DNA from: Atopobacter sp. AH10
GTDB lineage: Bacteria; Bacillota; Bacilli; Lactobacillales; Aerococcaceae
DNA: 64,000 nucleotides
Direction: 5' to 3'
Assembly: GCF_003664595.1 (NCBI RefSeq)
Contig: NZ_QXPZ01000003.1
Coordinates: 1-64,000 of the forward strand
Each line of letters begins with the position of its first letter. Position 1 is the first letter of the stretch. The notes beneath the pieces are model-generated. The model saw only the letters and a program-made list of their open reading frames with translations. It was not told where the DNA came from and searched no databases. Below are positions 1 to 64,000 of the stretch, in pieces. Both the position numbers and the translations under genes were made by a program.

Positions 1-340
1 CTCTTAATTCAGCCACTAAAGAGCGAATGGTCCTAGGTGAAGCCTTTAAGACCAAATCTCCTTGTTTGTGGAGTTCAAGGAGTCGATCATAGACTCTTTG
101 AGCGGTATGTCTTTGCTTCCTGGGGGCTTTAAAATCGTCTAGGAGCCATTGTTTAACAAGTGCTCGATAGGGATCTGTTTTGCGACTTCGCTTCTGTTTA
201 ATCGGAACATCAGGGCTAAAATCTTCCTGATTGACATATTTACTAATTGTGGCGCGATCGAAACCAGTCTCCCTGGCAATGCTTCTGATACTTTTCCCTT
301 CCATGTCGTGCATCAATCGTATATCATAAATTTGGTTCAC
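1..340 (-). CDS. istA: IS21-family transposase IstA, N-terminal part (cut by window edge)
   Basis: The minus strand reads an open frame from position 340 (GTG) or 361 (ATG) to the left edge. It begins VNQIYDIRLMHDMEGKSI and continues with RSIARETGFDRATISKYV, a helix-turn-helix typical of IS21 IstA transposases, followed by a basic stretch (KQKRSRKTDPYR). IstA is the DDE transposase of IS21 elements and works with the AAA+ helper IstB, which would lie off the left edge. I prefer the GTG at 340 because GAGGTG sits six bases ahead of it, whereas the ATG at 361 directly abuts its AAAGGA. Family assignment rests on the HTH and the adjoining terminal repeats. Only about 113 codons are visible, so integrity cannot be judged. 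Confidence 0.8.
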   Translation of the reverse strand, partial: MNQIYDIRLMHDMEGKSIRSIARETGFDRATISKYVNQEDFSPDVPIKQKRSRKTDPYRALVKQWLLDDFKAPRKQRHTAQRVYDRLLELHKQGDLVLKASPRTIRSLVAELR

Positions 341-430
341 TGTTAACACCTCTAATTCCATCCTTTCAGTGGTCGTATACTAAAAGGATATCGTATTAGG
401 GGTGGCAGTGGACTCTTTTGTTGGTCAAGC

Positions 431-479
431 GGCTGGATTTTTAATTGCCACTTGGCTGATTTTTAGTTTACCAAATACA
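431..479. repeat. Terminal repeats of the IS21-like element
   Basis: Two imperfect 20-bp direct repeats, GGCTGGATTTTTAATTGCCA (431-450) and GGCTGATTTTTAGTTTACCA (454-473), lie just outside istA. Multiple short repeats at the ends are characteristic of the IS21 family. Read on the minus strand the outer end begins TGTATTTGGT, so I place the tip near 479; this is tentative because the other end is not in the window. Confidence 0.55.
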
Positions 480-667
480 GCAAAAAGAATCAAAATGCCA
501 TAAAAATAGCTCTATTTATATATAAAAACGTCAAAAGACTTGTCATATCAATATAAAAGTTTAATGAGATAGCTTAGTTCTTATTGCATTATTTGTATGA
601 ATATGCAATTATATAAACGTGAAAGCGCTTTTGTTTTTGGTGTGATGCTAAGTTTAGGAGGGAGCTT
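480..667 (+). promoter_or_regulatory. Upstream control region of transporter copy 1
   Basis: This AT-rich stretch lies between the IS end and the first transporter. It holds a block (TTGCAT at about 585, then TATGAATATG and ATTATATA) that is matched at the same distance from the start in copy 3. A palindromic GTGAAAGCGCTTTTG (619-633) resembling a CcpA cre site follows, and a strong ribosome binding site (AGGAGGGAG, 656-664). No TTGACA/TATAAT pair with ideal spacing is evident, so the exact promoter is unassigned. Confidence 0.45.
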
Positions 668-2107
668 ATGGAAAAGAATAATAAAAAAATCAGTTGGCTT
701 GTGCTGGCCTTTATGTGTTTTTGTACACTGTGGGGATTTGGTAACGTAGCTAACGGCTATATTTTCTTCAATGGGACTCAAGTCATTGTTTTATGGTTAT
801 TCATGTTTGTTTTTTATCTCATTCCTTATGCTTTCATGGTGGGTGAACTAGGATCGGCATTTAAAGAATCAGGTGGTGGTGTATCGAGCTGGGTACAAAA
901 AACCTCATCTGCTAAACTCGCTTACTATGCAGGTTGGACTTATTGGGCTGTTCATATTTCATACATTGCTAGTAAGGGGTCAGGTGGCTTAAAAGCACTC
1001 TCTTGGATCATTTTCCAAAATGCCGAATTTTATGATTCCATTCCTGGACCTATCGTACAAACCTTAACTCTTGGGGTATTTTTATTCTTCTGTTGGGTAG
1101 CTTCTAGAGGGTTAAACCCATTGAAAAATTTAAGCTCCATTGCAGGGACAAGTATGTTTGTGATGTCTATTCTCTTTTTCGTTATGATGTTTGCTGCACC
1201 CGTCATTAATCCTAATGGGGGCTACCTGCATGTAGATCTTAGCTTATCTGCTCTAATGCCTAAGATGACTTTACATACTTTATCCAATCTATCCATTTTG
1301 GTCTTTGCAGTTGGTGGGATTGAAAAAGTATCTCCATATATTAATAAGATGGAAGGGAATCCAGCTCGGGAATTTCCTAAATCCATGATGTTTGCTGCAG
1401 CAATGGTGGTTGTCTGTGCCGTGTTTGGGACGGTTGCTATGGGCATGATGTTCGATCCAGCAGAAATTAATGCCAATTTTGATTCTTATTTAGCCAACGG
1501 GGCTTACTGGGCTTTCCAAAAATTGGGGCAATATTATGGTGTAGGCAACTTATTCTTGATCATTTATGCTATTTGCAATTTGATCGGACAATTTGCGGTA
1601 TTGGTTCTTTCAATTGATGCACCGTTACGTATGCTATTAGACGATCCTGATTCTTCTCGTTATATCCCTAAGAAACTCTTGAAGAAGAATAAATATGGTG
1701 CTTTTATTAATGGGATTTGGTTGATTATTGCCTTGTGTTCGACCATTATTGTGGCACAAATTTTTGTGCCTGGTGCGGCAACAGTTATTAAACAATTAAC
1801 TAAGCTGAACTCCATTATCGAACCATTCCGTTATTTATGGATTTTCTTTGCTTATTTCCTCTTACGTATGCATTCTGAAAAATATCCTCGTGAATATGTC
1901 TTCGTGAAGAGTGACAAACTAGGTATAACTATTGCTATTTGGATGTTTACAGTCACATTAGCTTGTACCTTGCTTGGGATGTATTCTGAAGATCCATTCC
2001 AATTGGGTCTTAATATCATTACGCCAATCGTGCTCTTTGGCTTAGGGATCATCTTCCCTATGATTAGAAAGAAGGAAGATGAAAAAGAAGGGCATATAGA
2101 AGCTTAG
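668..2107 (+). CDS. APC-superfamily amino acid transporter, YjeM-like, copy 1
   Basis: A 479-aa polytopic membrane protein of the amino acid-polyamine-organocation superfamily, closest in my recognition to E. coli YjeM and the glutamate:GABA antiporter group. Visible signatures are the N-terminal WGFGNVANGY unwound-helix region in TM1, the GELGSAFKESGGGVSSW loop after TM2 (the family G-E-x-G...GG motif), AVGGIEKVSPYI in the TM6 region, and hydrophobic segments to the C-terminus. Substrate cannot be read from sequence; an amino acid or amine is expected. It is the first of three tandem paralogues of identical length. The start is fixed by AGGAGGGAG about 8 bases upstream. Own terminator follows at 2196. 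Confidence 0.85.
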   Translation: MEKNNKKISWLVLAFMCFCTLWGFGNVANGYIFFNGTQVIVLWLFMFVFYLIPYAFMVGELGSAFKESGGGVSSWVQKTSSAKLAYYAGWTYWAVHISYIASKGSGGLKALSWIIFQNAEFYDSIPGPIVQTLTLGVFLFFCWVASRGLNPLKNLSSIAGTSMFVMSILFFVMMFAAPVINPNGGYLHVDLSLSALMPKMTLHTLSNLSILVFAVGGIEKVSPYINKMEGNPAREFPKSMMFAAAMVVVCAVFGTVAMGMMFDPAEINANFDSYLANGAYWAFQKLGQYYGVGNLFLIIYAICNLIGQFAVLVLSIDAPLRMLLDDPDSSRYIPKKLLKKNKYGAFINGIWLIIALCSTIIVAQIFVPGAATVIKQLTKLNSIIEPFRYLWIFFAYFLLRMHSEKYPREYVFVKSDKLGITIAIWMFTVTLACTLLGMYSEDPFQLGLNIITPIVLFGLGIIFPMIRKKEDEKEGHIEA

Positions 2108-2195
2108 TAGGAATGGATAAGCTATTAAGGCTGTAGGTGACTACAAGCTCATGATATAAGCAAAAGCGCTTACTTAAAAAGGGAAGTATTGTTTA

Positions 2196-2231
2196 AAAAA
2201 AGACTAGCCTAATCGAGGCTAGTCTTTTTTG
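2196..2231 (+). terminator. Intrinsic terminator after transporter copy 1
   Basis: AAGACTAGCC, loop TAATCGA, GGCTAGTCTT, then a T run. The stem is perfect, and the A run on the 5' side may let it work in both directions. Confidence 0.9.
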
Positions 2232-2677
2232 GTTATTAGATCGTATTTTAAAGTCCAAGTAGTTTAAAGAGTGGAAGCTTGATAAGATTTCTTTTTGAAA
2301 ATTCATTTATGGAGTCCTAAGATGGAGAGATTATTGTCGAGTCATCTAATCTATATTTATTTGATAAGATATAAGTCAGGCATAAGTAACTTGATCTATG
2401 AAATAAAATAGCACAAAAGTTATCTCAGTTATGAATAAAATACATCTATTTATAAATAATAGATCAAAAAAGTTAATAAGAACTTCCTATATAAGAGAAA
2501 GGTAATGAATAAAATAAAAGGATTTCAATTTATGGACAGAAAAACGATAAAAGCCGTATGAAGTTGTTGCCATAAAGAGGGAAACAATTGGAAAGATAAG
2601 AAAAATAAGTAGACTATAAAAAAACTTAAGGCGAATGGAAGTTTGGTTAAAATGTAGATTAGATCTAATATATGATA

Positions 2678-2693
2678 TTGAAAACGCTTAACT
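2678..2693 (+). promoter_or_regulatory. cre-like site upstream of transporter copy 2
   Basis: TTGAAAACGCTTAACT fits the Gram-positive catabolite responsive element consensus (TGWAANCGNTNWCA) well, lacking only a perfect final base. It lies about 60 bp before the start and directly follows the block shared with copy 3. CcpA control is inferred. Confidence 0.5.
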
Positions 2694-2743
2694 GATATGA
2701 GAACATATAGTTAAGAAAATATTCAATATCTAGGAGGGAGATT

Positions 2744-4183
2744 ATGAAAAAAGATAGTAAGAAAATTACTTCGTTGGTTTTGGCGTTTATGTGTTTCTCG
2801 ATCTTATGGAGTTTCGGTAATGTCAAAAACGGCTACGTTTTCTTCAACGGGACACAAGTTATTGTTTTGTGGTTATTCATGTTTGTCTTTTACTTATTCC
2901 CGTACGCTTTTATGGTAGGCGAACTAGGGTCTGCCTTTAAAGATAGCGGTGGTGGTGTGACGAGTTGGGTACAAAAAACAAGTAATGATAAGTATGCTTA
3001 CTATGCTGGTTGGATGTACTGGGCAGTTCATATAACTTATATCGCTGGGATGGGTTCTGGAGCCTTGAAATCATTATCTTGGATTGTTTTTCAAAATGCT
3101 GAAAAGTACGACTCTATTCCATCGACTATTGTACAATGTACTACTCTATGTGTTCTATTGACCTTCTGTTTTGTAGCTTCTAGGGGCTTGAATCCTTTGA
3201 AACGTTTGAGCTCTATTGCAGGGACCTGCTGCTTTGTGATGTCGATTATGTTCATCCTCCTCATGTTTGCCGCACCAGTGATAAATCCACATGCCGGTTT
3301 ACTTCATGTGGATTTAAGCTGGTCAGCCTTAATGCCTAAATTTACTTTGAAGACCTTATCCAACCTGTCTATTTTGGTTTTTGCAGTTGGAGGTATGGAA
3401 AAAGTGTCTCCTTATATTAATGATATGGAAGGGGATCCAGCCAAAGAATTCCCTAAATCGATGTTGTTTGCTGTAGGGATGGTAGTTGTAACGGCGGTAT
3501 TTGGAACCATTGCTTTGGGAATGATGTATGATCCAGCAAAAGTGAATGCTAACTTTGATTCCTATTTTGCTAATGGGACATATTGGGCTTTTCAAAAGTT
3601 AGGACAATATTACGGACTTGGTAACCTCTTCCTCATTATTTATGCCATGAGTGGTTTAGTAGGTTTAAGTTCTACTTTAGTGATGTCAATAGATTCTCCT
3701 TTACGGATGCTTTTAGATGACCCTAATGCTTCTCGCTATATACCAAGAAAATTGTTGAAAAAAAATAAGTATGGCTCATATATTAATGGGATTAAATTGA
3801 TTATCGTCCTATGTTCAACTATTATCATTTCACAAATCTTTGTACCTGGGGCAGCTACAGTATTGAAACAATTGACAAAACTTAATTCTATTATTGAACC
3901 ATTCCGTTATTTATGGATTTTCTATGCCTATATTCTTTTAAGAAAGCACTCTGAAAAATATCCACGGAAATTCATGATGGTAAAGAATGATAAGATTGCT
4001 ATTTTGATTGCTTGGTGGATGGGTTTGGTGACACTATCTTGTACTTTGATGGGGGTATACTCTGAAGATCCATTCCAAATGGGCTTGAATATTGTGACCC
4101 CAATTGTTCTTTTCGGCCTTGGTCTAATATTCCCTATGATGAGAAGGGCAGAGGATAAAAAATTAGCGCAAATAGAAAAATAA
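2744..4183 (+). CDS. APC-superfamily amino acid transporter, YjeM-like, copy 2
   Basis: The second 479-aa paralogue. It keeps the same landmarks as copy 1: WSFGNVKNGY near TM1, GELGSAFKDSGGGVTSW after TM2, and AVGGMEKVSPYINDMEGDPAKEF in the centre. Substitutions are spread along the protein (e.g. WSFGNVKNGY for WGFGNVANGY), so substrate preference may differ. AGGAGGGAG precedes the ATG by about 5 bases. It has a separate upstream region and its own terminator at 4259, so it is probably a monocistronic unit. The frame is intact and shows no sign of decay. Confidence 0.85.
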   Translation: MKKDSKKITSLVLAFMCFSILWSFGNVKNGYVFFNGTQVIVLWLFMFVFYLFPYAFMVGELGSAFKDSGGGVTSWVQKTSNDKYAYYAGWMYWAVHITYIAGMGSGALKSLSWIVFQNAEKYDSIPSTIVQCTTLCVLLTFCFVASRGLNPLKRLSSIAGTCCFVMSIMFILLMFAAPVINPHAGLLHVDLSWSALMPKFTLKTLSNLSILVFAVGGMEKVSPYINDMEGDPAKEFPKSMLFAVGMVVVTAVFGTIALGMMYDPAKVNANFDSYFANGTYWAFQKLGQYYGLGNLFLIIYAMSGLVGLSSTLVMSIDSPLRMLLDDPNASRYIPRKLLKKNKYGSYINGIKLIIVLCSTIIISQIFVPGAATVLKQLTKLNSIIEPFRYLWIFYAYILLRKHSEKYPRKFMMVKNDKIAILIAWWMGLVTLSCTLMGVYSEDPFQMGLNIVTPIVLFGLGLIFPMMRRAEDKKLAQIEK

Positions 4184-4258
4184 AGCAGTCAATGAAATGA
4201 AGAGAATGAAGGAAAGAATAGTCTTTCTACTAGTGAAATAAAGCTAATTGAGTCTAGA

Positions 4259-4290
4259 GGGGAGTCGAGTGAATCGGCTCTCCTTTTTTA
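4259..4290 (+). terminator. Intrinsic terminator after transporter copy 2
   Basis: GGGGAGTCGA pairs with TCGGCTCTCC over ten positions (including two G-U pairs) around a GTGAA loop and is followed by TTTTTT. Confidence 0.8.
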
Positions 4291-4940
4291 CATAGGATGT
4301 TAATGGATTTTGGAATAGTTGAGCGACTTAAAGAAGGCAGTCGGTAATTTTGGGATCTGGAAATGGAAGATAAAGCTTAGCCTATCTTATAAAAAAGAAT
4401 ATTCTCATGAGCATAAGACATAAGGACATTGTTTTGCCATAAAACACTGGATTAAGCTACTTGAAAGCCATTATGGTAGATGCAAGATGCAGAGGGGAAG
4501 TTAGGAAATGGGCAATCCATGACGATTCTATTTAAATGTTCATTTTGTTCAAAAAAATGGCAAGATAGATCTCCTATAAATAGGAATAGTAGAATCAATA
4601 ATAAGATATGAAATCGATAGGACTAGTGCAAAGATATTAATTAAGTGAGAAGGAACTGCTAATAATTTATATTAATTGGAGAATTAGTCCCTTTAGGTAA
4701 GCTTTTTTATAAGATGTTTAAGCGCTTTTATAAAATAATGTAGAATAAAATAACTAAAGGAGAGCTTTTTAAAAGTTGTTTAGATATAATTCGAAAATTC
4801 AAAGCTATATAAGTGAATTTGAAATGGAAGGCTAGGGCTATATAAGAAAGGTGAAAGTCTGAAATCAGCTAAAGTAAGAGTTTAGTTAGATCTACTATAT
4901 CATATTGAGAAATGTTTATGAATATGGGATTATATAGTAA

Positions 4941-4955
4941 AGAAAGCGCTTTAGT
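4941..4955 (+). promoter_or_regulatory. cre-like palindrome upstream of transporter copy 3
   Basis: AGAAAGCGCTTTAG lies just before the Shine-Dalgarno GGAGGAG, the same relative place as the copy 1 site at 619-633. A repressor bound here would act downstream of the promoter as a roadblock; this is inference. Confidence 0.45.
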
Positions 4956-4971
4956 TTATAGGAGGAGACTT

Positions 4972-6411
4972 ATGGAAAAGGAAACGAAGAAGATTACCTG
5001 GGTGGTTCTTGCTTTTATGTGCTTTTCGTGTCTATGGGGCTTTGGGAATGTTGCAAATGGCTATATGTTTTTTGATGGTGTAAAAGTCATTATTTTATGG
5101 CTATTCATGTTTGCTTTCTATTTAACCCCCTATGCATTAATGTGTGGGGAATTGGGGTCAGCTTTTAAAGATAGTGGAGGTGGTGTGACGACATGGGTTC
5201 AACGAACAACTAATGATAAATTAGCTTATTATTCCGGATGGATGTATTGGGCTGTCCATATTACCTATATTGCCAGTATGGGTTCGGGAGGCTTGAAGAC
5301 CTTATCTTGGATTATTTTTAAAAACGCTGAATTTTATGACTCTATTCCAGCGCCTATCGTCCAAGCGACGACCTTATGTGTCCTATTACTTTTCTGTTGG
5401 GTAGCTTCTAAAGGGATTAATCCTTTAAAGAGCTTAAGTTCTTTAGCAGGGACGAGCTGTTTTGTCCTATCCATTCTCTTCTTTGTTCTTATGTTTGCAG
5501 CTCCTGTCATTAATCCTAATGGAGGATATTTGCATGTTGATTTGACTTTATCAGGCTTAATGCCTAAATTAACTTGGAAAACTTTGTCCAATCTGTCTAT
5601 TTTAGTCTTTGCGGTTGGGGGGATTGAAAAAGTTTCTCCTTATATCAATGATATGAAAGGGGATCCAGCAAAAGAATTCCCTAAATCAATGATCTTTGCT
5701 GTTGTTATGGTGGTTGTCTGTGCTGTCTTTGGGACAATTGCTTTAGGGATGATTTATGATCCGGCTGAAGTCAATGCTAATTTTGACTCCTATTTCGCTA
5801 ACGGGACTTATTGGGCTTTCCAAAAATTAGGTCAATATTATGGAGTAGGCAACTTGTTTATGATTATTTATGCCTTTAGCTGTTTAATTGGTTTGTGTTC
5901 AGTAATGGTTATATCGATCGATGCTCCATTACGGATGCTCTTAGATGATCCAAATGCATCTAAATACATTCCAAGAAAATTATTAAAGCAAAATAAACAT
6001 GGCTCTTACGTCAATGGAATTAAGTTAATCGTTGCCTTGTGTTCGAGTATTATTATCGCTCAGATGACCGTTCCAGGTGCAGCTACAGTCTTAAAGCAAC
6101 TCGTTAAATTAAATTCCATTATCGAACCTTGTCGTTATTTATGGATATTCTATGCCTACATTCTTCTTAAGAAAAATTCTGAAAAATATCCAAGAAGTTT
6201 CGTTATGACCCACAATAATCGTTTGGGGATCGCTATTGCTATATGGATGCTGTTGGTAACGGCTGCCTGCACGCTAATGGGGATGTATTCCGACGATCCT
6301 TTCCAACTAGGATTAAATATCATTACACCTGTCGTTCTCTTTGGTCTAGGCTTAATCTTCCCGAAGATCAGAAAAGCAGAAGATGCCAAACTAGAATCAA
6401 GGAATCGTTAA
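4972..6411 (+). CDS. APC-superfamily amino acid transporter, YjeM-like, copy 3
   Basis: The third 479-aa paralogue, with WGFGNVANGY, GELGSAFKDSGGGVTTW and AVGGIEKVSPYINDM at the same positions as the other copies. The frame is open from 4912, but I start at 4972: this ATG has AGGAGGAG 5-6 bases upstream, gives exactly the length of copies 1 and 2, and aligns MEKETKKITW with MEKNNKKISW. The longer version would translate the cre-like palindrome. In the visible landmarks copy 3 shares features with both neighbours (FGNVANGY with copy 1, KDSGGG with copy 2). Role: uptake or antiport of an unidentified amino acid or amine. Confidence 0.85.
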   Translation: MEKETKKITWVVLAFMCFSCLWGFGNVANGYMFFDGVKVIILWLFMFAFYLTPYALMCGELGSAFKDSGGGVTTWVQRTTNDKLAYYSGWMYWAVHITYIASMGSGGLKTLSWIIFKNAEFYDSIPAPIVQATTLCVLLLFCWVASKGINPLKSLSSLAGTSCFVLSILFFVLMFAAPVINPNGGYLHVDLTLSGLMPKLTWKTLSNLSILVFAVGGIEKVSPYINDMKGDPAKEFPKSMIFAVVMVVVCAVFGTIALGMIYDPAEVNANFDSYFANGTYWAFQKLGQYYGVGNLFMIIYAFSCLIGLCSVMVISIDAPLRMLLDDPNASKYIPRKLLKQNKHGSYVNGIKLIVALCSSIIIAQMTVPGAATVLKQLVKLNSIIEPCRYLWIFYAYILLKKNSEKYPRSFVMTHNNRLGIAIAIWMLLVTAACTLMGMYSDDPFQLGLNIITPVVLFGLGLIFPKIRKAEDAKLESRNR

Positions 6412-6494
6412 TAGGGGGATAAATATAAAAGCTTTGCAGTGATTAATGATAAATTGTTATAGCCGAAAAAGCGCTTATCTTTACAGTTTATGAC

Positions 6495-6526
6495 AGCCAT
6501 CCTCTTTATTGGGGGTGGCTTTTTAA
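6495..6526 (+). terminator. Intrinsic terminator after transporter copy 3
   Basis: AGCCATCCTC, loop TTTATT, GGGGGTGGCT, then TTTTT. The stem has one G-U pair. It lies 18 bases after the AAGCGCTT motif at 6469-6476. Confidence 0.85.
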
Positions 6527-6531
6527 CAAAA

Positions 6532-6562
6532 AAATGCTCTTCTAAAGAAGAGCATTTTTCAT
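6532..6562. terminator. Bidirectional terminator between transporter copy 3 and rnjA
   Basis: AAAAATGCTCTTC, loop TAAA, GAAGAGCATTTTT. A and T runs on both sides make it usable from either strand, which suits the convergent genes on either side. Confidence 0.85.
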
Positions 6563-6608
6563 AATAAATTATTCAAAAAGAAACTGTGGCAGAATCGCTC
6601 TGTTTAGA

Positions 6609-8297
6609 CTAGTTATCTGCTTCATCAACAGATAAGAGGACTGGCAAGATGATTGGTCGACGTTCTGTACGGTCGTATAGATATGGTCCTAGAACATCGA
6701 TGATCGCACTTCTTAGTGAGCGTTCAGTTACCTTTTTATCTCCGTTGAGTTGCTTTAGAATTTCATTTCTTGTGATCGTTTGGGCATCTTTTAACAAGTC
6801 GCCTGATTCTCTCATATAGATGAAACCACGAGAAATAATATCAGGTCCAGCTAAGAGTTGTTTGCTTTCGTAGTCGATGGTAGAGACCACTACGACCATA
6901 CCATGCTCGGATAGAATTTTACGGTCTCTGAGGACGATATTACCAATATCACCGATTCCCTTACCATCAACATAGACATCTCCTCCAGAGAAGGATCCTG
7001 CTAAACGGGCGGAATTTTGTGTAATAGCTAAAACATCCCCGTTGGACATGATAAAACTATTTTCTCTTGGTATACCGACGCTTTCAGCCATGTTGGCTTG
7101 GATTTTCAACATCCGGTATTCACCGTGGACAGGCATAAAGTACTTCGGTTGCATTAAGCGGAGCATAAGTTTTTGTTCTTCTTGGCTACCGTGCCCTGAT
7201 GTATGGATATTATTGACTTTCCCATGAATCACGTGGGCGCCAGCTTCGGATAAAAGATTGATCACACGGTTAATGCTGACGGTATTACCTGGGATAGCTG
7301 AACTGGAGAATACTACAGTGTCACCGGGTTGGATAGTAACTTGACGGTGAGTTCCGTTGGCAATTCGGCTTAGAGCAGCCATTTGCTCACCTTGAGAGCC
7401 GGTACATAAAATCAGAACCTTCTCATCAGGGTAGCGATTGAGTTCGTTTTGCTTAATAAAGTCGCTGTCTTTTGCTTTGATATAGCCTAGTTCACGAGCG
7501 GTTTTAAATGCTGTTTCCATTGAACGACCGAAAACAGCTAATTTTCGACCTACTTCTTGAGCGACTTCAGTTACCATGGCTAAACGAGAGACGTTCGAAG
7601 CGAAGGTTGCAAAGATGATCCTTCCTTCAGTTTTCTTAATGATATTTCGTATGGATTGGAAAACAACTTGTTCACTCTTTGTAAAACCTGGAACTTCTGA
7701 GTTAGTAGAGTCAGCAAGGAGCAAAGTTACCCCTTCTTCACCTATTCTAGCCATTTTATGTAAATCAGCTGGTCGGCCAACAGGGGTTAAATCAAATTTG
7801 TAATCTCCAGTAAAAACAATGGTTCCTGAAGGGGTCTTGACGACGATTCCTAAAGAATCAGGAATAGAGTGAGTGGTTAGGTAGAAAGAAACAGAAGTTT
7901 TGCGGAATTTGATGACGGAATCATCAGTAATTTCATGTAGTTCAGCATCTCTTAAAAGGCCGTGCTCTTCTAATTTGTTACGAATTAAAGAAAGAGCAAT
8001 TTTTGTAGCGTAAATCGGTACATTGATTTCTTTTAAAAGGAAAGGAATACCGCCGATGTGATCTTCGTGACCATGGGAGATGAATAGCCCCTTGATTTTG
8101 GATTGATTAGCAACTAGATAAGAATAATCTGGAATAACATAATCTATCCCAAGGAGATCATCTTCAGGGAATTTTACTCCACAGTCCATTAAGATAATTT
8201 CATCTTGAAATTGAACGCCATAAGAGTTTTTGCCGATCTCACCTAGACCGCCAATCCCGAAAACCCCAGTTTCGTTATTTTTTAAATTAACCTTCAT
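6609..8297 (-). CDS. rnjA: Ribonuclease J1
   Basis: A 562-aa metallo-beta-lactamase/beta-CASP ribonuclease with both 5'-exonuclease and endonuclease roles in mRNA decay and rRNA maturation. The zinc motif is intact: H75-G-H77-E-D79-H80. Further family marks are [11 protein letters not shown] at the N-terminus, FTGDYKFD, the beta-CASP segment GRSMETAF, and the C-terminal [11 protein letters not shown] region. The intact motif and the adjacent rpoY gene identify J1 rather than J2, which is encoded at 52421. The start overlaps the end of rpoY by 11 bases, so the two are translationally coupled. Confidence 0.95.
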
Positions 8298-8511
8298 TTG
8301 AGAACTCCGTTAGGGCAAAGCCAGGTTGATTTTTTTCGTAAGCAAGGTGTTTTTCATCTAGTTCTTGAATATATTCCACCAGATAAGAAGTATGTTGGTC
8401 GAGAAGTTCCCGGACCTCTCGAACAGAGTTGGCTTCAATGTATAGGGATTCTGTAGTTTCACGTTGCGGTACTTGAGTAGTTGTTGTTTGGTATAGTACT
8501 TTATAAATCAT
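8287..8511 (-). CDS. rpoY: RNA polymerase epsilon subunit (YkzG/RpoY)
   Basis: A 74-aa small acidic protein beginning MIYKVLYQ and containing [21 protein letters not shown] and [17 protein letters not shown], the recognisable DUF1447/RpoY pattern. It is an auxiliary subunit found on core RNA polymerase of Firmicutes. It sits directly upstream of rnjA with an 11-base overlap, the arrangement conserved in Bacillus and lactic acid bacteria. AAGGAG precedes its ATG by about 10 bases. Confidence 0.92.
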
Positions 8512-8569
8512 AGACTGATAACTCCTTTTGTTTTTTTATCTATTTATAGTCTTTATAGTGCCACGAGGG

Positions 8570-8610
8570 CAATAGGTCGCATATAGTTTACCATAAATTA
8601 GCCAATTGAA
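8570..8610 (-). promoter_or_regulatory. Probable promoter of rpoY-rnjA
   Basis: Read on the minus strand, TGGTAAACT forms an extended -10 (TG-n-TAAACT, about 8585-8593) with a poor -35 (TTTTTC) 17 bases upstream. It lies about 75 bases before the rpoY start and no competing candidate is as good. Confidence 0.4.
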
Positions 8611-8888
8611 AAAGCCAGCTGTTAAAGAAAACGGATTAGAAAAAGAGAAGTATAGTTTGCTATCTTATGTCTTTTAAATGGGACATTATAAAGGACTAGC
8701 CGTGTTGATAGAGTTAGATTAGTGACTAGCTTATGATAACTGAATAAGTATCTCTTCCTCAGTGCATTAGAAAGTAGCTAGCTATAGTTCATTATGGGAT
8801 GCCCGTTCAGGTAGATAAGTTAATGGATAGCCCAATCGGGATTGAGATACTTGTCTAAGGGAAGTTAGTAGCTTCTTTAGAGAAGAAA

Positions 8889-8945
8889 GCGAGCCTTCTT
8901 GAGAGAGTAAAGACTATCTCCCTTTGTAAGGCTCGCCATTTTTTT
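8889..8945. terminator. Terminator hairpin downstream of def
   Basis: GCGAGCCTT (about 8889-8897) pairs with AAGGCTCGC (about 8928-8936) around a roughly 30-nt interior. The T run (ATTTTTTT) is on the plus-strand side; the minus-strand side is only TTTCTTCTCT, so efficiency for def is less certain than for a plus-strand transcript. Confidence 0.6.
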
Positions 8946-8948
8946 AAA

Positions 8949-9500
8949 TTACTGAATAATCTCTAAACCATTTGGCTTAGCAAATGGATCTTCTTCGTTG
9001 ATGCGATCGTAGAAGAGGATGCCATTAATGTGATCGATTTCGTGTTGAACCACAATCGCATGGTAACCAGATAGCTTAAGTTTGTGGGAATTGCCTTCTA
9101 AATCTTGATAGCGAACCGTAATCTTTTTTGCTCTAGGGACATATCCAGGGCATTCACGGTCAACGGAAAGGCAACCCTCTCCAGGCAGAGCGATTTTTTG
9201 AACAGATTCACTTAAAATTTTCGGATTAACCATTAGCATGCTCATGGAGTCTTTAGGATCTTCTTCAGGCACGTGAACGGCAATTAAACGAATAGAATGG
9301 CCGACTTGTGGTGCAGCTAAACCCACACCTGCACGTAAACCGTACTTTTTAGCGATTTCTTCATCTTGGCTATTTTTTAAATAAATCATCATATCTTCTG
9401 CTAATTGGAGTAGGTCATCGCTTAGCGGAAAAGTTAATTCTTTGCCTCTTTGACGCAAGACGTCGTTGCCTTCTCGAACAATATTATCCATTGTAATCAT
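8949..9500 (-). CDS. def: Peptide deformylase
   Basis: An iron-dependent hydrolase that removes the N-formyl group from nascent proteins. All three family motifs are present: GVGLAAPQ (residues 58-65), EGCLS with metal ligand Cys110, and QHEIDH (152-157) with ligands His153 and His157 and catalytic Glu154. The frame is open from 9512, but I start at the ATG at 9500, giving MITMDNIV and 184 aa. This matches the type 2 enzyme of B. subtilis, and the earlier ATG codons abut the AAAGGA ribosome binding site. Confidence 0.95.
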   Translation of the reverse strand: MITMDNIVREGNDVLRQRGKELTFPLSDDLLQLAEDMMIYLKNSQDEEIAKKYGLRAGVGLAAPQVGHSIRLIAVHVPEEDPKDSMSMLMVNPKILSESVQKIALPGEGCLSVDRECPGYVPRAKKITVRYQDLEGNSHKLKLSGYHAIVVQHEIDHINGILFYDRINEEDPFAKPNGLEIIQ

Positions 9501-11076
<1,576 letters not shown>

Positions 11077-11078
11077 CT

Positions 11079-12059
11079 ATGGCAAATATGACCATGATTC
11101 AAGCCATTACTGATGCGTTGAAAATCGAGCTCGGTAAGGATGAAAAAGTTCTTATTTTTGGTGAAGATGTTGGGAAAAATGGCGGGGTTTTCCGTGCCAC
11201 TCAAGGATTGCAAGAAAAATATGGAGAAGATAGAGTCTTCAATACTCCTTTGGCTGAATCTGGCATCGGTGGCTTGTCTATTGGTTTGGCGCTTGAAGGT
11301 TTCCGTCCTGTTCCAGAAATCCAATTCTTCGGTTTTGTATTTGAAGTGATGGATTCTATTGCAGGTCAAATGTCTCGTATACGTTATCGGATGGGCAATA
11401 CTCGTCAAATGCCAATTACGGTTCGTGCGCCATTTGGTGGAGGTGTTCATACTCCGGAATTGCACTCCGACAATTTAGAAGGATTAGTTGCTCAATGTCC
11501 TGGTTTGAAAGTGGTTATCCCAAGTAATCCATATGATGCCAAGGGACTTTTGATTTCCTCTATCCGTGATAATGATCCGGTTATTTTCTTGGAACACATG
11601 AAGCTTTATCGTTCTTTCCGAGAAGAAGTCCCTGAAGAAGAATACACAGTTCCTCTAGGGAAGGCAGCTGTTAGTCGAGAAGGAAAAGATGTGTCTGTCA
11701 TTACTTATGGTTATATGGTGCGTGAGGCTTTGAAAGCAGCTGAAAAGCTTGAAAAAGAGGGTATCTCTGTTGAAGTTATTGATTTGAGAACAGTAGCGCC
11801 TCTTGATATTGAAACGATTATTTCTAGTGTTGAAAAAACTGGCCGTGTTGTCGTTGTTCAAGAAGCTCAACGACAAGCTGGTGTAGGAGCTAATGTAGTA
11901 TCTGAAATAAGTGAACGAGCTATTTTATCTTTAGAAGCTCCTATTGGGAGAGTTTCTGCTCCGGATACAGTTTTCCCATTTGGTCAAGCAGAAAGTGACT
12001 GGTTGCCAAATGCAAAAGACATTGAGGAAAAAGTCCGTGAAATAGTGGCGTTTGAATAG
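11079..12059 (+). CDS. pdhB: Pyruvate dehydrogenase E1 component, beta subunit
   Basis: A 326-aa transketolase-like beta chain that pairs with PdhA to form the E1 heterotetramer. Recognisable elements are [15 protein letters not shown] near the N-terminus, [19 protein letters not shown], the EIQFFGF segment, and the C-terminal transketolase domain with [21 protein letters not shown] at the end of pdhA supplies its ribosome binding site, so translation is coupled. Length is standard for the family. Confidence 0.95.
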
Positions 12060-12076
12060 AGGAGGATAAAGACGAA

Positions 12077-13426
12077 ATGGCTTTTCAATTTAAATTACCA
12101 GATATAGGCGAAGGGATCGCTGAAGGTGAAATTGTTAAAATTGACGTTTCAGTAGGTGATACTATTCAAGAAGATGACACCTTAGTTGAAGTGCAAAATG
12201 ATAAATCTGTAGAAGAAATTCCATCTCCAGTCACAGGGAAAGTCGTCAAAGTGAATGTTGAAGAAGGAACAGTTGCTCGTGTAGGCGATGTGATTATTGA
12301 AATTGAAACAGGCGATCCTGAGTTAGATGGAGGAGTTGCGGCGGCTGATGGGACATCGGTAGAAAAATCCTCTCCTGCTAGAGAAGTTGTAGAGGAGACT
12401 TTAGATAGTCCGATTTCAAGCACTAGTGAAACAGTGGCAGTTGAAGAAGCTCAACCTGCTCTTGATCCGTCTGATCCAAATAAACGTGTTCTAGCTATGC
12501 CAAGTGTTCGTCAGTATGCTAGAGAAAAAGGGGTTAATATTCATTTGGTTACACCAAGTGGTAAAAATGGGCATGTGACACGTGAAGATATTGACTCCTA
12601 TGCTTCAAATGCTTCTAAAGTTCTTGCTCCAGTGCCAGAAGCTAATAAAGAAGCTGATCTTGTTCCATCAGCAAGTGTGACTAGTAGAGTTGAGAAACAG
12701 GCATATGTTTCTCTTAGTCCAGAACTTGAAAGAAGAGAAAAGTTGTCTAAGATGCGTCGTTTGATTTCTGAAGCTATGGTCAATAGTAAACATACAGCGC
12801 CTCATGTCACCTTGTTTGATCAAGTAGAAGTATCTAAACTCTGGGAGCACAGAAAGAGATTTAAGGATGTGGCGCTTGAGCAAGGAATTAAGTTGACTTT
12901 CTTGCCTTATGTGGTGAAAGCTCTGGTTGCGACAGTGAAGAAATTCCCAATTTTGAATGCATCGATTGATGATGTGAATGAAGAAATTGTTTATAAAGAC
13001 TACTATAACATCGGTATTGCAACGGATACTCCAGCAGGCCTCTTTGTACCAAATGTAAAGAATGCGAATAGCAAGAGTATGTTTGCTATTGCTGATGAAA
13101 TTAATCACTTAGCTCAGTTAGCTCATGACGGTAAGTTAGACCGTGATCAAATGTCTAATGGAACTATCACTATCTCCAATATTGGATCTGCAAGAGGTGC
13201 CTTCTTTACGCCAATCATCAATTACCCTGAAGTAGCTATTTTAGGGATGGGAACTATTGCACAAGAACCTGTTGTTGATGAAAAGGGTAACATTGTTGTT
13301 GGGCGTGTGTTAAAATTATCATTGAGCTTTGACCACCGTATTGTTGATGGGGCGACTGCTCAAAAAGCAATGAATGAACTCAAACGTCTATTGGCTGATC
13401 CGGAATTATTATTAATGGAAGGGTAA
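12077..13426 (+). CDS. pdhC: Dihydrolipoyl acetyltransferase (E2 of pyruvate dehydrogenase)
   Basis: A 449-aa E2 core protein. Domain order: a single lipoyl domain (residues 1-78) with lipoylation site Lys43 in the motif NDKSVEE; a linker rich in Ala, Glu and Ser; a peripheral subunit-binding domain (about 136-173, beginning [14 protein letters not shown]); a second linker; and a catalytic CAT domain ending in SFDHRIVDG, whose His is catalytic. Some lactic acid bacteria carry two or more lipoyl domains, so one is worth noting. GAGGAT lies about 10 bases upstream of the ATG. Confidence 0.95.
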
Positions 13427-13435
13427 GGTGTCAAA

Positions 13436-14842
13436 ATGGTTGTTGGAGATTTTGCCATTGAGTTAGATACAGTTGTTATTGGCTCTGGGCCTGGTGGGTA
13501 TGTAGCTGCCATAAGAGCGGCTCAAACCGGTCAAAAGGTGGCGATTGTCGAGAAAAATAAAATTGGTGGCGTGTGCTTGAATGTTGGCTGTATTCCTTCT
13601 AAGGCCTTGATTTCTGCTGGACATCATTTCAATCAAGCACAACATTCTGATTTTATGGGCATTAGCGCAAGCGATGTGAAAATCGATTTTACAAAAACGC
13701 AAGACTGGAAAGATAATCAAGTTGTTAAGAAATTAACTTCCGGTATCGAATTTCTCTTGAAAAAGAATAAAATCGAGATTTTACGAGGAGAAGCCTTCTT
13801 TGTTGATGACCGGACTTTACGGGTGATGCAAGAAGAATCGGCTCAAACCTATACTTTTAACCATGCCATTATAGCAACTGGCTCACGTCCAATTGAAATT
13901 CCAGGATTTGCTTTTGGAGGTCGGGTTGTTGACTCTACAGGCGCCTTGAATTTTAAGGAAATTCCTAAACGATTTGTGGTGATTGGCGGGGGAGTTGTTG
14001 GAACTGAATTAGGATGTGCTTATGCTAACTTAGGTTCAGAAGTAACCATTCTAGAAGGTTCCAAACAAATTTTGCCTTCCTTCGAAAAAGATATGGTGAA
14101 AGTTGTCGAAAAATCCTTTAAGAAGAAGGGAATTAAGGTGATCACTCAGGCAATGGCTAAGAAGGCTATACAAAGTGATGACCATGTGACGATTAGTTAT
14201 GAAGTTAAAGGGAAAGAAGAAAGTATTGAAGCGGATTATGTTCTTGTATCCGTTGGACGGAAACCAAATACCGATGAAATGGGATTAGATGTTATCGGTG
14301 TTGAAATGACAGAAAAAGGTTTGGTCAAAGTTGATGCGCAAGGCAAGACTAACTTAGATCACATCTATGCTATTGGTGATATTGTCCCAGGTGCTGCCCT
14401 AGCGCATAAGGCAAGTTACGAAGGGAAGATTGCAGCTGAGGCTATTGCCGGAGAAAAAGTGGCTGTAGACTACATTGGGATGCCTGCTGTTGCTTTTACA
14501 GATCCGGAATTGGCTAGTGTGGGTTTAACCGAAGCAGAAGCTAAAGAAAAAGGTATGAAGGTGAAAGCTTCTAAATTCCCACTAGCAGGTAATGGCCGGG
14601 CCCTTTCACTGAACCAAACGGATGGTTTCGTTAAATTGGTGACACGTGAAGTGGATCAAGTCCTAGTTGGGGCGCAAATAGTTGGCGTTTCTGCTAGTGA
14701 TGTTTTGGCTGAATTAGGCTTGGCGATTGAAGCAGGGATGAATGCAGAGGATATTGCTTTAACCATCCACTCACATCCATCTATTTCAGAAACAGTTATG
14801 GATGCAGCTGAACTAGCTTTAGGACGTCCAATTCATGTTTAA
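13436..14842 (+). CDS. pdhD: Dihydrolipoyl dehydrogenase (E3)
   Basis: A 468-aa FAD-dependent disulfide oxidoreductase that re-oxidises the E2 lipoyl group with NAD+. It has an FAD-binding [15 protein letters not shown], the redox-active disulfide Cys47/Cys52 in [13 protein letters not shown], an NAD-binding [10 protein letters not shown], the [18 protein letters not shown] motif, and the C-terminal HSHPSISE carrying the catalytic His-Glu pair. It begins 9 bases after pdhC and ends the operon; the hairpin at 14953 is the likely terminator. Confidence 0.95.
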
Positions 14843-14952
14843 TCACATTTGATGCAGGAGTTTTGTCTTGAGAATGTCAGATTGACTACACCTGTCTAAT
14901 GTTTCTATGTCAGAAAGAGCTCTTTCTAGATGATTAAAGAATTTCTTTATGA

Positions 14953-14999
14953 CCTCAAAAAGTTCGACATTTGTTTGGATTTTTTGGGGTTGTTTTTTT
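14953..14999 (+). terminator. Probable terminator of the pdh operon
   Basis: CCTCAAAAA (14953-14961) pairs with TTTTTGGGG (14981-14989), one G-U pair, followed by TTGTTTTTTT. The loop contains a PurBox core at 14962-14966. Confidence 0.6.
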
Positions 15000-15142
15000 G
15001 CTGTTTTTAAGCAAAAAAATAATGTTCGGTATATAGGCTATTTTTCTTAAAAAAATAAAAATAGTTCGACTTTTGCATCTTGAAAAACTAAAATCCGTTT
15101 ATTAAGGACTAATTACCGAACAAAAGCTCTTTAAAATGAGTA

Positions 15143-15184
15143 AATCACGAACAATTATAGATTGCTAATCAAAAAATGTTCGCA
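15143..15184. promoter_or_regulatory. PurR operator, first convergent PurBox pair
   Basis: CGAAC at 15148-15152 and GTTCG at 15178-15182 face each other with starts exactly 30 bases apart, within ATCACGAACAATTAT and AATGTTCGCAAAA. Gram-positive PurR binds two inverted PurBoxes at about this spacing. It lies just upstream of the -35 at 15192. Confidence 0.7.
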
Positions 15185-15191
15185 AAAAAGA

Positions 15192-15220
15192 TTGAAAAGG
15201 AAATAGATACATGGTAAAGT
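15192..15220 (+). promoter_or_regulatory. Candidate promoter of the pur operon
   Basis: TTGAAA (15192-15197), a 17-base spacer, and TAAAGT (15215-15220). It lies directly downstream of the first PurBox pair, leaving a leader of about 180 nt before purS. Confidence 0.5.
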
Positions 15221-15290
15221 CAAATTACAGAAAAGATGAATTGCCGATCTTTAGCAAATACTCCTCTTTTTTTTCGCTATAAGAGCACTA

Positions 15291-15335
15291 AATAACGAAC
15301 GGAAACATGTATTTTAGATACTATAGTTCGTAAAT
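15291..15335. promoter_or_regulatory. PurR operator, second convergent PurBox pair
   Basis: CGAAC at 15296-15300 and GTTCG at 15326-15330 repeat the same 30-base spacing as the first pair. The pair is downstream of the promoter candidate at 15192 and may serve a second promoter near 15335-15363, for which the -10 is weak. Confidence 0.65.
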
Positions 15336-15405
15336 TGCTTTTTCACCTAAGAGGGACTTGTTAATGAAAGGCAAATAACAAGCGGTAAAAGAAAAGGAGA
15401 GAGCC

Positions 15406-15654
15406 ATGTATTTAGCTAAAGTTTATGTCACTTATAAGGAATCAATTTTGGATCCTAAGGGGGAAGCTATTAAAAAAGCTGTTCACCAAATGAATTATGA
15501 TACTGTTCAAAATGTCCGTTTAGGAAAATATATTGAAATTTTAGTTGATGATAATGATCCAGCACATGTTGAAAAAACAATTGATGAAATTTCTGATAAG
15601 CTTTTGGCTAATGTGACGATGGAAAGCTACCGTTACACCGTTGAGGAGGTATAA
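15406..15654 (+). CDS. purS: FGAM synthase subunit PurS
   Basis: An 82-aa bridging subunit of the three-part phosphoribosylformylglycinamidine synthase (step 4 of purine synthesis). The sequence [30 protein letters not shown] and the phrase [13 protein letters not shown] are typical of PurS. It is the first gene of the operon, with AAAGGAGAGAG ahead of the ATG. PurQ starts two bases after its stop. The existence of purS predicts the short PurL found at 16355. Confidence 0.95.
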
Positions 15655-15656
15655 GG

Positions 15657-16340
15657 TTGAAATTTGCAGTTATTGTCTTTCCGGGATCCAATTGTGATGT
15701 GGATTTGTATGAAGCCATTCATTCTGTCCTTAAAGAAGAAGTGGATTATGTGGATTACCGTGCTAAGTCTCTAGATGATTATGATGCTATCTTAATACCA
15801 GGTGGTTTCTCCTATGGGGATTACCTTCGCTCAGGAGCTATTGCTCGTTTTGCTCCTGTCATGCAAGTCGTTAAAGAGAAAGCTGAAGAAGGGGTGCCCG
15901 TTTTTGGTACCTGTAATGGATTTCAAATTTTGACGGAAGCTGGCTTGCTACCAGGTGCTTTGCATCACAATGAGAACTTACAATTCATTTGCAAACCCCA
16001 ACGCTTGAAAGTAGAAAATGCCTCGACTATTTTTACATCTCGTTATACAGAAGGGGAAGAAATTATCTTACCTATCGCACATGCTGAAGGTAATTATTAT
16101 TGTGATGATGAAACATTGGAAAAATTAAAGGCCAATCATCAAATTGTCTTCACTTATCCTGAATCAGATAATCCTAATGGCTCTAAGGCTAATATTGCTG
16201 GGATTGTTAATGAAAAAGGAAATGTTTTGGGTATGATGCCTCATCCAGAACGTGCAGTTGAAGCGATTCTTGGTTTTGTAGATGGTATAAAGTTATTCCG
16301 TTCGCTAAAAGAGCATATACAAGACGGATCTGAGCTTTAA
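15657..16340 (+). CDS. purQ: FGAM synthase glutaminase subunit PurQ
   Basis: A 227-aa class I glutamine amidotransferase that supplies ammonia to PurL. It shows the oxyanion region [16 protein letters not shown], the nucleophile Cys in [10 protein letters not shown], and the C-terminal MMPHPERA with the catalytic His/Glu. It starts at a TTG (15657) with GAGGAG at the end of purS as ribosome binding site, so translation is probably coupled. Confidence 0.95.
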
Positions 16341-16354
16341 GAAAGGGTGGAAAA

Positions 16355-18571
16355 ATGACCTTACAAGCAATGACAGCTGAAGAAATGAAGGAAAGCAAGG
16401 CTTATCGTGAATGGGGCTTGCAAGATTTTGAATACGACAAGATTTGTGAGATTCTTGACCGCTTACCAAACTATACGGAAACTGGGGTTTTCTCTGTGAT
16501 GTGGAGTGAACACTGCTCCTATAAAAATTCTAAAAAAGTCTTGCGACAATTTTACACTGAAGGGCCTCAAGTTCTTCAAGGACCTGGTGAAGGTGCAGGT
16601 ATTGTTGATATAGGAGATGAGCAGGCTGTTGTATTTAAAATGGAAAGTCATAATCACCCATCTGCTGTAGAACCTTATGAAGGGGCAGCTACCGGTGTCG
16701 GAGGGATTATCCGTGACATCTTTTCCATGGGCGCTCGTCCTATTGCTATGTTAGATTCTTTGAGATTCGGCGAACTGGACAATCCTCATACCCGTTATAT
16801 TGTGAATGGCGTGGTAGATGGGATTGGCGGTTATGGGAACTGCATCGGTATTCCTACTGTAGGAGGAGAAACTTGTTTTGACCCTTCTTACGAGGGTAAC
16901 CCATTAGTGAATGCGATGTGTGTGGGCTTAATTGATCATAAGAATATTCAAAAGGGGCAAGCTAAGGGGCTTGGTAATTCGATCATGTATGTAGGAGCCA
17001 AAACTGGTCGTGATGGGATTCATGGGGCTACCTTTGCTTCTGCAGAATTTTCTGAAGAAAATCAAGGGCAACGTTCTGCTATTCAAGTAGGGGATCCTTT
17101 CATGGAAAAATTGTTGATGGAAGCATGCCTGGATTTGATAGAAAACCATCAAGAAGCCTTGGTAGGTATACAAGATATGGGGGCTGCAGGTTTAGTTTCA
17201 TCTTCTTCTGAAATGGCTTCTAAAGCGAATTCTGGTGTGGAGTTAAATCTTGACCATGTGCCACAAAGAGAAACAGGGATGACGCCATATGAAATCCTTC
17301 TTTCAGAATCTCAAGAACGGATGTTGATCTGTGTTAATAAAGGTTATGAAGAAGAAGTACGTGAACTCTTTGCTTCATATGATTTAGATGCTGTCACTAT
17401 CGGTAAAGTAGTGGAAGGGAACCGTTACACTATTTATCAACATGGAGAATTAGTAGTAGATATTCCTGTGCATTCTTTAGCAGAAGAAGCTCCGGTTTAT
17501 GATCGTGAAATGACTTTACCTCAACATTTAAGAGGAGAAGAAAAAGAAGCTTTCCTACCAAAAGTTGAGAATTTAGAAGAAGCTTTAGATGAACTTTTCC
17601 ATATGCCTGAAATGGTCTCCAAAAAATCTCTTTACCAAACTTATGACTCAATGGTTCGGACTAATACAGTGGTTGGGCCTGGTAGTGATGCAGCTGTTTT
17701 ACGTGTGCGTGGGACTCGTAAAGCTTTAGCGATGACGACTGACTGTAACGCTCGCTATATCTATCTTGACCCTTACAAGGGTGGCCAAATGGCAGTTGCA
17801 GAAGCGGCTAGAAACATTGTAGCTACAGGTGGGAAACCTTTGGCGATCACAGATTGCTTGAATTTCGGTAACCCTGAGGATCCAGAAATTTATTATGAAT
17901 TGTGGCATTCAGCTAAAGGGATTTCTGATGCTTGTCGAGCTTTAGAAGCTCCTGTTATTTCAGGGAATGTCTCTCTTTATAATGAAAATCAAAATGGGGC
18001 TATTTATCCAACGCCAACAATTGGGATGGTTGGTTTAATTCAAGATATAGACAATCTCTTAGTAAATAAATTCAAAGCAGAGGGTGACTTGTTGTATCTT
18101 ATCGGTAAGACAGAAGGAGCTTATTCTGCTAGTCAAATTCAAAAGTTGCAAGAAGGTCGTATTTATGGGGCGATTCAATTTGATTTAGACGAAGAAGTGG
18201 CCAATCAAACAGCTGTGTATGAGGCTAATTTAGCGAATTTATTAAGTTCTTGCCACGACTTATCTGAAGGTGGTCTAATCGTTGCCTTGTTAGAAATGTG
18301 CTTTAATACGAAATATTCTGCAAACTTGAAAACTGATCTGACAAAAGCTCAACTCTTTAGTGAAGAAGGCTCTCGTTTCTTAGTGACCGTATCTAAAGAA
18401 AATCAAGCTAAATTTGAAGAACACTGTCAAAATATTGCCTACAGCCTATTAGGTGAAGTGACGATCGATGACAAATTATCTATTGAAACAGCTGAAGGAT
18501 TAGAAGAAATTAACGTTCGTCGTATCGAGCGTTCATATAATGAGGTGTTGCCATGGTTGTTGAACCATTAA
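16355..18571 (+). CDS. purL: FGAM synthase large subunit PurL
   Basis: A 738-aa ATP-dependent synthetase, the short form that works with PurS and PurQ (the fused gamma-proteobacterial PurL is about 1300 aa). Signatures include EHCSYKNSK near the N-terminus, [29 protein letters not shown] (substrate loop, split here by description only), [10 protein letters not shown] and HDLSEGGL. The end overlaps the purF start by 19 bases. Confidence 0.95.
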
Positions 18572-20097
18572 ATGATGAACAAACTTGCCTGAGTGAAAAT
18601 TACTGGACAGATAGAGAGGAAAAACGTGATGATTGCTCGGGGTCTCTACATGAAGAATGCGGTATATTTGGTGTTTTCGGTCATCAAAATGCCAATCAAT
18701 TAGTTTATTTTGGCTTGCATGCCCTTCAACATAGGGGACAAGAAGGGGCAGGGATTACGACTTCTAATGAAAATGGCGACTTTTACCATTACAAAGGCAA
18801 TGGGCTTTTAGCACAAGTTTTTAAAGATCCAGCAAAGCTAAATGGCTTAAAGGGGAATCGAGGAATTGGTCATGTGCGTTATTCTACGTCAGGATCTTCC
18901 AGCTCGGTGACAAATGTTCAACCATTTTTATTTCATTTTCATGACCAAACCATTTCGTTAGCTCATAATGGGAATTTAACCAATGCTAGAAGTTTGCGGA
19001 AGAAACTAGAAGAGAATGGGTCAGTTTTTCATTCTGATTCAGATTCAGAAGTTTTGGTTCACTTAATTCGTACGAGTCACCGACCAAGCTTCCATGAAAG
19101 ACTGGAGGAAGCCTTGAATCAAATTCGTGGGGGCTTTAATTTCTTGATCTTAACAGATGAAGAGCTTATTGGTGTTGTGGATCCTAATTCTTTCCGCCCA
19201 TTAGCGGTAGGGCAATTGGCTAATGGAGCCTATGTTCTATCAAGTGAAACCTGTGCTTTTCATGCTATGGGGGCTAAGTTTGTCCGAAATGTGCACGCTG
19301 GGAATTATGTGGTGATTAATAAAGATGGGTTAACTATCCACCAATATACAGATAAGACGCAAATAGCCTTGGAATCCATGGAATTCATCTATTTTGCACG
19401 TCCAGATAGTGATATTGCTGGGATAAATGTGCATTCAGCTCGTAAAAATTTAGGACGGGTATTAGCTAAAGAGAGACCTTGTAAACAGGCTGATATGGTT
19501 ATTGGCGTTCCAAACTCCTCTTTATCTGCAGCTACGGGATATGCCGAAGAATCTGGTTTGCCTTACGAATTAGGTTTGATCAAAAACCAATACATTCAAA
19601 GAACCTTTATCCAACCGACACAAGAATTGCGTGAGCAAGGGGTAAAACGTAAACTGTCTGCGGTTAAAGGGGTGGTTGAAGGCAAGTCGATTGTCCTTGT
19701 AGATGATTCTATCGTACGTGGAACAACTTCTAAGCGCTTGATCAAATTGTTAAAAGAAGCTGGGGCAAGAGAGATTCATTTGCGTATTTCTAGCCCACCA
19801 TTGCGTTTCCCTAACTTTTATGGGATTGACTTGTCGACTAGTTCGGAGTTGATGGCAGCTAATCATACGGTAGATGAAATGTGTCAAATACTAGGCTGTG
19901 ACAGTTTAGGTTTTATGACGGTAGAAGGCTTGATCGAAGGGATTGGACTTCACTTTGATGCGCCTCATCGTGGTTTATGTACAGATGTCTTCACTGGTGA
20001 TTATCCTGCACCATTGTGTGACTATGAAGAACGTTTGAAAGGGCAACTAACCCCACTTCAAAAGCGGGTGTTGAAAGGAGAAAATGTCGATGACTGA
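18553..20097 (+). CDS. purF: Amidophosphoribosyltransferase (PurF)
   Basis: The first committed step of purine synthesis, converting PRPP and glutamine to phosphoribosylamine. An N-terminal Ntn glutaminase domain begins at Cys36 ([12 protein letters not shown]), and the C-terminal phosphoribosyltransferase domain contains the PRPP loop [15 protein letters not shown]. Cys36 must be exposed by removal of a propeptide of 35 residues, clearly longer than the roughly 10-11 residues usual in Firmicutes; it contains two extra cysteines (Cys12, Cys28). The ATG at 18553 has GAGGTG 5 bases upstream and no later in-frame ATG, GTG or TTG precedes Cys36. Downstream Fe-S ligand Cys residues appear present. 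Confidence 0.94.
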
Positions 20098-21139
20098 TGT
20101 GGAAAATCGTTATGCGGCAGCAGGCGTAGATGTTACTGCAGGATATGAAGCAGTAAAAAGAATGGGAAAGCACATTGAACGGACAAAACGTGCAGGTGTT
20201 TTAGCGGGCTTAGGGGGCTTCGGTGGTTTGTTTGAACTGCCTAAAGGTTATAAAGAACCCGTTTTGGTATCTGGTACGGATGGTGTAGGAACTAAAATTA
20301 TTTTAGCTCAAGAAGCAGATACTCTAGATGAGATTGGAATTGACTGCGTTGCCATGTGTGTTAATGATGTCTTAGCGCAAGGGGCTGAACCACTTTTCTT
20401 CCTAGACTATTTGGCTGTTGGGAAAAACCATCCAGAAAAGATTGAACAATTAGTCAAAGGGATTGCAGAAGGTTGTGTACAATCTCATGCTGCCTTGATC
20501 GGTGGAGAAACCGCAGAAATGCCAGATGTATACAATGAAGATGAATTCGATATGGCGGGTTTTTGCGTAGGAATCGCTGAAAAAAGTCAGTTACTTATTC
20601 CTGAAAAGGTAAAAGAAGGGGATGTATTGATTGGCTTGCCAAGTTCTGGTGTCCACTCTAATGGCTTTTCCTTGGTGAGAGATGTGCTGTTTAAAAAAGC
20701 GAAGCTAGATAAAAACCATCGTTTAAGCTCTGGTCAAACCCTAGAAGAAGCTTTGTTAACTCCAACACGTATTTATGTCGAAGAAGTCCTGCCTTTAATC
20801 AAGAAAGGCTGGATTCATGGGATTGCTCATATTACAGGTGGGGGCTTTGTGGAAAATGTCCCTAGAATTTTACCGGATCATTTATTGGCTGATATAACTG
20901 TTGATGAGATCAAGAGACCTGAAATTTTTGACTTTATGCAAGAAGTAGGTCAAATTCCGGACGATCAAATGTATCAAGTCTTTAATATGGGGATCGGAAT
21001 GGTTCTTGCGCTAGCAGAGGAACATGTAGAAAATGTCTTATCTGAGGTCAAAGATGGCCTTATAGTCGGACGTGTGCTAGCAAATAGAGAAGGTCTAAAA
21101 CCAGCTATTCGACTGCATAAAGAAGGGAAGATTTTATAA
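20090..21139 (+). CDS. purM: Phosphoribosylformylglycinamidine cyclo-ligase (AIR synthetase)
   Basis: ATP-dependent closure of the imidazole ring (step 5). The family landmarks [55 protein letters not shown] and GGETAEMP are all visible. An ATG at 20084 is in frame, but only 3 bases follow the AAAGGAG ribosome binding site; the ATG at 20090 has 9 bases and gives MTDVENRY. Either start overlaps the purF stop. About 349 aa, the usual size. Confidence 0.95.
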
Positions 21140-21702
21140 TGCGTGTGGTTATTCTAGCTTCTGGCAACGGAACGAACGCTGAGGCTTTAATCCAAGCGCA
21201 AAAGGGGAGATCTTACCAAGTGGTAGGATTGGCTAGTGATCAAGCGCAAGCTAAAGCTTTGGAAAGAGCTGAAAAATTAGGAGTGCCGACTGCTGTATTT
21301 GAGCGGAAGTCTTATGATAGTCGCCTCGAATGGGAAGAAGCTATTGTAGCTTGGTGCCAATCAATGAAAGCAGAAGTGCTTGTCCTAGCAGGATATATGC
21401 GTATAGTAGGTAAAAGCTTTTTAGAAGCTTATCCCAATAAGATAATCAATGTGCATCCTGCCCTCTTACCTCTTTTCAAGGGTAAGTCGGCGATTGAAGA
21501 TGCTTATAAAGCAGGTGCGAGCCGAACTGGTGTGACGGTTCATTTAGTCGATGAAGGCATCGATACGGGGCCTATTTTGAGTCAAGAGGCTCTTGATGTA
21601 GATCCAGAATGGACTTTGGAAGAATTGGAAGAGCGGATCCATCAAATTGAACACCGCCTCTATCCAGAAGCCATCGACCGCTTTTGCCAAGAAAGACAAT
21701 AG
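21139..21702 (+). CDS. purN: Phosphoribosylglycinamide formyltransferase
   Basis: A 187-aa 10-formyltetrahydrofolate-dependent GAR transformylase (step 3). It has the N-terminal ILASGNGTNAEALI, the catalytic Asn/His pair in INVHPALLPLFKG, and the folate loop HLVDEGIDTGPIL. Its ATG overlaps the last base of purM (TAATG), implying coupled translation. Confidence 0.95.
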   Translation: MRVVILASGNGTNAEALIQAQKGRSYQVVGLASDQAQAKALERAEKLGVPTAVFERKSYDSRLEWEEAIVAWCQSMKAEVLVLAGYMRIVGKSFLEAYPNKIINVHPALLPLFKGKSAIEDAYKAGASRTGVTVHLVDEGIDTGPILSQEALDVDPEWTLEELEERIHQIEHRLYPEAIDRFCQERQ

Positions 21703-21714
21703 GAGGAAGATGAC

Positions 21715-23286
21715 ATGACAAAACACTATGCCTTACTGAGTGTATCGGATAAGACGGGAATTTTGGAAATAGCTAAGGGCTTGCTGGCAAGCGGCTTAAC
21801 CCTTTTATCAACTGGTGGAACTTATAAAGCCTTAGTAGAAGCAGGGATTGATGCGACTAAGGTAGAAGATTTTACAGGATTTCCAGAAATGATGGATGGA
21901 CGGGTAAAAACACTTCATCCTAAGATCCACGGTGGGATTTTAGCTAGGCGTGATTTAGCCTCTCATAGACAGGCTATTAACGAACATGACTTAGCCTATA
22001 TTGATGTAGTGGTGGTTAATTTATATCCTTTTAAGGAAACGATTCAACAAGATGGGGTCAGCCTAGAAGAAGCCATTGAACAAATTGATATTGGAGGGCC
22101 AACCATCCTTCGTGCCGCAGCGAAGAATTATCGAGATGTGACAGTCTTGACTGATCCACAAGACTATAAAGAAGCGATCCGTCAGTTTAAAGAAGATGGG
22201 GCAACTTCTTTAGCTTTTCGAGCTTATTTAGCTAAGAAAGTCTTTGCTCAAACCAGTCATTATGATGGATTAATTCATGATCATTTAGCTAAGGCTTTAG
22301 AAGGCTTCGGTGATTTTGAAGAATTCCACTCGAAAGATTTGACCTTAACCTACGAATTTGAGCAAGAAATGCGTTATGGGGAAAATAGCCAACAAGCAGC
22401 AAGTTTATATAAGATTGAAAATTCACCTATTATTGGGATTCCTCAAGCCAAACAATTGCACGGGAAAGCTCTCTCTTACAACAATTTGAAGGATGCAGAT
22501 GCGGCTATTCGGCTGATTAGTGAATTTGAAGAAACTTGTGCAGTGGCTTTGAAACACATGAACCCATGTGGTGTAGGGATTGGTAAAGACATCAATCAAG
22601 CTTTTGATCGTTGCCATCGGGCTGATCCAGTTTCTATTTTCGGGGGTATTTTAGCCTTTAATAGACCTGTTGAAAAAACTCTAGCTGAAAAAATTCATAG
22701 AATCTTTATCGAAATGGTGATTGCTCCAGAATTTACGCCAGAAGCTCTAGAGATTTTAAAGAAGAAGAAAAATATTCGTCTTTTAACCTTACCATTACCG
22801 GTTAAAGCTTTAGACCAAGACAAGGAATATGTTTCTATCCTAGGTGGCTTATTAGCCCAAAGCCGTGATACAGTTAGAGATCTTCCTGAAGATTACCAAG
22901 TCATGACTGAATTAGCTCCAAGTGAAGACCAAATAAAAGCCTTACACTTTGCCAATCGAGTAGCTAAACATGTGAAAAGCAATGCGATAGTCATAGCTAA
23001 TGCACATATGACTCTGGGGATTGGGGCTGGCCAAATGAATCGTGTGGGGGCAGCTAAGATTGCTTTAGATCAAAGTCAAGAAAAAGAAGAAGAGGACCGT
23101 GCTCACATGGTTATGGCTAGTGATGCTTTCTTCCCAATGGATGATACGGTGCGCTTGGCAGCTCAATATGGAGTAGAGGCTATTGTGCAACCTGGGGGAT
23201 CTATAAGGGACAAAGATTCTGTTCTAGCTTGTAATGAATTAGGTATTCCAATGGTGAAGAATGGCTATCGGCACTTCCGTCACTAA
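21715..23286 (+). CDS. purH: Bifunctional AICAR formyltransferase/IMP cyclohydrolase
   Basis: The last two steps to IMP. The N-terminal IMP cyclohydrolase (MGS-like) domain shows LSVSDKTGILEIAKGL, STGGTYKAL and GRVKTLHPKIHGGIL; the C-terminal transformylase has the catalytic KHMNPCGVGIG and a terminal VQPGGSIRDKD and NGYRHFRH. Length 523 aa is normal. AGGAGG sits 7 bases upstream of the ATG. It is 12 bases after purN. Confidence 0.95.
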   Translation: MTKHYALLSVSDKTGILEIAKGLLASGLTLLSTGGTYKALVEAGIDATKVEDFTGFPEMMDGRVKTLHPKIHGGILARRDLASHRQAINEHDLAYIDVVVVNLYPFKETIQQDGVSLEEAIEQIDIGGPTILRAAAKNYRDVTVLTDPQDYKEAIRQFKEDGATSLAFRAYLAKKVFAQTSHYDGLIHDHLAKALEGFGDFEEFHSKDLTLTYEFEQEMRYGENSQQAASLYKIENSPIIGIPQAKQLHGKALSYNNLKDADAAIRLISEFEETCAVALKHMNPCGVGIGKDINQAFDRCHRADPVSIFGGILAFNRPVEKTLAEKIHRIFIEMVIAPEFTPEALEILKKKKNIRLLTLPLPVKALDQDKEYVSILGGLLAQSRDTVRDLPEDYQVMTELAPSEDQIKALHFANRVAKHVKSNAIVIANAHMTLGIGAGQMNRVGAAKIALDQSQEKEEEDRAHMVMASDAFFPMDDTVRLAAQYGVEAIVQPGGSIRDKDSVLACNELGIPMVKNGYRHFRH

Positions 23287-23309
23287 TAAATATCAAGGAG
23301 GACGCAAAG

Positions 23310-24569
23310 ATGAAGAATATTTTAGTAGTGGGTTCTGGTGGAAGAGAACATGCCATTGCAAGAGCCTTTGCTAAGAGTACTCAGGTAGCTAGTGTCCTTG
23401 TTGTTCCAGGTAATCCAGGAATGATAGAGGGAAAAATTTCTACTCGATCTCTTGCGGTAGATGATGTAGAAGGATTGCTAGATTTGGCCAAGCAAGAAAA
23501 AATAGATTTAACTTTTGTAGGCCCAGAGCAGGCTTTGGTTAAAGGTGTGGTGGACTCTTTCGAAAAAGAAGGATTGGCCGTTGTTGGTCCAACAAAATCA
23601 GCAGCAAGACTAGAAAGCTCTAAACAATTTGCTAAAGAAGTCATGGAGGCTGCTGGAGTAAAAACCGGTCGTCATCATTACTTTAAACCGGGAGATTTGC
23701 TAGCTGCCTTAGAGGAAATAGATCAATTGACCCCGCCATATGTGATTAAAGAAGATGCCTTGGCAGCAGGTAAAGGGGTTTCTATAGTTTCTGATGTAGA
23801 GGAAGCCAAGAAAATTGTTAAAGAATCTCTTTCAGCAGGCCATTCCCTTTTGTTGGAAGAATTTTTAGAAGGAGAAGAATTTTCCCATTTTTCCTTAGTA
23901 AATGGTGAAAAAGTAATTCCTTTGACCGTTGCCAGGGACTATAAAAGGATTTATGATAACGACAAGGGACCGAATACTGGAGGGATGGGAGCTTTTTCTC
24001 CAGTGCCTTTTGTGGATCAAAGTTTATGTGATCAAGTGGTTGAAAAAATTGTAGGGCCAGTTGCTAAACAAATGGTTAAAATGGGTTGCCCTTATACAGG
24101 TGTCCTTTATACAGGCTTAATTCTAACGAAAGAAGGGCCGAAAGTAATCGAGTTTAATGCCCGTTTTGGTGATCCTGAAACACAGGTGATATTACAACGA
24201 TTGAAAAATGATTTTGTTGATTTGTTAGAAGCCCACCTAGCGAAAAAGGAAGTCATTGCTGAATTTTCAGATGAATGGGTAGCTGGAGTTGTTTTAGCGG
24301 CGGCAGGTTATCCGTCAACTTATAAAAAGGGCTTGCCTATAGATATTACAAAGTGTCATAAATCCTCAATTTATTTTGCCGGGGTGACTCAGGAAGAAAA
24401 AGCGACAGAGGAGCATTATAAGAGTGCTGGCGGGAGAATTTTAATGGCGACTGGACGTGGTAAAGATTTATCTCAAGCTATTAAAGTAGCTTATGATGAG
24501 ATAAAGTCTATTGATGCAACAGATTGCTACTATCGGAAGGATATAGGCAAAGCTTTTATAAAAGACTAG
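23310..24569 (+). CDS. purD: Phosphoribosylamine-glycine ligase
   Basis: A 419-aa ATP-grasp enzyme (GAR synthetase, step 2). It begins MKNILVVGSGGREHAIA, then shows FVGPEQALVKGVVDSF, the ATP-grasp segment VIKEDALAAGKGVSIV, DNDKGPNTGGMGAFSPVPF and VIEFNARFGDPETQ with the metal ligands. AAGGAGG lies ahead of the ATG. A 135-bp gap follows before purE. Confidence 0.95.
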   Translation: MKNILVVGSGGREHAIARAFAKSTQVASVLVVPGNPGMIEGKISTRSLAVDDVEGLLDLAKQEKIDLTFVGPEQALVKGVVDSFEKEGLAVVGPTKSAARLESSKQFAKEVMEAAGVKTGRHHYFKPGDLLAALEEIDQLTPPYVIKEDALAAGKGVSIVSDVEEAKKIVKESLSAGHSLLLEEFLEGEEFSHFSLVNGEKVIPLTVARDYKRIYDNDKGPNTGGMGAFSPVPFVDQSLCDQVVEKIVGPVAKQMVKMGCPYTGVLYTGLILTKEGPKVIEFNARFGDPETQVILQRLKNDFVDLLEAHLAKKEVIAEFSDEWVAGVVLAAAGYPSTYKKGLPIDITKCHKSSIYFAGVTQEEKATEEHYKSAGGRILMATGRGKDLSQAIKVAYDEIKSIDATDCYYRKDIGKAFIKD

Positions 24570-24704
24570 AATAAGTTGATAAGCAGTTTGATTGATTCAA
24601 AAAGACAAGTAGCTTTTGAAATAAAAAGAGAGTAAAGAGCTGGAAGTCTAATTGACGAAGGGATTTTGTAGGATTTTTAAGGATGGGATAAAGGAGGATG
24701 GCTT

Positions 24705-25196
24705 GTGTCAGATGTTAAAGTAGCAATGGTGATGGGGAGTAAATCAGATTGGGCACAAATGAAAAATTGTGCTGAAATTCTAGATACTTTAAAAATTCCT
24801 TATAGTAAAGCAGTGGTTTCCGCCCATAGGATGCCTCAAGAAATGTTTGAATTTGCTGAGACTGCTAAAGAAAAGGGAATTGAAGTGATAGTTGCGGCGG
24901 CTGGTGGGGCAGCTCACTTACCGGGAATGATTGCAGCGAAGACTCTCTTACCAGTCATTGGAGTCCCAATGAAATCTTCTAGTTTAAACGGAGTCGATTC
25001 CCTTTTATCTATCGTTCAAATGCCTGCTGGTGTCCCTGTTGCAACGGTTTCTATTGGACCATCTGGAGCAAAAAATGCTGCTTTATTAGCAGCTCGCTTC
25101 CTAGCGGTGCATGATTCTTCTGTCTATGATAGACTGGATGAGTGGATGAAAATCCAACACGACCAAGCTGTAGAAAGTAGTGATGATCTTGTCTGA
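24705..25196 (+). CDS. purE: N5-carboxyaminoimidazole ribonucleotide mutase
   Basis: A 163-aa class I PurE that moves the carboxylate from N5 to C4 of CAIR, acting after PurK. The motif VMGSKSDWAQMKNCAEIL, the VVSAHRMPQ loop with the catalytic His, and AAGGAAHLPGMIAA are typical. It starts with GTG at 24705, with AAGGAGG 7 bases before it. The 135-bp gap upstream contains TTGACG (24652-24657) with a poor -10, so an internal promoter is possible. Confidence 0.94.
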   Translation: MSDVKVAMVMGSKSDWAQMKNCAEILDTLKIPYSKAVVSAHRMPQEMFEFAETAKEKGIEVIVAAAGGAAHLPGMIAAKTLLPVIGVPMKSSSLNGVDSLLSIVQMPAGVPVATVSIGPSGAKNAALLAARFLAVHDSSVYDRLDEWMKIQHDQAVESSDDLV

Positions 25197-26340
25197 TAAA
25201 AAAATCCTTAATCCCGGAGCGACGATTGGCATTATTGGAGCTGGTCAACTGGGGAAAATGTTGGCGCAATCAGCTCAAGCCATGGGTTATCTTGTAGCTA
25301 CTTACGATCCAAATCCTAATGCTTGTGCATTTGCTGTTTCGGATTGGCACTGTACGGGAAGTTTTGATGATGAAAAAGCCTTGTTAGATTTTGCTAACAA
25401 GGTAGATGTTTTAACCTATGAATTTGAAAATGTTAACGGCGAACTTTTAAATAAATTAAATCGTCATCATTATTTACCACAAGGTGTAGATCTACTTCTC
25501 ACAAGCCAAGATCGTTTGAAAGAAAAAGCTTGGTTAAATGAGATTGGCTTAGAGACTGCTCCTTATCGTCCAGTAAATTCAAAAGAAGATTTATTGACAG
25601 CTTTAGAAGAATTAGGCTATCCAGCGATCCTTAAAACGACTAGGATGGGTTATGATGGGAAAGGTCAGATTCGCTTGTCCGATCCTAAAGATTTAGAAGT
25701 GGAAGCAAATCATTTATCACAAATTTTAGCCAGTCCATGCATTTTAGAGGGCTTTGTAGCATTTGACTTGGAAGCTTCTATTATGGTCAATGGGGATTTA
25801 GAAGGGAATTATCAATGTTTCCCAGTCACTATTAATCGTCACTATCAAGGTATTCTTGCAGTCAGTGAGACGGTTAATCCCTCTTCTTTATTGGCACAAA
25901 AAGTGGCAGAAGTTGGCTTGAAAGTTGCTAAAGAAGCAGGTCTTGTTGGTTTGTGTGGGATAGAGTGCTTTGTGTGTGGTGATAAAGTTTATGTCAATGA
26001 ATTAGCACCTCGTCCACATAATTCAGGCCATTTAACCATTGAAGCTTGTAATTTTTCTCAATTTGATGCTCATATTCTTGCGATTACTGGTCGACCATTA
26101 GCTCGGATTCGTCTCCTATCGCCGGCTATTATGGTCAATTTGCTTGGCGAAAATCTAAATCAGGCTTTAAAATGGCAAATGACTGACCCAGATGGCTTCT
26201 ATCATTTGTATAAAAAGGGAGAAGCCAAAGCTAAACGAAAGATGGGGCATGTGACTTACTTAACCAAAACTTTTGATGAAGCTAATTATTTAGCTGGTCA
26301 ATTTGAAGTTTTGAAGAAAGAAGCGGCTGATGCTGAGTAG
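25180..26340 (+). CDS. purK: N5-carboxyaminoimidazole ribonucleotide synthase
   Basis: A 386-aa ATP-grasp enzyme that carboxylates AIR with bicarbonate and ATP. The N-terminal GIIGAGQLGKMLAQSAQAMG nucleotide fold and the ATP-grasp residues around ILKTTRMGYDGKGQ and the ELAPRPHNSGHLTIEACN motif are clear. It overlaps purE by 17 bases; the exact start (GTG 25180, ATG 25183 or TTG 25189) is not settled because the ribosome binding site is weak. It is the last pur gene; purC and purB are not present after it. Confidence 0.93.
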   Translation: MMILSDKKILNPGATIGIIGAGQLGKMLAQSAQAMGYLVATYDPNPNACAFAVSDWHCTGSFDDEKALLDFANKVDVLTYEFENVNGELLNKLNRHHYLPQGVDLLLTSQDRLKEKAWLNEIGLETAPYRPVNSKEDLLTALEELGYPAILKTTRMGYDGKGQIRLSDPKDLEVEANHLSQILASPCILEGFVAFDLEASIMVNGDLEGNYQCFPVTINRHYQGILAVSETVNPSSLLAQKVAEVGLKVAKEAGLVGLCGIECFVCGDKVYVNELAPRPHNSGHLTIEACNFSQFDAHILAITGRPLARIRLLSPAIMVNLLGENLNQALKWQMTDPDGFYHLYKKGEAKAKRKMGHVTYLTKTFDEANYLAGQFEVLKKEAADAE

Positions 26341-26365
26341 AAAATTAAAAAGAAACCCCAATATC

Positions 26366-26394
26366 TTGCTTATTTTTAATAATAAGTTTATAAT
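26366..26394 (+). promoter_or_regulatory. Strong promoter for the ABC exporter leader
   Basis: TTGCTT (26366-26371), 17-base spacer, TATAAT (26389-26394). It starts 26 bases after purK and would begin a leader of about 185 nt ahead of the exporter genes. Confidence 0.75.
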
Positions 26395-26438
26395 CTTCTT
26401 ATAGTTAAAAAATGAACAAGAATAAGTGGGGGAGAAGG

Positions 26439-26510
26439 ATGTCTATCTATTCATTGGGAAAACAAGAAAAGATCTGTCACGGCCATTTTACCCCCGCAAA
26501 GAATAGATGA
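26439..26510 (+). CDS. Putative 23-aa regulatory leader peptide of the ABC exporter operon
   Basis: A 23-codon ORF, MSIYSLGKQEKICHGHFTPA followed by KNR and TGA. Its ATG lies 5 bases after the purine-rich GGGGGAG (26427-26433). It is located between a strong promoter and an intrinsic terminator that precedes two ABC exporter genes. In B. subtilis the homologous exporter pair bmrC-bmrD is controlled by translation of the leader peptide BmrB: ribosome-targeting antibiotics stall the ribosome and prevent terminator formation. I recognise no sequence similarity to BmrB; the assignment is from layout. CCCCC at 26491-26495, near the 3' end of the ORF, could pair with GGGGG of its own ribosome binding site. 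Confidence 0.55.
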   Translation: MSIYSLGKQEKICHGHFTPAKNR

Positions 26511-26531
26511 TACCTTATATGCGATTTTTCA

Positions 26532-26564
26532 AGCGCTCCCTGTGTTAAAGGGAGTGTTTTTTTA
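26532..26564 (+). terminator. Terminator/attenuator in the ABC exporter leader
   Basis: CGCTCCCT pairs with AGGGAGTG (8 bp, one G-U) around GTGTTAA and runs into eight T. It stands 22 bases after the leader ORF stop and 24 bases before the first exporter gene, downstream of the operon's own promoter, so it acts as an attenuator for the exporter and also ends read-through from pur. Confidence 0.8.
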
Positions 26565-26587
26565 GCTAAGGAAGAAAGAGGTGTGGG

Positions 26588-28321
26588 ATGGTTAGTTTAT
26601 TTAAACGATTAGCTACTTATGTTAAAGGACACAAAAGACGTTATTTAACTTGCCTATCGCTTATGCTTGTGGCTAGTTTAGCTAGCCTTGCTCCAGTTCA
26701 AGCCATTCGTTATCTTGTGGATCTATTGGTGGAAGGGGATTTAACAAGAAATAAACTAGGGCTTTTGCTAACAGTCACTTTTTCCTCAGCCCTTTTGGCT
26801 TACATAGCGGAAAGTCTTGTAGATTACTGCATTTATTATGGTGAATATGATATTGGAAAAGAATTGAGAGATCAATTGTATCGCCATTACATTAGTAGGG
26901 GTGGACTTTATTATAAGCGATTACCAATAGGGGATCTTCTGACTAGAGCCAATACGGATGTAACGACGATGGAGATGATCATGGGCTATGGCGTTATGGT
27001 GATGCTCAATTCATCAGTGAATATTGTCAATATATTAAGCATGATGATCTTAACCATTTCCCCTCTTTTAACCCTACTTGCTTTAACGCCAATGCTGATA
27101 CTAGGAATTTTGCTCTATTTTATCGCTGATAAGATAGAAGATGCCTATTCAAAAAAACAAGTAGCCTTATCGTCCATGAATAAAAAATTGTTAGAAATTG
27201 TGGACGGTATACGTGTTGTTCGAGCCTTCGGGGTAGAAAAAAGGATAGAAAAGGCATTTAATGGATTAACGAATAAATTGAGGAAAAAGGAAAACGAGGT
27301 CAACAAGTGGGCTACTTTCTTTGAGGGATCCTTTCCATTTTGTTTAGCTGCTTGTTACTTGCTTGCTTTTATTGGAGGAGCTAAATTATTACAAGATGGA
27401 CGATTAACAGTTGGGGCAATGATGTCTTTCATGATCTATCTGCAAATGGTGATATGGCCAATTGTTTCTTTAGGGGATTTAATGAGTAGTATGCAACAAG
27501 GAAAGGCATCTTGGGAGCGCATTGAAGAATCCTTAAAGATTACGGATCAATTAACGGAATTTGGGCAAGCGGAAATTGCTGATTTTCATTCACTTGTATT
27601 TCAGGATTTCTCCTTCCGCTACAAACTAGAGGATGAAGATGTTTTGAAGCATATTCATTTGACGATTAAATCAGGAGAAAAAATTGGTATTGTTGGTAAA
27701 ACTGGCTCAGGGAAAACTACTCTAGTTCGTTCACTTTTATCACGCTACCCTTTCTTTGAAGCAGAGCCATTCATCAATGGGCAAAAGATCAGTCATTTTT
27801 CAAGGCAAAGTATTCGGGCTTTGTTCAGCTATGTCCCGCAAGAACAAGCAGTATTTAGCAGAAGTATTAAAGAAAATTTGACTCTAGGTCAGGGTGAAGT
27901 CAGGGATAAGGCTATTGAAAAATCTTTGAAAATGGCTGATTTATGGAAAGATATATTGCGCATGCCTGAGGGATTGGATACCCTAGTGGGGGAAAAGGGA
28001 GTCAGCTTATCAGGCGGTCAGAAGCAACGTTTAGCAATGGCTAGAGCCTTTTTGAATAAAGCGCCAATTTTAATTTTGGATGATGCCCTATCAGCTGTTG
28101 ACGTTTCAACTGAAAGGCATATTTTAAAGGCGATTCGAAAAGAAGCAAGTGAACAAACACAATTGATTGTTTCCCACCGCCTGACTGCAGTGAGAGATTG
28201 CGATCAAATTATTGTATTGGATCAAGGGGAAATTGTTGAACGAGGGCGACATGAAGAACTAATGGCAAAAGGGCAATGGTATGCTAACCAATACAGGAAA
28301 CAGATGTTAGAGGAGGGCTAA
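26588..28321 (+). CDS. ABC exporter half-transporter, BmrC/YheI type (degenerate catalytic site)
   Basis: A 577-aa half-transporter: six hydrophobic segments in residues 1-310 and an ATPase domain from about 340. Walker A is GKTGSGKTT (about residue 371), signature LSGGQKQRLAMARA (about 473), Walker B ILILDDALSAVD (about 494). The residue after Walker B is Asp instead of the catalytic Glu, which marks the non-catalytic half of heterodimeric type IV exporters such as BmrCD, LmrCD and EfrAB. The partner is encoded one base downstream. Expected role: drug or lipid export. RBS GAGG 7-8 bases upstream of the ATG. Confidence 0.88.
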   Translation: MVSLFKRLATYVKGHKRRYLTCLSLMLVASLASLAPVQAIRYLVDLLVEGDLTRNKLGLLLTVTFSSALLAYIAESLVDYCIYYGEYDIGKELRDQLYRHYISRGGLYYKRLPIGDLLTRANTDVTTMEMIMGYGVMVMLNSSVNIVNILSMMILTISPLLTLLALTPMLILGILLYFIADKIEDAYSKKQVALSSMNKKLLEIVDGIRVVRAFGVEKRIEKAFNGLTNKLRKKENEVNKWATFFEGSFPFCLAACYLLAFIGGAKLLQDGRLTVGAMMSFMIYLQMVIWPIVSLGDLMSSMQQGKASWERIEESLKITDQLTEFGQAEIADFHSLVFQDFSFRYKLEDEDVLKHIHLTIKSGEKIGIVGKTGSGKTTLVRSLLSRYPFFEAEPFINGQKISHFSRQSIRALFSYVPQEQAVFSRSIKENLTLGQGEVRDKAIEKSLKMADLWKDILRMPEGLDTLVGEKGVSLSGGQKQRLAMARAFLNKAPILILDDALSAVDVSTERHILKAIRKEASEQTQLIVSHRLTAVRDCDQIIVLDQGEIVERGRHEELMAKGQWYANQYRKQMLEEG

Positions 28322-28322
28322 A

Positions 28323-30080
28323 ATGACAGCAACTATTAAGCGTTTGCTTGCCTATTTACTAGTGCAACCTTGGCTCTTTATCACTGGTTTAGTTTTCCTC
28401 TTCCTTCAAACGAGTTTAGGGGTTAGTCAGACACTTTTGATAAAGCAAATCATTGATCAGGTTTTGGTGCCTTTAGGTCAAAGGCATGTGTACTATCAGG
28501 ATAAATTTATACATCTGTTACTTTTAATTGGATTAACAGCAATTGGGATAATGGTATTTCGCTTTATTGCCATGTATTCCTTACAAGTTCTGTCCAATAA
28601 AATTGCTAAAAAGATGAGAGATCAAATGTTTGAGCGGATGAATCAACTTCCGATGGCTTATTTTGACCAGCATGCAAGCGGAAGTTTGGTATCACGTTTA
28701 ACGAATGACGTAGAGGAAATTCGTCGACAATTTTATGTAGCAGGTCTTGCTATGCTATTAATGAATGTCGTCATGGTTTTAGGGACTTACCTCATGTTGT
28801 TTCATTTAAGTCAGGAGGTTTGTTTGGCCATGCTTGTGCTTTTGCCTATTGTAGTTATTTGGCAAGGACTTTACACAAAGAAAATGTCACCGATTCAAAT
28901 CAAAGTTCAAGAGCAACGGTCTGATTTAACCTCGCAGATGAATGAAAGCTTACAGAACGTGGAAATTGTTCAAGCTTTTGGAATGCAAGATGACCTGATT
29001 AAGAAATTTATGACTGCTAGTCAACAACTTATGCAGTGGCAATTAAAGGGCTTGCGATTAGAAACATGGGCTTCCTATACTTTAAGCAAGCTGATGATTT
29101 ATGTAACGCAAGTAGCTTTAGTAGCTTTTATAGCTTTGGGCTTTTTGCAAGGGAAGGAAGCTGTGACTGCGGGTTTGCTTTACGCCTTGGTGGAAGGAAC
29201 TTCCCGAGTACTTGAACCTTTGGGAATGGTCGTAAGAATTGTAGGATCAGTCCAACGCTCATTGGCAGCAGGTCAACGAATTTTCCAATTTCTTGATGAA
29301 AATATAGAAGATGAAGTGGAAGATGATCTCTCTATCCAAGACGGGAAAATTGACATCAAGAATCTTGATTTTGCTTATAAAAACGAGCACTATATTTTAA
29401 AAGATTTCTGTTTAGAAGTTGGAGCACATGAAACGATAGCTATCGTTGGTGAGACAGGATCTGGGAAATCTACCTTAATGAACCTGCTTTTTCGCTTTTA
29501 TGACCCAAATGCTGGAGAAATCTTGATAGATGGCCAAAATATTTTTCAAGCTAGTCGGGCAGCCCTCAGGAAAGGGATGGCTATAGTTCTCCAAGAACCT
29601 TATATTTTTTCTGGAACGATTTTATCGAATATCACGCTAGATGATCCGACAATTACTGAAGAAATGGCTCAAGAAGCCCTAGAAAAAGTTGGAGCTTGGA
29701 AGTGGATTAGCCAATTGGAAATGGGAATTCATCAGCCAGTGGTTGACAAGGGAGAAGAATTTTCCTCTGGTCAAAGGCAACTCCTGAGTTTCGCACGTGC
29801 TTTGGTGAGAAATCCTAAAATATTGATTTTAGATGAAGCGACTTCTCACGTCGATAGCGAAACAGAAGGCTTGATTCAAGAAGCCATGGCAATCTTAAAG
29901 GAAAATAGAACCACTTTAATTATTGCCCATCGTTTATTGACCGTACAAGATGCCGATCAAATTATTGTGTTGTCTCAAGGGAAGATTGTTGAAAAAGGCC
30001 AACACAAAGACCTTCTAGAGGCGAAAGGCTTTTATCATCAAATGTATCTCGATCAAGCAAATAGTTTTTTACTAGAATAG
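28323..30080 (+). CDS. ABC exporter half-transporter, BmrD/YheH type (catalytic half)
   Basis: A 585-aa partner of the preceding protein, with six membrane segments and an ATPase domain. Walker A GETGSGKST (about residue 376) and Walker B ILILDEATSHVD (about 500) with the catalytic Glu are canonical, but the signature motif is FSSGQRQLLSFARA rather than LSGGQ. Combined with the Asp in the partner, exactly one of the two ATP sites of the heterodimer is degenerate, as in BmrCD. The genes are separated by a single base, so equal expression is likely. Terminator at 30168. Confidence 0.9.
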   Translation: MTATIKRLLAYLLVQPWLFITGLVFLFLQTSLGVSQTLLIKQIIDQVLVPLGQRHVYYQDKFIHLLLLIGLTAIGIMVFRFIAMYSLQVLSNKIAKKMRDQMFERMNQLPMAYFDQHASGSLVSRLTNDVEEIRRQFYVAGLAMLLMNVVMVLGTYLMLFHLSQEVCLAMLVLLPIVVIWQGLYTKKMSPIQIKVQEQRSDLTSQMNESLQNVEIVQAFGMQDDLIKKFMTASQQLMQWQLKGLRLETWASYTLSKLMIYVTQVALVAFIALGFLQGKEAVTAGLLYALVEGTSRVLEPLGMVVRIVGSVQRSLAAGQRIFQFLDENIEDEVEDDLSIQDGKIDIKNLDFAYKNEHYILKDFCLEVGAHETIAIVGETGSGKSTLMNLLFRFYDPNAGEILIDGQNIFQASRAALRKGMAIVLQEPYIFSGTILSNITLDDPTITEEMAQEALEKVGAWKWISQLEMGIHQPVVDKGEEFSSGQRQLLSFARALVRNPKILILDEATSHVDSETEGLIQEAMAILKENRTTLIIAHRLLTVQDADQIIVLSQGKIVEKGQHKDLLEAKGFYHQMYLDQANSFLLE

Positions 30081-30167
30081 TGAGTGGAACAATTTTGATA
30101 AAATCTTTGTATTGAACCTATACTGTTAGGCGAGTTACTGAAAATTTTTAGTCTTAGAATATAGAGT

Positions 30168-30214
30168 AAGAGTCCTTGTTTAAACGCAAATAGGACTCTT
30201 ATTTGTGGTACAAT
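30168..30214 (+). terminator. Terminator after the ABC exporter, followed by a promoter
   Basis: AAGAGTCCT (30168-30176) pairs with AGGACTCTT (30192-30200), followed by ATTT. Immediately after, TGGTACAAT (30206-30214) is a good extended -10 for the next gene, although no clear -35 is visible. Confidence 0.7.
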
Positions 30215-30252
30215 GCTAGTTATAAGCTATATTAAAAAAGGGGGATGAGCAA

Positions 30253-30552
30253 GTGATTGGGAACTATGCTTACCCAATGAACTCAGATTGGAGCCATGAA
30301 GAAATTGCTCTTGTAGTGAATTTATACAGTTTAATCGAGGATGCTTACGAAAGGCGAGCTAGAAAAGAAGATCTCTGTTTAGCTTATCAGGCTTTTAAAC
30401 GAATTGTTCCAAGTAAAAGCGAAGAAAAGCAATTGGATAAAGCCTTTGAAGAAGCGAGTGGCTACTCCATCTATCGCACCATGAAGGCCACTAAGGAAGC
30501 AGATATTTGGGTAAAAATGGAAGAGAGTCAGCGTCAAAAAAGGAGGAAGTAA
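30253..30552 (+). CDS. UPF0223 family protein (YktA-like)
   Basis: A 99-aa soluble protein recognisable as UPF0223 by the N-terminal YAYPMNSDWSHEEIALVVNLYSLIEDAYE. Function is unknown. It starts with GTG at 30253 after GGGGGATG. In B. subtilis yktA is near yktC, which encodes an inositol monophosphatase-like protein; the same pairing is seen here because the next gene begins three bases after this stop. Confidence 0.85.
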   Translation: MIGNYAYPMNSDWSHEEIALVVNLYSLIEDAYERRARKEDLCLAYQAFKRIVPSKSEEKQLDKAFEEASGYSIYRTMKATKEADIWVKMEESQRQKRRK

Positions 30553-30554
30553 GG

Positions 30555-31352
30555 GTGTTAGAAAAAGAAGACCATTTAAAACGCTTCGGGCTAGCAAAAA
30601 AATGGATGAAAGAGGCCTATCATTGGTTAAAAGCTCAAAGTGATGAACAGTTAGTCATTGATGAAAAAACGAGTCGAACCGACCTAGTGACGCAAATGGA
30701 TAAGGGAGTGGAACGCTTCCTTGTGGGGAAAATAGAAAGTGCCTTTCCTTTAGATGCCGTTTTAGGCGAAGAAAAGCAAGCCGGTAAAGCTGATTTAACA
30801 TTTAAAAGCCCTCAATGGGTGATTGATCCTATCGATGGGACCATGAATTTCGTACAAGAACGTCGCCATTATGCCCATATATTAGCTTTTTATGATCAAG
30901 AAGAATTAATTTTTGGGGTACTAGTAGAAGGTGATACAGGCCATATATTATCAGCTTTTTCTGGTGAAGGAGTTTACTATCAAGGCGAGAAGTTAGAAGC
31001 ACCGGATAAAAATCTCGATCAAGGCCTAATTGAAATTTCTGCTTCTATTTGTAATTCTCATCCTCAAGCGGTTACTGCCTTTTTAGATCGATCCATGGGT
31101 ATTCGGATTACTGGATCTTCAGGTCTAACGACTATTGAAATGGCTTTGGGATCACGTATTGCCTATGTAGCTGGTAAATGTGCCCCTTGGGATATGGTTG
31201 TGGCACGATTGATCGCTAAAGAATGGGGCTTTAAGCTGACGGATTTCTCTGGACAAGAGATTCCTTTACCAGATTCGAGTGAAATTATTTTTGCGCATCC
31301 AAGGATTTATCCATTCTTGCTTCAAGCGATTCAATTAGATCAAAAAAAATAG
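30555..31352 (+). CDS. Inositol monophosphatase family protein (SuhB/YktC-like)
   Basis: A 265-aa Mg2+/Li+-type phosphatase of the FIG superfamily. Metal-binding motifs are visible: DLVTQMDKGVE, GEE, DPIDGTMNFV (core D-x-I-D-G-T) and CAPWDMVVARLIAKEWG near the C-terminus. Natural substrate may be inositol phosphate, NADP(H) or another sugar phosphate. The frame is open from a TTG at 30507, inside the previous gene, but the GTG at 30555 is preferred: AGGAGG lies 8 bases upstream and the protein then has the usual length. Confidence 0.85.
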   Translation: MLEKEDHLKRFGLAKKWMKEAYHWLKAQSDEQLVIDEKTSRTDLVTQMDKGVERFLVGKIESAFPLDAVLGEEKQAGKADLTFKSPQWVIDPIDGTMNFVQERRHYAHILAFYDQEELIFGVLVEGDTGHILSAFSGEGVYYQGEKLEAPDKNLDQGLIEISASICNSHPQAVTAFLDRSMGIRITGSSGLTTIEMALGSRIAYVAGKCAPWDMVVARLIAKEWGFKLTDFSGQEIPLPDSSEIIFAHPRIYPFLLQAIQLDQKK

Positions 31353-31429
31353 TTTGAGATTGCCTTTTTTCGTGTTACACTAGTGTTCGTAAGAATGGGT
31401 GAAGAGGCACTAGCTCATGTGAAATGTTG

Positions 31430-31458
31430 AAGACCTCCAAAATCGAGGTCTTTCTTTA
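31430..31458 (+). terminator. Terminator after the inositol monophosphatase gene
   Basis: AAGACCTC, loop CAAAATC, GAGGTCTT followed by TCTTT. Eight perfect pairs. Confidence 0.8.
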
Positions 31459-31604
31459 TGGTCAGAAAACTAGCTAGGTTATAAAGCTAGCTAGTTGGTG
31501 AGTAGAAATGAGATGAGTTAGCCTTAATAGGAAGATTGCCTGCATGACATTATTCGGCTAATCACTTTTTACCCATTGCGCAATTCTTGAGGAGGAAGTA
31601 AGTA

Positions 31605-33455
31605 ATGAAAAAAAGAGAGGATATTCGTAACGTGGCGATTATTGCTCACGTCGACCATGGGAAAACAACCTTAGTTAACGAATTATTGAAACAATCCCAT
31701 TCTGTTTCTGATCGGACAGAATTACAAGACCGAGCCATGGACAGCAATGCTATCGAAAGAGAACGTGGGATTACTATTCTAGCAAAGAATACTGCTGTAG
31801 ATTTCCAAGGTACTCGTATTAATATTCTTGATACTCCAGGGCACGCCGATTTCGGTGGAGAAGTTGAACGGATCATGAAAATGGTTGATGGAGTCCTATT
31901 AGTAGTGGATGCCCAAGAAGGAACTATGCCTCAAACACGTTTTGTGTTAAAGAAAGCCTTGGATCAACATTTAGTTCCAATCGTTGTGGTAAACAAAATT
32001 GATAAGCCTGCTGCTCGTCCAGTAGAAGTTATTGATGAAGTTTTAGACCTCTTCATTGAATTGGGTGCGGATGAAGATCAATTGGAATTTCCGGTTGTTT
32101 TCTGCTCTGCTATTAACGGGACATCATCTCGCTCTGATGATCCAGCAGAACAAGAAAAAACAATGGATCCTATCTTTGAAACGATCAAAGAACATATTCC
32201 AGCACCAGAAGATAATTCTGATCAGCCCCTTCAATTCCAAGTAGCTCTTTTAGATTATAATGACTACGTTGGTCGTATCGGTATTGGCCGAGTATTTCGT
32301 GGGAAGATCAAAGTTGGGGATGCAGTTGCTTTGATGAAACTGGACGGTTCGGTTAAACATTTCCGTGTGACGAAGTTATTTGGTTTCTTTGGCTTGCAAC
32401 GAGAAGAAATTCAAGAAGCTAAAGCAGGTGATTTGATTGCTGTTTCAGGGATGGAAGACATTTTCGTTGGGGAAACAGTCGTACCAGAAGATAATTTAGA
32501 TGCTTTACCAGTTCTTCATATTGATGAACCAACTTTGCAAATGACTTTCTTGACGAACAATTCGCCATTTGCAGGGCGTGAAGGGAAATTTGTAACGTCT
32601 CGCAAGATCGAAGAACGTTTAATGCGTGAATTACATACGGACGTTTCTTTACGGGTAGAGCCGACAGATTCGCCAGACGCTTGGATTGTTTCTGGACGTG
32701 GGGAATTACACTTGTCCATTTTGATTGAAACGATGCGTCGTGAAGGTTTTGAATTGCAAGTATCTCGTCCTAAAGTTATTCAAAAACGTGTAGATGGTGT
32801 TTTATGTGAACCATTTGAACGGGTACAAATTGATACACCTCAAGAATATGCAGGGAGTGTTATTGAATCTTTAGGCCGTCGTCGTGGTGAAATGCAAGAT
32901 ATGATCCACACAGGTAATGATCAAGTTCGTCTCATTTTCTTAGTGCCTGCTCGTGGTTTAATCGGATATTCTACTGAATTCCTATCCATGACTTCTGGTT
33001 ACGGCATTATGAATCACACTTTTGATCAATACTTACCAGTCATTGAAGAGCAAATCGGTGGACGGCGTAATGGGGCTTTAGTAGCCACTGAAACAGGTAA
33101 GGCAACTACTTATGGGATCATGGGCGTTGAAGATCGTGGGACGATCTTTATTGAACCAGGGACAGCTATTTATGAAGGACAAGTTGTTGGGGAAAACTCT
33201 CGTGACAACGATATTGCAGTTAATATTACTCGTGCTAAACAAATGACTAACGTGCGTTCTGCTACAAAAGACCAAACGGCAGTCATTAAAACGCCACGTA
33301 AACTCTCTTTAGAAGAATCATTAGAGTTCCTAGGAGAGGACGAATATTGTGAAGTCACACCAGAAACCATTCGTTTGCGGAAGCAAATCTTGAATAAGGG
33401 TGAACGTGAAAAAGCTGCTAAACGCTTGAAAAAAGCAAAAGAAGCCGCTAAGTAG
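31605..33455 (+). CDS. typA: Ribosome-associated GTPase BipA/TypA
   Basis: A 616-aa translational GTPase related to EF-G that assists 50S assembly and stress adaptation. G motifs are clear: AHVDHGKTTL (G1), RGITI (G2), DTPGHADFGGEV (G3), NKIDKP (G4). Domains II, III and V and the BipA-specific C-terminal domain follow (VPARGLIGYSTEFLSMT, GIMGVEDRGT). Length is typical. RBS GAGGAGG lies 9 bases ahead of the ATG. Monocistronic, with a terminator on either side. Confidence 0.96.
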   Translation: MKKREDIRNVAIIAHVDHGKTTLVNELLKQSHSVSDRTELQDRAMDSNAIERERGITILAKNTAVDFQGTRINILDTPGHADFGGEVERIMKMVDGVLLVVDAQEGTMPQTRFVLKKALDQHLVPIVVVNKIDKPAARPVEVIDEVLDLFIELGADEDQLEFPVVFCSAINGTSSRSDDPAEQEKTMDPIFETIKEHIPAPEDNSDQPLQFQVALLDYNDYVGRIGIGRVFRGKIKVGDAVALMKLDGSVKHFRVTKLFGFFGLQREEIQEAKAGDLIAVSGMEDIFVGETVVPEDNLDALPVLHIDEPTLQMTFLTNNSPFAGREGKFVTSRKIEERLMRELHTDVSLRVEPTDSPDAWIVSGRGELHLSILIETMRREGFELQVSRPKVIQKRVDGVLCEPFERVQIDTPQEYAGSVIESLGRRRGEMQDMIHTGNDQVRLIFLVPARGLIGYSTEFLSMTSGYGIMNHTFDQYLPVIEEQIGGRRNGALVATETGKATTYGIMGVEDRGTIFIEPGTAIYEGQVVGENSRDNDIAVNITRAKQMTNVRSATKDQTAVIKTPRKLSLEESLEFLGEDEYCEVTPETIRLRKQILNKGEREKAAKRLKKAKEAAK

Positions 33456-33475
33456 AAAATTCCTATAAATTGAAC

Positions 33476-33518
33476 AAACCCTAAAGTTAGGCTGGAAGGT
33501 CTAATTTTAGGGTTTTTA
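33476..33518 (+). terminator. Terminator after typA
   Basis: AAACCCTAAAGTTAG pairs with CTAATTTTAGGGTTT with one mismatch around GCTGGAAGGT, then TT. Good stem. Confidence 0.8.
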
Positions 33519-33670
33519 TGTCAATAACGAAGATTAGCTAGGATTAAAGTTGAGTCGAACGAGAAATTTTTTTGCTAGGAGGCCAAAGCGTTTTTTGGCT
33601 GAATGACTTGCTAGGTATTTTCCCTATACTTTTGCTATAATAAAAGGAGTGATTCTAAGGAGGGATGATA

Positions 33671-33949
33671 GTGACCGAAAAAGCATGGCAAATATTAAAT
33701 GAAAATGCGGACATCATCTACCAATTGATTGAACGGCAAAAAAACTATCTGTGCCTAACTCAATGTCCTGCTGTTGAAGAAGTGATCGATACGCAATTAT
33801 TTGGTTTAACGAAACAGGTGGAATTTGCCATCGCCATTGATGCCATTAGTGAAGAAGAGGGTCATGCCTTAATTTCTCGCCTAGAAAGCCGATTGAATGA
33901 TGTTTACTCCGTCATTTATGACCAACACTATGAGGGATTTCGGTCATGA
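33671..33949 (+). CDS. ylaN: YlaN family protein (UPF0358)
   Basis: A 92-aa protein of the YlaN family, shown by EKAWQILNENADIIYQLIERQKNYLCLTQC (described in part) and LTKQVEFAIAIDAISEEEG. YlaN binds iron and modulates Fur in B. subtilis and S. aureus, from published work as I recall it. An ATG at 33665 abuts the AAGGAGGG ribosome binding site, so the GTG at 33671 (VTEKAW) is the better start. The stop overlaps the ftsW ATG by 4 bases (ATGA). ylaN-ftsW is a conserved Bacillus pair. Confidence 0.88.
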   Translation: MTEKAWQILNENADIIYQLIERQKNYLCLTQCPAVEEVIDTQLFGLTKQVEFAIAIDAISEEEGHALISRLESRLNDVYSVIYDQHYEGFRS

Positions 33950-35256
33950 ACAATTTTCGTTTAAAGCTCCCAGTGCGTAAGATATTACGGGAGTTGGATA
34001 ATACCTTGCTTTTGACTTATTTAGCTTTAATGATCATCGGCTTTTTAGCGGTTTTATCCTCAAAGGGAGCCATAGCAGAGGTAGGTTGGTTTTCTATTAT
34101 AGCCGTTATTTTTAAGCAACTTTTTTTCATTGGGATCAGTTTATCTGGAGCAGTTCTTTCTTATATCTTTTTCAAACGTTATTTGAAGCACCAATCCTTT
34201 CTTTGGCTTTCTAGTGTCCTCTTAGTTTTTAGCCTGATTCTTGTCCTTCTTATCGGAAGGGAAGTTAATGGGGCTAAAAGTTGGATTTTAATAGGTAGTA
34301 TGCAATTGCAACCTTCAGAATTTGTTAAAGTGTTTTTGATTTGGTGGTTTGGCGTCACTTTTAGTGCGACGAGACAGAATCAATACGCTCTTTCCTCTAG
34401 CCTTGAGAGTTTGATACAAGTAAAAAAAGATGTTTGGTTGGAACGTTGTCTACTTTATGGGCCAGTTGCCTTGATGGTCTTTTTAATCAAATGTCAACCG
34501 GACTGGGGGACAAATATTGTGATTTTCACCCTCTGGTTTATTTTGCAATTGGTGGCTAATCGGTATCGGAGGGGAGCTAAGATCCTTATTCCTTTAGTCT
34601 TCTGCCTCGCCTTATTTATCATTTGTTTTGTCCCATTATCCTTTTTAAAATTTTTACCAAGACATATGTATAGCCGTTTTCTAGCCTTTCGTGAGCCTTT
34701 TGCACATGCAGATGCTGCTTCTTTCCAAATGGTGAGAGGGTTTATGGCGATGTCACGTGGCGGTTGGTTAGGGCAAGGGCCAGGAGCTAGTCTTTTTAAA
34801 ACAGGCTATCTGCCAGAAGCTTCTACCGATTTTATTATGGCTATTTTAGCTGAAGAATGGGGATTTGTAGGGGTAATTGTGATTTTAGGACTTTTGCTGA
34901 CCCTTATTTTACGACTTTACTATTTAGCTTTAAAAGCTAGAACCCGTACTAATAAGTATATATTGACTGGTGTGGCGAGTCTGTTTCTTATTCAAAGTGT
35001 CATAAATTTGGGAGGATTAACTGCCATTATTCCTTTAACAGGGATTACTTTACCTTTCCTGAGTTATGGCGGATCAAGTTTGTTAGCTTTCAGCATGGCA
35101 ATAGGCTTGGCTTTTGCTAGTTTGGATGTCGAATCATCCTACTTACGACTAGGGAAAAATAGACCAAGTAAAAGATATTCACGGCAAAGGTTTAACCCAT
35201 CGGATCATGCCAGGGAAAGTTTAGCGCCGTCTTCGGAAAAGGAGAGTACACCATGA
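33946..35256 (+). CDS. ftsW: Lipid II polymerase FtsW (SEDS family)
   Basis: A 436-aa polytopic glycosyltransferase that polymerises peptidoglycan at the septum. SEDS signatures include VNGAKSWILIGSMQLQPSEFVKV, QPDWGTN, RGGWLGQGPG, LPEASTDFIMAILAEEWGF and LPFLSYGGSSLLAFSMAIGL. It could be RodA, but the YlaN neighbour and the LPEA..DFI..I..EEWG pattern favour FtsW. The C-terminal tail after the last membrane segment is basic. Overlaps ylaN and the following gene by ATGA. Confidence 0.88.
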   Translation: MNNFRLKLPVRKILRELDNTLLLTYLALMIIGFLAVLSSKGAIAEVGWFSIIAVIFKQLFFIGISLSGAVLSYIFFKRYLKHQSFLWLSSVLLVFSLILVLLIGREVNGAKSWILIGSMQLQPSEFVKVFLIWWFGVTFSATRQNQYALSSSLESLIQVKKDVWLERCLLYGPVALMVFLIKCQPDWGTNIVIFTLWFILQLVANRYRRGAKILIPLVFCLALFIICFVPLSFLKFLPRHMYSRFLAFREPFAHADAASFQMVRGFMAMSRGGWLGQGPGASLFKTGYLPEASTDFIMAILAEEWGFVGVIVILGLLLTLILRLYYLALKARTRTNKYILTGVASLFLIQSVINLGGLTAIIPLTGITLPFLSYGGSSLLAFSMAIGLAFASLDVESSYLRLGKNRPSKRYSRQRFNPSDHARESLAPSSEKESTP

Positions 35257-36296
35257 AGGCTTTTTGGAGAAGTTTTTGCCTTACTTTCATCGTTCTGGTC
35301 TTTTTAGTCTATATCATTCCTACTATGTCAGATGAGTCGGATAAGGGAGATAATCTGGCCAGTCATAAAAGTATGAAAGTTGATTCAGAGCTTGATGAGA
35401 AGGCTTTTTCTCCTGCTTTAGGGAGAGCCTTATGGATTAATCAACCTGTTGAATCCATTATTCAACTTTTAGGAGATCCTGATATTTCTTTAGAAGTCAG
35501 TAAAACTAGACGTATTTATCAATATTACCGAACTAGTGGACACTTTCTGTCTATAGAAACTCGTGATGAACGGGTGGTATCAGTGATGGCTTTAGGCAAA
35601 GAGGATATGTCTGGCTTTTTCAATATCGGAATGACTAGGGACAATGTAAGAGATGAGATCCCTTTAAAAAAATCTGTACCACTCAAAGAAGATAACAAGA
35701 TTCGTGATCTTGATCTTAGTAAGCAAGAAAGAAAGTATATTCCTATCGTAGCTTTTGATAATCATTCATATGGCATTCTTTTGTTTAGAAAAGAAGACAA
35801 ATGTTTAGCAGGTGTCGTCTATGTTGCATCGGATGAACTTTCAAGATTGAATGTTTATGAAGATAATCGCCCCAAAAATATGCCAACGGAGATCAATGCC
35901 GAAGAAGTGGATCAAGAAAGCTTAAATCGTTTGTGGCTTAATACGATCAATGCGCTAAGGGAACAGAAAAATCTGCCTGAACTAGATTCTAATGAGCTAG
36001 CTTATGCGGATGCTCAACGAATTTTGAAGTTCGTGAAAAATCAACCTCAAAAACAACTGTATTCCTCTGCAAGTGTTTTTAACGCCATTCAAGCTATATA
36101 TCCAGGACAAACAAGTTTCTTCTTTTCTAATCAACAGTTCCAGTATCTATATAGTAATCTTATTAATTTATTTAAAGAGCAGGATCATATCCATCTTTTT
36201 TCACCAAAAGGAAGGGGAAGTAGTTCTTTTTCTGTTGTGGATTCAGATAGTTTATGGCTTGTTCAAGAGAGTCAGGAAGGAGATGAAAGGCCGTGA
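35253..36296 (+). CDS. CAP/SCP-domain protein, YlbC-like
   Basis: A 347-aa extracellular protein with an N-terminal membrane segment (FCLTFIVLVFLVYIIP, residues about 8-24), a central CAP-associated domain (LGRALWINQPVESIIQLLGDPD..., residues about 55-200) and a C-terminal CAP-like region that is short (NRLWLNTINALREQKNLPELDSNELAYADAQR, described in part). Length is that of B. subtilis YlbC (about 346 aa), and like ylbC it precedes the ylbG-rsmD-coaD group. The CAP end lacks an obvious His-Glu catalytic set. Its ATG overlaps the ftsW stop (ATGA). Function unknown. Confidence 0.75.
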   Translation: MKAFWRSFCLTFIVLVFLVYIIPTMSDESDKGDNLASHKSMKVDSELDEKAFSPALGRALWINQPVESIIQLLGDPDISLEVSKTRRIYQYYRTSGHFLSIETRDERVVSVMALGKEDMSGFFNIGMTRDNVRDEIPLKKSVPLKEDNKIRDLDLSKQERKYIPIVAFDNHSYGILLFRKEDKCLAGVVYVASDELSRLNVYEDNRPKNMPTEINAEEVDQESLNRLWLNTINALREQKNLPELDSNELAYADAQRILKFVKNQPQKQLYSSASVFNAIQAIYPGQTSFFFSNQQFQYLYSNLINLFKEQDHIHLFSPKGRGSSSFSVVDSDSLWLVQESQEGDERP

Positions 36297-36610
36297 GAGA
36301 ATTTGAACCAAGAAGTCGAACGGAAATAATCGTCTATTTATATACTTTAAAGAAAATCAATCAATTGAAACGATATGGCTATATACATTATGTTTCTAAA
36401 CGGATGAAATATGCCATTATGTATCTTGATAGCCATACAACAGCTCAAACTCTTTCTAGCTTAGAGAGACTACATTTTGTTCGTTCGGTAGACGTCAGCA
36501 CAAGAAAAGAAATTGAAACGAAAGATTTTTCGAAGATTTTACATGAAGTAAAAGATCTTGGCAAAACTGAAAATAGCCCTAACTCTCAAGGTGAAGTTCC
36601 ATGCGAGTAG
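36293..36610 (+). CDS. ylbG: UPF0298 family protein YlbG
   Basis: A 105-aa DUF2129 protein. The N-terminal REFEPRSRTEIIVYLYTLKKINQLKRYGYIHYVSKRMKYA (described in part) and YLDSHTTAQTLSSLERLHFVRSVDVS are typical of YlbG. Function is unknown, but it is almost always upstream of rsmD. It starts with GTG at 36293 and overlaps both neighbours, so the row from ylaN to rsmD is translationally coupled. Confidence 0.88.
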   Translation: MREFEPRSRTEIIVYLYTLKKINQLKRYGYIHYVSKRMKYAIMYLDSHTTAQTLSSLERLHFVRSVDVSTRKEIETKDFSKILHEVKDLGKTENSPNSQGEVPCE

Positions 36611-37152
36611 TGGCTGGAGAATATAGAGGGATTCCTTTACTCACATTGAAAGGTGATCTGACTAGACCAACTAGTGATAAAATTAAAGCTTCATTTTTTC
36701 AAATGGTTGGACCTTTTTTTGAGGGCGGGAGAATGCTAGACGCCTTTAGTGGATCAGGAGCTATGGCCATAGAAGCCCTATCTAGGGGAATGGATGAGGC
36801 TATTTTGGTGGAGAAAAATCCAGCTGCTTGTCAGGTCATAGAGAGCAATTTAAAAAAAGTTAAAACTAGGAAGGGGCGTCTCTATCGTGGCGATGTCCGT
36901 CATTTATGGACACAGTTGCCAGGTAGATTTAATTTGATTTATTTGGATCCTCCTTATAGAATAGCGGATATAAGCGGAGATTTAGCGGCTATTCGTCAAG
37001 CGAATATCTTAAAGAAAGAAGCTTTAGTTTGTTATGAGCTAGCTAGTGATAGGTCTGTACCTGATAAAGTTGAAGGGTATGAACTTGTTATTATCAAAGA
37101 TTATAAAGCCACTCGGATTGCTTTTTATCGAGTGAATCAAGAAAAAGCCTAA
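36601..37152 (+). CDS. rsmD: 16S rRNA (guanine966-N2)-methyltransferase RsmD
   Basis: A 183-aa class I SAM methyltransferase modifying G966 of 16S rRNA. It begins MRVVAGEYRG, has TRPTSDKIKASFFQ, the SAM motif LDAFSGSGAMAIEALSRG (about residues 46-63) and the catalytic NLIYLDPPYR (about 111-120). The ATG overlaps ylbG by 10 bases. Length is standard. Confidence 0.94.
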   Translation: MRVVAGEYRGIPLLTLKGDLTRPTSDKIKASFFQMVGPFFEGGRMLDAFSGSGAMAIEALSRGMDEAILVEKNPAACQVIESNLKKVKTRKGRLYRGDVRHLWTQLPGRFNLIYLDPPYRIADISGDLAAIRQANILKKEALVCYELASDRSVPDKVEGYELVIIKDYKATRIAFYRVNQEKA

Positions 37153-37169
37153 AGAGAGAAGGTGAGACT

Positions 37170-37667
37170 GTGGGAGAAAAAATACGAAGAGCTCTGTTCG
37201 TTGGCAGTTTCGATCCTATTACAAGGGGGCACTTGGATATTATCGAAAAGAGTTTAAGGGTCGTTGATGAATTAATCATTGGAATCGGAGTGAATGCTAA
37301 TAAAAAGAGTACCCTTTCTCTAGAAGACCGTCGTTTGATTTTAGAAAAGATCTTTAGTGAAGAGGAGCGGGTAAGGGTCGTTAGCTATTCTGGGGAATTA
37401 ACAGTTCATCTTGCAGAACGCCTGTCTTGTTCTTGTTTAATTAGGGGTATTCGAGATAGCAAAGATTTTGAATACGAACAGACCATAGCTCAAATGAACG
37501 CCCAACTAGCTCCAGAGATCACTAGTATTTTTTTGATGTCAGATCCAAAATATCGGCACATTTCTTCCTCTTTGGTGAAGGAGATTGCTTCTTATGGAGA
37601 AGATATTTCGCCCATGGTTCCTGCTGAAGTTATAGCTATTTTGAAAGAAGCCATGGAAAAAGCCTAA
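37170..37667 (+). CDS. coaD: Phosphopantetheine adenylyltransferase
   Basis: A 165-aa nucleotidyltransferase for the penultimate step of coenzyme A synthesis. ALFVGSFDPITRGHLDII contains the T/HxGH motif (TRGH, residues 18-21), and ISSSLVKEI is the second conserved motif near the C-terminus. It starts with GTG at 37170 preceded by GAAGGTGAG. It follows rsmD by 17 bases, the common Firmicutes order. Confidence 0.95.
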   Translation: MGEKIRRALFVGSFDPITRGHLDIIEKSLRVVDELIIGIGVNANKKSTLSLEDRRLILEKIFSEEERVRVVSYSGELTVHLAERLSCSCLIRGIRDSKDFEYEQTIAQMNAQLAPEITSIFLMSDPKYRHISSSLVKEIASYGEDISPMVPAEVIAILKEAMEKA

Positions 37668-37816
37668 ATGCCTAACAGCCCAAAAGCCTGGCGCTAGCAA
37701 AGTTAAAATCAATAGATAGTTACTATGATAAGAATTGATTGTCTTTGGCTTCTTTTTAGCTATAGAGAAGTTGATCTTTAATCTAAGAAGTCTTTCCTTT
37801 AAAAACAGCTGTAAAG

Positions 37817-37870
37817 TAAGCTAACCCCCTAAAGTTGATGTAAGTCACTCAACTTTAGGGGGTTAGCTTA
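37817..37870. terminator. Terminator after coaD: 22-bp perfect inverted repeat
   Basis: TAAGCTAACCCCCTAAAGTT-GA (37817-37838) is perfectly repeated in inverse at 37849-37870 with a 10-base loop. TTATTTGAG follows. An unusually long stem for an intrinsic terminator; T-richness after it is moderate. Confidence 0.8.
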
Positions 37871-37960
37871 TTTGAGTATTTTTAGCTATTTGCTAGTTTT
37901 TAAAATCATTTAATTGACTTCTTGCGTAGATTAATGACAAGAGAAAGAGAGGGATAGTCC

Positions 37961-38683
37961 ATGGGAAATATAGTAGAAAAACTAAAAAGATCTATGAAAG
38001 GTTGGTCGACTAAACGCTGGTTGTTGACTGGAGGGTTAGGACTTATGGCAGTATTTTCTATGATTTTTTACGTTGTGATGATTAATCAGGAATCTCTTGA
38101 TGCTAAAGGATTTTTAGGAGGAAAACCACAGGAAAATGTTTTAGTAGAGAAGTCAAAATTCCCTAGGGATGAAAAAGAATCTAAGGGAAATGATAAGGGG
38201 AAAGAGACTAACTCTAAAAAAGCCAGTATCGTGGTAGATGTGAAAGGTCAAGTGCTTCATCCTGGAGTTTACGAAGTGGAAGCTGAAGAACGAATTGGGG
38301 AAATCATACTAGAAGCAGGTGGTTTTACCCCTGATGCTGACCAAAATCAGGTGAATTTGGCCAAAAAAGTTCAAGATCAAGAAGTCATTTATGTTCCCAT
38401 GATGGGAGAGGAAGTGGCAGATTCTAGAATGTCAGAGGGATCAAATCAAACGAACACTGCTTCAGGAAGTCAAGGAAATTCTTCAGGAAGTCAAATTAAT
38501 TTAAATCAAGCTGATCAACAACAATTAATGAGTCTTTCTGGGATAGGTGAAAAGAAAGCCAAAGATATCATTGCCTATCGAGAGGAAAAAGGATCATTTA
38601 AATCTATCGAAGACTTAAAGAATATTTCAGGTATTGGGCAGAAAACATTTGAAAAGCTGAAGGATTTTATAAGGGTGGATTAG
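37961..38683 (+). CDS. comEA: DNA uptake protein ComEA
   Basis: A 240-aa membrane-anchored DNA receptor of the transformation machinery. One membrane segment (residues about 19-43), a linker rich in Lys and Glu, an SLBB-type domain (about 85-145, with VVDVKGQVLHPGVYEV), a Ser/Asn/Gln-rich linker, and a C-terminal tandem helix-hairpin-helix (INLNQADQQQLMSLSGIGEKKA, then IEDLKNISGIGQKTFEKL; each described in part) that binds dsDNA. comEC follows, as in Bacillus and Streptococcus. Confidence 0.93.
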   Translation: MGNIVEKLKRSMKGWSTKRWLLTGGLGLMAVFSMIFYVVMINQESLDAKGFLGGKPQENVLVEKSKFPRDEKESKGNDKGKETNSKKASIVVDVKGQVLHPGVYEVEAEERIGEIILEAGGFTPDADQNQVNLAKKVQDQEVIYVPMMGEEVADSRMSEGSNQTNTASGSQGNSSGSQINLNQADQQQLMSLSGIGEKKAKDIIAYREEKGSFKSIEDLKNISGIGQKTFEKLKDFIRVD

Positions 38684-38707
38684 TTGTATTAGACTTATCG
38701 ATCGAGT

Positions 38708-41080
38708 TTGCTGACAGATCAACCTTTAGTGAAAGGAGCTGGCGAGCTGAGAAAAGTATGTGATGCAGTATTAGAAAAAACAAATGGACAGTGGTTTTTC
38801 TTTTGGCTAGGACAAGTTTTGCTTTTGGCCTGTTTACAAAAAGGACAGTCCTATGTTTTTATGGTGCTATTACTTATCTGGATGTTTCGCTTACTTTGGA
38901 CTAAGGATAAAGCTTGGTTAGTTTTGGCGAGCCTCCTATTCTTACTAACGAGTTTGAATTATTTTTATCAAGAAAAGACTTATAGCTATTTGAGCCAAGG
39001 CTATCATGATCAGGAAAACATTTGTTTAGATCTTAAGCTAGATCCTCACGACATTTCTGTAAAAGGGAGTAGAGGGTATGGTTTAGCTCATTTTCCTAGG
39101 GGGAAGATTTTTCTTAGTCATCTAGATAAGGATAAAATACAAGAAATGAAAAAAGCTAGTCTTATAAGGGTGAGGGTTAAGGGGGAATGGAAAGGAGTAA
39201 AAGGTCCAGAGAATTTTGATAGCTTTGATGAGCAAAAATTTTATAAAAGCCAAGGCCTTGTTGGAAAACTGAAGGTCAATGAGTTGGAAGTTTTGGGGGA
39301 ACTTTTAGGTCTAGAGGCCATATTAAAAAGTTGGAAATGGAAGATTTATCACTATATTGAACAAGTCCCGGGACCTTTTTTATCTATCTTATTTCAATCA
39401 TTTTTGTTGAATGACAAAAGTCAATTGCCTGAGGATTTTAAAAGGAGTTTTCAGCAATTGGGCTTGATGCCTTTTTTAGCTTTATCGGGTTTTCATGTAG
39501 AGGTCATAGCGCTAGAACTTAGGCGTTTATTTTATCGTTTGGGGATAAGGAGAAAAAGGACAGAGCAAGTAGTTTTAGCCCTTTTACTTTTATATGGTAG
39601 TCTAGTGGGCTGGCCTATTTCTATGGTAAGGGCGGTGGGGATGCATGCTTTAAGCCTCTTGCCAATAAAATCTTTCACTCACTTTGATCGACTAGCCCTT
39701 ATGGGAGGAGTAATATTGCTGGTTAAACCTTTCCAGTTGCACTCCCTCAGCTATATACTGAGCTTTGCTATGACTTTAATACTTATTCTTTTAGAAGAAA
39801 ATCCTCTAAGGCTTGACCCTCATGCTTACTGGAAGACATTAATTCCTCCTTGCTTCTTATCCATCTTAACGCTTTTTCTAACAGGCCAATTTTTCTTTCG
39901 AGTGAACATACTTTTGATGGTATGGTCTGCTTTGTTTGCTGTGGCTTTTAGTTATGCCCTCCTACCTTTATTGATCTTTGCTAGTTTTTATGGTCTTTTA
40001 GATAATAGATTGTGGGGGATTTATAGCATAGTAGATCGCTGGCTTTTAATATTTTTTGATCAAATTAAAAAGATAGCTGACTGGCCTTATGCTTATTGGG
40101 TGATGGGCAAGTTACCTCTTTGTATTGATCTTCTATTTTTAACGGTCATCCTCTTTTTCCTTGTTTATTGGGGGAAAAATAGGGTAAGATTGAGCTCTTT
40201 TATGAGTTTTTTCTGTCTGTCTTTCCTGTTGTTGAATTATAATCATTGGTCTTTGAAAGCTTCTATGATCATGCTTAATGTCCATCAAGGGGATGCTTTT
40301 TTAGCCTATACTCCTGCTAAAAGAAAAACCGTTCTTATTGATACTGGCGGTGTTTTAGCTTATAAAGGAGGGAGTGGGGAGGGAGCTTTAAGCTATGAGG
40401 AATTAAACCGTCGACATGCTAATCGCTACCTCTTGCCTGCCCTTTTTCGTGAGGGGATCAGTCGTTTAGATATTTTAATTCTCACCCATCCAGATGCTGA
40501 TCATATAGGTGGAGCCCTTAGTGTGATGGAGACACTAGCTGTTAGAGAATTATGGATTAGCAAAGGATCAGAAGGCGATCCTAATTATCGGGCTATTTTA
40601 GATAAGGCAAAAGAAAAGGCAGTACTTGTGCGATTGCTATCAAGTGGTCAAGAAGTCAATTTAGCAGGACTTGATATTAAAGTTATTTCTCCGGATCGCT
40701 TCTATCAAGAGAAAAATGAACAATCTATTGTCAGCCGATTCAATTATAAGGGACTAAGGTGTTTGTTAATGGGAGATGCTGGAGTAGAGGTAGAAAATAA
40801 TTTGATTCAAAAAGGTCAAGCTGGAGCAGTGGATATTTTGAAAGTGGGACATCATGGAAGTAATAGCTCTTCCAGTCAAGCTTTTGTAGATGCCATTCAT
40901 CCTAAAGAAGCCTGGATATCAGTTGGTGAAAATAATCGCTACGGTCATCCTAAGCAAGAAGTGCTAGAAGTTTTGAAAAAGGCGAATTGTCGCATACGCC
41001 AAACAGCAAAAGAAGGTGCGGTAAGAATAGATTGGTTTGCTGGAATGGGGCCTATCGTTTCAAATAGTAGAGACCGATAA
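38708..41080 (+). CDS. comEC: DNA internalisation channel ComEC/Rec2
   Basis: A 790-aa polytopic protein translocating single-stranded DNA across the membrane. An N-terminal segment with two membrane helices and an OB-like domain is followed by the competence domain (LMPFLALSGFHVEVIALELRR, in part) and a C-terminal metallo-beta-lactamase domain with LTHPDADHIGG, GDAGVEVENNLI and VGHHGSNSSSSQ. The start is uncertain: TTG 38708 gives the longest frame but has no clear ribosome binding site; GTG 38729 and a CTG at 38747, which lies 8 bases after AAAGGAG, are alternatives. The nuclease-like motif is intact. Confidence 0.92.
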   Translation: MLTDQPLVKGAGELRKVCDAVLEKTNGQWFFFWLGQVLLLACLQKGQSYVFMVLLLIWMFRLLWTKDKAWLVLASLLFLLTSLNYFYQEKTYSYLSQGYHDQENICLDLKLDPHDISVKGSRGYGLAHFPRGKIFLSHLDKDKIQEMKKASLIRVRVKGEWKGVKGPENFDSFDEQKFYKSQGLVGKLKVNELEVLGELLGLEAILKSWKWKIYHYIEQVPGPFLSILFQSFLLNDKSQLPEDFKRSFQQLGLMPFLALSGFHVEVIALELRRLFYRLGIRRKRTEQVVLALLLLYGSLVGWPISMVRAVGMHALSLLPIKSFTHFDRLALMGGVILLVKPFQLHSLSYILSFAMTLILILLEENPLRLDPHAYWKTLIPPCFLSILTLFLTGQFFFRVNILLMVWSALFAVAFSYALLPLLIFASFYGLLDNRLWGIYSIVDRWLLIFFDQIKKIADWPYAYWVMGKLPLCIDLLFLTVILFFLVYWGKNRVRLSSFMSFFCLSFLLLNYNHWSLKASMIMLNVHQGDAFLAYTPAKRKTVLIDTGGVLAYKGGSGEGALSYEELNRRHANRYLLPALFREGISRLDILILTHPDADHIGGALSVMETLAVRELWISKGSEGDPNYRAILDKAKEKAVLVRLLSSGQEVNLAGLDIKVISPDRFYQEKNEQSIVSRFNYKGLRCLLMGDAGVEVENNLIQKGQAGAVDILKVGHHGSNSSSSQAFVDAIHPKEAWISVGENNRYGHPKQEVLEVLKKANCRIRQTAKEGAVRIDWFAGMGPIVSNSRDR

Positions 41081-41159
41081 GAAAAGCTGAAGGCATCCTG
41101 TCTAGCCCTTAAGCTAAAAATTCGATACAATAAGTGAGGTGAGAAGTAGGAGGAATCAA

Positions 41160-42179
41160 ATGAAATATCAAGAAGCCCGCCAACAAATTGCTGGCGATAA
41201 ATTACTACCGGTCTATCTCCTGTTAGGGGAGGAAAGCTATCTGATGGATCTTTTGCTAAAAGCTTTTAAAGAAGAGCTGATGGATGAAGAGGATGCGGCA
41301 TTAAATGTCGCTGTCATGGACTGTAAAGAAGTAAGTATTCAAACAGCTGTTCAAGAAGCGAATAGTATGCCTTTCTTTGGGGACAGAAAAATAGTGTTGG
41401 TGACGGATGCCTATTTTTTAACCTCCAAATTACTTAAAAACGGGCCAGATCATCATCCAGAAGCTTTAATGGATTATCTTAAGGATCCATCGCCTAGCAC
41501 GATCTTTGTTTTAGCCGCACCCTATGCTAAGCTGGATAATCGGAAGAAATTGACGAAAATATTGATGAAGCAGGTCGCTGTAGTGGATTGTTCCCCCTTA
41601 TCTAATCGGGATAGAGAACAATTTGTTTTACGAGAAGCTAAGGAGAGGAATTTGCCTCTAACAGCTAATTTATACGAAAAAATCATTTACCGGGTAGGCC
41701 CAGAATTAGATTTGTTGATGAAAGAATTGGATAAGTTGACTTTAGCTTATCAAGCAGGCTTGCCTTTAACAAAGGAATTGATTGAAGACTTAGTACCGCT
41801 TTCTAAAGAAACGGTTATTTTTGATTTGATTGATGCCCTTAATATAAAAGATTCACATAGAGCCATGGAAATCTATCAAAATTTGATGAGTCAAAATGAA
41901 GATCCGATCGCTATATTAGCTTTATTATTGAGCCAATATAGTCTATTCCTTAAAGTAAAATATATGAAACAAGCAGGTTTGAGGGAATATGATATTGTTG
42001 GTCGCCTATCCGTTCATGAATATAGGATTAAATTGGCCTATCGAGCGGTTGATCGTTTTCAATTAGAACGATTAGAGGAGATTTTCCTCCGCCTACTCCA
42101 AAGTAATTACCTAGCTAAAACCGGACAAAGAGCAGCATCTTCACTTGTGGAATGGCTTATCATTGACCTTTGTCATTAA
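41160..42179 (+). CDS. holA: DNA polymerase III delta subunit (HolA/YqeN)
   Basis: A 339-aa clamp-loader subunit that opens the beta clamp. It has the N-terminal LLGEESYLMDLLLKAFKEEL, EANSMPFFGDRKIVLVTDAYFL, and the C-terminal helical collar region (QNEDPIAILALLLSQYSLFLKVK). A GTG at 41139 is in frame, but the ATG at 41160 has AGGAGG 6 bases upstream and gives MKYQEARQQI. comEC-holA-rpsT order is conserved in Firmicutes. Confidence 0.92.
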   Translation: MKYQEARQQIAGDKLLPVYLLLGEESYLMDLLLKAFKEELMDEEDAALNVAVMDCKEVSIQTAVQEANSMPFFGDRKIVLVTDAYFLTSKLLKNGPDHHPEALMDYLKDPSPSTIFVLAAPYAKLDNRKKLTKILMKQVAVVDCSPLSNRDREQFVLREAKERNLPLTANLYEKIIYRVGPELDLLMKELDKLTLAYQAGLPLTKELIEDLVPLSKETVIFDLIDALNIKDSHRAMEIYQNLMSQNEDPIAILALLLSQYSLFLKVKYMKQAGLREYDIVGRLSVHEYRIKLAYRAVDRFQLERLEEIFLRLLQSNYLAKTGQRAASSLVEWLIIDLCH

Positions 42180-42279
42180 GCTAGGGCAGATTCCTAGAAA
42201 AGTTTGCTTTTTTAAATAGGCTAGAGCGTATAGAGACTCTTTTTTGAACGAGTGTAATGCCGCTAGATATGGATTAAAA

Positions 42280-42335
42280 AATAGACTCCTCTTAATGTAG
42301 AAATTCTAAATGTTCTACATTAAGAGGAGTCTATT
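42280..42335. terminator. Bidirectional terminator between holA and rpsT: 23-bp perfect inverted repeat
   Basis: AATAGACTCCTCTTAATGTA-GAA (42280-42302) is repeated perfectly in inverse at 42313-42335 with loop ATTCTAAATG. It sits between convergent genes and can serve both, although T runs after it are short. Confidence 0.8.
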
Positions 42336-42391
42336 GTAATCAGTAGTTTATAAAAAAGAAAAAGGCCATCTAAAGCAGATGGCTTAAGCTG

Positions 42392-42646
42392 TTATTTAGA
42401 CAATTTAGCAGCTAAACGGCTCTTGTCACGGGCAGCTTTGTTGCTGTGGATCAAACCTTTAGAAGCTGCGCTGTCGATTGCTTTTTGAGCTACTTGGTAC
42501 AATTCTTTAGCATTGTCATCACCAGATGCAATAGCTTCTTCGAAACGTCTGATAGAACGGCGCATAGCAGATTTCTTTGCACTGTTAGCTGAGTTAGCTT
42601 TTTCAGATGTCTTTACTCGTTTGATAGCAGAGTTGATATTTGGCAT
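42392..42646 (-). CDS. rpsT: Ribosomal protein S20
   Basis: An 84-aa basic protein of the small ribosomal subunit. [21 protein letters not shown] and [23 protein letters not shown] are diagnostic of Gram-positive S20. I start at the ATG at 42646, which has GAGGTG 6 bases upstream, rather than the GTG at 42655. Promoter at 42715-42743. Terminator shared with holA. Confidence 0.96.
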
Positions 42647-42714
42647 TTTCAGCACCTCACTTTCGCTAGTTCATTAATTCAGCGTATTTATGCAATACAA
42701 TTCGAACGTAAACC

Positions 42715-42743
42715 ATTCTATCGATTATTGACATAAAAATCAA
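42715..42743 (-). promoter_or_regulatory. Promoter of rpsT
   Basis: On the minus strand TTGATT (42743-42738), 17-base spacer, TAGAAT (42720-42715). It predicts a leader of about 60 nt before the S20 start. Confidence 0.75.
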
Positions 42744-43174
42744 GTCTTCCTAGCATTCTTTAGAAAAAAATCTAGCTAAAGCTTGCAAAGACTTGTGGAT
42801 GATGCATAAAAGGAAAAGCTAAAGCTATAAGAAAGTGATCAATAAATAATAAGTATTTGATCTAGTAGCGATAGGAGGAAGATGAGAGCTTTGCTATTGG
42901 GTCACAAAGGAGGAAGATGAGCGATTCACTATTGGCTCACAAGTGAAGATTTTATCCAGTAGCAATAGGAGGAAGAGTAGGAACTAGATCCAAAGGGTAA
43001 AAGGGGATAGCTTAGGAAAAAGACAGCTTTTGAACACGGCCTAGCTTGAAATGAACTTTGCTTATCTTTTATTATGGATACAGGTGCTTGTGGCAATGTA
43101 AGAGCTTGCAAATCATTGTCCAAACGCTTGTGATAAATGGAACAATTTTTAGCGAAAGCTAAAGGAGGAAACAT
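42744..43174 (+). other. Intergenic region before the CitMHS gene, with tandem repeats
   Basis: This gap contains two 35-nt tandem repeats plus a partial third (see next entry), several GCTAAAGCT-type short repeats, and a cre-like CAAACGCTTGTGAT (about 43123-43136) before the CitMHS gene. No clear promoter pair and no ordinary gene were found. Confidence 0.45.
42873..42978 (+). repeat. Tandem 35-nt repeats carrying micro-ORFs
   Basis: Unit 1 (42873-42907) and unit 2 (42908-42942) are contiguous 35-nt copies that share AGGAGGAAGATGAG and CTATTGG-x-TCACAA. A partial third (AGGAGGAAGAGTAG) is at 42965-42978. Each full unit contains a Shine-Dalgarno-like AGGAGG followed by an ATG. These give MRALLLGHKGGR (42882-42920) and MSDSLLAHK (42917-42946), overlapping by ATGA. 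Whether the peptides are made is unknown. Confidence 0.6.
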
Positions 43175-44473
43175 ATGTACTTATCAATTATTGGTTTTGT
43201 GCTGATCATTTCAATGATGGTTGTCTTGATCAAAGAATGGCTAGCGCCGTCAGTAGCCTTTGTGCTATTACCGCTCTTAGCAGCTTTTGTTGCTGGTTTT
43301 GGTGTTAGCGAAATAGGAGATTTTGTCAATAGTGGTCTTAACACCATGTTAGGAACTTCTGTTTTATTCATTTTTTCTATTTCCTACTTCACTTTGATGT
43401 CCGAGCAAGGCTTATTTGAACCGATCATCGATTGGCTTCTAGCTCATTTAGGGAAATCTCTAACCCTAATCTTTATGGCAGTGTCCATTGTTACTTTTGT
43501 CGCTCACTTGGACGGGTCTGGTGCAGCAACTTATTTGATCACTGTGCCAGCTTTTATTCCTATTATGCGTAAGATGAACGTTCGTCCTGAAGCGCTCTTG
43601 GGCGTCATGGCAGCAATGATGGCCACAATGAACGTTGAACCATGGGCAGGGCCTACTTTGCGTGCAGCTTCTGTGGCCAAGATCGAACCGATGAAATTAT
43701 TTTTACACATCTTGCCATCTTTTGGTTTTATGTTGCTGATGGCTTTGGGTATTTCTTACTTCATCAGCCGTTTAGAAGTGATGAACGGGGCTAAAGTTCC
43801 TGAAGGGGGCTTTAAACATGACTCTTCCTCAACGAAAGAAGAAGGGCTGAAAGTTAATAAGTCCCTTTATTTCTTCAATCTTTTCTTGACCATTGGCATG
43901 TTAGCTCTTTTATTGATTGATATTTTGCCAATGCACTTTGTTTTCATGGTAGCTTTCTCTCTTGCTTTAACGGTTAACTATAGATCAGTGAAAGAACAAA
44001 GTAAGAAATTAAAATCTTTTGCTCCAGCAGCCATCAACATGACGATGACCTTATTTGCTGTAGGTGTGTTCATGGGGATTATTTCTGAATCTGGTATGGT
44101 GAAAGAAATGGCTAAGACCCTTGTTGCTATCTTGCCAAGTTTTATTACGCCACATATGCACTGGTTCATGGCTCTTTTCTGTGTACCGCTTTTAATGGTA
44201 TTGGGGACAGATGCCTTTTACTTTGCTTTGCTTCCAATTATTATCGGTGTGGTGAAACCATTTGGAATTACCCCACTTGATGTAGCTTCTGCTTTCTTAT
44301 TAACTGGGACATACGGAACTTTTGTAAGCCCAAGTGTAGCAGCAGTATACGTTGGGTTAGGGTTAGCGGATTCGACTATCGGCAAACATATTAAATATAG
44401 CTTGCGTATTTTATGGCCAGCAAGTATTGTATCTTTGATTATTGCTACGCTTTTAGGTGTAGTCAAATTCTAA
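43175..44473 (+). CDS. CitMHS-family citrate:cation symporter
   Basis: A 432-aa polytopic membrane protein of the CitMHS family (metal-citrate/proton symporters such as B. subtilis CitM). The N-terminal LSIIGFVLIISMMVVLIKEW and AFVAGFG, the conserved VTFVAHLDGSGAATYLITVPAFIPI and the NVEPWAGPTLRAASV segment support this. Substrate (Mg- or Ca-citrate, or another carboxylate) is not readable. AAAGGAGG precedes the ATG by 7 bases. The next gene encodes a secreted rhodanese, with a terminator in between, so they are separate units. Confidence 0.82.
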   Translation: MYLSIIGFVLIISMMVVLIKEWLAPSVAFVLLPLLAAFVAGFGVSEIGDFVNSGLNTMLGTSVLFIFSISYFTLMSEQGLFEPIIDWLLAHLGKSLTLIFMAVSIVTFVAHLDGSGAATYLITVPAFIPIMRKMNVRPEALLGVMAAMMATMNVEPWAGPTLRAASVAKIEPMKLFLHILPSFGFMLLMALGISYFISRLEVMNGAKVPEGGFKHDSSSTKEEGLKVNKSLYFFNLFLTIGMLALLLIDILPMHFVFMVAFSLALTVNYRSVKEQSKKLKSFAPAAINMTMTLFAVGVFMGIISESGMVKEMAKTLVAILPSFITPHMHWFMALFCVPLLMVLGTDAFYFALLPIIIGVVKPFGITPLDVASAFLLTGTYGTFVSPSVAAVYVGLGLADSTIGKHIKYSLRILWPASIVSLIIATLLGVVKF

Positions 44474-44510
44474 AATAACTGCTAATTTCAGCTAAAAATA
44501 AATTTATTCT

Positions 44511-44557
44511 GCCTCCAAAAGTTGGATTAAAGGATTCAACTTTGGGGGCTTTTTTAG
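44511..44557 (+). terminator. Terminator after the CitMHS gene
   Basis: GCCTCCAAAAGTTGGAT pairs with ATTCAACTTTGGGGGC with one bulge and wobble pairs, followed by TTTTTT. Confidence 0.8.
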
Positions 44558-44747
44558 TCATTTAAGCTATTTTTTGGAGCGCTAAATACATTTGTGAAAA
44601 GTGATCTGACTCGATTTTTAAATGTCTTTTGTTTATAATACAGTTTGGTAAAAAATACACAAAGAAGAGATTTGTATCGTGCGAAGATGACTGATTGATG
44701 CCGTTAACGTCCTTATAAATCCCTCTTATACCAAAAGGAGTGGTTTG

Positions 44748-45878
44748 ATGTTAAACAAATGGACTAAACGTATAGCTTTAGCCAGCAGTTTATTACTTTT
44801 ATCCTCTTATGTAGCTGGGAGTTCACAAGTAGAGGCCAAGAGTAAAGTAGAGCAAAAAAGTGAGAATAAAGCAGGGGTGAATGATGAAAAAGACCTCGCT
44901 AAAGAAGGGGAATTGGCTAAATGGGCTCCCAAAGCACCAAGTAAGGAAGTAACACATCTTGTGGGAGATAAGATAGAAGACACTGATTTCTTTGTCAATG
45001 TCTCTTGGTTAAAAGAGCAATTGAAAAAAGATCCTTCAACTGTTGTTTTGGAAGCAGGTTATGGGGACAAGGCCTTCAAAAAGGGGCATATTCCAGGCGC
45101 TATACGTATAGATACGATGGAGGTAGAGAGCGAGGAATCTGACTGGAATCTTTTTGAAGCTTCTAAGCTAGTCAAAGCCTTTTTGAATAAGGGAGTTAAA
45201 AAATCTACTCCATTAGTGGTCTATGCAGAGGATGTCAATGCGGCTTCCCGTATAGCTTTTGCCGCTTATTATTTAGGTGTGGATCAGGTTAAAATTTTAG
45301 ATGGTGGGAAAAAAGCCTGGACGACAGCTGGAGAAAAATTGACGAAGAAAGTTGCTAGAGTGCATAAAGTAGATGACTTTGGAGCTGAAGTGCCTGGACG
45401 GAAAGATGTCTATATTGGCGATTCGGATGCTTTATTAAAGGCTAAAGAAGAGAATAAAGATCTCCTTGTAGCTTCGGTAAGAAGTTGGAAGGAATATACG
45501 GGTAAAACTTCTGGTTATAACTATATTAAGAATGCTGGTGAAATTAAAGGAGCTGTTTATGCAGAAGCTTCTACTACAGCCTATGATTTGAACTATTTCA
45601 CTAATGAAGATGGTTCGCTAAAAGATCCTACGCCAGTCTTTAAAGATTGGGAAAAATGGGGGATTACAGCTGACAAAACTACAGCTTTCTATTGTGGAAC
45701 GGGTTGGCGGAACTGCTCTGTCTTCTTTATTGCCAAACAAAAAGGCTTTGACCATGTCCTAGTTCAAGATGGAGGATGGTATGATTGGGATCTTCACCAT
45801 CAAAAAAATCCTGATAAATACCCGATTCAAAAGGGAGTTTCAAAAGAACTTTTAAAGGAATTATCAGAAGCTAAGTAA
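44748..45878 (+). CDS. Secreted two-domain rhodanese (thiosulfate sulfurtransferase-like)
   Basis: A 376-aa exported protein with a signal peptide (IALASSLLLLSSYVAGSSQVEA, in part). Two rhodanese domains follow: domain 1 (about 85-205, with AGYGDKAFKKGHIPGAIRID and VVYAEDVNAASRIA) has no cysteine in its active loop; domain 2 (about 215-370) has Cys316 in YCGTGWRN. The CGTGWR loop is the one found in E. coli YnjE, a periplasmic sulfurtransferase. No sortase motif seen. The ATG at 44748 has AAAGGAG 7 bases upstream; the TTG at 44745 is rejected. Confidence 0.82.
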   Translation: MLNKWTKRIALASSLLLLSSYVAGSSQVEAKSKVEQKSENKAGVNDEKDLAKEGELAKWAPKAPSKEVTHLVGDKIEDTDFFVNVSWLKEQLKKDPSTVVLEAGYGDKAFKKGHIPGAIRIDTMEVESEESDWNLFEASKLVKAFLNKGVKKSTPLVVYAEDVNAASRIAFAAYYLGVDQVKILDGGKKAWTTAGEKLTKKVARVHKVDDFGAEVPGRKDVYIGDSDALLKAKEENKDLLVASVRSWKEYTGKTSGYNYIKNAGEIKGAVYAEASTTAYDLNYFTNEDGSLKDPTPVFKDWEKWGITADKTTAFYCGTGWRNCSVFFIAKQKGFDHVLVQDGGWYDWDLHHQKNPDKYPIQKGVSKELLKELSEAK

Positions 45879-45908
45879 AGATGCCAAAAGAAGGAGAGGA
45901 GAAAAAGA

Positions 45909-46283
45909 GTGAGGAAAGTATGCATATGGTTCTGCCGACTGGGGGAAATAGGCATTATTTTTCTAGCTTTCCAAGTGGAAGACTTTTATGCCAACCATTT
46001 AAATTTTATGAGATCCGTCTTGTATCTATCTCATCAGCTTGAATTAAAAGCTGGCCCTTATTGCTCCTTTTTGGCCTTGACCTTTTCTCTTTTAGCTATA
46101 GGCTTATTCTTTCGTAAGCGAAATAAAGAGAGTTTATTGTTGCTCTTGACGACTTTGCTTTATCTAGTATGGCTCTTTCTAATGTCTTTTGACCAAGTGA
46201 AAACATATTATCTCTATTTAGGCCTTTTAGTTTGCCTCAACTTTTTTCAAAGTTGCCTTGCTCTCTTAAAGGGGAGACATTAA
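45909..46283 (+). CDS. Hypothetical small membrane protein
   Basis: A 124-aa protein with about four hydrophobic segments (near residues 8-25, 50-67, 75-93 and 100-118) and positive residues between segments 2 and 3 (FRKRNKES). I do not recognise a family. GTG start at 45909 with AAGGAGAGGAG upstream. It follows the rhodanese gene by 30 bases and is likely co-transcribed with it, which may suggest a membrane partner, but this is guilt by association only. Confidence 0.6.
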   Translation: MRKVCIWFCRLGEIGIIFLAFQVEDFYANHLNFMRSVLYLSHQLELKAGPYCSFLALTFSLLAIGLFFRKRNKESLLLLLTTLLYLVWLFLMSFDQVKTYYLYLGLLVCLNFFQSCLALLKGRH

Positions 46284-46336
46284 AAGGATCTTTTGCTGCA
46301 AGGACAAATGACCAATAATTAAGCAAGTCCAAATAA

Positions 46337-46393
46337 GAAAGTGCGTCATATCAAGGTTTGAAAAACTTGATTGACGCACTTTCCTCGTTTTTT
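46337..46393 (+). terminator. Terminator before uvrB
   Basis: GAAAGTGCGTCA (46337-46348) pairs with TGACGCACTTTC (46372-46383); the stem continues inside with TCAAG/CTTGA. CTCGTTTTTT follows. It separates the rhodanese/membrane protein unit from uvrB. Confidence 0.8.
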
Positions 46394-46579
46394 GACTTTT
46401 GCCCCAGTCTCATTTGTCTTACTTTATAAAATAAGTGAAAGTGATAATTCCAAGACTTTGATAAGCTGTTAGGAGACTTGTTTATTTATTCTGGTCTGCT
46501 TGGTATAAAAGAATAGCTTTTCTTCGATATTTGACCTGCTTTGTGGTAATCTAGGGAAGAAAAGAAGGGGGATGATGGG

Positions 46580-48574
46580 ATGGATTTTGAACTCGTTTCC
46601 AAGTATTTACCGCAAGGGGATCAACCCCAAGCGATTGAAACTTTAAGTCAAAATATTCAGAAGGGCGTCAAAGAACAAACCCTTCTAGGAGCAACTGGGA
46701 CAGGTAAAACATTTACTGTGGCAAACGTCATCCAGGCAGTCAATAAGCCGACCCTTGTCTTAGCCCACAACAAAACTTTAGCAGGACAATTATATGGCGA
46801 GTTAAAAGAGTTTTTCCCGAACAATGCTGTAGAGTACTTTGTATCTTATTATGACTACTATCAACCAGAAGCTTATGTGCCAAGTTCAGATACCTATATA
46901 GAAAAAGATGCAGCTGTTAATGATGAGATTGATAAGTTACGCCATAGTGCGACTTCAGCCTTGTTAGAAAGGCGAGATGTTATCGTGGTGGCTTCAGTTT
47001 CTTGTATCTATGGTTTAGTTGACCCGATGGAATATAAGAACCATGTCTTGGCTGTGCGAGAGGGACAAGAGATGACAAGAGAAGAACTCCTCATGCATTT
47101 AGTCGAAATGCAATATTCTCGTAATGATATTGATTTTAGGAGGGGGACTTTTCGGGTTCGAGGCGATGTTGTTGAAATTTTCCTAGCTTCTCATGATGCG
47201 TCATGTTTGCGTTTAGAATTTTTTGGAGATGAGATTGATCGGATTTGTGAAGTGGATGTTTTAACAGGGGAAGTCAAGGATCAGGTGACTTTTGCAGCGA
47301 TTTATCCAGCTACCCACTTTGTAGCCAATGAAGAGGCTATCGAAAGGGCTGTACAAACGATTCGTTTAGAATTAGACCAACAATTGACCTATTTGAGGGA
47401 AAATGGCAAGCTCCTAGAAGCGCAACGTTTGGAACAAAGAACCAACTATGATATTGAAATGCTCCTAGAAATGGGTTATTGCAATGGGATCGAAAATTAT
47501 TCGAGGCACATGGATGGCAGAAAAGAGGGGGAACCTCCTTATACCTTGTTGGACTTTTTCCCGAAAGATTCTTTGTTTGTTATTGATGAATCACATATTA
47601 CTATGTCCCAAATTCGAGGTATGTACAATGGAGATAAGGCGAGAAAGGAACAACTAGTGAAGTATGGTTTTCGATTGCCTAGCGCACTGGATAATAGGCC
47701 TTTACGTTTAGAGGAATTTGAAGAAAGGGTACCACAAATTCTTTATATATCAGCCACTCCAGGTCCATATGAATTAGGGCGAACGAATGGTTATGTGGAA
47801 CAAATTATAAGGCCGACAGGTTTACTCGATCCGGAAATAGAAGTAAGACCAATTAAGGGGCAAATTGATGATTTAATTAGTGAGATTAATCAACGAACTG
47901 AAAAGAATGAAAGAGTATTTGTCACCACCTTAACCAAAAAAATGTCTGAAGATCTAACAGATTACTTACAAGAAGCAGGTATCAAGGTGAAATACTTGCA
48001 TAGTGACATTAAAACCTTGGAAAGAACAGAAATCATTAGGGATTTGCGCTTAGGGGAATTTGATGTCCTTGTGGGGATTAACTTGTTAAGAGAGGGTTTG
48101 GATGTCCCTGAAGTTTCTCTGGTCGTTATTTTAGACGCAGATAAAGAAGGCTTTTTGCGTAGTGAACGTTCTTTAGTTCAAACGATAGGACGCGCTGCTC
48201 GTAATGCTAAGGGTAAGGTGATTATGTATGCTGATAAGATCACCGATTCTATGGCATATGCGATAAAAGAAACGAAACGTCGTAGAGAGATACAAATGGC
48301 TTATAATAAGGAACGTGGGATTACGCCGAAGACTATTGTCAAGGAAATTAGAGATTTGATTACGATTTCTTCTAAAGCGAAGGACAAGGATAAGAAGGAA
48401 GATAATAATCTCTCTCTTGCTGAACAATATAAACAAATGACGCCAAGTCAACGCAGAGAGGGGATTAATCTGCTGGAATTAGATATGCGTCAAGCAGCCA
48501 AACAACTGGACTTTGAAGAAGCTGCCCATATTCGGGATATTATTTTAGAATTACGGTCAACTTACCATATTTAA
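46580..48574 (+). CDS. uvrB: Excinuclease ABC subunit B
   Basis: A 664-aa helicase-like damage-verification subunit of nucleotide excision repair. It has Walker [11 protein letters not shown] (about residues 38-47), the beta-hairpin region [20 protein letters not shown] box [11 protein letters not shown], motifs V-VI ([17 protein letters not shown] and QTIGRAARN) and the C-terminal UVR domain binding UvrC. GGGGGATG precedes its ATG. uvrA, often next to uvrB, is not in this window, and I see no LexA box between 46440 and 46580. Confidence 0.96.
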
Positions 48575-48587
48575 GGGGATGAAAAAG

Positions 48588-49310
48588 ATGGTAATACGAG
48601 CCATTATAACTTTTTGCATCGGCATGAGTGTAATGAGTTTTATGCTTAGTCCAAAGACCGTATTTGCTAAGCCAAAGAGGGAAAATTTTATTTACACTTT
48701 AAAGGCTAGAGGGCTAGTAAAAGGGGAAAATTTGCTTAAATGGCAAAAAAAGAAAGACTTTTCTAAAATTCTCCTTTTAGATGTGCGTTCTGAAGGAGAT
48801 TACCAAGAAGGGCACATTCCTATGGCTGTTTCATGCCCTCTAAGCCAATTAAAAGAGCAAATAGATAGACTGCGTAATGTAGATAGGGAAATTTGGCTCT
48901 ATGGTTCTAGTGATGTAGAGGGAAAAGAAGCTTGTGAAATACTGTTAAAAGAGGGGTTTAAGGCTAGACCAGTAGAAGCGATTACTGCCTATCCTCAAAA
49001 ATTAGTCTATTATCAAGTTTTGTTAATGGATGAATTTATAGATGGTTTAAAAGAGAAAGAGGCAATAATTTTAGATGGAAGAAAGAAAAATGAAGTGAAA
49101 AAAGTCCTATCGAATGCAGCTGGAATAAATGATTTGGCTAAAAAGCCATTAGAAAAGAAATGGCTAAAAGGAAAAGAACACCCTATCTATATCTTGAGCG
49201 CTAAGGGAGGCGGGGGGCAAGCTCTAGCTCAAAAACTAATAGAAGCAGGTTACAAGCATGTCAATCTTGCCCTTCTTGGAACGACAGAGTATGATTATTA
49301 CCCTTTATAA
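48588..49310 (+). CDS. Secreted rhodanese-like protein lacking catalytic cysteines
   Basis: About 240 aa with a signal peptide (residues 1-28, ending VFA-KPKR). Domain 1 (about 55-130) has LLLDVRSEGDYQEGHIPMA and the expected loop position reads YGSSDVEGK; the catalytic Cys is replaced by Gly. A second, more degenerate domain (about 145-240) has ILDGRKKNEV and YILSAKGGGGQALA, with Ser in the place of Cys. So it is probably a non-enzymatic rhodanese fold or a binding protein. The ATG at 48579 abuts AAGGGG; the ATG at 48588 has better spacing. It begins 13 bases after uvrB and probably is co-transcribed with it. Confidence 0.75.
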   Translation: MVIRAIITFCIGMSVMSFMLSPKTVFAKPKRENFIYTLKARGLVKGENLLKWQKKKDFSKILLLDVRSEGDYQEGHIPMAVSCPLSQLKEQIDRLRNVDREIWLYGSSDVEGKEACEILLKEGFKARPVEAITAYPQKLVYYQVLLMDEFIDGLKEKEAIILDGRKKNEVKKVLSNAAGINDLAKKPLEKKWLKGKEHPIYILSAKGGGGQALAQKLIEAGYKHVNLALLGTTEYDYYPL

Positions 49311-49360
49311 AGGCTGTCCTTCCTTTGTTTAAAAGATGAAAAGAATTTCTCTCTAAAGTC

Positions 49361-49389
49361 TTGCCATTACTTATAAAGTTTAGTACAAT
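49361..49389 (+). promoter_or_regulatory. Promoter of rpsO
   Basis: TTGCCA (49361-49366), 17-base spacer, TACAAT (49384-49389). Predicts a transcript start near 49396 and a leader of about 80 nt. Confidence 0.8.
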
Positions 49390-49408
49390 ACGCAAGGTAC
49401 GACCTATT

Positions 49409-49451
49409 CACGGCTAATCGATTCACCAACGTTAGACTGTGGATGTGGTGA
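49409..49451 (+). promoter_or_regulatory. Predicted H-type pseudoknot in the rpsO leader
   Basis: CACGGCTAA (49409-49417) pairs with TTAGACTGTG (49432-49441, one bulged A and one G-U). TCACCA in the loop (49423-49428) is complementary to TGGTGA downstream (49446-49451), giving an H-type pseudoknot about 26 nt before the S15 start. Ribosomal protein S15 is known to repress its own mRNA through pseudoknots or junctions in several lineages. Confidence 0.55.
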
Positions 49452-49477
49452 CTAAAAAGAAAGGTAGGTGGCCATTG

Positions 49478-49747
49478 ATGGCAATTTCAAAAGAACGCAA
49501 AAACGAAATCATCAAGGAATACGCAACTCATGAAGGAGATACTGGTTCTCCAGAAGTGCAAGTTGCTGTATTAACAGCTGACATTAACGCTTTGAACGAT
49601 CACATTAAGCAACATAAGAAAGATTTCCATTCTTACCGTGGCTTGATGAAGAAGATCGGTCATCGCCGGAACTTGTTAGCCTACTTGCGTAATAATGATG
49701 TACAACGTTATCGCGAACTCGTGAAACGTCTTGGGTTACGTCGTTAA
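49478..49747 (+). CDS. rpsO: Ribosomal protein S15
   Basis: An 89-aa small-subunit protein binding 16S rRNA helix 22. [55 protein letters not shown] and [12 protein letters not shown] are diagnostic. The frame is open upstream to 49439, but the ATG at 49478 gives the standard length and has AGGTGG upstream. rpsO-pnp is the conserved order. Confidence 0.97.
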
Positions 49748-49762
49748 TCGATTAAGAGATTC

Positions 49763-49797
49763 AAGCGAGCGACATTTGGGATGTGGCTCGCTTTTGT
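49763..49797 (+). terminator. Terminator between rpsO and pnp
   Basis: AAGCGAGC-GACAT, loop TTGGG, ATGTG-GCTCGCTT, followed by TTG. A 12-13 bp stem with one mismatch. The T tract is short, so read-through into pnp is plausible. Confidence 0.75.
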
Positions 49798-49819
49798 TGT
49801 ATAAGAAAAAATGTGGCCT

Positions 49820-49881
49820 GGACTCTACTAAATAAAACAGAAGAGAAGATGGAGTCTCCTCCCTTGTGTTTTGTTTAGTAG
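49820..49881 (+). promoter_or_regulatory. Structured leader of pnp
   Basis: CTACTAAATAAAACA (49825-49839) pairs with TGTTTTGTTTAGTAG (49867-49881) over 15 positions with one G-U pair. A second pairing, GACTC (49821-49825) with GAGTC (49852-49856), crosses the first, so the leader could switch or form a pseudoknot. In E. coli pnp is autoregulated through a leader stem cut by RNase III; a similar role here is inference. Confidence 0.55.
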
Positions 49882-49906
49882 GCGGGCTAGTAAAGGAGAA
49901 ATTAAG

Positions 49907-52006
49907 ATGTCAGAAAAGAAGGTTTATACATATGAGTGGGGCGGACGTCCGCTACAAGTCGAAATTGGCCAATTAGCTAAACAAGCTAATGGAGCTGTTT
50001 TAGTGCGTTATGGGGATACTGTTGTTTTATCAGCTGCTGTTGGGTCTAAAACACCAGGTACAGGAGATTTCTTCCCACTAACGATTAACTATAATGAACG
50101 GATGTATGCTGCAGGGAAAATTCCAGGTGGCTTTATCAAGCGGGAAGGACGTCCTAGCGAACACGCTACTTTGACAGCTCGCTTAATTGACCGTCCGATT
50201 CGCCCAATGTTTGCGGATGGCTATCGAAACGAAGTCCAAGTGACTAATATGGTCTTTTCTGTTGATCCAGACTGCTCACCTGAAATGGCAGCTATGTTAG
50301 GCTCTAGTTTAGCACTTTGTGTGTCAGATATCCCTTTTGATGGGCCAATTGCTGGTGTGAATGTTGGTCGTGTTGACGGCAAATATGTGATTAACCCTAC
50401 AGTTGCTCAACAAGAGGCTTCTGATATTGAATTAACGGTAGCTGGAACCAAAGATGCTATTAACATGGTAGAAAGTTCAGCTCAACAAGTTTCAGAAGAT
50501 GACATGTTAGGGGCTTTGCTCTTTGGACATGAAGAGATCAAACGTTTGAATGCCTTCCAAGCTCAAATTCGAGATGAAATTGGCAAGGAAAAGATGGAAG
50601 TTGAATTGGTTCAAATTGATCCAGAATTAAGCGCAGAGGTCAATGAAAAATACGCTGAAAAAATGCGTCAAGCTGTCTTAACTTTCGATAAACTTGAACG
50701 TGAAGCTAATATGGAACAAGTGAAGGAAGATATTATAGCAGAAGCAACGGAAAAAGTAGACAGCATGGAGGCAGAAGAAGCGTCCCTTTACTTAAAAGAA
50801 ATGGGCGAAATTGTGGCGGATTTAGAAAAACGAGTGGTTCGCCAATTGATTACTAAGGACAAGGTACGTCCTGATGGGCGGGCTATCGATGAAATTCGTC
50901 CTCTTTCATCTGAAGTTGCTCTATTGCCAAGGGCTCATGGTTCTGGTCTATTTACTCGTGGGCAAACGCAAGCGTTAACGTCTGCCACATTAGCGCCTTT
51001 AGGAGAGTACCAAGTCATTGATGGGTTAGGGCAAGAAGAAGGGAAACGCTTTATTCACCACTATAACTTCCCACAATTCTGTGTGGGGGCTACAGGCCGA
51101 GCTGGTAGCCCAGGCCGACGAGAAATTGGGCACGGAGCTTTAGGTGAGCGTGCTTTGAAACAAGTCATTCCTAGTGTAGAAGAATTCCCTTATACCATTC
51201 GTTTGGTTTCTGAAGTCTTAGAATCAAATGGGTCATCTTCACAAGCGTCTATCTGTGCAGGTACTTTGGCTTTGATGGATGCTGGTGTGCCGATTAAAGC
51301 TCCAGTAGCAGGTATTGCTATGGGCTTGGTGAAACAAGACGAAGATTACACCATCTTAACGGATATTCAAGGTCTTGAAGATCACTTGGGGGATATGGAC
51401 TTTAAGGTAGCAGGGACTAAAGATGGCATTACTGCTTTACAAATGGACATTAAGATCCAAGGGATTACAAAGAACATCTTAGAAGAAGCTCTTGCTCAAG
51501 CGAAAACAGCTCGGATGCAAATCTTAGATCAATTGACGTCTACTTTAGCTGGCCCTCGTCCTGAATTAAGCCCATATGCACCTAAGATTGAGATGATGAC
51601 GATCGATCCAGCTAAGATCAAGGTAGTTATTGGTCGTGGTGGAGAAACCATCAATAAGATTATTGATGAAACAGGTGTGAAAATTGACATCGATCAAGAA
51701 GGTAATGTCTCTATTGCTTCTAGCGATAGCGATATGATTCAACGGGCTCGTGAAATCATTGAAGATTTGACGCGTGAAATTAAAGTTGGAGATATTTATG
51801 ACGGTGAAGTGAAACGCATTGAAAAATTTGGAGCCTTTGTAGAAATTGCTCCAGGTAAAGATGGCTTAGTTCATATTTCTCAGCTTTCAGATAAACGTGT
51901 CGAAAGAGTGGAAGATGAAGTGTCTATCGGTGACCATATACAGGTTAAAGTAGTGGAAATTGATAACCGTGGACGGATCAACCTATCTCACAAAGTTTTA
52001 CTCTAA
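49907..52006 (+). CDS. pnp: Polyribonucleotide nucleotidyltransferase (PNPase)
   Basis: A 699-aa 3'-5' phosphorolytic exoribonuclease, trimeric component of the RNA degradation machinery. Two RNase PH domains (first about 1-220, second about 310-545, with [16 protein letters not shown]), an alpha-helical linker, a KH domain ([20 protein letters not shown], in part) and an S1 domain ([20 protein letters not shown], in part). The frame extends to 49871, inside the leader stem, but the ATG at 49907 has AAAGGAG 8 bases upstream and gives the normal length. Confidence 0.97.
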
Positions 52007-52025
52007 TAGTAAGGAATTGTTGTTT

Positions 52026-52062
52026 AAAACCTCTTAAAGTGGCCGACTTTAAGAGGTTTTTC
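52026..52062 (+). terminator. Terminator after pnp
   Basis: AAAACCTCTTAAAGT, loop GGCCG, ACTTTAAGAGGTTTT, then TCTTT: 15 perfect pairs. Confidence 0.9.
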
Positions 52063-52420
52063 TTTGAGATTTCTTGTGAAATAGTTTTCTTATTGACGTG
52101 TTTTACTAGTAGCCCTATAAGCTTTAGATTAGAGTTTGCCTAATTTCTAGCAGCGAGATGACTAGAGGAATTTTGGAATGTTAGCTCCTAGCCTTTAGTT
52201 TCTTGAACAAAAAGCAGGATTAAAAAGGTTTCTTTAATTCATCCATTGTCTAGAGGGTGCTTTTTCAAGCCTATAGAGCTTATCGAATAAAGCCTATGAT
52301 CTTCATTTTTGCCAATCTTATGATATAATAGAATAACTGAATTGTTCACGTTGATCAAAAAATAACAAGAAGTGGCATGAAATTGCCCGATGTTCTGAAA
52401 TAAAATAAAGGAGTTTTTGA
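52063..52420 (+). other. Spacer between pnp and rnjB, with a promoter near the right end
   Basis: Nothing recognisable in 52063-52300. TGATATAAT (52321-52329) is an extended -10 with a weak -35 17 bases upstream (CTTCAT, 52301), placing the rnjB transcript start near 52336. No cis-regulatory RNA is evident. Confidence 0.5.
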
Positions 52421-54112
52421 ATGGACAAATTAACAATTATCCCATTAGGTGGGACACGTGAAGCAGGTAAAAGTTGTTTTGTAGTGGAATGTGGTGAAGA
52501 CATCTTCGTATTTGATTGTGGCTTGCTTTATCCAGATGATGAGTTGCTAGGTATTGATGTGGTTATCCCAGATTTCACGTATTTGATTGAAAGGCGTGAT
52601 CGAGTGAAGGGAATTTTCCTCACTCACGGGCATGCGGATGCTGTAGGGGCCCTGCCTTATCTTTTGGAACATGTTCAAGCACCTGTTTTTGGGACGGAAT
52701 TAACCATTGAATTAGCGAAAATTTATGGGGAAGAAGCTAGTGTAGATTGTCATTTTAATGATTATCATGTGATCGATACTGACACAGAAATAGCCTTTGA
52801 TAATGGCATCGAAGTCAGTTTTATTAAAACGACTCACTCTATCCCTGATTCTGTCGCCATTGCTCTAAGAACTGATCAAGGTTCTATAGTTTATACAGGG
52901 GACTTTAAGTTTGATCAATCAGCTTCCAAGCTTTATCAAACACAATTTGGACGCTTGACAGACTTAGGAGAAGAAGGGGTTTTAGCCTTATTAAGTGATT
53001 CTCGTGAGGCTGAGTCTGAAATTGAAAATGCTAGTGAATATCAAATTGCGGATAGCATTGTCGATTTATTTTTAAATGCAAGTGGTCGAGTGATTGTTGC
53101 TTGTATAGCAAGTAACATTCAACGGGTGCAACAGGTTTTTGATGCGGCGCATGAAACGAACAAGAAAATTTATTTAACAGGCAAAAAGTTAGAACGGATT
53201 ATTGATACAGCTATACGTTTGGGTAAATTAACCATTCCAAGCAAGGATTTGATTATCCAACGACATCAAATGTCTAAAGTAAAAGAGGATCAACTTGTTA
53301 TTTTAGAAACAGGGGCAAATGGGGAACCTATACATTCTCTGCAAGCTATGGCTAAGGGACAACATAAGGACCTTCAATTAAAAGAAGGAGATGTGGTTTA
53401 TTTTGCCACTACACCTAATGTTTCCATGGAAATGCTTTTAGCTCAAACAAAAGATTTGATCTATCGTTCTGAAGCTGAAGTAGTCACCTTACCATCGAAT
53501 ACAAAAGCGTCTGGCCATGCAACACCAGGGCAATTGCAATTAATGATCAACCTCTTGCAACCGAAATATTTGATTCCTGTTTTGGGAGAGTATAGCAAGT
53601 TGGTTGCGCATGCTCAATTGGCTCATGAAGTCGGTATGAACTATAAGAATACTTATGTCCCAATGAATGGAGATGTCATTGCCTTTAATCATCGTAGGAT
53701 GGAAGTTACTGGGCAAGTGCCAGTTGGTAATGTTTTAGTAGATGGGGCTGGTGTAGGAGATATTGGGAATATCGTCTTGAAGGATCGACGCATTTTATCA
53801 GAAGATGGGATATTTGTGATTGCGATGACTATTTCAAGAAGAGAAGGAAAAATTTTATCTGGCCCTCGATCTATCTCTCGAGGCTTTATCTTCATGAAAA
53901 CTTCAGGCAATCTTTTAGATGAAAGTGAACGTTTATCTCGTGAAATAGCTGAAAACTATTTAGAAAAACACCAAGAGGATTTTGATTGGAATGACCTGAA
54001 ACAAGCTATTAGAGAAAAAGTATCTCGTTATCTCTTCCAAGAAACCAGTCGTCGTCCAGTCGTCCTTCCAGTTGTTATGGACGCATCTAATTACAAAAAA
54101 GCGAAAAAATAG
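52421..54112 (+). CDS. rnjB: Ribonuclease J2
   Basis: A 563-aa paralogue of the protein at 6609. The zinc motif is altered: H69-G-H71-A-D73-A74, where RNase J1 has HGHEDH; loss of the last His is typical of Gram-positive RNase J2, which forms a complex with J1 and has weak activity of its own. Other landmarks are kept (GGTREAGKSC, YTGDFKFDQ, ISRGFIFMKTSG). AAAGGAG 7 bases before the ATG. Adjacent to pnp, so two degradation enzymes lie side by side. Confidence 0.93.
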   Translation: MDKLTIIPLGGTREAGKSCFVVECGEDIFVFDCGLLYPDDELLGIDVVIPDFTYLIERRDRVKGIFLTHGHADAVGALPYLLEHVQAPVFGTELTIELAKIYGEEASVDCHFNDYHVIDTDTEIAFDNGIEVSFIKTTHSIPDSVAIALRTDQGSIVYTGDFKFDQSASKLYQTQFGRLTDLGEEGVLALLSDSREAESEIENASEYQIADSIVDLFLNASGRVIVACIASNIQRVQQVFDAAHETNKKIYLTGKKLERIIDTAIRLGKLTIPSKDLIIQRHQMSKVKEDQLVILETGANGEPIHSLQAMAKGQHKDLQLKEGDVVYFATTPNVSMEMLLAQTKDLIYRSEAEVVTLPSNTKASGHATPGQLQLMINLLQPKYLIPVLGEYSKLVAHAQLAHEVGMNYKNTYVPMNGDVIAFNHRRMEVTGQVPVGNVLVDGAGVGDIGNIVLKDRRILSEDGIFVIAMTISRREGKILSGPRSISRGFIFMKTSGNLLDESERLSREIAENYLEKHQEDFDWNDLKQAIREKVSRYLFQETSRRPVVLPVVMDASNYKKAKK

Positions 54113-54123
54113 GAGGGATTAGT

Positions 54124-54729
54124 ATGGCAAAAGCGACTGAGTTACTGATGGAGTTTTTCTTTACTCTACTTGCAACGATAGGATTAAGCTACTTGCCGGC
54201 ATTTTCGCCTAGTCTATCTTTCTTTTGGATGCTTCTTCCAATTATATGGTATAGCTTACGAAGAGGAGTCGCTGTTGCTGGCTTTACGGCTGCTATAGCA
54301 GGTCTTTTTATTGGACTGGTGAAAGGATTTTTTGAACAAGATTTCAGCTTAACTATTTTGACGCTGATGTTACCTTTAGCAGCTTCTTCAGTAGCTGGAT
54401 TCTTTTCTAAATATACGATTCGGACTGCCTTTAATCGGAAGTATACGTCAACCATTTTAAATACAACGACTGGATCTATGATGAGTGTCCTGGCTTTTTC
54501 CCTAATTTTAGCAATTAGTCAATATGTTTCTGGAGCGAGTGGGATGGTAGAGGCTTGGCTTGGATTAGAAGTCCTTTCATGGAAAAATCTGATGGTTAAT
54601 GCTTTGGCGAATTGGTTAATTTTTTCCTTGATCTTTGTATTGGTGATTAAAGGAAAGGCTGATTTGCTCATTCCTCGTCATACAGGGCATATTAATGCTA
54701 GAGAACGATCCCACTTATTAAATGATTAA
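54124..54729 (+). CDS. ThiT-like ECF transporter S component
   Basis: A 201-aa protein with about six membrane segments. LSFFWMLLPIIWYSLRRGVAVAGFTAAIAGLFIGL (described in part) resembles the thiamine S component ThiT (LPI...RRG pattern). The Trp and aromatic residues that bind thiamine in ThiT are not clearly matched in the C-terminal part, so substrate is uncertain. It lies 11 bases downstream of rnjB and has no room for a TPP riboswitch. Start ATG with GGAGGG upstream. Confidence 0.55.
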   Translation: MAKATELLMEFFFTLLATIGLSYLPAFSPSLSFFWMLLPIIWYSLRRGVAVAGFTAAIAGLFIGLVKGFFEQDFSLTILTLMLPLAASSVAGFFSKYTIRTAFNRKYTSTILNTTTGSMMSVLAFSLILAISQYVSGASGMVEAWLGLEVLSWKNLMVNALANWLIFSLIFVLVIKGKADLLIPRHTGHINARERSHLLND

Positions 54730-54774
54730 ATGGCGTTTAAGCCTTATTCTTATTAAGAGTGAGCAGGTGAAAAG

Positions 54775-56226
54775 ATGTGGGTAGATACTCTTTTTAATAT
54801 ACTAACCTATCTTGTGGCGCTGAATGTCTTGATATCGATCATCACAGTTTTTCGTGAACCTAGGGATATTGCGGCAACTTGGGCTTGGCTTTTACTTTTA
54901 ATCTTTTTACCTGGTGTTGGGCTGGTGCTTTACTTTTTCTTTGGTAGACGTTTACCAAAGTCACGATTGAATCGTATGGCCTTACAAGATCTCATTGGAC
55001 TAGAAGAGTGGGTTGATACGCAAAAAGAACTCTTCAATGACGATTTATTGACAAGTTATTTTAATGGCAATCCCTATCAACAAGATTTAGCCACCATTTT
55101 TCTCAATAATGATGAATCTATTCTTACGACCAATAATTCTCTGAGGCTTATCGTTGATGGTCAAGAAAAGTTTGAATCCTTAATGAAGGATATCATAGCT
55201 GCAAAAGACCATATTCATATGCTTTATTATATCTTCAGAGACGATGAATTAGGAAAGAAAATCATTGATCTTTTGGCCCAGAAAGCCTCTCTAGGTGTCG
55301 AAGTTATTGTTTTATATGATGCGCTAGGTTCTAATCGTACTCACCGAGATGCTTTCAAAGCAATTGAAAAGAATGGAGGATTTGCTAAACCCTTTTTTGG
55401 GTCAGCCTATTCTTTCTTTAATTTTCGGATTAACTTTCGTAATCACCGGAAAATAGTTGTTATTGATGGGAAAATCGGTTATTTTGGAGGTTACAATATT
55501 GGGGATGAGTACATTGGGAAAGGCAAACTTGGCTATTGGAGAGATACTCATGTCAGGTTAACAGGAAATGCAGTTCTTAATCTTCAAAGCAGGTTCTTTA
55601 TGGATTGGAATGCTGTAGCGATTGAAAGCGAGCAGTTGCGTCCCTCTGATCGTTATTTCCCCAAAAATAACGAAAGTGGGAAAACGGCTATGCAAATAGT
55701 AACCTCTGGACCTGATTCTGAACAGCAAATTAAATTAGGGATGAAGAAGATGATTAGTACGGCACGACGATATATTTTTATCCAGACCCCTTACTTTATC
55801 CCTGATGAAAGTATGTTTGAAAGTTTGCAGCTAGCCTTACAATCAGGAATTGATGTGAGACTGATGATCCCTTGTAAACCCGATCATGTCTTGGTTTATA
55901 GGGCAACCGAGTATTATGCTAAACTTTTAGAAAAATTAGGGGCTCGTGTCTATACTTATCAAGATGGCTTTTTGCATAGTAAGTCTATGGTCGTTGATGG
56001 GCAAATGTGTACGATAGGGACAGCTAATTTTGATGTGCGCTCTTTTCGTTTAAATTTTGAAATTAATGCTTTTATCTATGATCACAGAGTCGCTAGAGAA
56101 ATGGCAGCGCATTTTATCGAAGATTGTCGCAAGTGCCATATTGCTGATGCTGAATATTTTAATCGTCAGTCTAAGTGGAAAAAATTTAAACAAGCTTTTT
56201 CCAGACTGTTCTCGCCTATATTGTAG
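54775..56226 (+). CDS. cls: Cardiolipin synthase
   Basis: A 483-aa phospholipase D-family enzyme that condenses two phosphatidylglycerols to cardiolipin. Two N-terminal membrane helices (about 5-22 and 37-57), then HKD motif 1 in NHRKIVVIDGKIGYFGG (about residue 223) and HKD motif 2 in LHSKSMVVDGQMCTIGTAN (about 401). Length is normal. It follows the ThiT-like gene by 45 bases, with GAGCAGGTG before the ATG. Confidence 0.93.
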   Translation: MWVDTLFNILTYLVALNVLISIITVFREPRDIAATWAWLLLLIFLPGVGLVLYFFFGRRLPKSRLNRMALQDLIGLEEWVDTQKELFNDDLLTSYFNGNPYQQDLATIFLNNDESILTTNNSLRLIVDGQEKFESLMKDIIAAKDHIHMLYYIFRDDELGKKIIDLLAQKASLGVEVIVLYDALGSNRTHRDAFKAIEKNGGFAKPFFGSAYSFFNFRINFRNHRKIVVIDGKIGYFGGYNIGDEYIGKGKLGYWRDTHVRLTGNAVLNLQSRFFMDWNAVAIESEQLRPSDRYFPKNNESGKTAMQIVTSGPDSEQQIKLGMKKMISTARRYIFIQTPYFIPDESMFESLQLALQSGIDVRLMIPCKPDHVLVYRATEYYAKLLEKLGARVYTYQDGFLHSKSMVVDGQMCTIGTANFDVRSFRLNFEINAFIYDHRVAREMAAHFIEDCRKCHIADAEYFNRQSKWKKFKQAFSRLFSPIL

Positions 56227-56244
56227 AGTTAGTAGTCTAGATGA

Positions 56245-56295
56245 AATAAACGAAGAAAACGCCAGATAAGAGATCTGGCGTTTTCTTCGTTTATT
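56245..56295. terminator. Bidirectional terminator after cls: 23-bp perfect inverted repeat
   Basis: AATAAACGAAGAAAACGCCA-GAT (56245-56267) and its perfect inverse at 56273-56295 with loop AAGAG. It serves cls and the convergent gene at 56437. Confidence 0.85.
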
Positions 56296-56436
56296 GGATA
56301 AAATGGACTAGCAAAATTGGAGGATGAAAAGCTAATGACCCTTCTAGCTGCCAAGATATTGGGATTTTGAAAGAGCTATCCTCTTATCTAGGATGCTATT
56401 CTTCACAGGGCGGATAGGTGTTTAAAAAGAATGGCT

Positions 56437-56724
56437 TTAAAGGGGTTGAGCACTGAGAATCCTTTCGATAGGCAAAAGATAGCAGGCTCTAGTTTTTAGG
56501 TCTTCCACGTAAACGGTTTGCTTTTGGCTACTAAACTGATGAACTCGAGCATCGAAACTAGCCTGATAAACGAAACCATTTAAATCTTTAAACTCTGCAA
56601 TGATTCGACATGGCGTGTCAGCACAGTAGGCCAATGAAAGTTGAGATAAGACTTCTTCAATTGGCTCGATAAGGTCTTCTAAAGATTGGATGCTTGGATA
56701 GTCTAAGTAAGATAGTTGTTCCAT
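56437..56724 (-). CDS. Small SOS-controlled protein, possibly YolD-like
   Basis: A 95-aa protein starting MEQLSYLDYPSIQSLEDL (ATG at 56724, with GGGGGAAG upstream). The first half is acidic and helical; the second half (IIAEFKDLNGFVYQASFDARV..., TVYVEDLKTRACYLLPIERI) looks like a small beta-barrel and resembles the YolD-like family in its closing hydrophobic-D/E-x-I pattern, though this is weak. YolD-like genes are often SOS-controlled and next to a Y-family polymerase; here no polymerase is nearby. The frame is open to 56874, but the promoter and first LexA box lie at 56758-56786, which rules out longer starts. Confidence 0.65.
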   Translation of the reverse strand: MEQLSYLDYPSIQSLEDLIEPIEEVLSQLSLAYCADTPCRIIAEFKDLNGFVYQASFDARVHQFSSQKQTVYVEDLKTRACYLLPIERILSAQPL

Positions 56725-56736
56725 TTTTTCTTCCCC

Positions 56737-56786
56737 CGAACGTTTGTTTGTATTCCTATTATACGAACAGGTGTTCTTGTTGTCAA
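56737..56786 (-). promoter_or_regulatory. Consensus promoter with two LexA boxes
   Basis: On the minus strand TTGACA (56786-56781), 17-base spacer, TATAAT (56763-56758), a perfect sigma-A promoter. The spacer holds AGAACACCTGTTCG (56777-56764), which matches the Gram-positive LexA box (CGAAC-RNRY-GTTYG) at all but one position. A second box, CGAACGTTTGTTTG on the plus strand (56737-56750), lies just downstream of the start point with one mismatch. LexA would block both polymerase binding and early elongation. Confidence 0.8.
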
Positions 56787-57186
56787 GGGGGACGATGACA
56801 TTTTTAGGGGGTTCTTTTTTTATTAAGGGAAAAGGAGTTGATTGGACAATGGAGAAGTATAAAAGTGATCTCATGGCCTTTTACACCAATGGAGATGGGG
56901 CTAGCTAATGGATAGAAGACAAGATGCTACTACACTATAGGCGGATGCATGGACTTTTCCTTAGGGATTGAAGATGGAGTGAAAAGGTTGACTTCGCAAA
57001 AAAAAATTTGAAACAAAAGAGATGAGTTTTTTACCAATTACTACCTATATATAAATGTTTAGTATGATGCAGGGTATTCTATTGAAATCGCCTTTATTTA
57101 AATTTGAATGCAATTTTAATTGGTATATAATAAGAATGTTAATGCCTTTAAGCATTAAGTTAATTTGTTAAGATGGAGGTGGAGAT
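56787..57186 (+). other. Divergent region before the ntp operon
   Basis: AT-rich sequence without a supported gene. A 17-codon frame with a plausible ribosome binding site (ATG at about 56849) is too short to call. The ntp promoter is at 57104-57131. Confidence 0.5.
57104..57131 (+). promoter_or_regulatory. Promoter of the ntp operon
   Basis: TTGAAT (57104-57109), 16-base spacer, TATAAT (57126-57131). Leader of about 50 nt to the first gene. Confidence 0.65.
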
Positions 57187-57522
57187 GTGAGCAACTCTAT
57201 TCTGGATTCTGTTGAAGCAATCGAAAATGAAGCTCAACGAATCGAGCAAGAAGCAGCTAGTCGTGTCGCCAATCTGCTTAGTGATCATGAAGGTCAAGTA
57301 AGCGGATTGAAAGATTCTGCAGACAGTGAGTTGTCTGAATTTCAAGACAAACTTCGGTCGGACAAGGATATCGCTTTAGATGAAGTTCAGGTGAAATTGT
57401 CTAAAGAAGGTACCTCTGAAAAGCAGCGCTTGACGCAGGTCTTTGACCAACGACGTGAAGAGCTAGTAGAATTAACGATAAAGGAGGTTATTCACCGATA
57501 TGGCAATAGCAACGATGAATAA
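57187..57522 (+). CDS. ntpF: V-type ATPase subunit NtpF (peripheral stalk, G/H)
   Basis: A 111-aa highly charged coiled-coil protein (SVEAIENEAQRIEQEAASRVANLL and onward) at the first position of the operon. It is the peripheral stalk partner of subunit E, named NtpF in Enterococcus hirae. GTG start at 57187 after GGAGGTGGAG. Its end overlaps ntpI by 23 bases. Confidence 0.85.
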   Translation: MSNSILDSVEAIENEAQRIEQEAASRVANLLSDHEGQVSGLKDSADSELSEFQDKLRSDKDIALDEVQVKLSKEGTSEKQRLTQVFDQRREELVELTIKEVIHRYGNSNDE

Positions 57523-59443
57523 GGTGACTCTTATTGCACCACTCAATCAAAAGAACAGTTTGCTAAAAGCCATCCAATCTCTAGAAAAATTCGAAGTCTA
57601 TGACCTCAACCGTGAAGAGCAAGCGAGTGAAATTTTAGCCAATCATTATCAAGCTAAATTTTATCGCGCATTGGAATCGGAATTTGAACGAATTCAAAGC
57701 AATTCCGCTTTTCTCGATAAATATTTACCACAAATGAGTTTGTGGAAACACTATAGAAAGGCGCCTTTAAGTTTAACGCAAGAGGACTTGGAAGGGCAGT
57801 TGAGTCAAGAGGCTATCAAAGAGGATCTAGCTAAAGTCGAAGGGGCTAAAGAAGAGCTCAGTAGGATCGCTGATCGTTTGAAGGAACTTGGTCAGCATGA
57901 AGAAACTGCCAATAAATGGAAAAATATGAACTTCCATCCGAAAGCTTTGGCGCAATTTCGTCATTTAGCTTACTCGCTAGGGACTCTGCCACAATCTGCT
58001 GATAATGCCTATATTAAAGCAATTGATGATTCAGCTATTGCTTATGCTGAGGAGATTTATTCGGATAAGGATGATATTGGAGTTATTGTATTCTATCAAC
58101 CTCAATATGAAAGTGATGTACAAGTCCTGTTGAGGGAAAATCACTTTACTACTTTCCGCTATCCATTTACTAGTGCACCAGCTGATAAATTAAAAGAGAT
58201 AGAGGCAAATAGGCAAGAACTTCTTCAAAAGAGAGAAAGTATTGTGGCAAGCTTGAAGGCAAGTCAATCCATCAAAGAAAACTTTATTTTGGCTGAAGCA
58301 TACTACTATAATGCCATGCAACGTGAGGCAGCTAAGGCCTTGATAAAAGATTCAAACCATCTTTTTGCTATGGAAGGGTGGATGGAGAAAAATGAGCTCT
58401 CTGCTTTGATGCAGTACCTCAAAGAACGTTTTGAGGAAAATGATTTTGCTATCCTCTACAGAGAAGTTTTGCCAGAAGAAGTTGACCAAGTACCTATTCG
58501 TTTGAAGAATAATTCACTTGTTGAACCTTTTGAATTACTTACCGAAATGTTTGCCCTTCCTAAATACAATGAGATCGATCCGACACCATTTTTGATGCCT
58601 TTCTATTGTGTGTTTTTTGGAATGATGGCTGCTGATTTTGGTTATGGCCTAGTTTTGTGGCTTGGAACATTATTGGCTTTGAAGGCTCTACATTTAAGAG
58701 GCGCAATGAAGAAGAATATCAAACTCTTCCATATTTTGAGTTATCCGACTATGGTTTGGGGCTTGATTTTTGGATCTTTCTTCGGTTTTGAGATGCCAGT
58801 AGGGTTGCTTTCAACGTCTAAGGATGTTAATCAAATTTTGATCCTATCAGTTCTGTTAGGGGTCGTTCAAATATTTGTCGGTCTCTTATTGGCAACCCAT
58901 CTAAAGGTGAAAGAAAAGGATTATTATGGACTTTTTTCTGATGCTTTAGGTTGGCTAGGCCTTTTGATAGGCTTTGCTTTATGGATCACAGGGGCATTAG
59001 TCTTAAAAAATGATGGGCTTATTATCTTGGGTAAGGCTATAGCAGCTTTATCAGCATTAGCTATTGTTATGGCAACTGTTCTATCAAGCGATAATAAGTT
59101 AGTCGGCTTGGGATCTGGTTTGTATAATTTGTATGGTATTAGTGGCTATGTGGGAGATATTGTGTCCTATACCCGTTTAATGGCTCTATGCGTATCTGGG
59201 GCAAGTATAGGCACTGCTTTTAACTCTATTATTACCTTGTTACCAGGACCTGCACGCTTTACTATCGGAGTATTACTCTTTGTAGCACTGCATGGCTTAA
59301 ATATTTTCTTAAGTTACCTATCTGCTTACGTCCACGGTATTCGTTTGCAATTTGTTGAATTTTTCGGCAAGTTCTACGAAGGTGGCGGGAAAGCTTTCCA
59401 ACCATTAAAGATGTATGACAAAGATATCGAATTTAAAAAATAG
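57500..59443 (+). CDS. ntpI: V-type ATPase subunit I (a-type stator)
   Basis: A 647-aa subunit with an N-terminal cytoplasmic, coiled-coil half (residues 1-350) and a membrane half with about seven to eight helices (from PTPFLMPFYCVFFGMMAADFGYG). The motif SYTRLMALCVSGASIGTAFN is where the essential stator Arg lies, and the C-terminal LHGLNIFLSYLSAYVHGIRLQFVEFFGKFY (in part) is typical. It makes the ion half-channels with the c ring. Overlaps ntpF. Confidence 0.93.
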   Translation: MAIATMNKVTLIAPLNQKNSLLKAIQSLEKFEVYDLNREEQASEILANHYQAKFYRALESEFERIQSNSAFLDKYLPQMSLWKHYRKAPLSLTQEDLEGQLSQEAIKEDLAKVEGAKEELSRIADRLKELGQHEETANKWKNMNFHPKALAQFRHLAYSLGTLPQSADNAYIKAIDDSAIAYAEEIYSDKDDIGVIVFYQPQYESDVQVLLRENHFTTFRYPFTSAPADKLKEIEANRQELLQKRESIVASLKASQSIKENFILAEAYYYNAMQREAAKALIKDSNHLFAMEGWMEKNELSALMQYLKERFEENDFAILYREVLPEEVDQVPIRLKNNSLVEPFELLTEMFALPKYNEIDPTPFLMPFYCVFFGMMAADFGYGLVLWLGTLLALKALHLRGAMKKNIKLFHILSYPTMVWGLIFGSFFGFEMPVGLLSTSKDVNQILILSVLLGVVQIFVGLLLATHLKVKEKDYYGLFSDALGWLGLLIGFALWITGALVLKNDGLIILGKAIAALSALAIVMATVLSSDNKLVGLGSGLYNLYGISGYVGDIVSYTRLMALCVSGASIGTAFNSIITLLPGPARFTIGVLLFVALHGLNIFLSYLSAYVHGIRLQFVEFFGKFYEGGGKAFQPLKMYDKDIEFKK

Positions 59444-59459
59444 AAAATTGGAGGAATAA

Positions 59460-59945
<486 letters not shown>

Positions 59946-59978
59946 TCGCTGATTAATAAATAAGAAGGGGGTTATGTA

Positions 59979-60563
59979 GTGAAAGAACTGAATGCTCTTA
60001 AAGAGAAAGTCTTAGCTTCAGCTAGACAAGAAGCAGAGCAAAAAGTTGCCGACACAGAAGAACGCTGTGCCAGCGATTTGACAGCTCAAAAAGAAAAGAT
60101 GGCTCAATATATACTCGAACAAAAAGAGCTTATCAATCGTCGAGAACAAATGCGCTACGAACGCCTTACTCAAAAGCTGACGAATCAAAAGAATCAAGAT
60201 ATTTTGGCGCATAAAAGAAGCTTGTTGGAAGATTTGTTCCAACAAAGTTATGAAGTGATGGCGAATTGGTCGAGTGCTAGCCTAGCTGAATTTATAAAAG
60301 AAGTATTGCTTAGTTTAGATGAAAGTCATCAGTATGTTTTAAGTTTGGGCGAACGCTCAGCTAAACATCTATCTGCGCAAGATCAAGAGCTATTGGCTAA
60401 ACAATTTCCACAAATTAAGTGGTCAGAAAAACAAATTGAAAAACGTGCTGGTTTTGTTTTGAGTGATGACATGATTAATTTGAACTACTTTTTCGATGAC
60501 TTACTATCTGATTTGCGGAAAGAATTTGGAGCAGAATTAGCTAGAAAAGCCTTTGAATCTTAG
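59979..60563 (+). CDS. ntpE: V-type ATPase subunit E (peripheral stalk)
   Basis: A 194-aa protein with an N-terminal coiled coil (about 1-95, very rich in Glu, Lys and Gln) and a C-terminal globular domain. It pairs with NtpF to form the stator stalk that holds the A3B3 head. GTG start at 59979 with AAGGGGG 7 bases upstream. Position between K and C is as in E. hirae. Confidence 0.88.
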   Translation: MKELNALKEKVLASARQEAEQKVADTEERCASDLTAQKEKMAQYILEQKELINRREQMRYERLTQKLTNQKNQDILAHKRSLLEDLFQQSYEVMANWSSASLAEFIKEVLLSLDESHQYVLSLGERSAKHLSAQDQELLAKQFPQIKWSEKQIEKRAGFVLSDDMINLNYFFDDLLSDLRKEFGAELARKAFES

Positions 60564-60574
60564 GAGGTGGAGAA

Positions 60575-61582
60575 ATGAAAGAGCATGTTTACAACGCAGT
60601 GAACACAACTGTTCGTCTCATGGAAACCCGTCTCCTTAGTCAAGCTGACTTTGATACACTCCTTCATGCTGAAAACTTGCATGATGCATTAAGTCAATTA
60701 AAGAAAACCCGTTATGACTTTGATTTGGAAGCTCTTGAAAGTCAAAAAAACTTTGATCAATTGCTTACAGATGAGCTCAAAAAGCAATATCATGAATTGC
60801 TAGAAGTTGTTCCTGATCCTCGGATTATCAATCTTTTTGCCTTACGTTATAGCTACCATAATCTGAAAGTCTTATTGAAGGGGCAATTTACTGGAAGAGA
60901 TTTATCACATCTCATGATACCAATTGGCTTGTATAGTAAAGCTTCTTTACAAAACTTGGTAGAAACTGGGCAGTCAGAGCACTTACCTGATGTGATGGTT
61001 GAAGGAGTTAGTTTGGCTCTTAAAGATTATGAGGAAACTAAACGTGTTCAAGCTGCTGATGTCTATATGGATACTTATTACTTTAAGCACTTAAGGACTT
61101 TGGCAAATGAGCTTTTAGACAGTAGATTCAATTATCTAGTCAATATCATGATTGATTTGAAAAACTTATCTACCCTTATTCGGGCAAGACAAGGTCAACA
61201 TTCTAGAAGCTTTTTAATGACTGTTCTGTCTAGTTCTGGCACGGTGTCCAAGTTAGATTTAGTCAACTCTACTGAATCTGGGGAAGTAAAAGATGCCTTA
61301 CCGCTTTTTGAAGGGAAGGATTATAGCAAGGACTTAGAAAATATCTTTGCTAATGATGATGAACGTCAACTAGCTATGCATCTAGAAACTCTAGGAAATA
61401 GAATTGTCCATGACTTTTTAGCAGATGCCATGTTTGAGGGTTTTGGTCCAATGCCTGTTCTAGCTTATCTTTTCGCCGTGGAGATGGAGGTTCTTAATAT
61501 ACGCCTCATTTTAGTAGGGAAAGATAATGGCTTTAGTGAGGAAGAACTCAGAGAAAGGATGAATCCAATCAATGTCGCATAA
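60575..61582 (+). CDS. ntpC: V-type ATPase subunit C (d-type rotor adaptor)
   Basis: A 335-aa helical protein of the V-ATPase d/C family, with [22 protein letters not shown] (in part), the [10 protein letters not shown] motif and the closing [21 protein letters not shown] (in part). It links the central stalk to the c ring. AGGAGG 6 bases ahead of the ATG. Overlaps ntpG by 11 bases. Confidence 0.92.
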
Positions 61583-61883
61583 AATAGCTGTTGTTGGTGA
61601 CAAAGATTCCATTTTGCCCTTTCGACTTCTCGGCTTCTCTGTGTATCCTGTGAATACTGCTAAAGAGGCTCGAACAAAAATCGATTCCTTAGCCAAGGAA
61701 GAAACAGGAATCATTTATTTAACAGAAGCCCTTGCTAAGGATATACCGGACACGATTCGTCGATATGATGACCAGCTTGTGCCGGCAATTATCCTTATTC
61801 CAAATCATTTGGGATCTCTAGGTATAGGTCTGGATCGAGTGCAAGAGAATGTTGAAAAGGCAGTTGGACAAAATATTTTATAG
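61572..61883 (+). CDS. ntpG: V-type ATPase subunit F (NtpG)
   Basis: A 103-aa protein with the subunit F pattern [59 protein letters not shown] (described in part). It forms the central stalk with subunit D. Overlap with ntpC implies coupled translation. Confidence 0.92.
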
Positions 61884-61902
61884 CCGGTGAGGAGGAAGCT
61901 TT

Positions 61903-63687
61903 TTGAAACAAGGAAAAATTATTAAGGTTTCCGGGCCTTTAGTCACTGCTGAAGGAATGTCGGATGCCAATATCCAAGATATTTGCCGAGTTGGCGATCT
62001 AGGCCTTATCGGTGAAATTATCGAAATGCGTAAAGATGTGGCCTCTATTCAGGTGTATGAAGAAACATCTGGTGTAGGGCCAAATGAACCTGTTGTGACA
62101 ACTGGGGAAGCCCTGTCTGTCGAATTAGGTCCTGGGCTAATTGCTCAAATGTTTGACGGGATTCAACGTCCCTTGGATACTTTTAGAGAAAAAACAAACT
62201 CTGACTTTTTGAAACGTGGGGTGAGCATTCACTCGCTTGATCGAGATAAAGAATGGCACTTCACACCAAATGTCAAAGTTGGGGATGAAGTAGTTCCTGG
62301 CGATATTGTGGGGACTGTTCAAGAAACATCGGTTGTTGAACATCGGATTATGGTTCCAAATGGTGTGTCAGGTAAGATTACTTCTATTGCAGAAGGTGAT
62401 TATACCGTTGACCAAATCGTTTATACTATCCAAAAAGAAAATGGGGTCTTTGAGGGGTCTTTGATGCAAAAATGGCCAGTTCGTCGTGGACGTCCATTTG
62501 CTCAAAAAATGAACCCTAATGTTCCTATGTTAACAGGACAACGAGTTATTGATACCTTTTTCCCTGTAACTAAGGGAGGAGCAGCGGCGGTTCCTGGACC
62601 TTTCGGAGCTGGTAAAACGGTCGTACAACACCAAGTAGCGAAATTTGCTGATGTGGATATCGTTGTTTACGTTGGTTGCGGTGAACGTGGTAATGAAATG
62701 ACCGACGTATTAAATGAATTTCCAGAATTGATTGACCCAACTACAGGTCAATCCATCATGCAGCGGACAGTATTAATCGCTAATACCTCTAATATGCCAG
62801 TAGCGGCTCGTGAAGCTTCTATTTACACGGGGATTACTATTGCTGAGTACTTCCGTGATATGGGTTATCACGTCGCTATCATGGCTGATTCTACCTCACG
62901 TTGGGCGGAAGCTCTTCGTGAAATGTCTGGCCGTTTGGAAGAAATGCCAGGGGATGAAGGCTATCCTGCTTACTTAGGTTCACGTATTGCAGAATACTAT
63001 GAACGTGCAGGTTTGGTGAAGACACTTGGTTCAAAAGGCCGTGTGGGTTCTGTTACAGCGATTGGAGCCGTTTCTCCTCCAGGTGGGGATATTTCTGAAC
63101 CAGTCACTCAAAATACCTTACGGGTTGTAAAAGTCTTCTGGGCTTTGGATTCTAGCTTAAGTCAAAAGCGGCATTTCCCAGCAATTAACTGGTTGAACTC
63201 TTATTCTCTTTACAATGATGAAGTAGGTAAATGGTATGACGAAAATGTTCAAGCTAACTATGACAAAGGCGTTCGTCATGCAATGGCCACTTTGCAAGAA
63301 GAATCTAGCTTACAAGAAATTGTTCAATTGGTTGGGTTAGAAAGCTTGTCTGAAAAAGACCGTATGACTATGTTAGTGGCTAAAATGTTGCGTGAAGACT
63401 TCTTGCAACAAAACGCTTTTGATGAGGTCGATACCTTCTCTTCTCGTGAAAAACAAGCGAAGCTCTTAAATGCTATTCTTCATTTTGAAGAAGCTGGTCG
63501 TCAAGCGATGGAATTAGGGGCTTACTATGAGGAGATTGAAAAGGGCAGCCTTGAAGTTAGGGATAAGATTGCACGGGCGAAATTTATTCCAGAAGCAGAT
63601 AAGGCACAAATCGATAGCATTAACGACTTAGTTGATCAAATCATGAAAGAAACTGTCCAAAATGGAGGGATGACAAATAATGATTAA
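61903..63687 (+). CDS. ntpA: V-type ATPase catalytic subunit A
   Basis: A 594-aa catalytic subunit. It contains the V-type non-homologous insert (about residues 110-190), the P-loop [10 protein letters not shown] (about 231-240), [13 protein letters not shown], and [27 protein letters not shown] (in part). It starts with TTG at 61903 with GAGGAGG 8 bases upstream. No later start gives a complete N-terminal beta-barrel. Overlaps ntpB by 8 bases. Confidence 0.95.
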
Positions 63688-64000
63688 AGAATATCGTACA
63701 GTCAGTGAAGTTGTCGGCCCTTTGATGGCGGTGGAGCATGTAGAAGGCGTTAAATTTGACGAACTTGTTGAAATCGAAATGCAGGACGGCACAATTCGTC
63801 ATGGGCAAGTTTTGGAAGTCCAAGAAGATAAAGCCATGGTTCAAATATTTGAAGGCCCAAGTGGGATTAACCTTCGTGACACCAAGGTGCGTTTTAGAGG
63901 TAAACCTCTTTCCTTAAACGTATCAGAAGACATGGTGGGGCGTATCTTTGATGGGATGGGGAACATCATTGATGGTGGACCAGACATTATCCCAGAAGCT
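63680..64000 (+). CDS. ntpB: V-type ATPase regulatory subunit B, N-terminal part (cut by window edge)
   Basis: The ATG at 63680 opens a frame, [20 protein letters not shown] and on through GIFEGPSG-like ([10 protein letters not shown]) and [14 protein letters not shown], that runs off the right edge at codon 107. These are typical of the non-catalytic B subunit, which alternates with A in the head. GGAGGGATG precedes it inside ntpA. ntpD should follow outside the window. Confidence 0.93.

Follow-up and report, generated by a model that had tools for sequence, protein, structure and literature searches.

How is the BmrCD-like ABC exporter of Atopobacter sp. AH10 controlled, and what part do the short ORF and the hairpin in front of it play? 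The DNA analysed here (the window) is a stretch of 64,000 nucleotides from contig NZ_QXPZ01000003.1, in which the first-pass annotation proposed a leader peptide and a terminator attenuator before the exporter genes. In Bacillus subtilis, lincomycin, erythromycin and chloramphenicol induce bmrCD through its leader; an untranslated bmrBCD leader shows more termination and is non-inducible, and rare codons in bmrB lead to higher basal read-through (PMC4191407). According to our analysis, transcription of the exporter is very probably attenuated by a ribosome-operated element at positions 26401-26564 of the window, which would belong to one class with the subtilis-group bmrCD leader.

The exporter genes and the parts of the leader

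The two half-exporter genes are indeed a heterodimeric BmrC/BmrD-like pair on the forward strand. The BmrC/YheI-like half (26588-28321) carries the Walker B motif LILDD, with Asp in place of the catalytic Glu, and the signature LSGGQ, and the BmrD-like half (28323-30080) carries LILDE and the degenerate signature FSSGQ. One degenerate site, here combining the Walker B of half 1 and the signature of half 2, is usual for heterodimeric type IV exporters. The best solved relative of half 1 is B. subtilis YheI (BmrC), matched over its whole length (E = 6e-114 over 572 aa); the best NCBIfam models for the pair are Tet(46) A and B, which score far below the cut-off.

Upstream of the pair, also on the forward strand, a promoter-like site spans 26366-26394, with TTGCTT at 26366-26371 and TATAAT at 26389-26394. 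Both hexamers and the 17-nt spacer are as previously described. The -10 hexamer is perfect and the -35 hexamer poor, and calling the promoter strong was an overstatement, because the -35 hexamer matches the consensus at 3 of 6 positions and a consensus promoter scan of the window (15 sites, 12.1 expected) left this site out. The leader Shine-Dalgarno (SD) sequence GUGGGGGAGAAGG (26426-26438, including GGGGG at 26428-26432) stands immediately 5' of the ATG of a 23-codon ORF, MSIYSLGKQEKICHGHFTPAKNR (26439-26510, ATG at 26439 and TGA at 26510). In its 3' part lies the sequence GGCCAUUUUACCCCCGC (26482-26497, with CCCCC at 26491-26495), complementary to the SD and hereafter called the anti-SD; the end of the stop codon is 12 nt further. 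We number the SD as segment 1 and the anti-SD as segment 2.

An intrinsic terminator follows at 26531-26563, with the stem 26531-26541/26549-26559 and the T run 26557-26563. The hairpin and its T run are as first reported, with seven T instead of eight, and the stem lies about 20 nt past the stop codon. The stem (-16.7 kcal/mol, z = -4.5) is clearly beyond chance, none of 200 dinucleotide shuffles having equalled it.

The leader peptide, unfamiliar at first reading, had no family match in NCBIfam and no detectable relatives. A search of 60 relatives with the leader DNA gave no homologue of the leader sequence, and Rfam gave no match at gathering score for 26366-26590. The single-sequence fold of the whole leader is ordinary compared with shuffles (z = -0.68); it was therefore not taken as proof, and the comparative data bear the argument. 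On the two strands of the window, a detector built for the full element matched this leader alone. Two further observations concern RNA elements elsewhere in the window. On the forward strand, an SD-led ORF of 15 codons (2060-2107) has an SD-complementary 3' part (-16.4) and is followed by a terminator at 2196-2229, right after which no long gene start was found. On the reverse strand, positions 49764-50084 match Rfam rliD, a Listeria antisense RNA family (62.8 bits).

Conservation of the element among Bacilli

Upstream regions of BmrC-like genes of Bacilli were taken from whole genomes and named contigs (166 regions) and examined for an SD-led ATG ORF 18-45 codons long and a terminator after it. 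The leader ORF was picked solely for its SD strength and for a terminator following it, and complementarity played no part in the choice. Conservation of the layout in relatives had been set beforehand as a refuting test of the attenuator reading. The element was present in 108 of the 166 regions and in 19 of the 21 closest homologues, with a median leader ORF length of 25 codons, while about one third of the homologues examined had no leader ORF and terminator that passed these criteria; in YneF-linked paralogues the element is absent. Dropping leaders more than 75% similar, together with locus L083, gave 82 non-redundant leaders. Among 80 named loci, the detector found the element directly upstream of the exporter in 53 (51 counted plus L132 and L172, in which the exporter gene lies nearer the contig end), and elsewhere at two other sense-strand places; there was no match on 528 kb of antisense control. 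The nearest relative with the element, the other genome of the genus, has an exporter of 43% identity and an unrelated leader peptide.

Several loci deviate from this arrangement or extend it. At L129 (210-311) and L154 (231-314), a complete SD/anti-SD leader with terminator stands before a gene other than the homologue of the BmrC query. At L042 (1050-1520), from a Granulicatella relative, the terminator is kept and no leader ORF is detectable, which is possibly a natural loss. In Lactobacillales (L011, L012, L030, L049 and others), a GTG is often found right after the T run of the terminator (TTTTTTGTG). In Bacillales (L193-L212, L117-L212; e.g., L202, L118 and L193), a second small ORF of 16-26 aa with its own SD lies between the terminator and bmrC, 20-110 nt upstream of bmrC. 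Its C-terminus is conserved, mostly LESG, EGG or DGG before TAG (39 of 186 upstream regions), and the peptide itself seems to be conserved, because synonymous codons vary. This second ORF is absent in the window.

Pairing of the Shine-Dalgarno sequence with its own ORF

The first-pass annotation suggested that CCCCC in the ORF could pair with the SD, and this pairing turned out to be part of a leader-specific complementarity across the whole class. In the window, the SD:ORF duplex is -17.7 (codon-shuffle P-value = 0.015), and a duplex as low is seen in just 1 of 40 SD-led genes of the window; for GUGGGGGAGAAGG paired with 26482-26497 (GGCCAUUUUACCCCCGC), the duplex computed in the folding analysis is -18.8 kcal/mol. 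Among the 82 leaders, the SD pairs with its own ORF 3' part at -17.6 kcal/mol, compared with -13.4 kcal/mol after swapping between leaders (P-value = 4e-13, swap test). Codon shuffles across the class gave a mean z of -2.3. In a paired control, the duplex of the leader SD was -14.9 and that of the exporter gene's own SD was -7.7 (P-value = 1.6e-12). The pairing reaches past the core that matches 16S rRNA, as in GGGATTAC/TTAATCCC (L011, L056), GAAAGGGGT/ACCTCTTTC (L037), AAGGAGGTTATGA/TCATAACCTGCCTT (L116) and GUGGGGG/CCCCCGC (window). The distance from the anti-SD to the end of the stop codon has a class median of 13 nt, and therefore a ribosome finishing the ORF would cover the anti-SD. At the level of complementarity, the anti-antiterminator overlapping the leader ORF appears to be the pairing of the SD with the ORF 3' end.

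Which pairing may serve as antiterminator

A second class-wide match links the ORF 3' end to the 5' arm of the terminator (P-value = 2e-5, swap test). Other candidate pairings were rejected as features of the class: SD with terminator 3' arm (P-value = 0.83, swap test), ORF 3' end with terminator 3' arm (P-value = 0.61), and early with late ORF (P-value = 0.83), although the last is strong in the window. The earlier proposal that GGGAG of the SD pairs with CTCCC of the terminator arm found no support as a mechanism of the class, as SD with terminator 5' arm gave a P-value of 0.38 class-wide and the window was no better than swapped combinations; this pairing occurs only inside a predicted fold, H2, described below.

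Equilibrium folds of the complete transcript keep the terminator wherever the ribosome is placed, and truncated transcripts were therefore used. In these folds, which block the ribosome footprint, are not kinetic simulations and have no shuffled control apart from the swap test, a ribosome on the start codon led to the 5' arm being held upstream more often than no ribosome (+0.13, P-value = 8e-7) or one placed on the stop codon (+0.16). The class pairing and the truncated folds together point to an order like that of the trp attenuator, with the SD as segment 1, the ORF 3' end as segment 2 and the terminator arms as segments 3 and 4. The enterobacterial trp attenuator has the same 1:2, 2:3 and 3:4 geometry, and a ribosome at its leader stop codon covers segment 2; it differs in that Trp codons are sensed and the leader SD is not segment 1.

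The window is atypical in this respect. The match of its ORF 3' end to the 5' arm is absent (double-centred difference +2.3), and in the truncated folds the terminator stays free when a ribosome occupies the start codon. Instead, the predicted fold H2 pairs 26429-26434 with 26536-26541, 26435-26438 with 26513-26516, 26440-26443 with 26509-26512, and 26445-26452 with 26501-26508. It thereby takes up the early-ORF segment AUCUAUUC (26445-26452) and the end of the ORF with the stop codon and the next bases, GAAUAGAU GAUACCUU (26501-26516, paired with 26435-26452). The duplex of AUCUAUUC with 26501-26508 has a P-value of about 0.01 and ranks 4th of 79 leaders. H2 is incompatible with the SD:CCCCC hairpin and is favoured once a ribosome covers 26482-26497, at about codons 12-19. 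We tentatively propose, somewhat short of even chances, that the antiterminator of the window is H2 (26429-26456 with 26497-26541), favoured by a ribosome at about those codons. In the leader of the same genus at L009, the folds likewise bring the SD to the 5' arm only if the anti-SD is covered. For both L009 and the window, pairing of the SD with the 5' arm is weak evidence, since a poly-G SD can find a partner in many pyrimidine-rich arms; it may operate in this genus and does not appear to be the class rule.

The bmrB frame in the subtilis group

As published, the bmrB ORF starts with GTG, encodes 53 aa and contains the terminator (PMC4191407). L193, with a BmrC sharing 93% identity with YheI, stood in for B. 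subtilis 168. The SD:anti-SD arrangement recurs in the leaders of L193-L195 (bmrC 93, 82 and 81% to YheI), and the strong-SD ORF of the subtilis group is an ATG frame of 23-25 codons. In L193 it begins ATG CCA AGG and has 23 codons, and its SD GGAAGGAGGGTTTGCT is paired to the sequence beginning GGCAAACCC (duplex -20.3). In L193-L195 and L198-L200 this ATG leader stops before the terminator, so the terminator-inside-leader feature may be an effect of annotation. A GTG ORF of 52 aa, close in length to published bmrB, is present in L193 in another frame, overlapping the terminator; it is shorter in L194 and was not found in L198. In the published experiments, a chromosomal in-frame BmrB-GFP fusion gave no detectable fluorescence, a plasmid copy fluoresced, and the start-less bmrB mutant had also lost alternative starts and ribosome binding sites (PMC4191407). 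On these grounds, it is plausible that the working leader of B. subtilis is the ATG ORF, and the published frame is possibly mis-assigned. The bmrB-like layout first claimed for the window thus agrees with the short ATG ORF of the subtilis-group genomes and not with the published 53-aa GTG ORF containing the terminator.

Comparison with known systems

The window resembles B. subtilis bmrBCD (PMC4191407) in its heterodimeric exporter of the same family, short leader ORF, terminator and predicted anti-antiterminator. Its terminator lies beyond the leader stop codon, whereas that of published bmrB is inside the ORF. Streptococcus pneumoniae patAB likewise has a terminator close before a heterodimeric ABC exporter, and mutations in it raise patA expression; however, its predicted transcription start is just 67 nt upstream, no leader peptide is reported, and it is induced by fluoroquinolones and by DNA damage, not by drugs that act on the ribosome (PMC4319486). 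The B. subtilis vmlR leader shares the logic of anti-antiterminator, antiterminator and terminator controlled by an upstream ORF, but that ORF encodes a tripeptide within the first hairpin, its SD is free, and the gene under its control codes for a ribosome-protection factor of the ABCF type instead of an exporter (PMC9226507). Judged by its parts, the element of the window is a case of bmrBCD-type attenuation, a kind already known and now given comparative support.

Proposed mechanism and alternative explanations

By default, when the leader is untranslated, or translated and released, the SD would pair with its own ORF 3' part as anti-antiterminator, the terminator would form, and the exporter would be off. 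Were a ribosome held up within the leader ORF, it would break the SD:ORF hairpin, the antiterminator would take the 5' arm of the terminator, and with this arm occupied RNA polymerase would read into the exporter. In most relatives the antiterminator would be the ORF 3' end with the 5' arm, freed when a ribosome is held on the start codon. The mechanism is likely up to control of the terminator. For the window, we infer that the leader ORF is translated, that antitermination takes place and that drugs induce it.

One alternative is that the hairpin merely terminates the purine operon (purH-purD-purE-purK, ending at 26340) and that the 23-codon ORF is incidental. There is no second terminator between the purK stop codon (26340) and the exporter, and therefore the attenuator hairpin probably stops pur read-through too. 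However, the genes upstream of the element vary among relatives: where they are unrelated or divergent (lipoamide dehydrogenase, amino-acid permease, rhodanese-like, FtsX and CobW-like, named by eye from sequence), the ORF, anti-SD and terminator still stand before the exporter. Conservation of the element follows the exporter rather than the gene upstream, and we regard the purine-operon explanation as highly improbable. Terminator strength alone could also set the exporter level, with no role for the ORF, as suggested by the patA terminator, which has no reported leader peptide (PMC4319486), and by L042. This is scarcely credible here: the window has an SD-led ORF and thus lacks the patAB-type trait of a short leader without a translated ORF, and across Bacilli the short ORF with a strong SD and an SD-complementary 3' end is conserved, its complementarity being far above that at the exporter genes' own starts.

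Two other alternatives keep the leader and change its signal or its target. The same attenuator could respond to slow decoding at codons 13-19 (TGT CAC GGC CAT TTT ACC CCC), sensing general translation rate or aminoacyl-tRNA supply and not drugs. CCC makes up 1.2 of every 1000 codons of the window, H2 is favoured by a ribosome on this stretch, and the effect of rare codons in bmrB is in line with this idea; but the CCC codon is accounted for by the CCCCC of the anti-SD, and the peptides of the class differ at these positions, which leaves a non-drug signal unlikely. Pairing of the SD with the ORF 3' part might instead act mainly on translation, allowing one round per leader and thereby leaving one pioneer ribosome to report the state of the ribosome pool. 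No other feature is as strongly conserved as this pairing, which takes in the SD itself, and we give this reading a minor though real chance. The conserved terminator and the complementarity of the ORF 3' end to the 5' arm nevertheless argue for transcription, and the translational and transcriptional readings are compatible. The ribosome-operated transcription attenuator is the explanation that we retain.

Implications

No description of this attenuator class was found in the open-access literature. In a bolder and rather doubtful reading, BmrC/BmrD exporters of Bacilli might all be controlled by a single, hitherto undescribed class of attenuator, with the leader SD as segment 1, masked by the 3' end of the 20-30-codon ORF that it serves; the published bmrB frame would be wrong, the true leader being the 23-codon ATG ORF, and the genus of the window would have been rewired to ribosome holding in mid-ORF and not at the start codon. 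The published assignment of the bmrB leader would become directly testable. With the present comparison, bmrBCD passes from one characterised case to a class that extends from Aerococcaceae and Enterococcus to Paenibacillus. The signature of this class, an SD, a short ORF with an SD-complementary 3' end, a terminator and an exporter half, would predict which exporters are induced by ribosome drugs.
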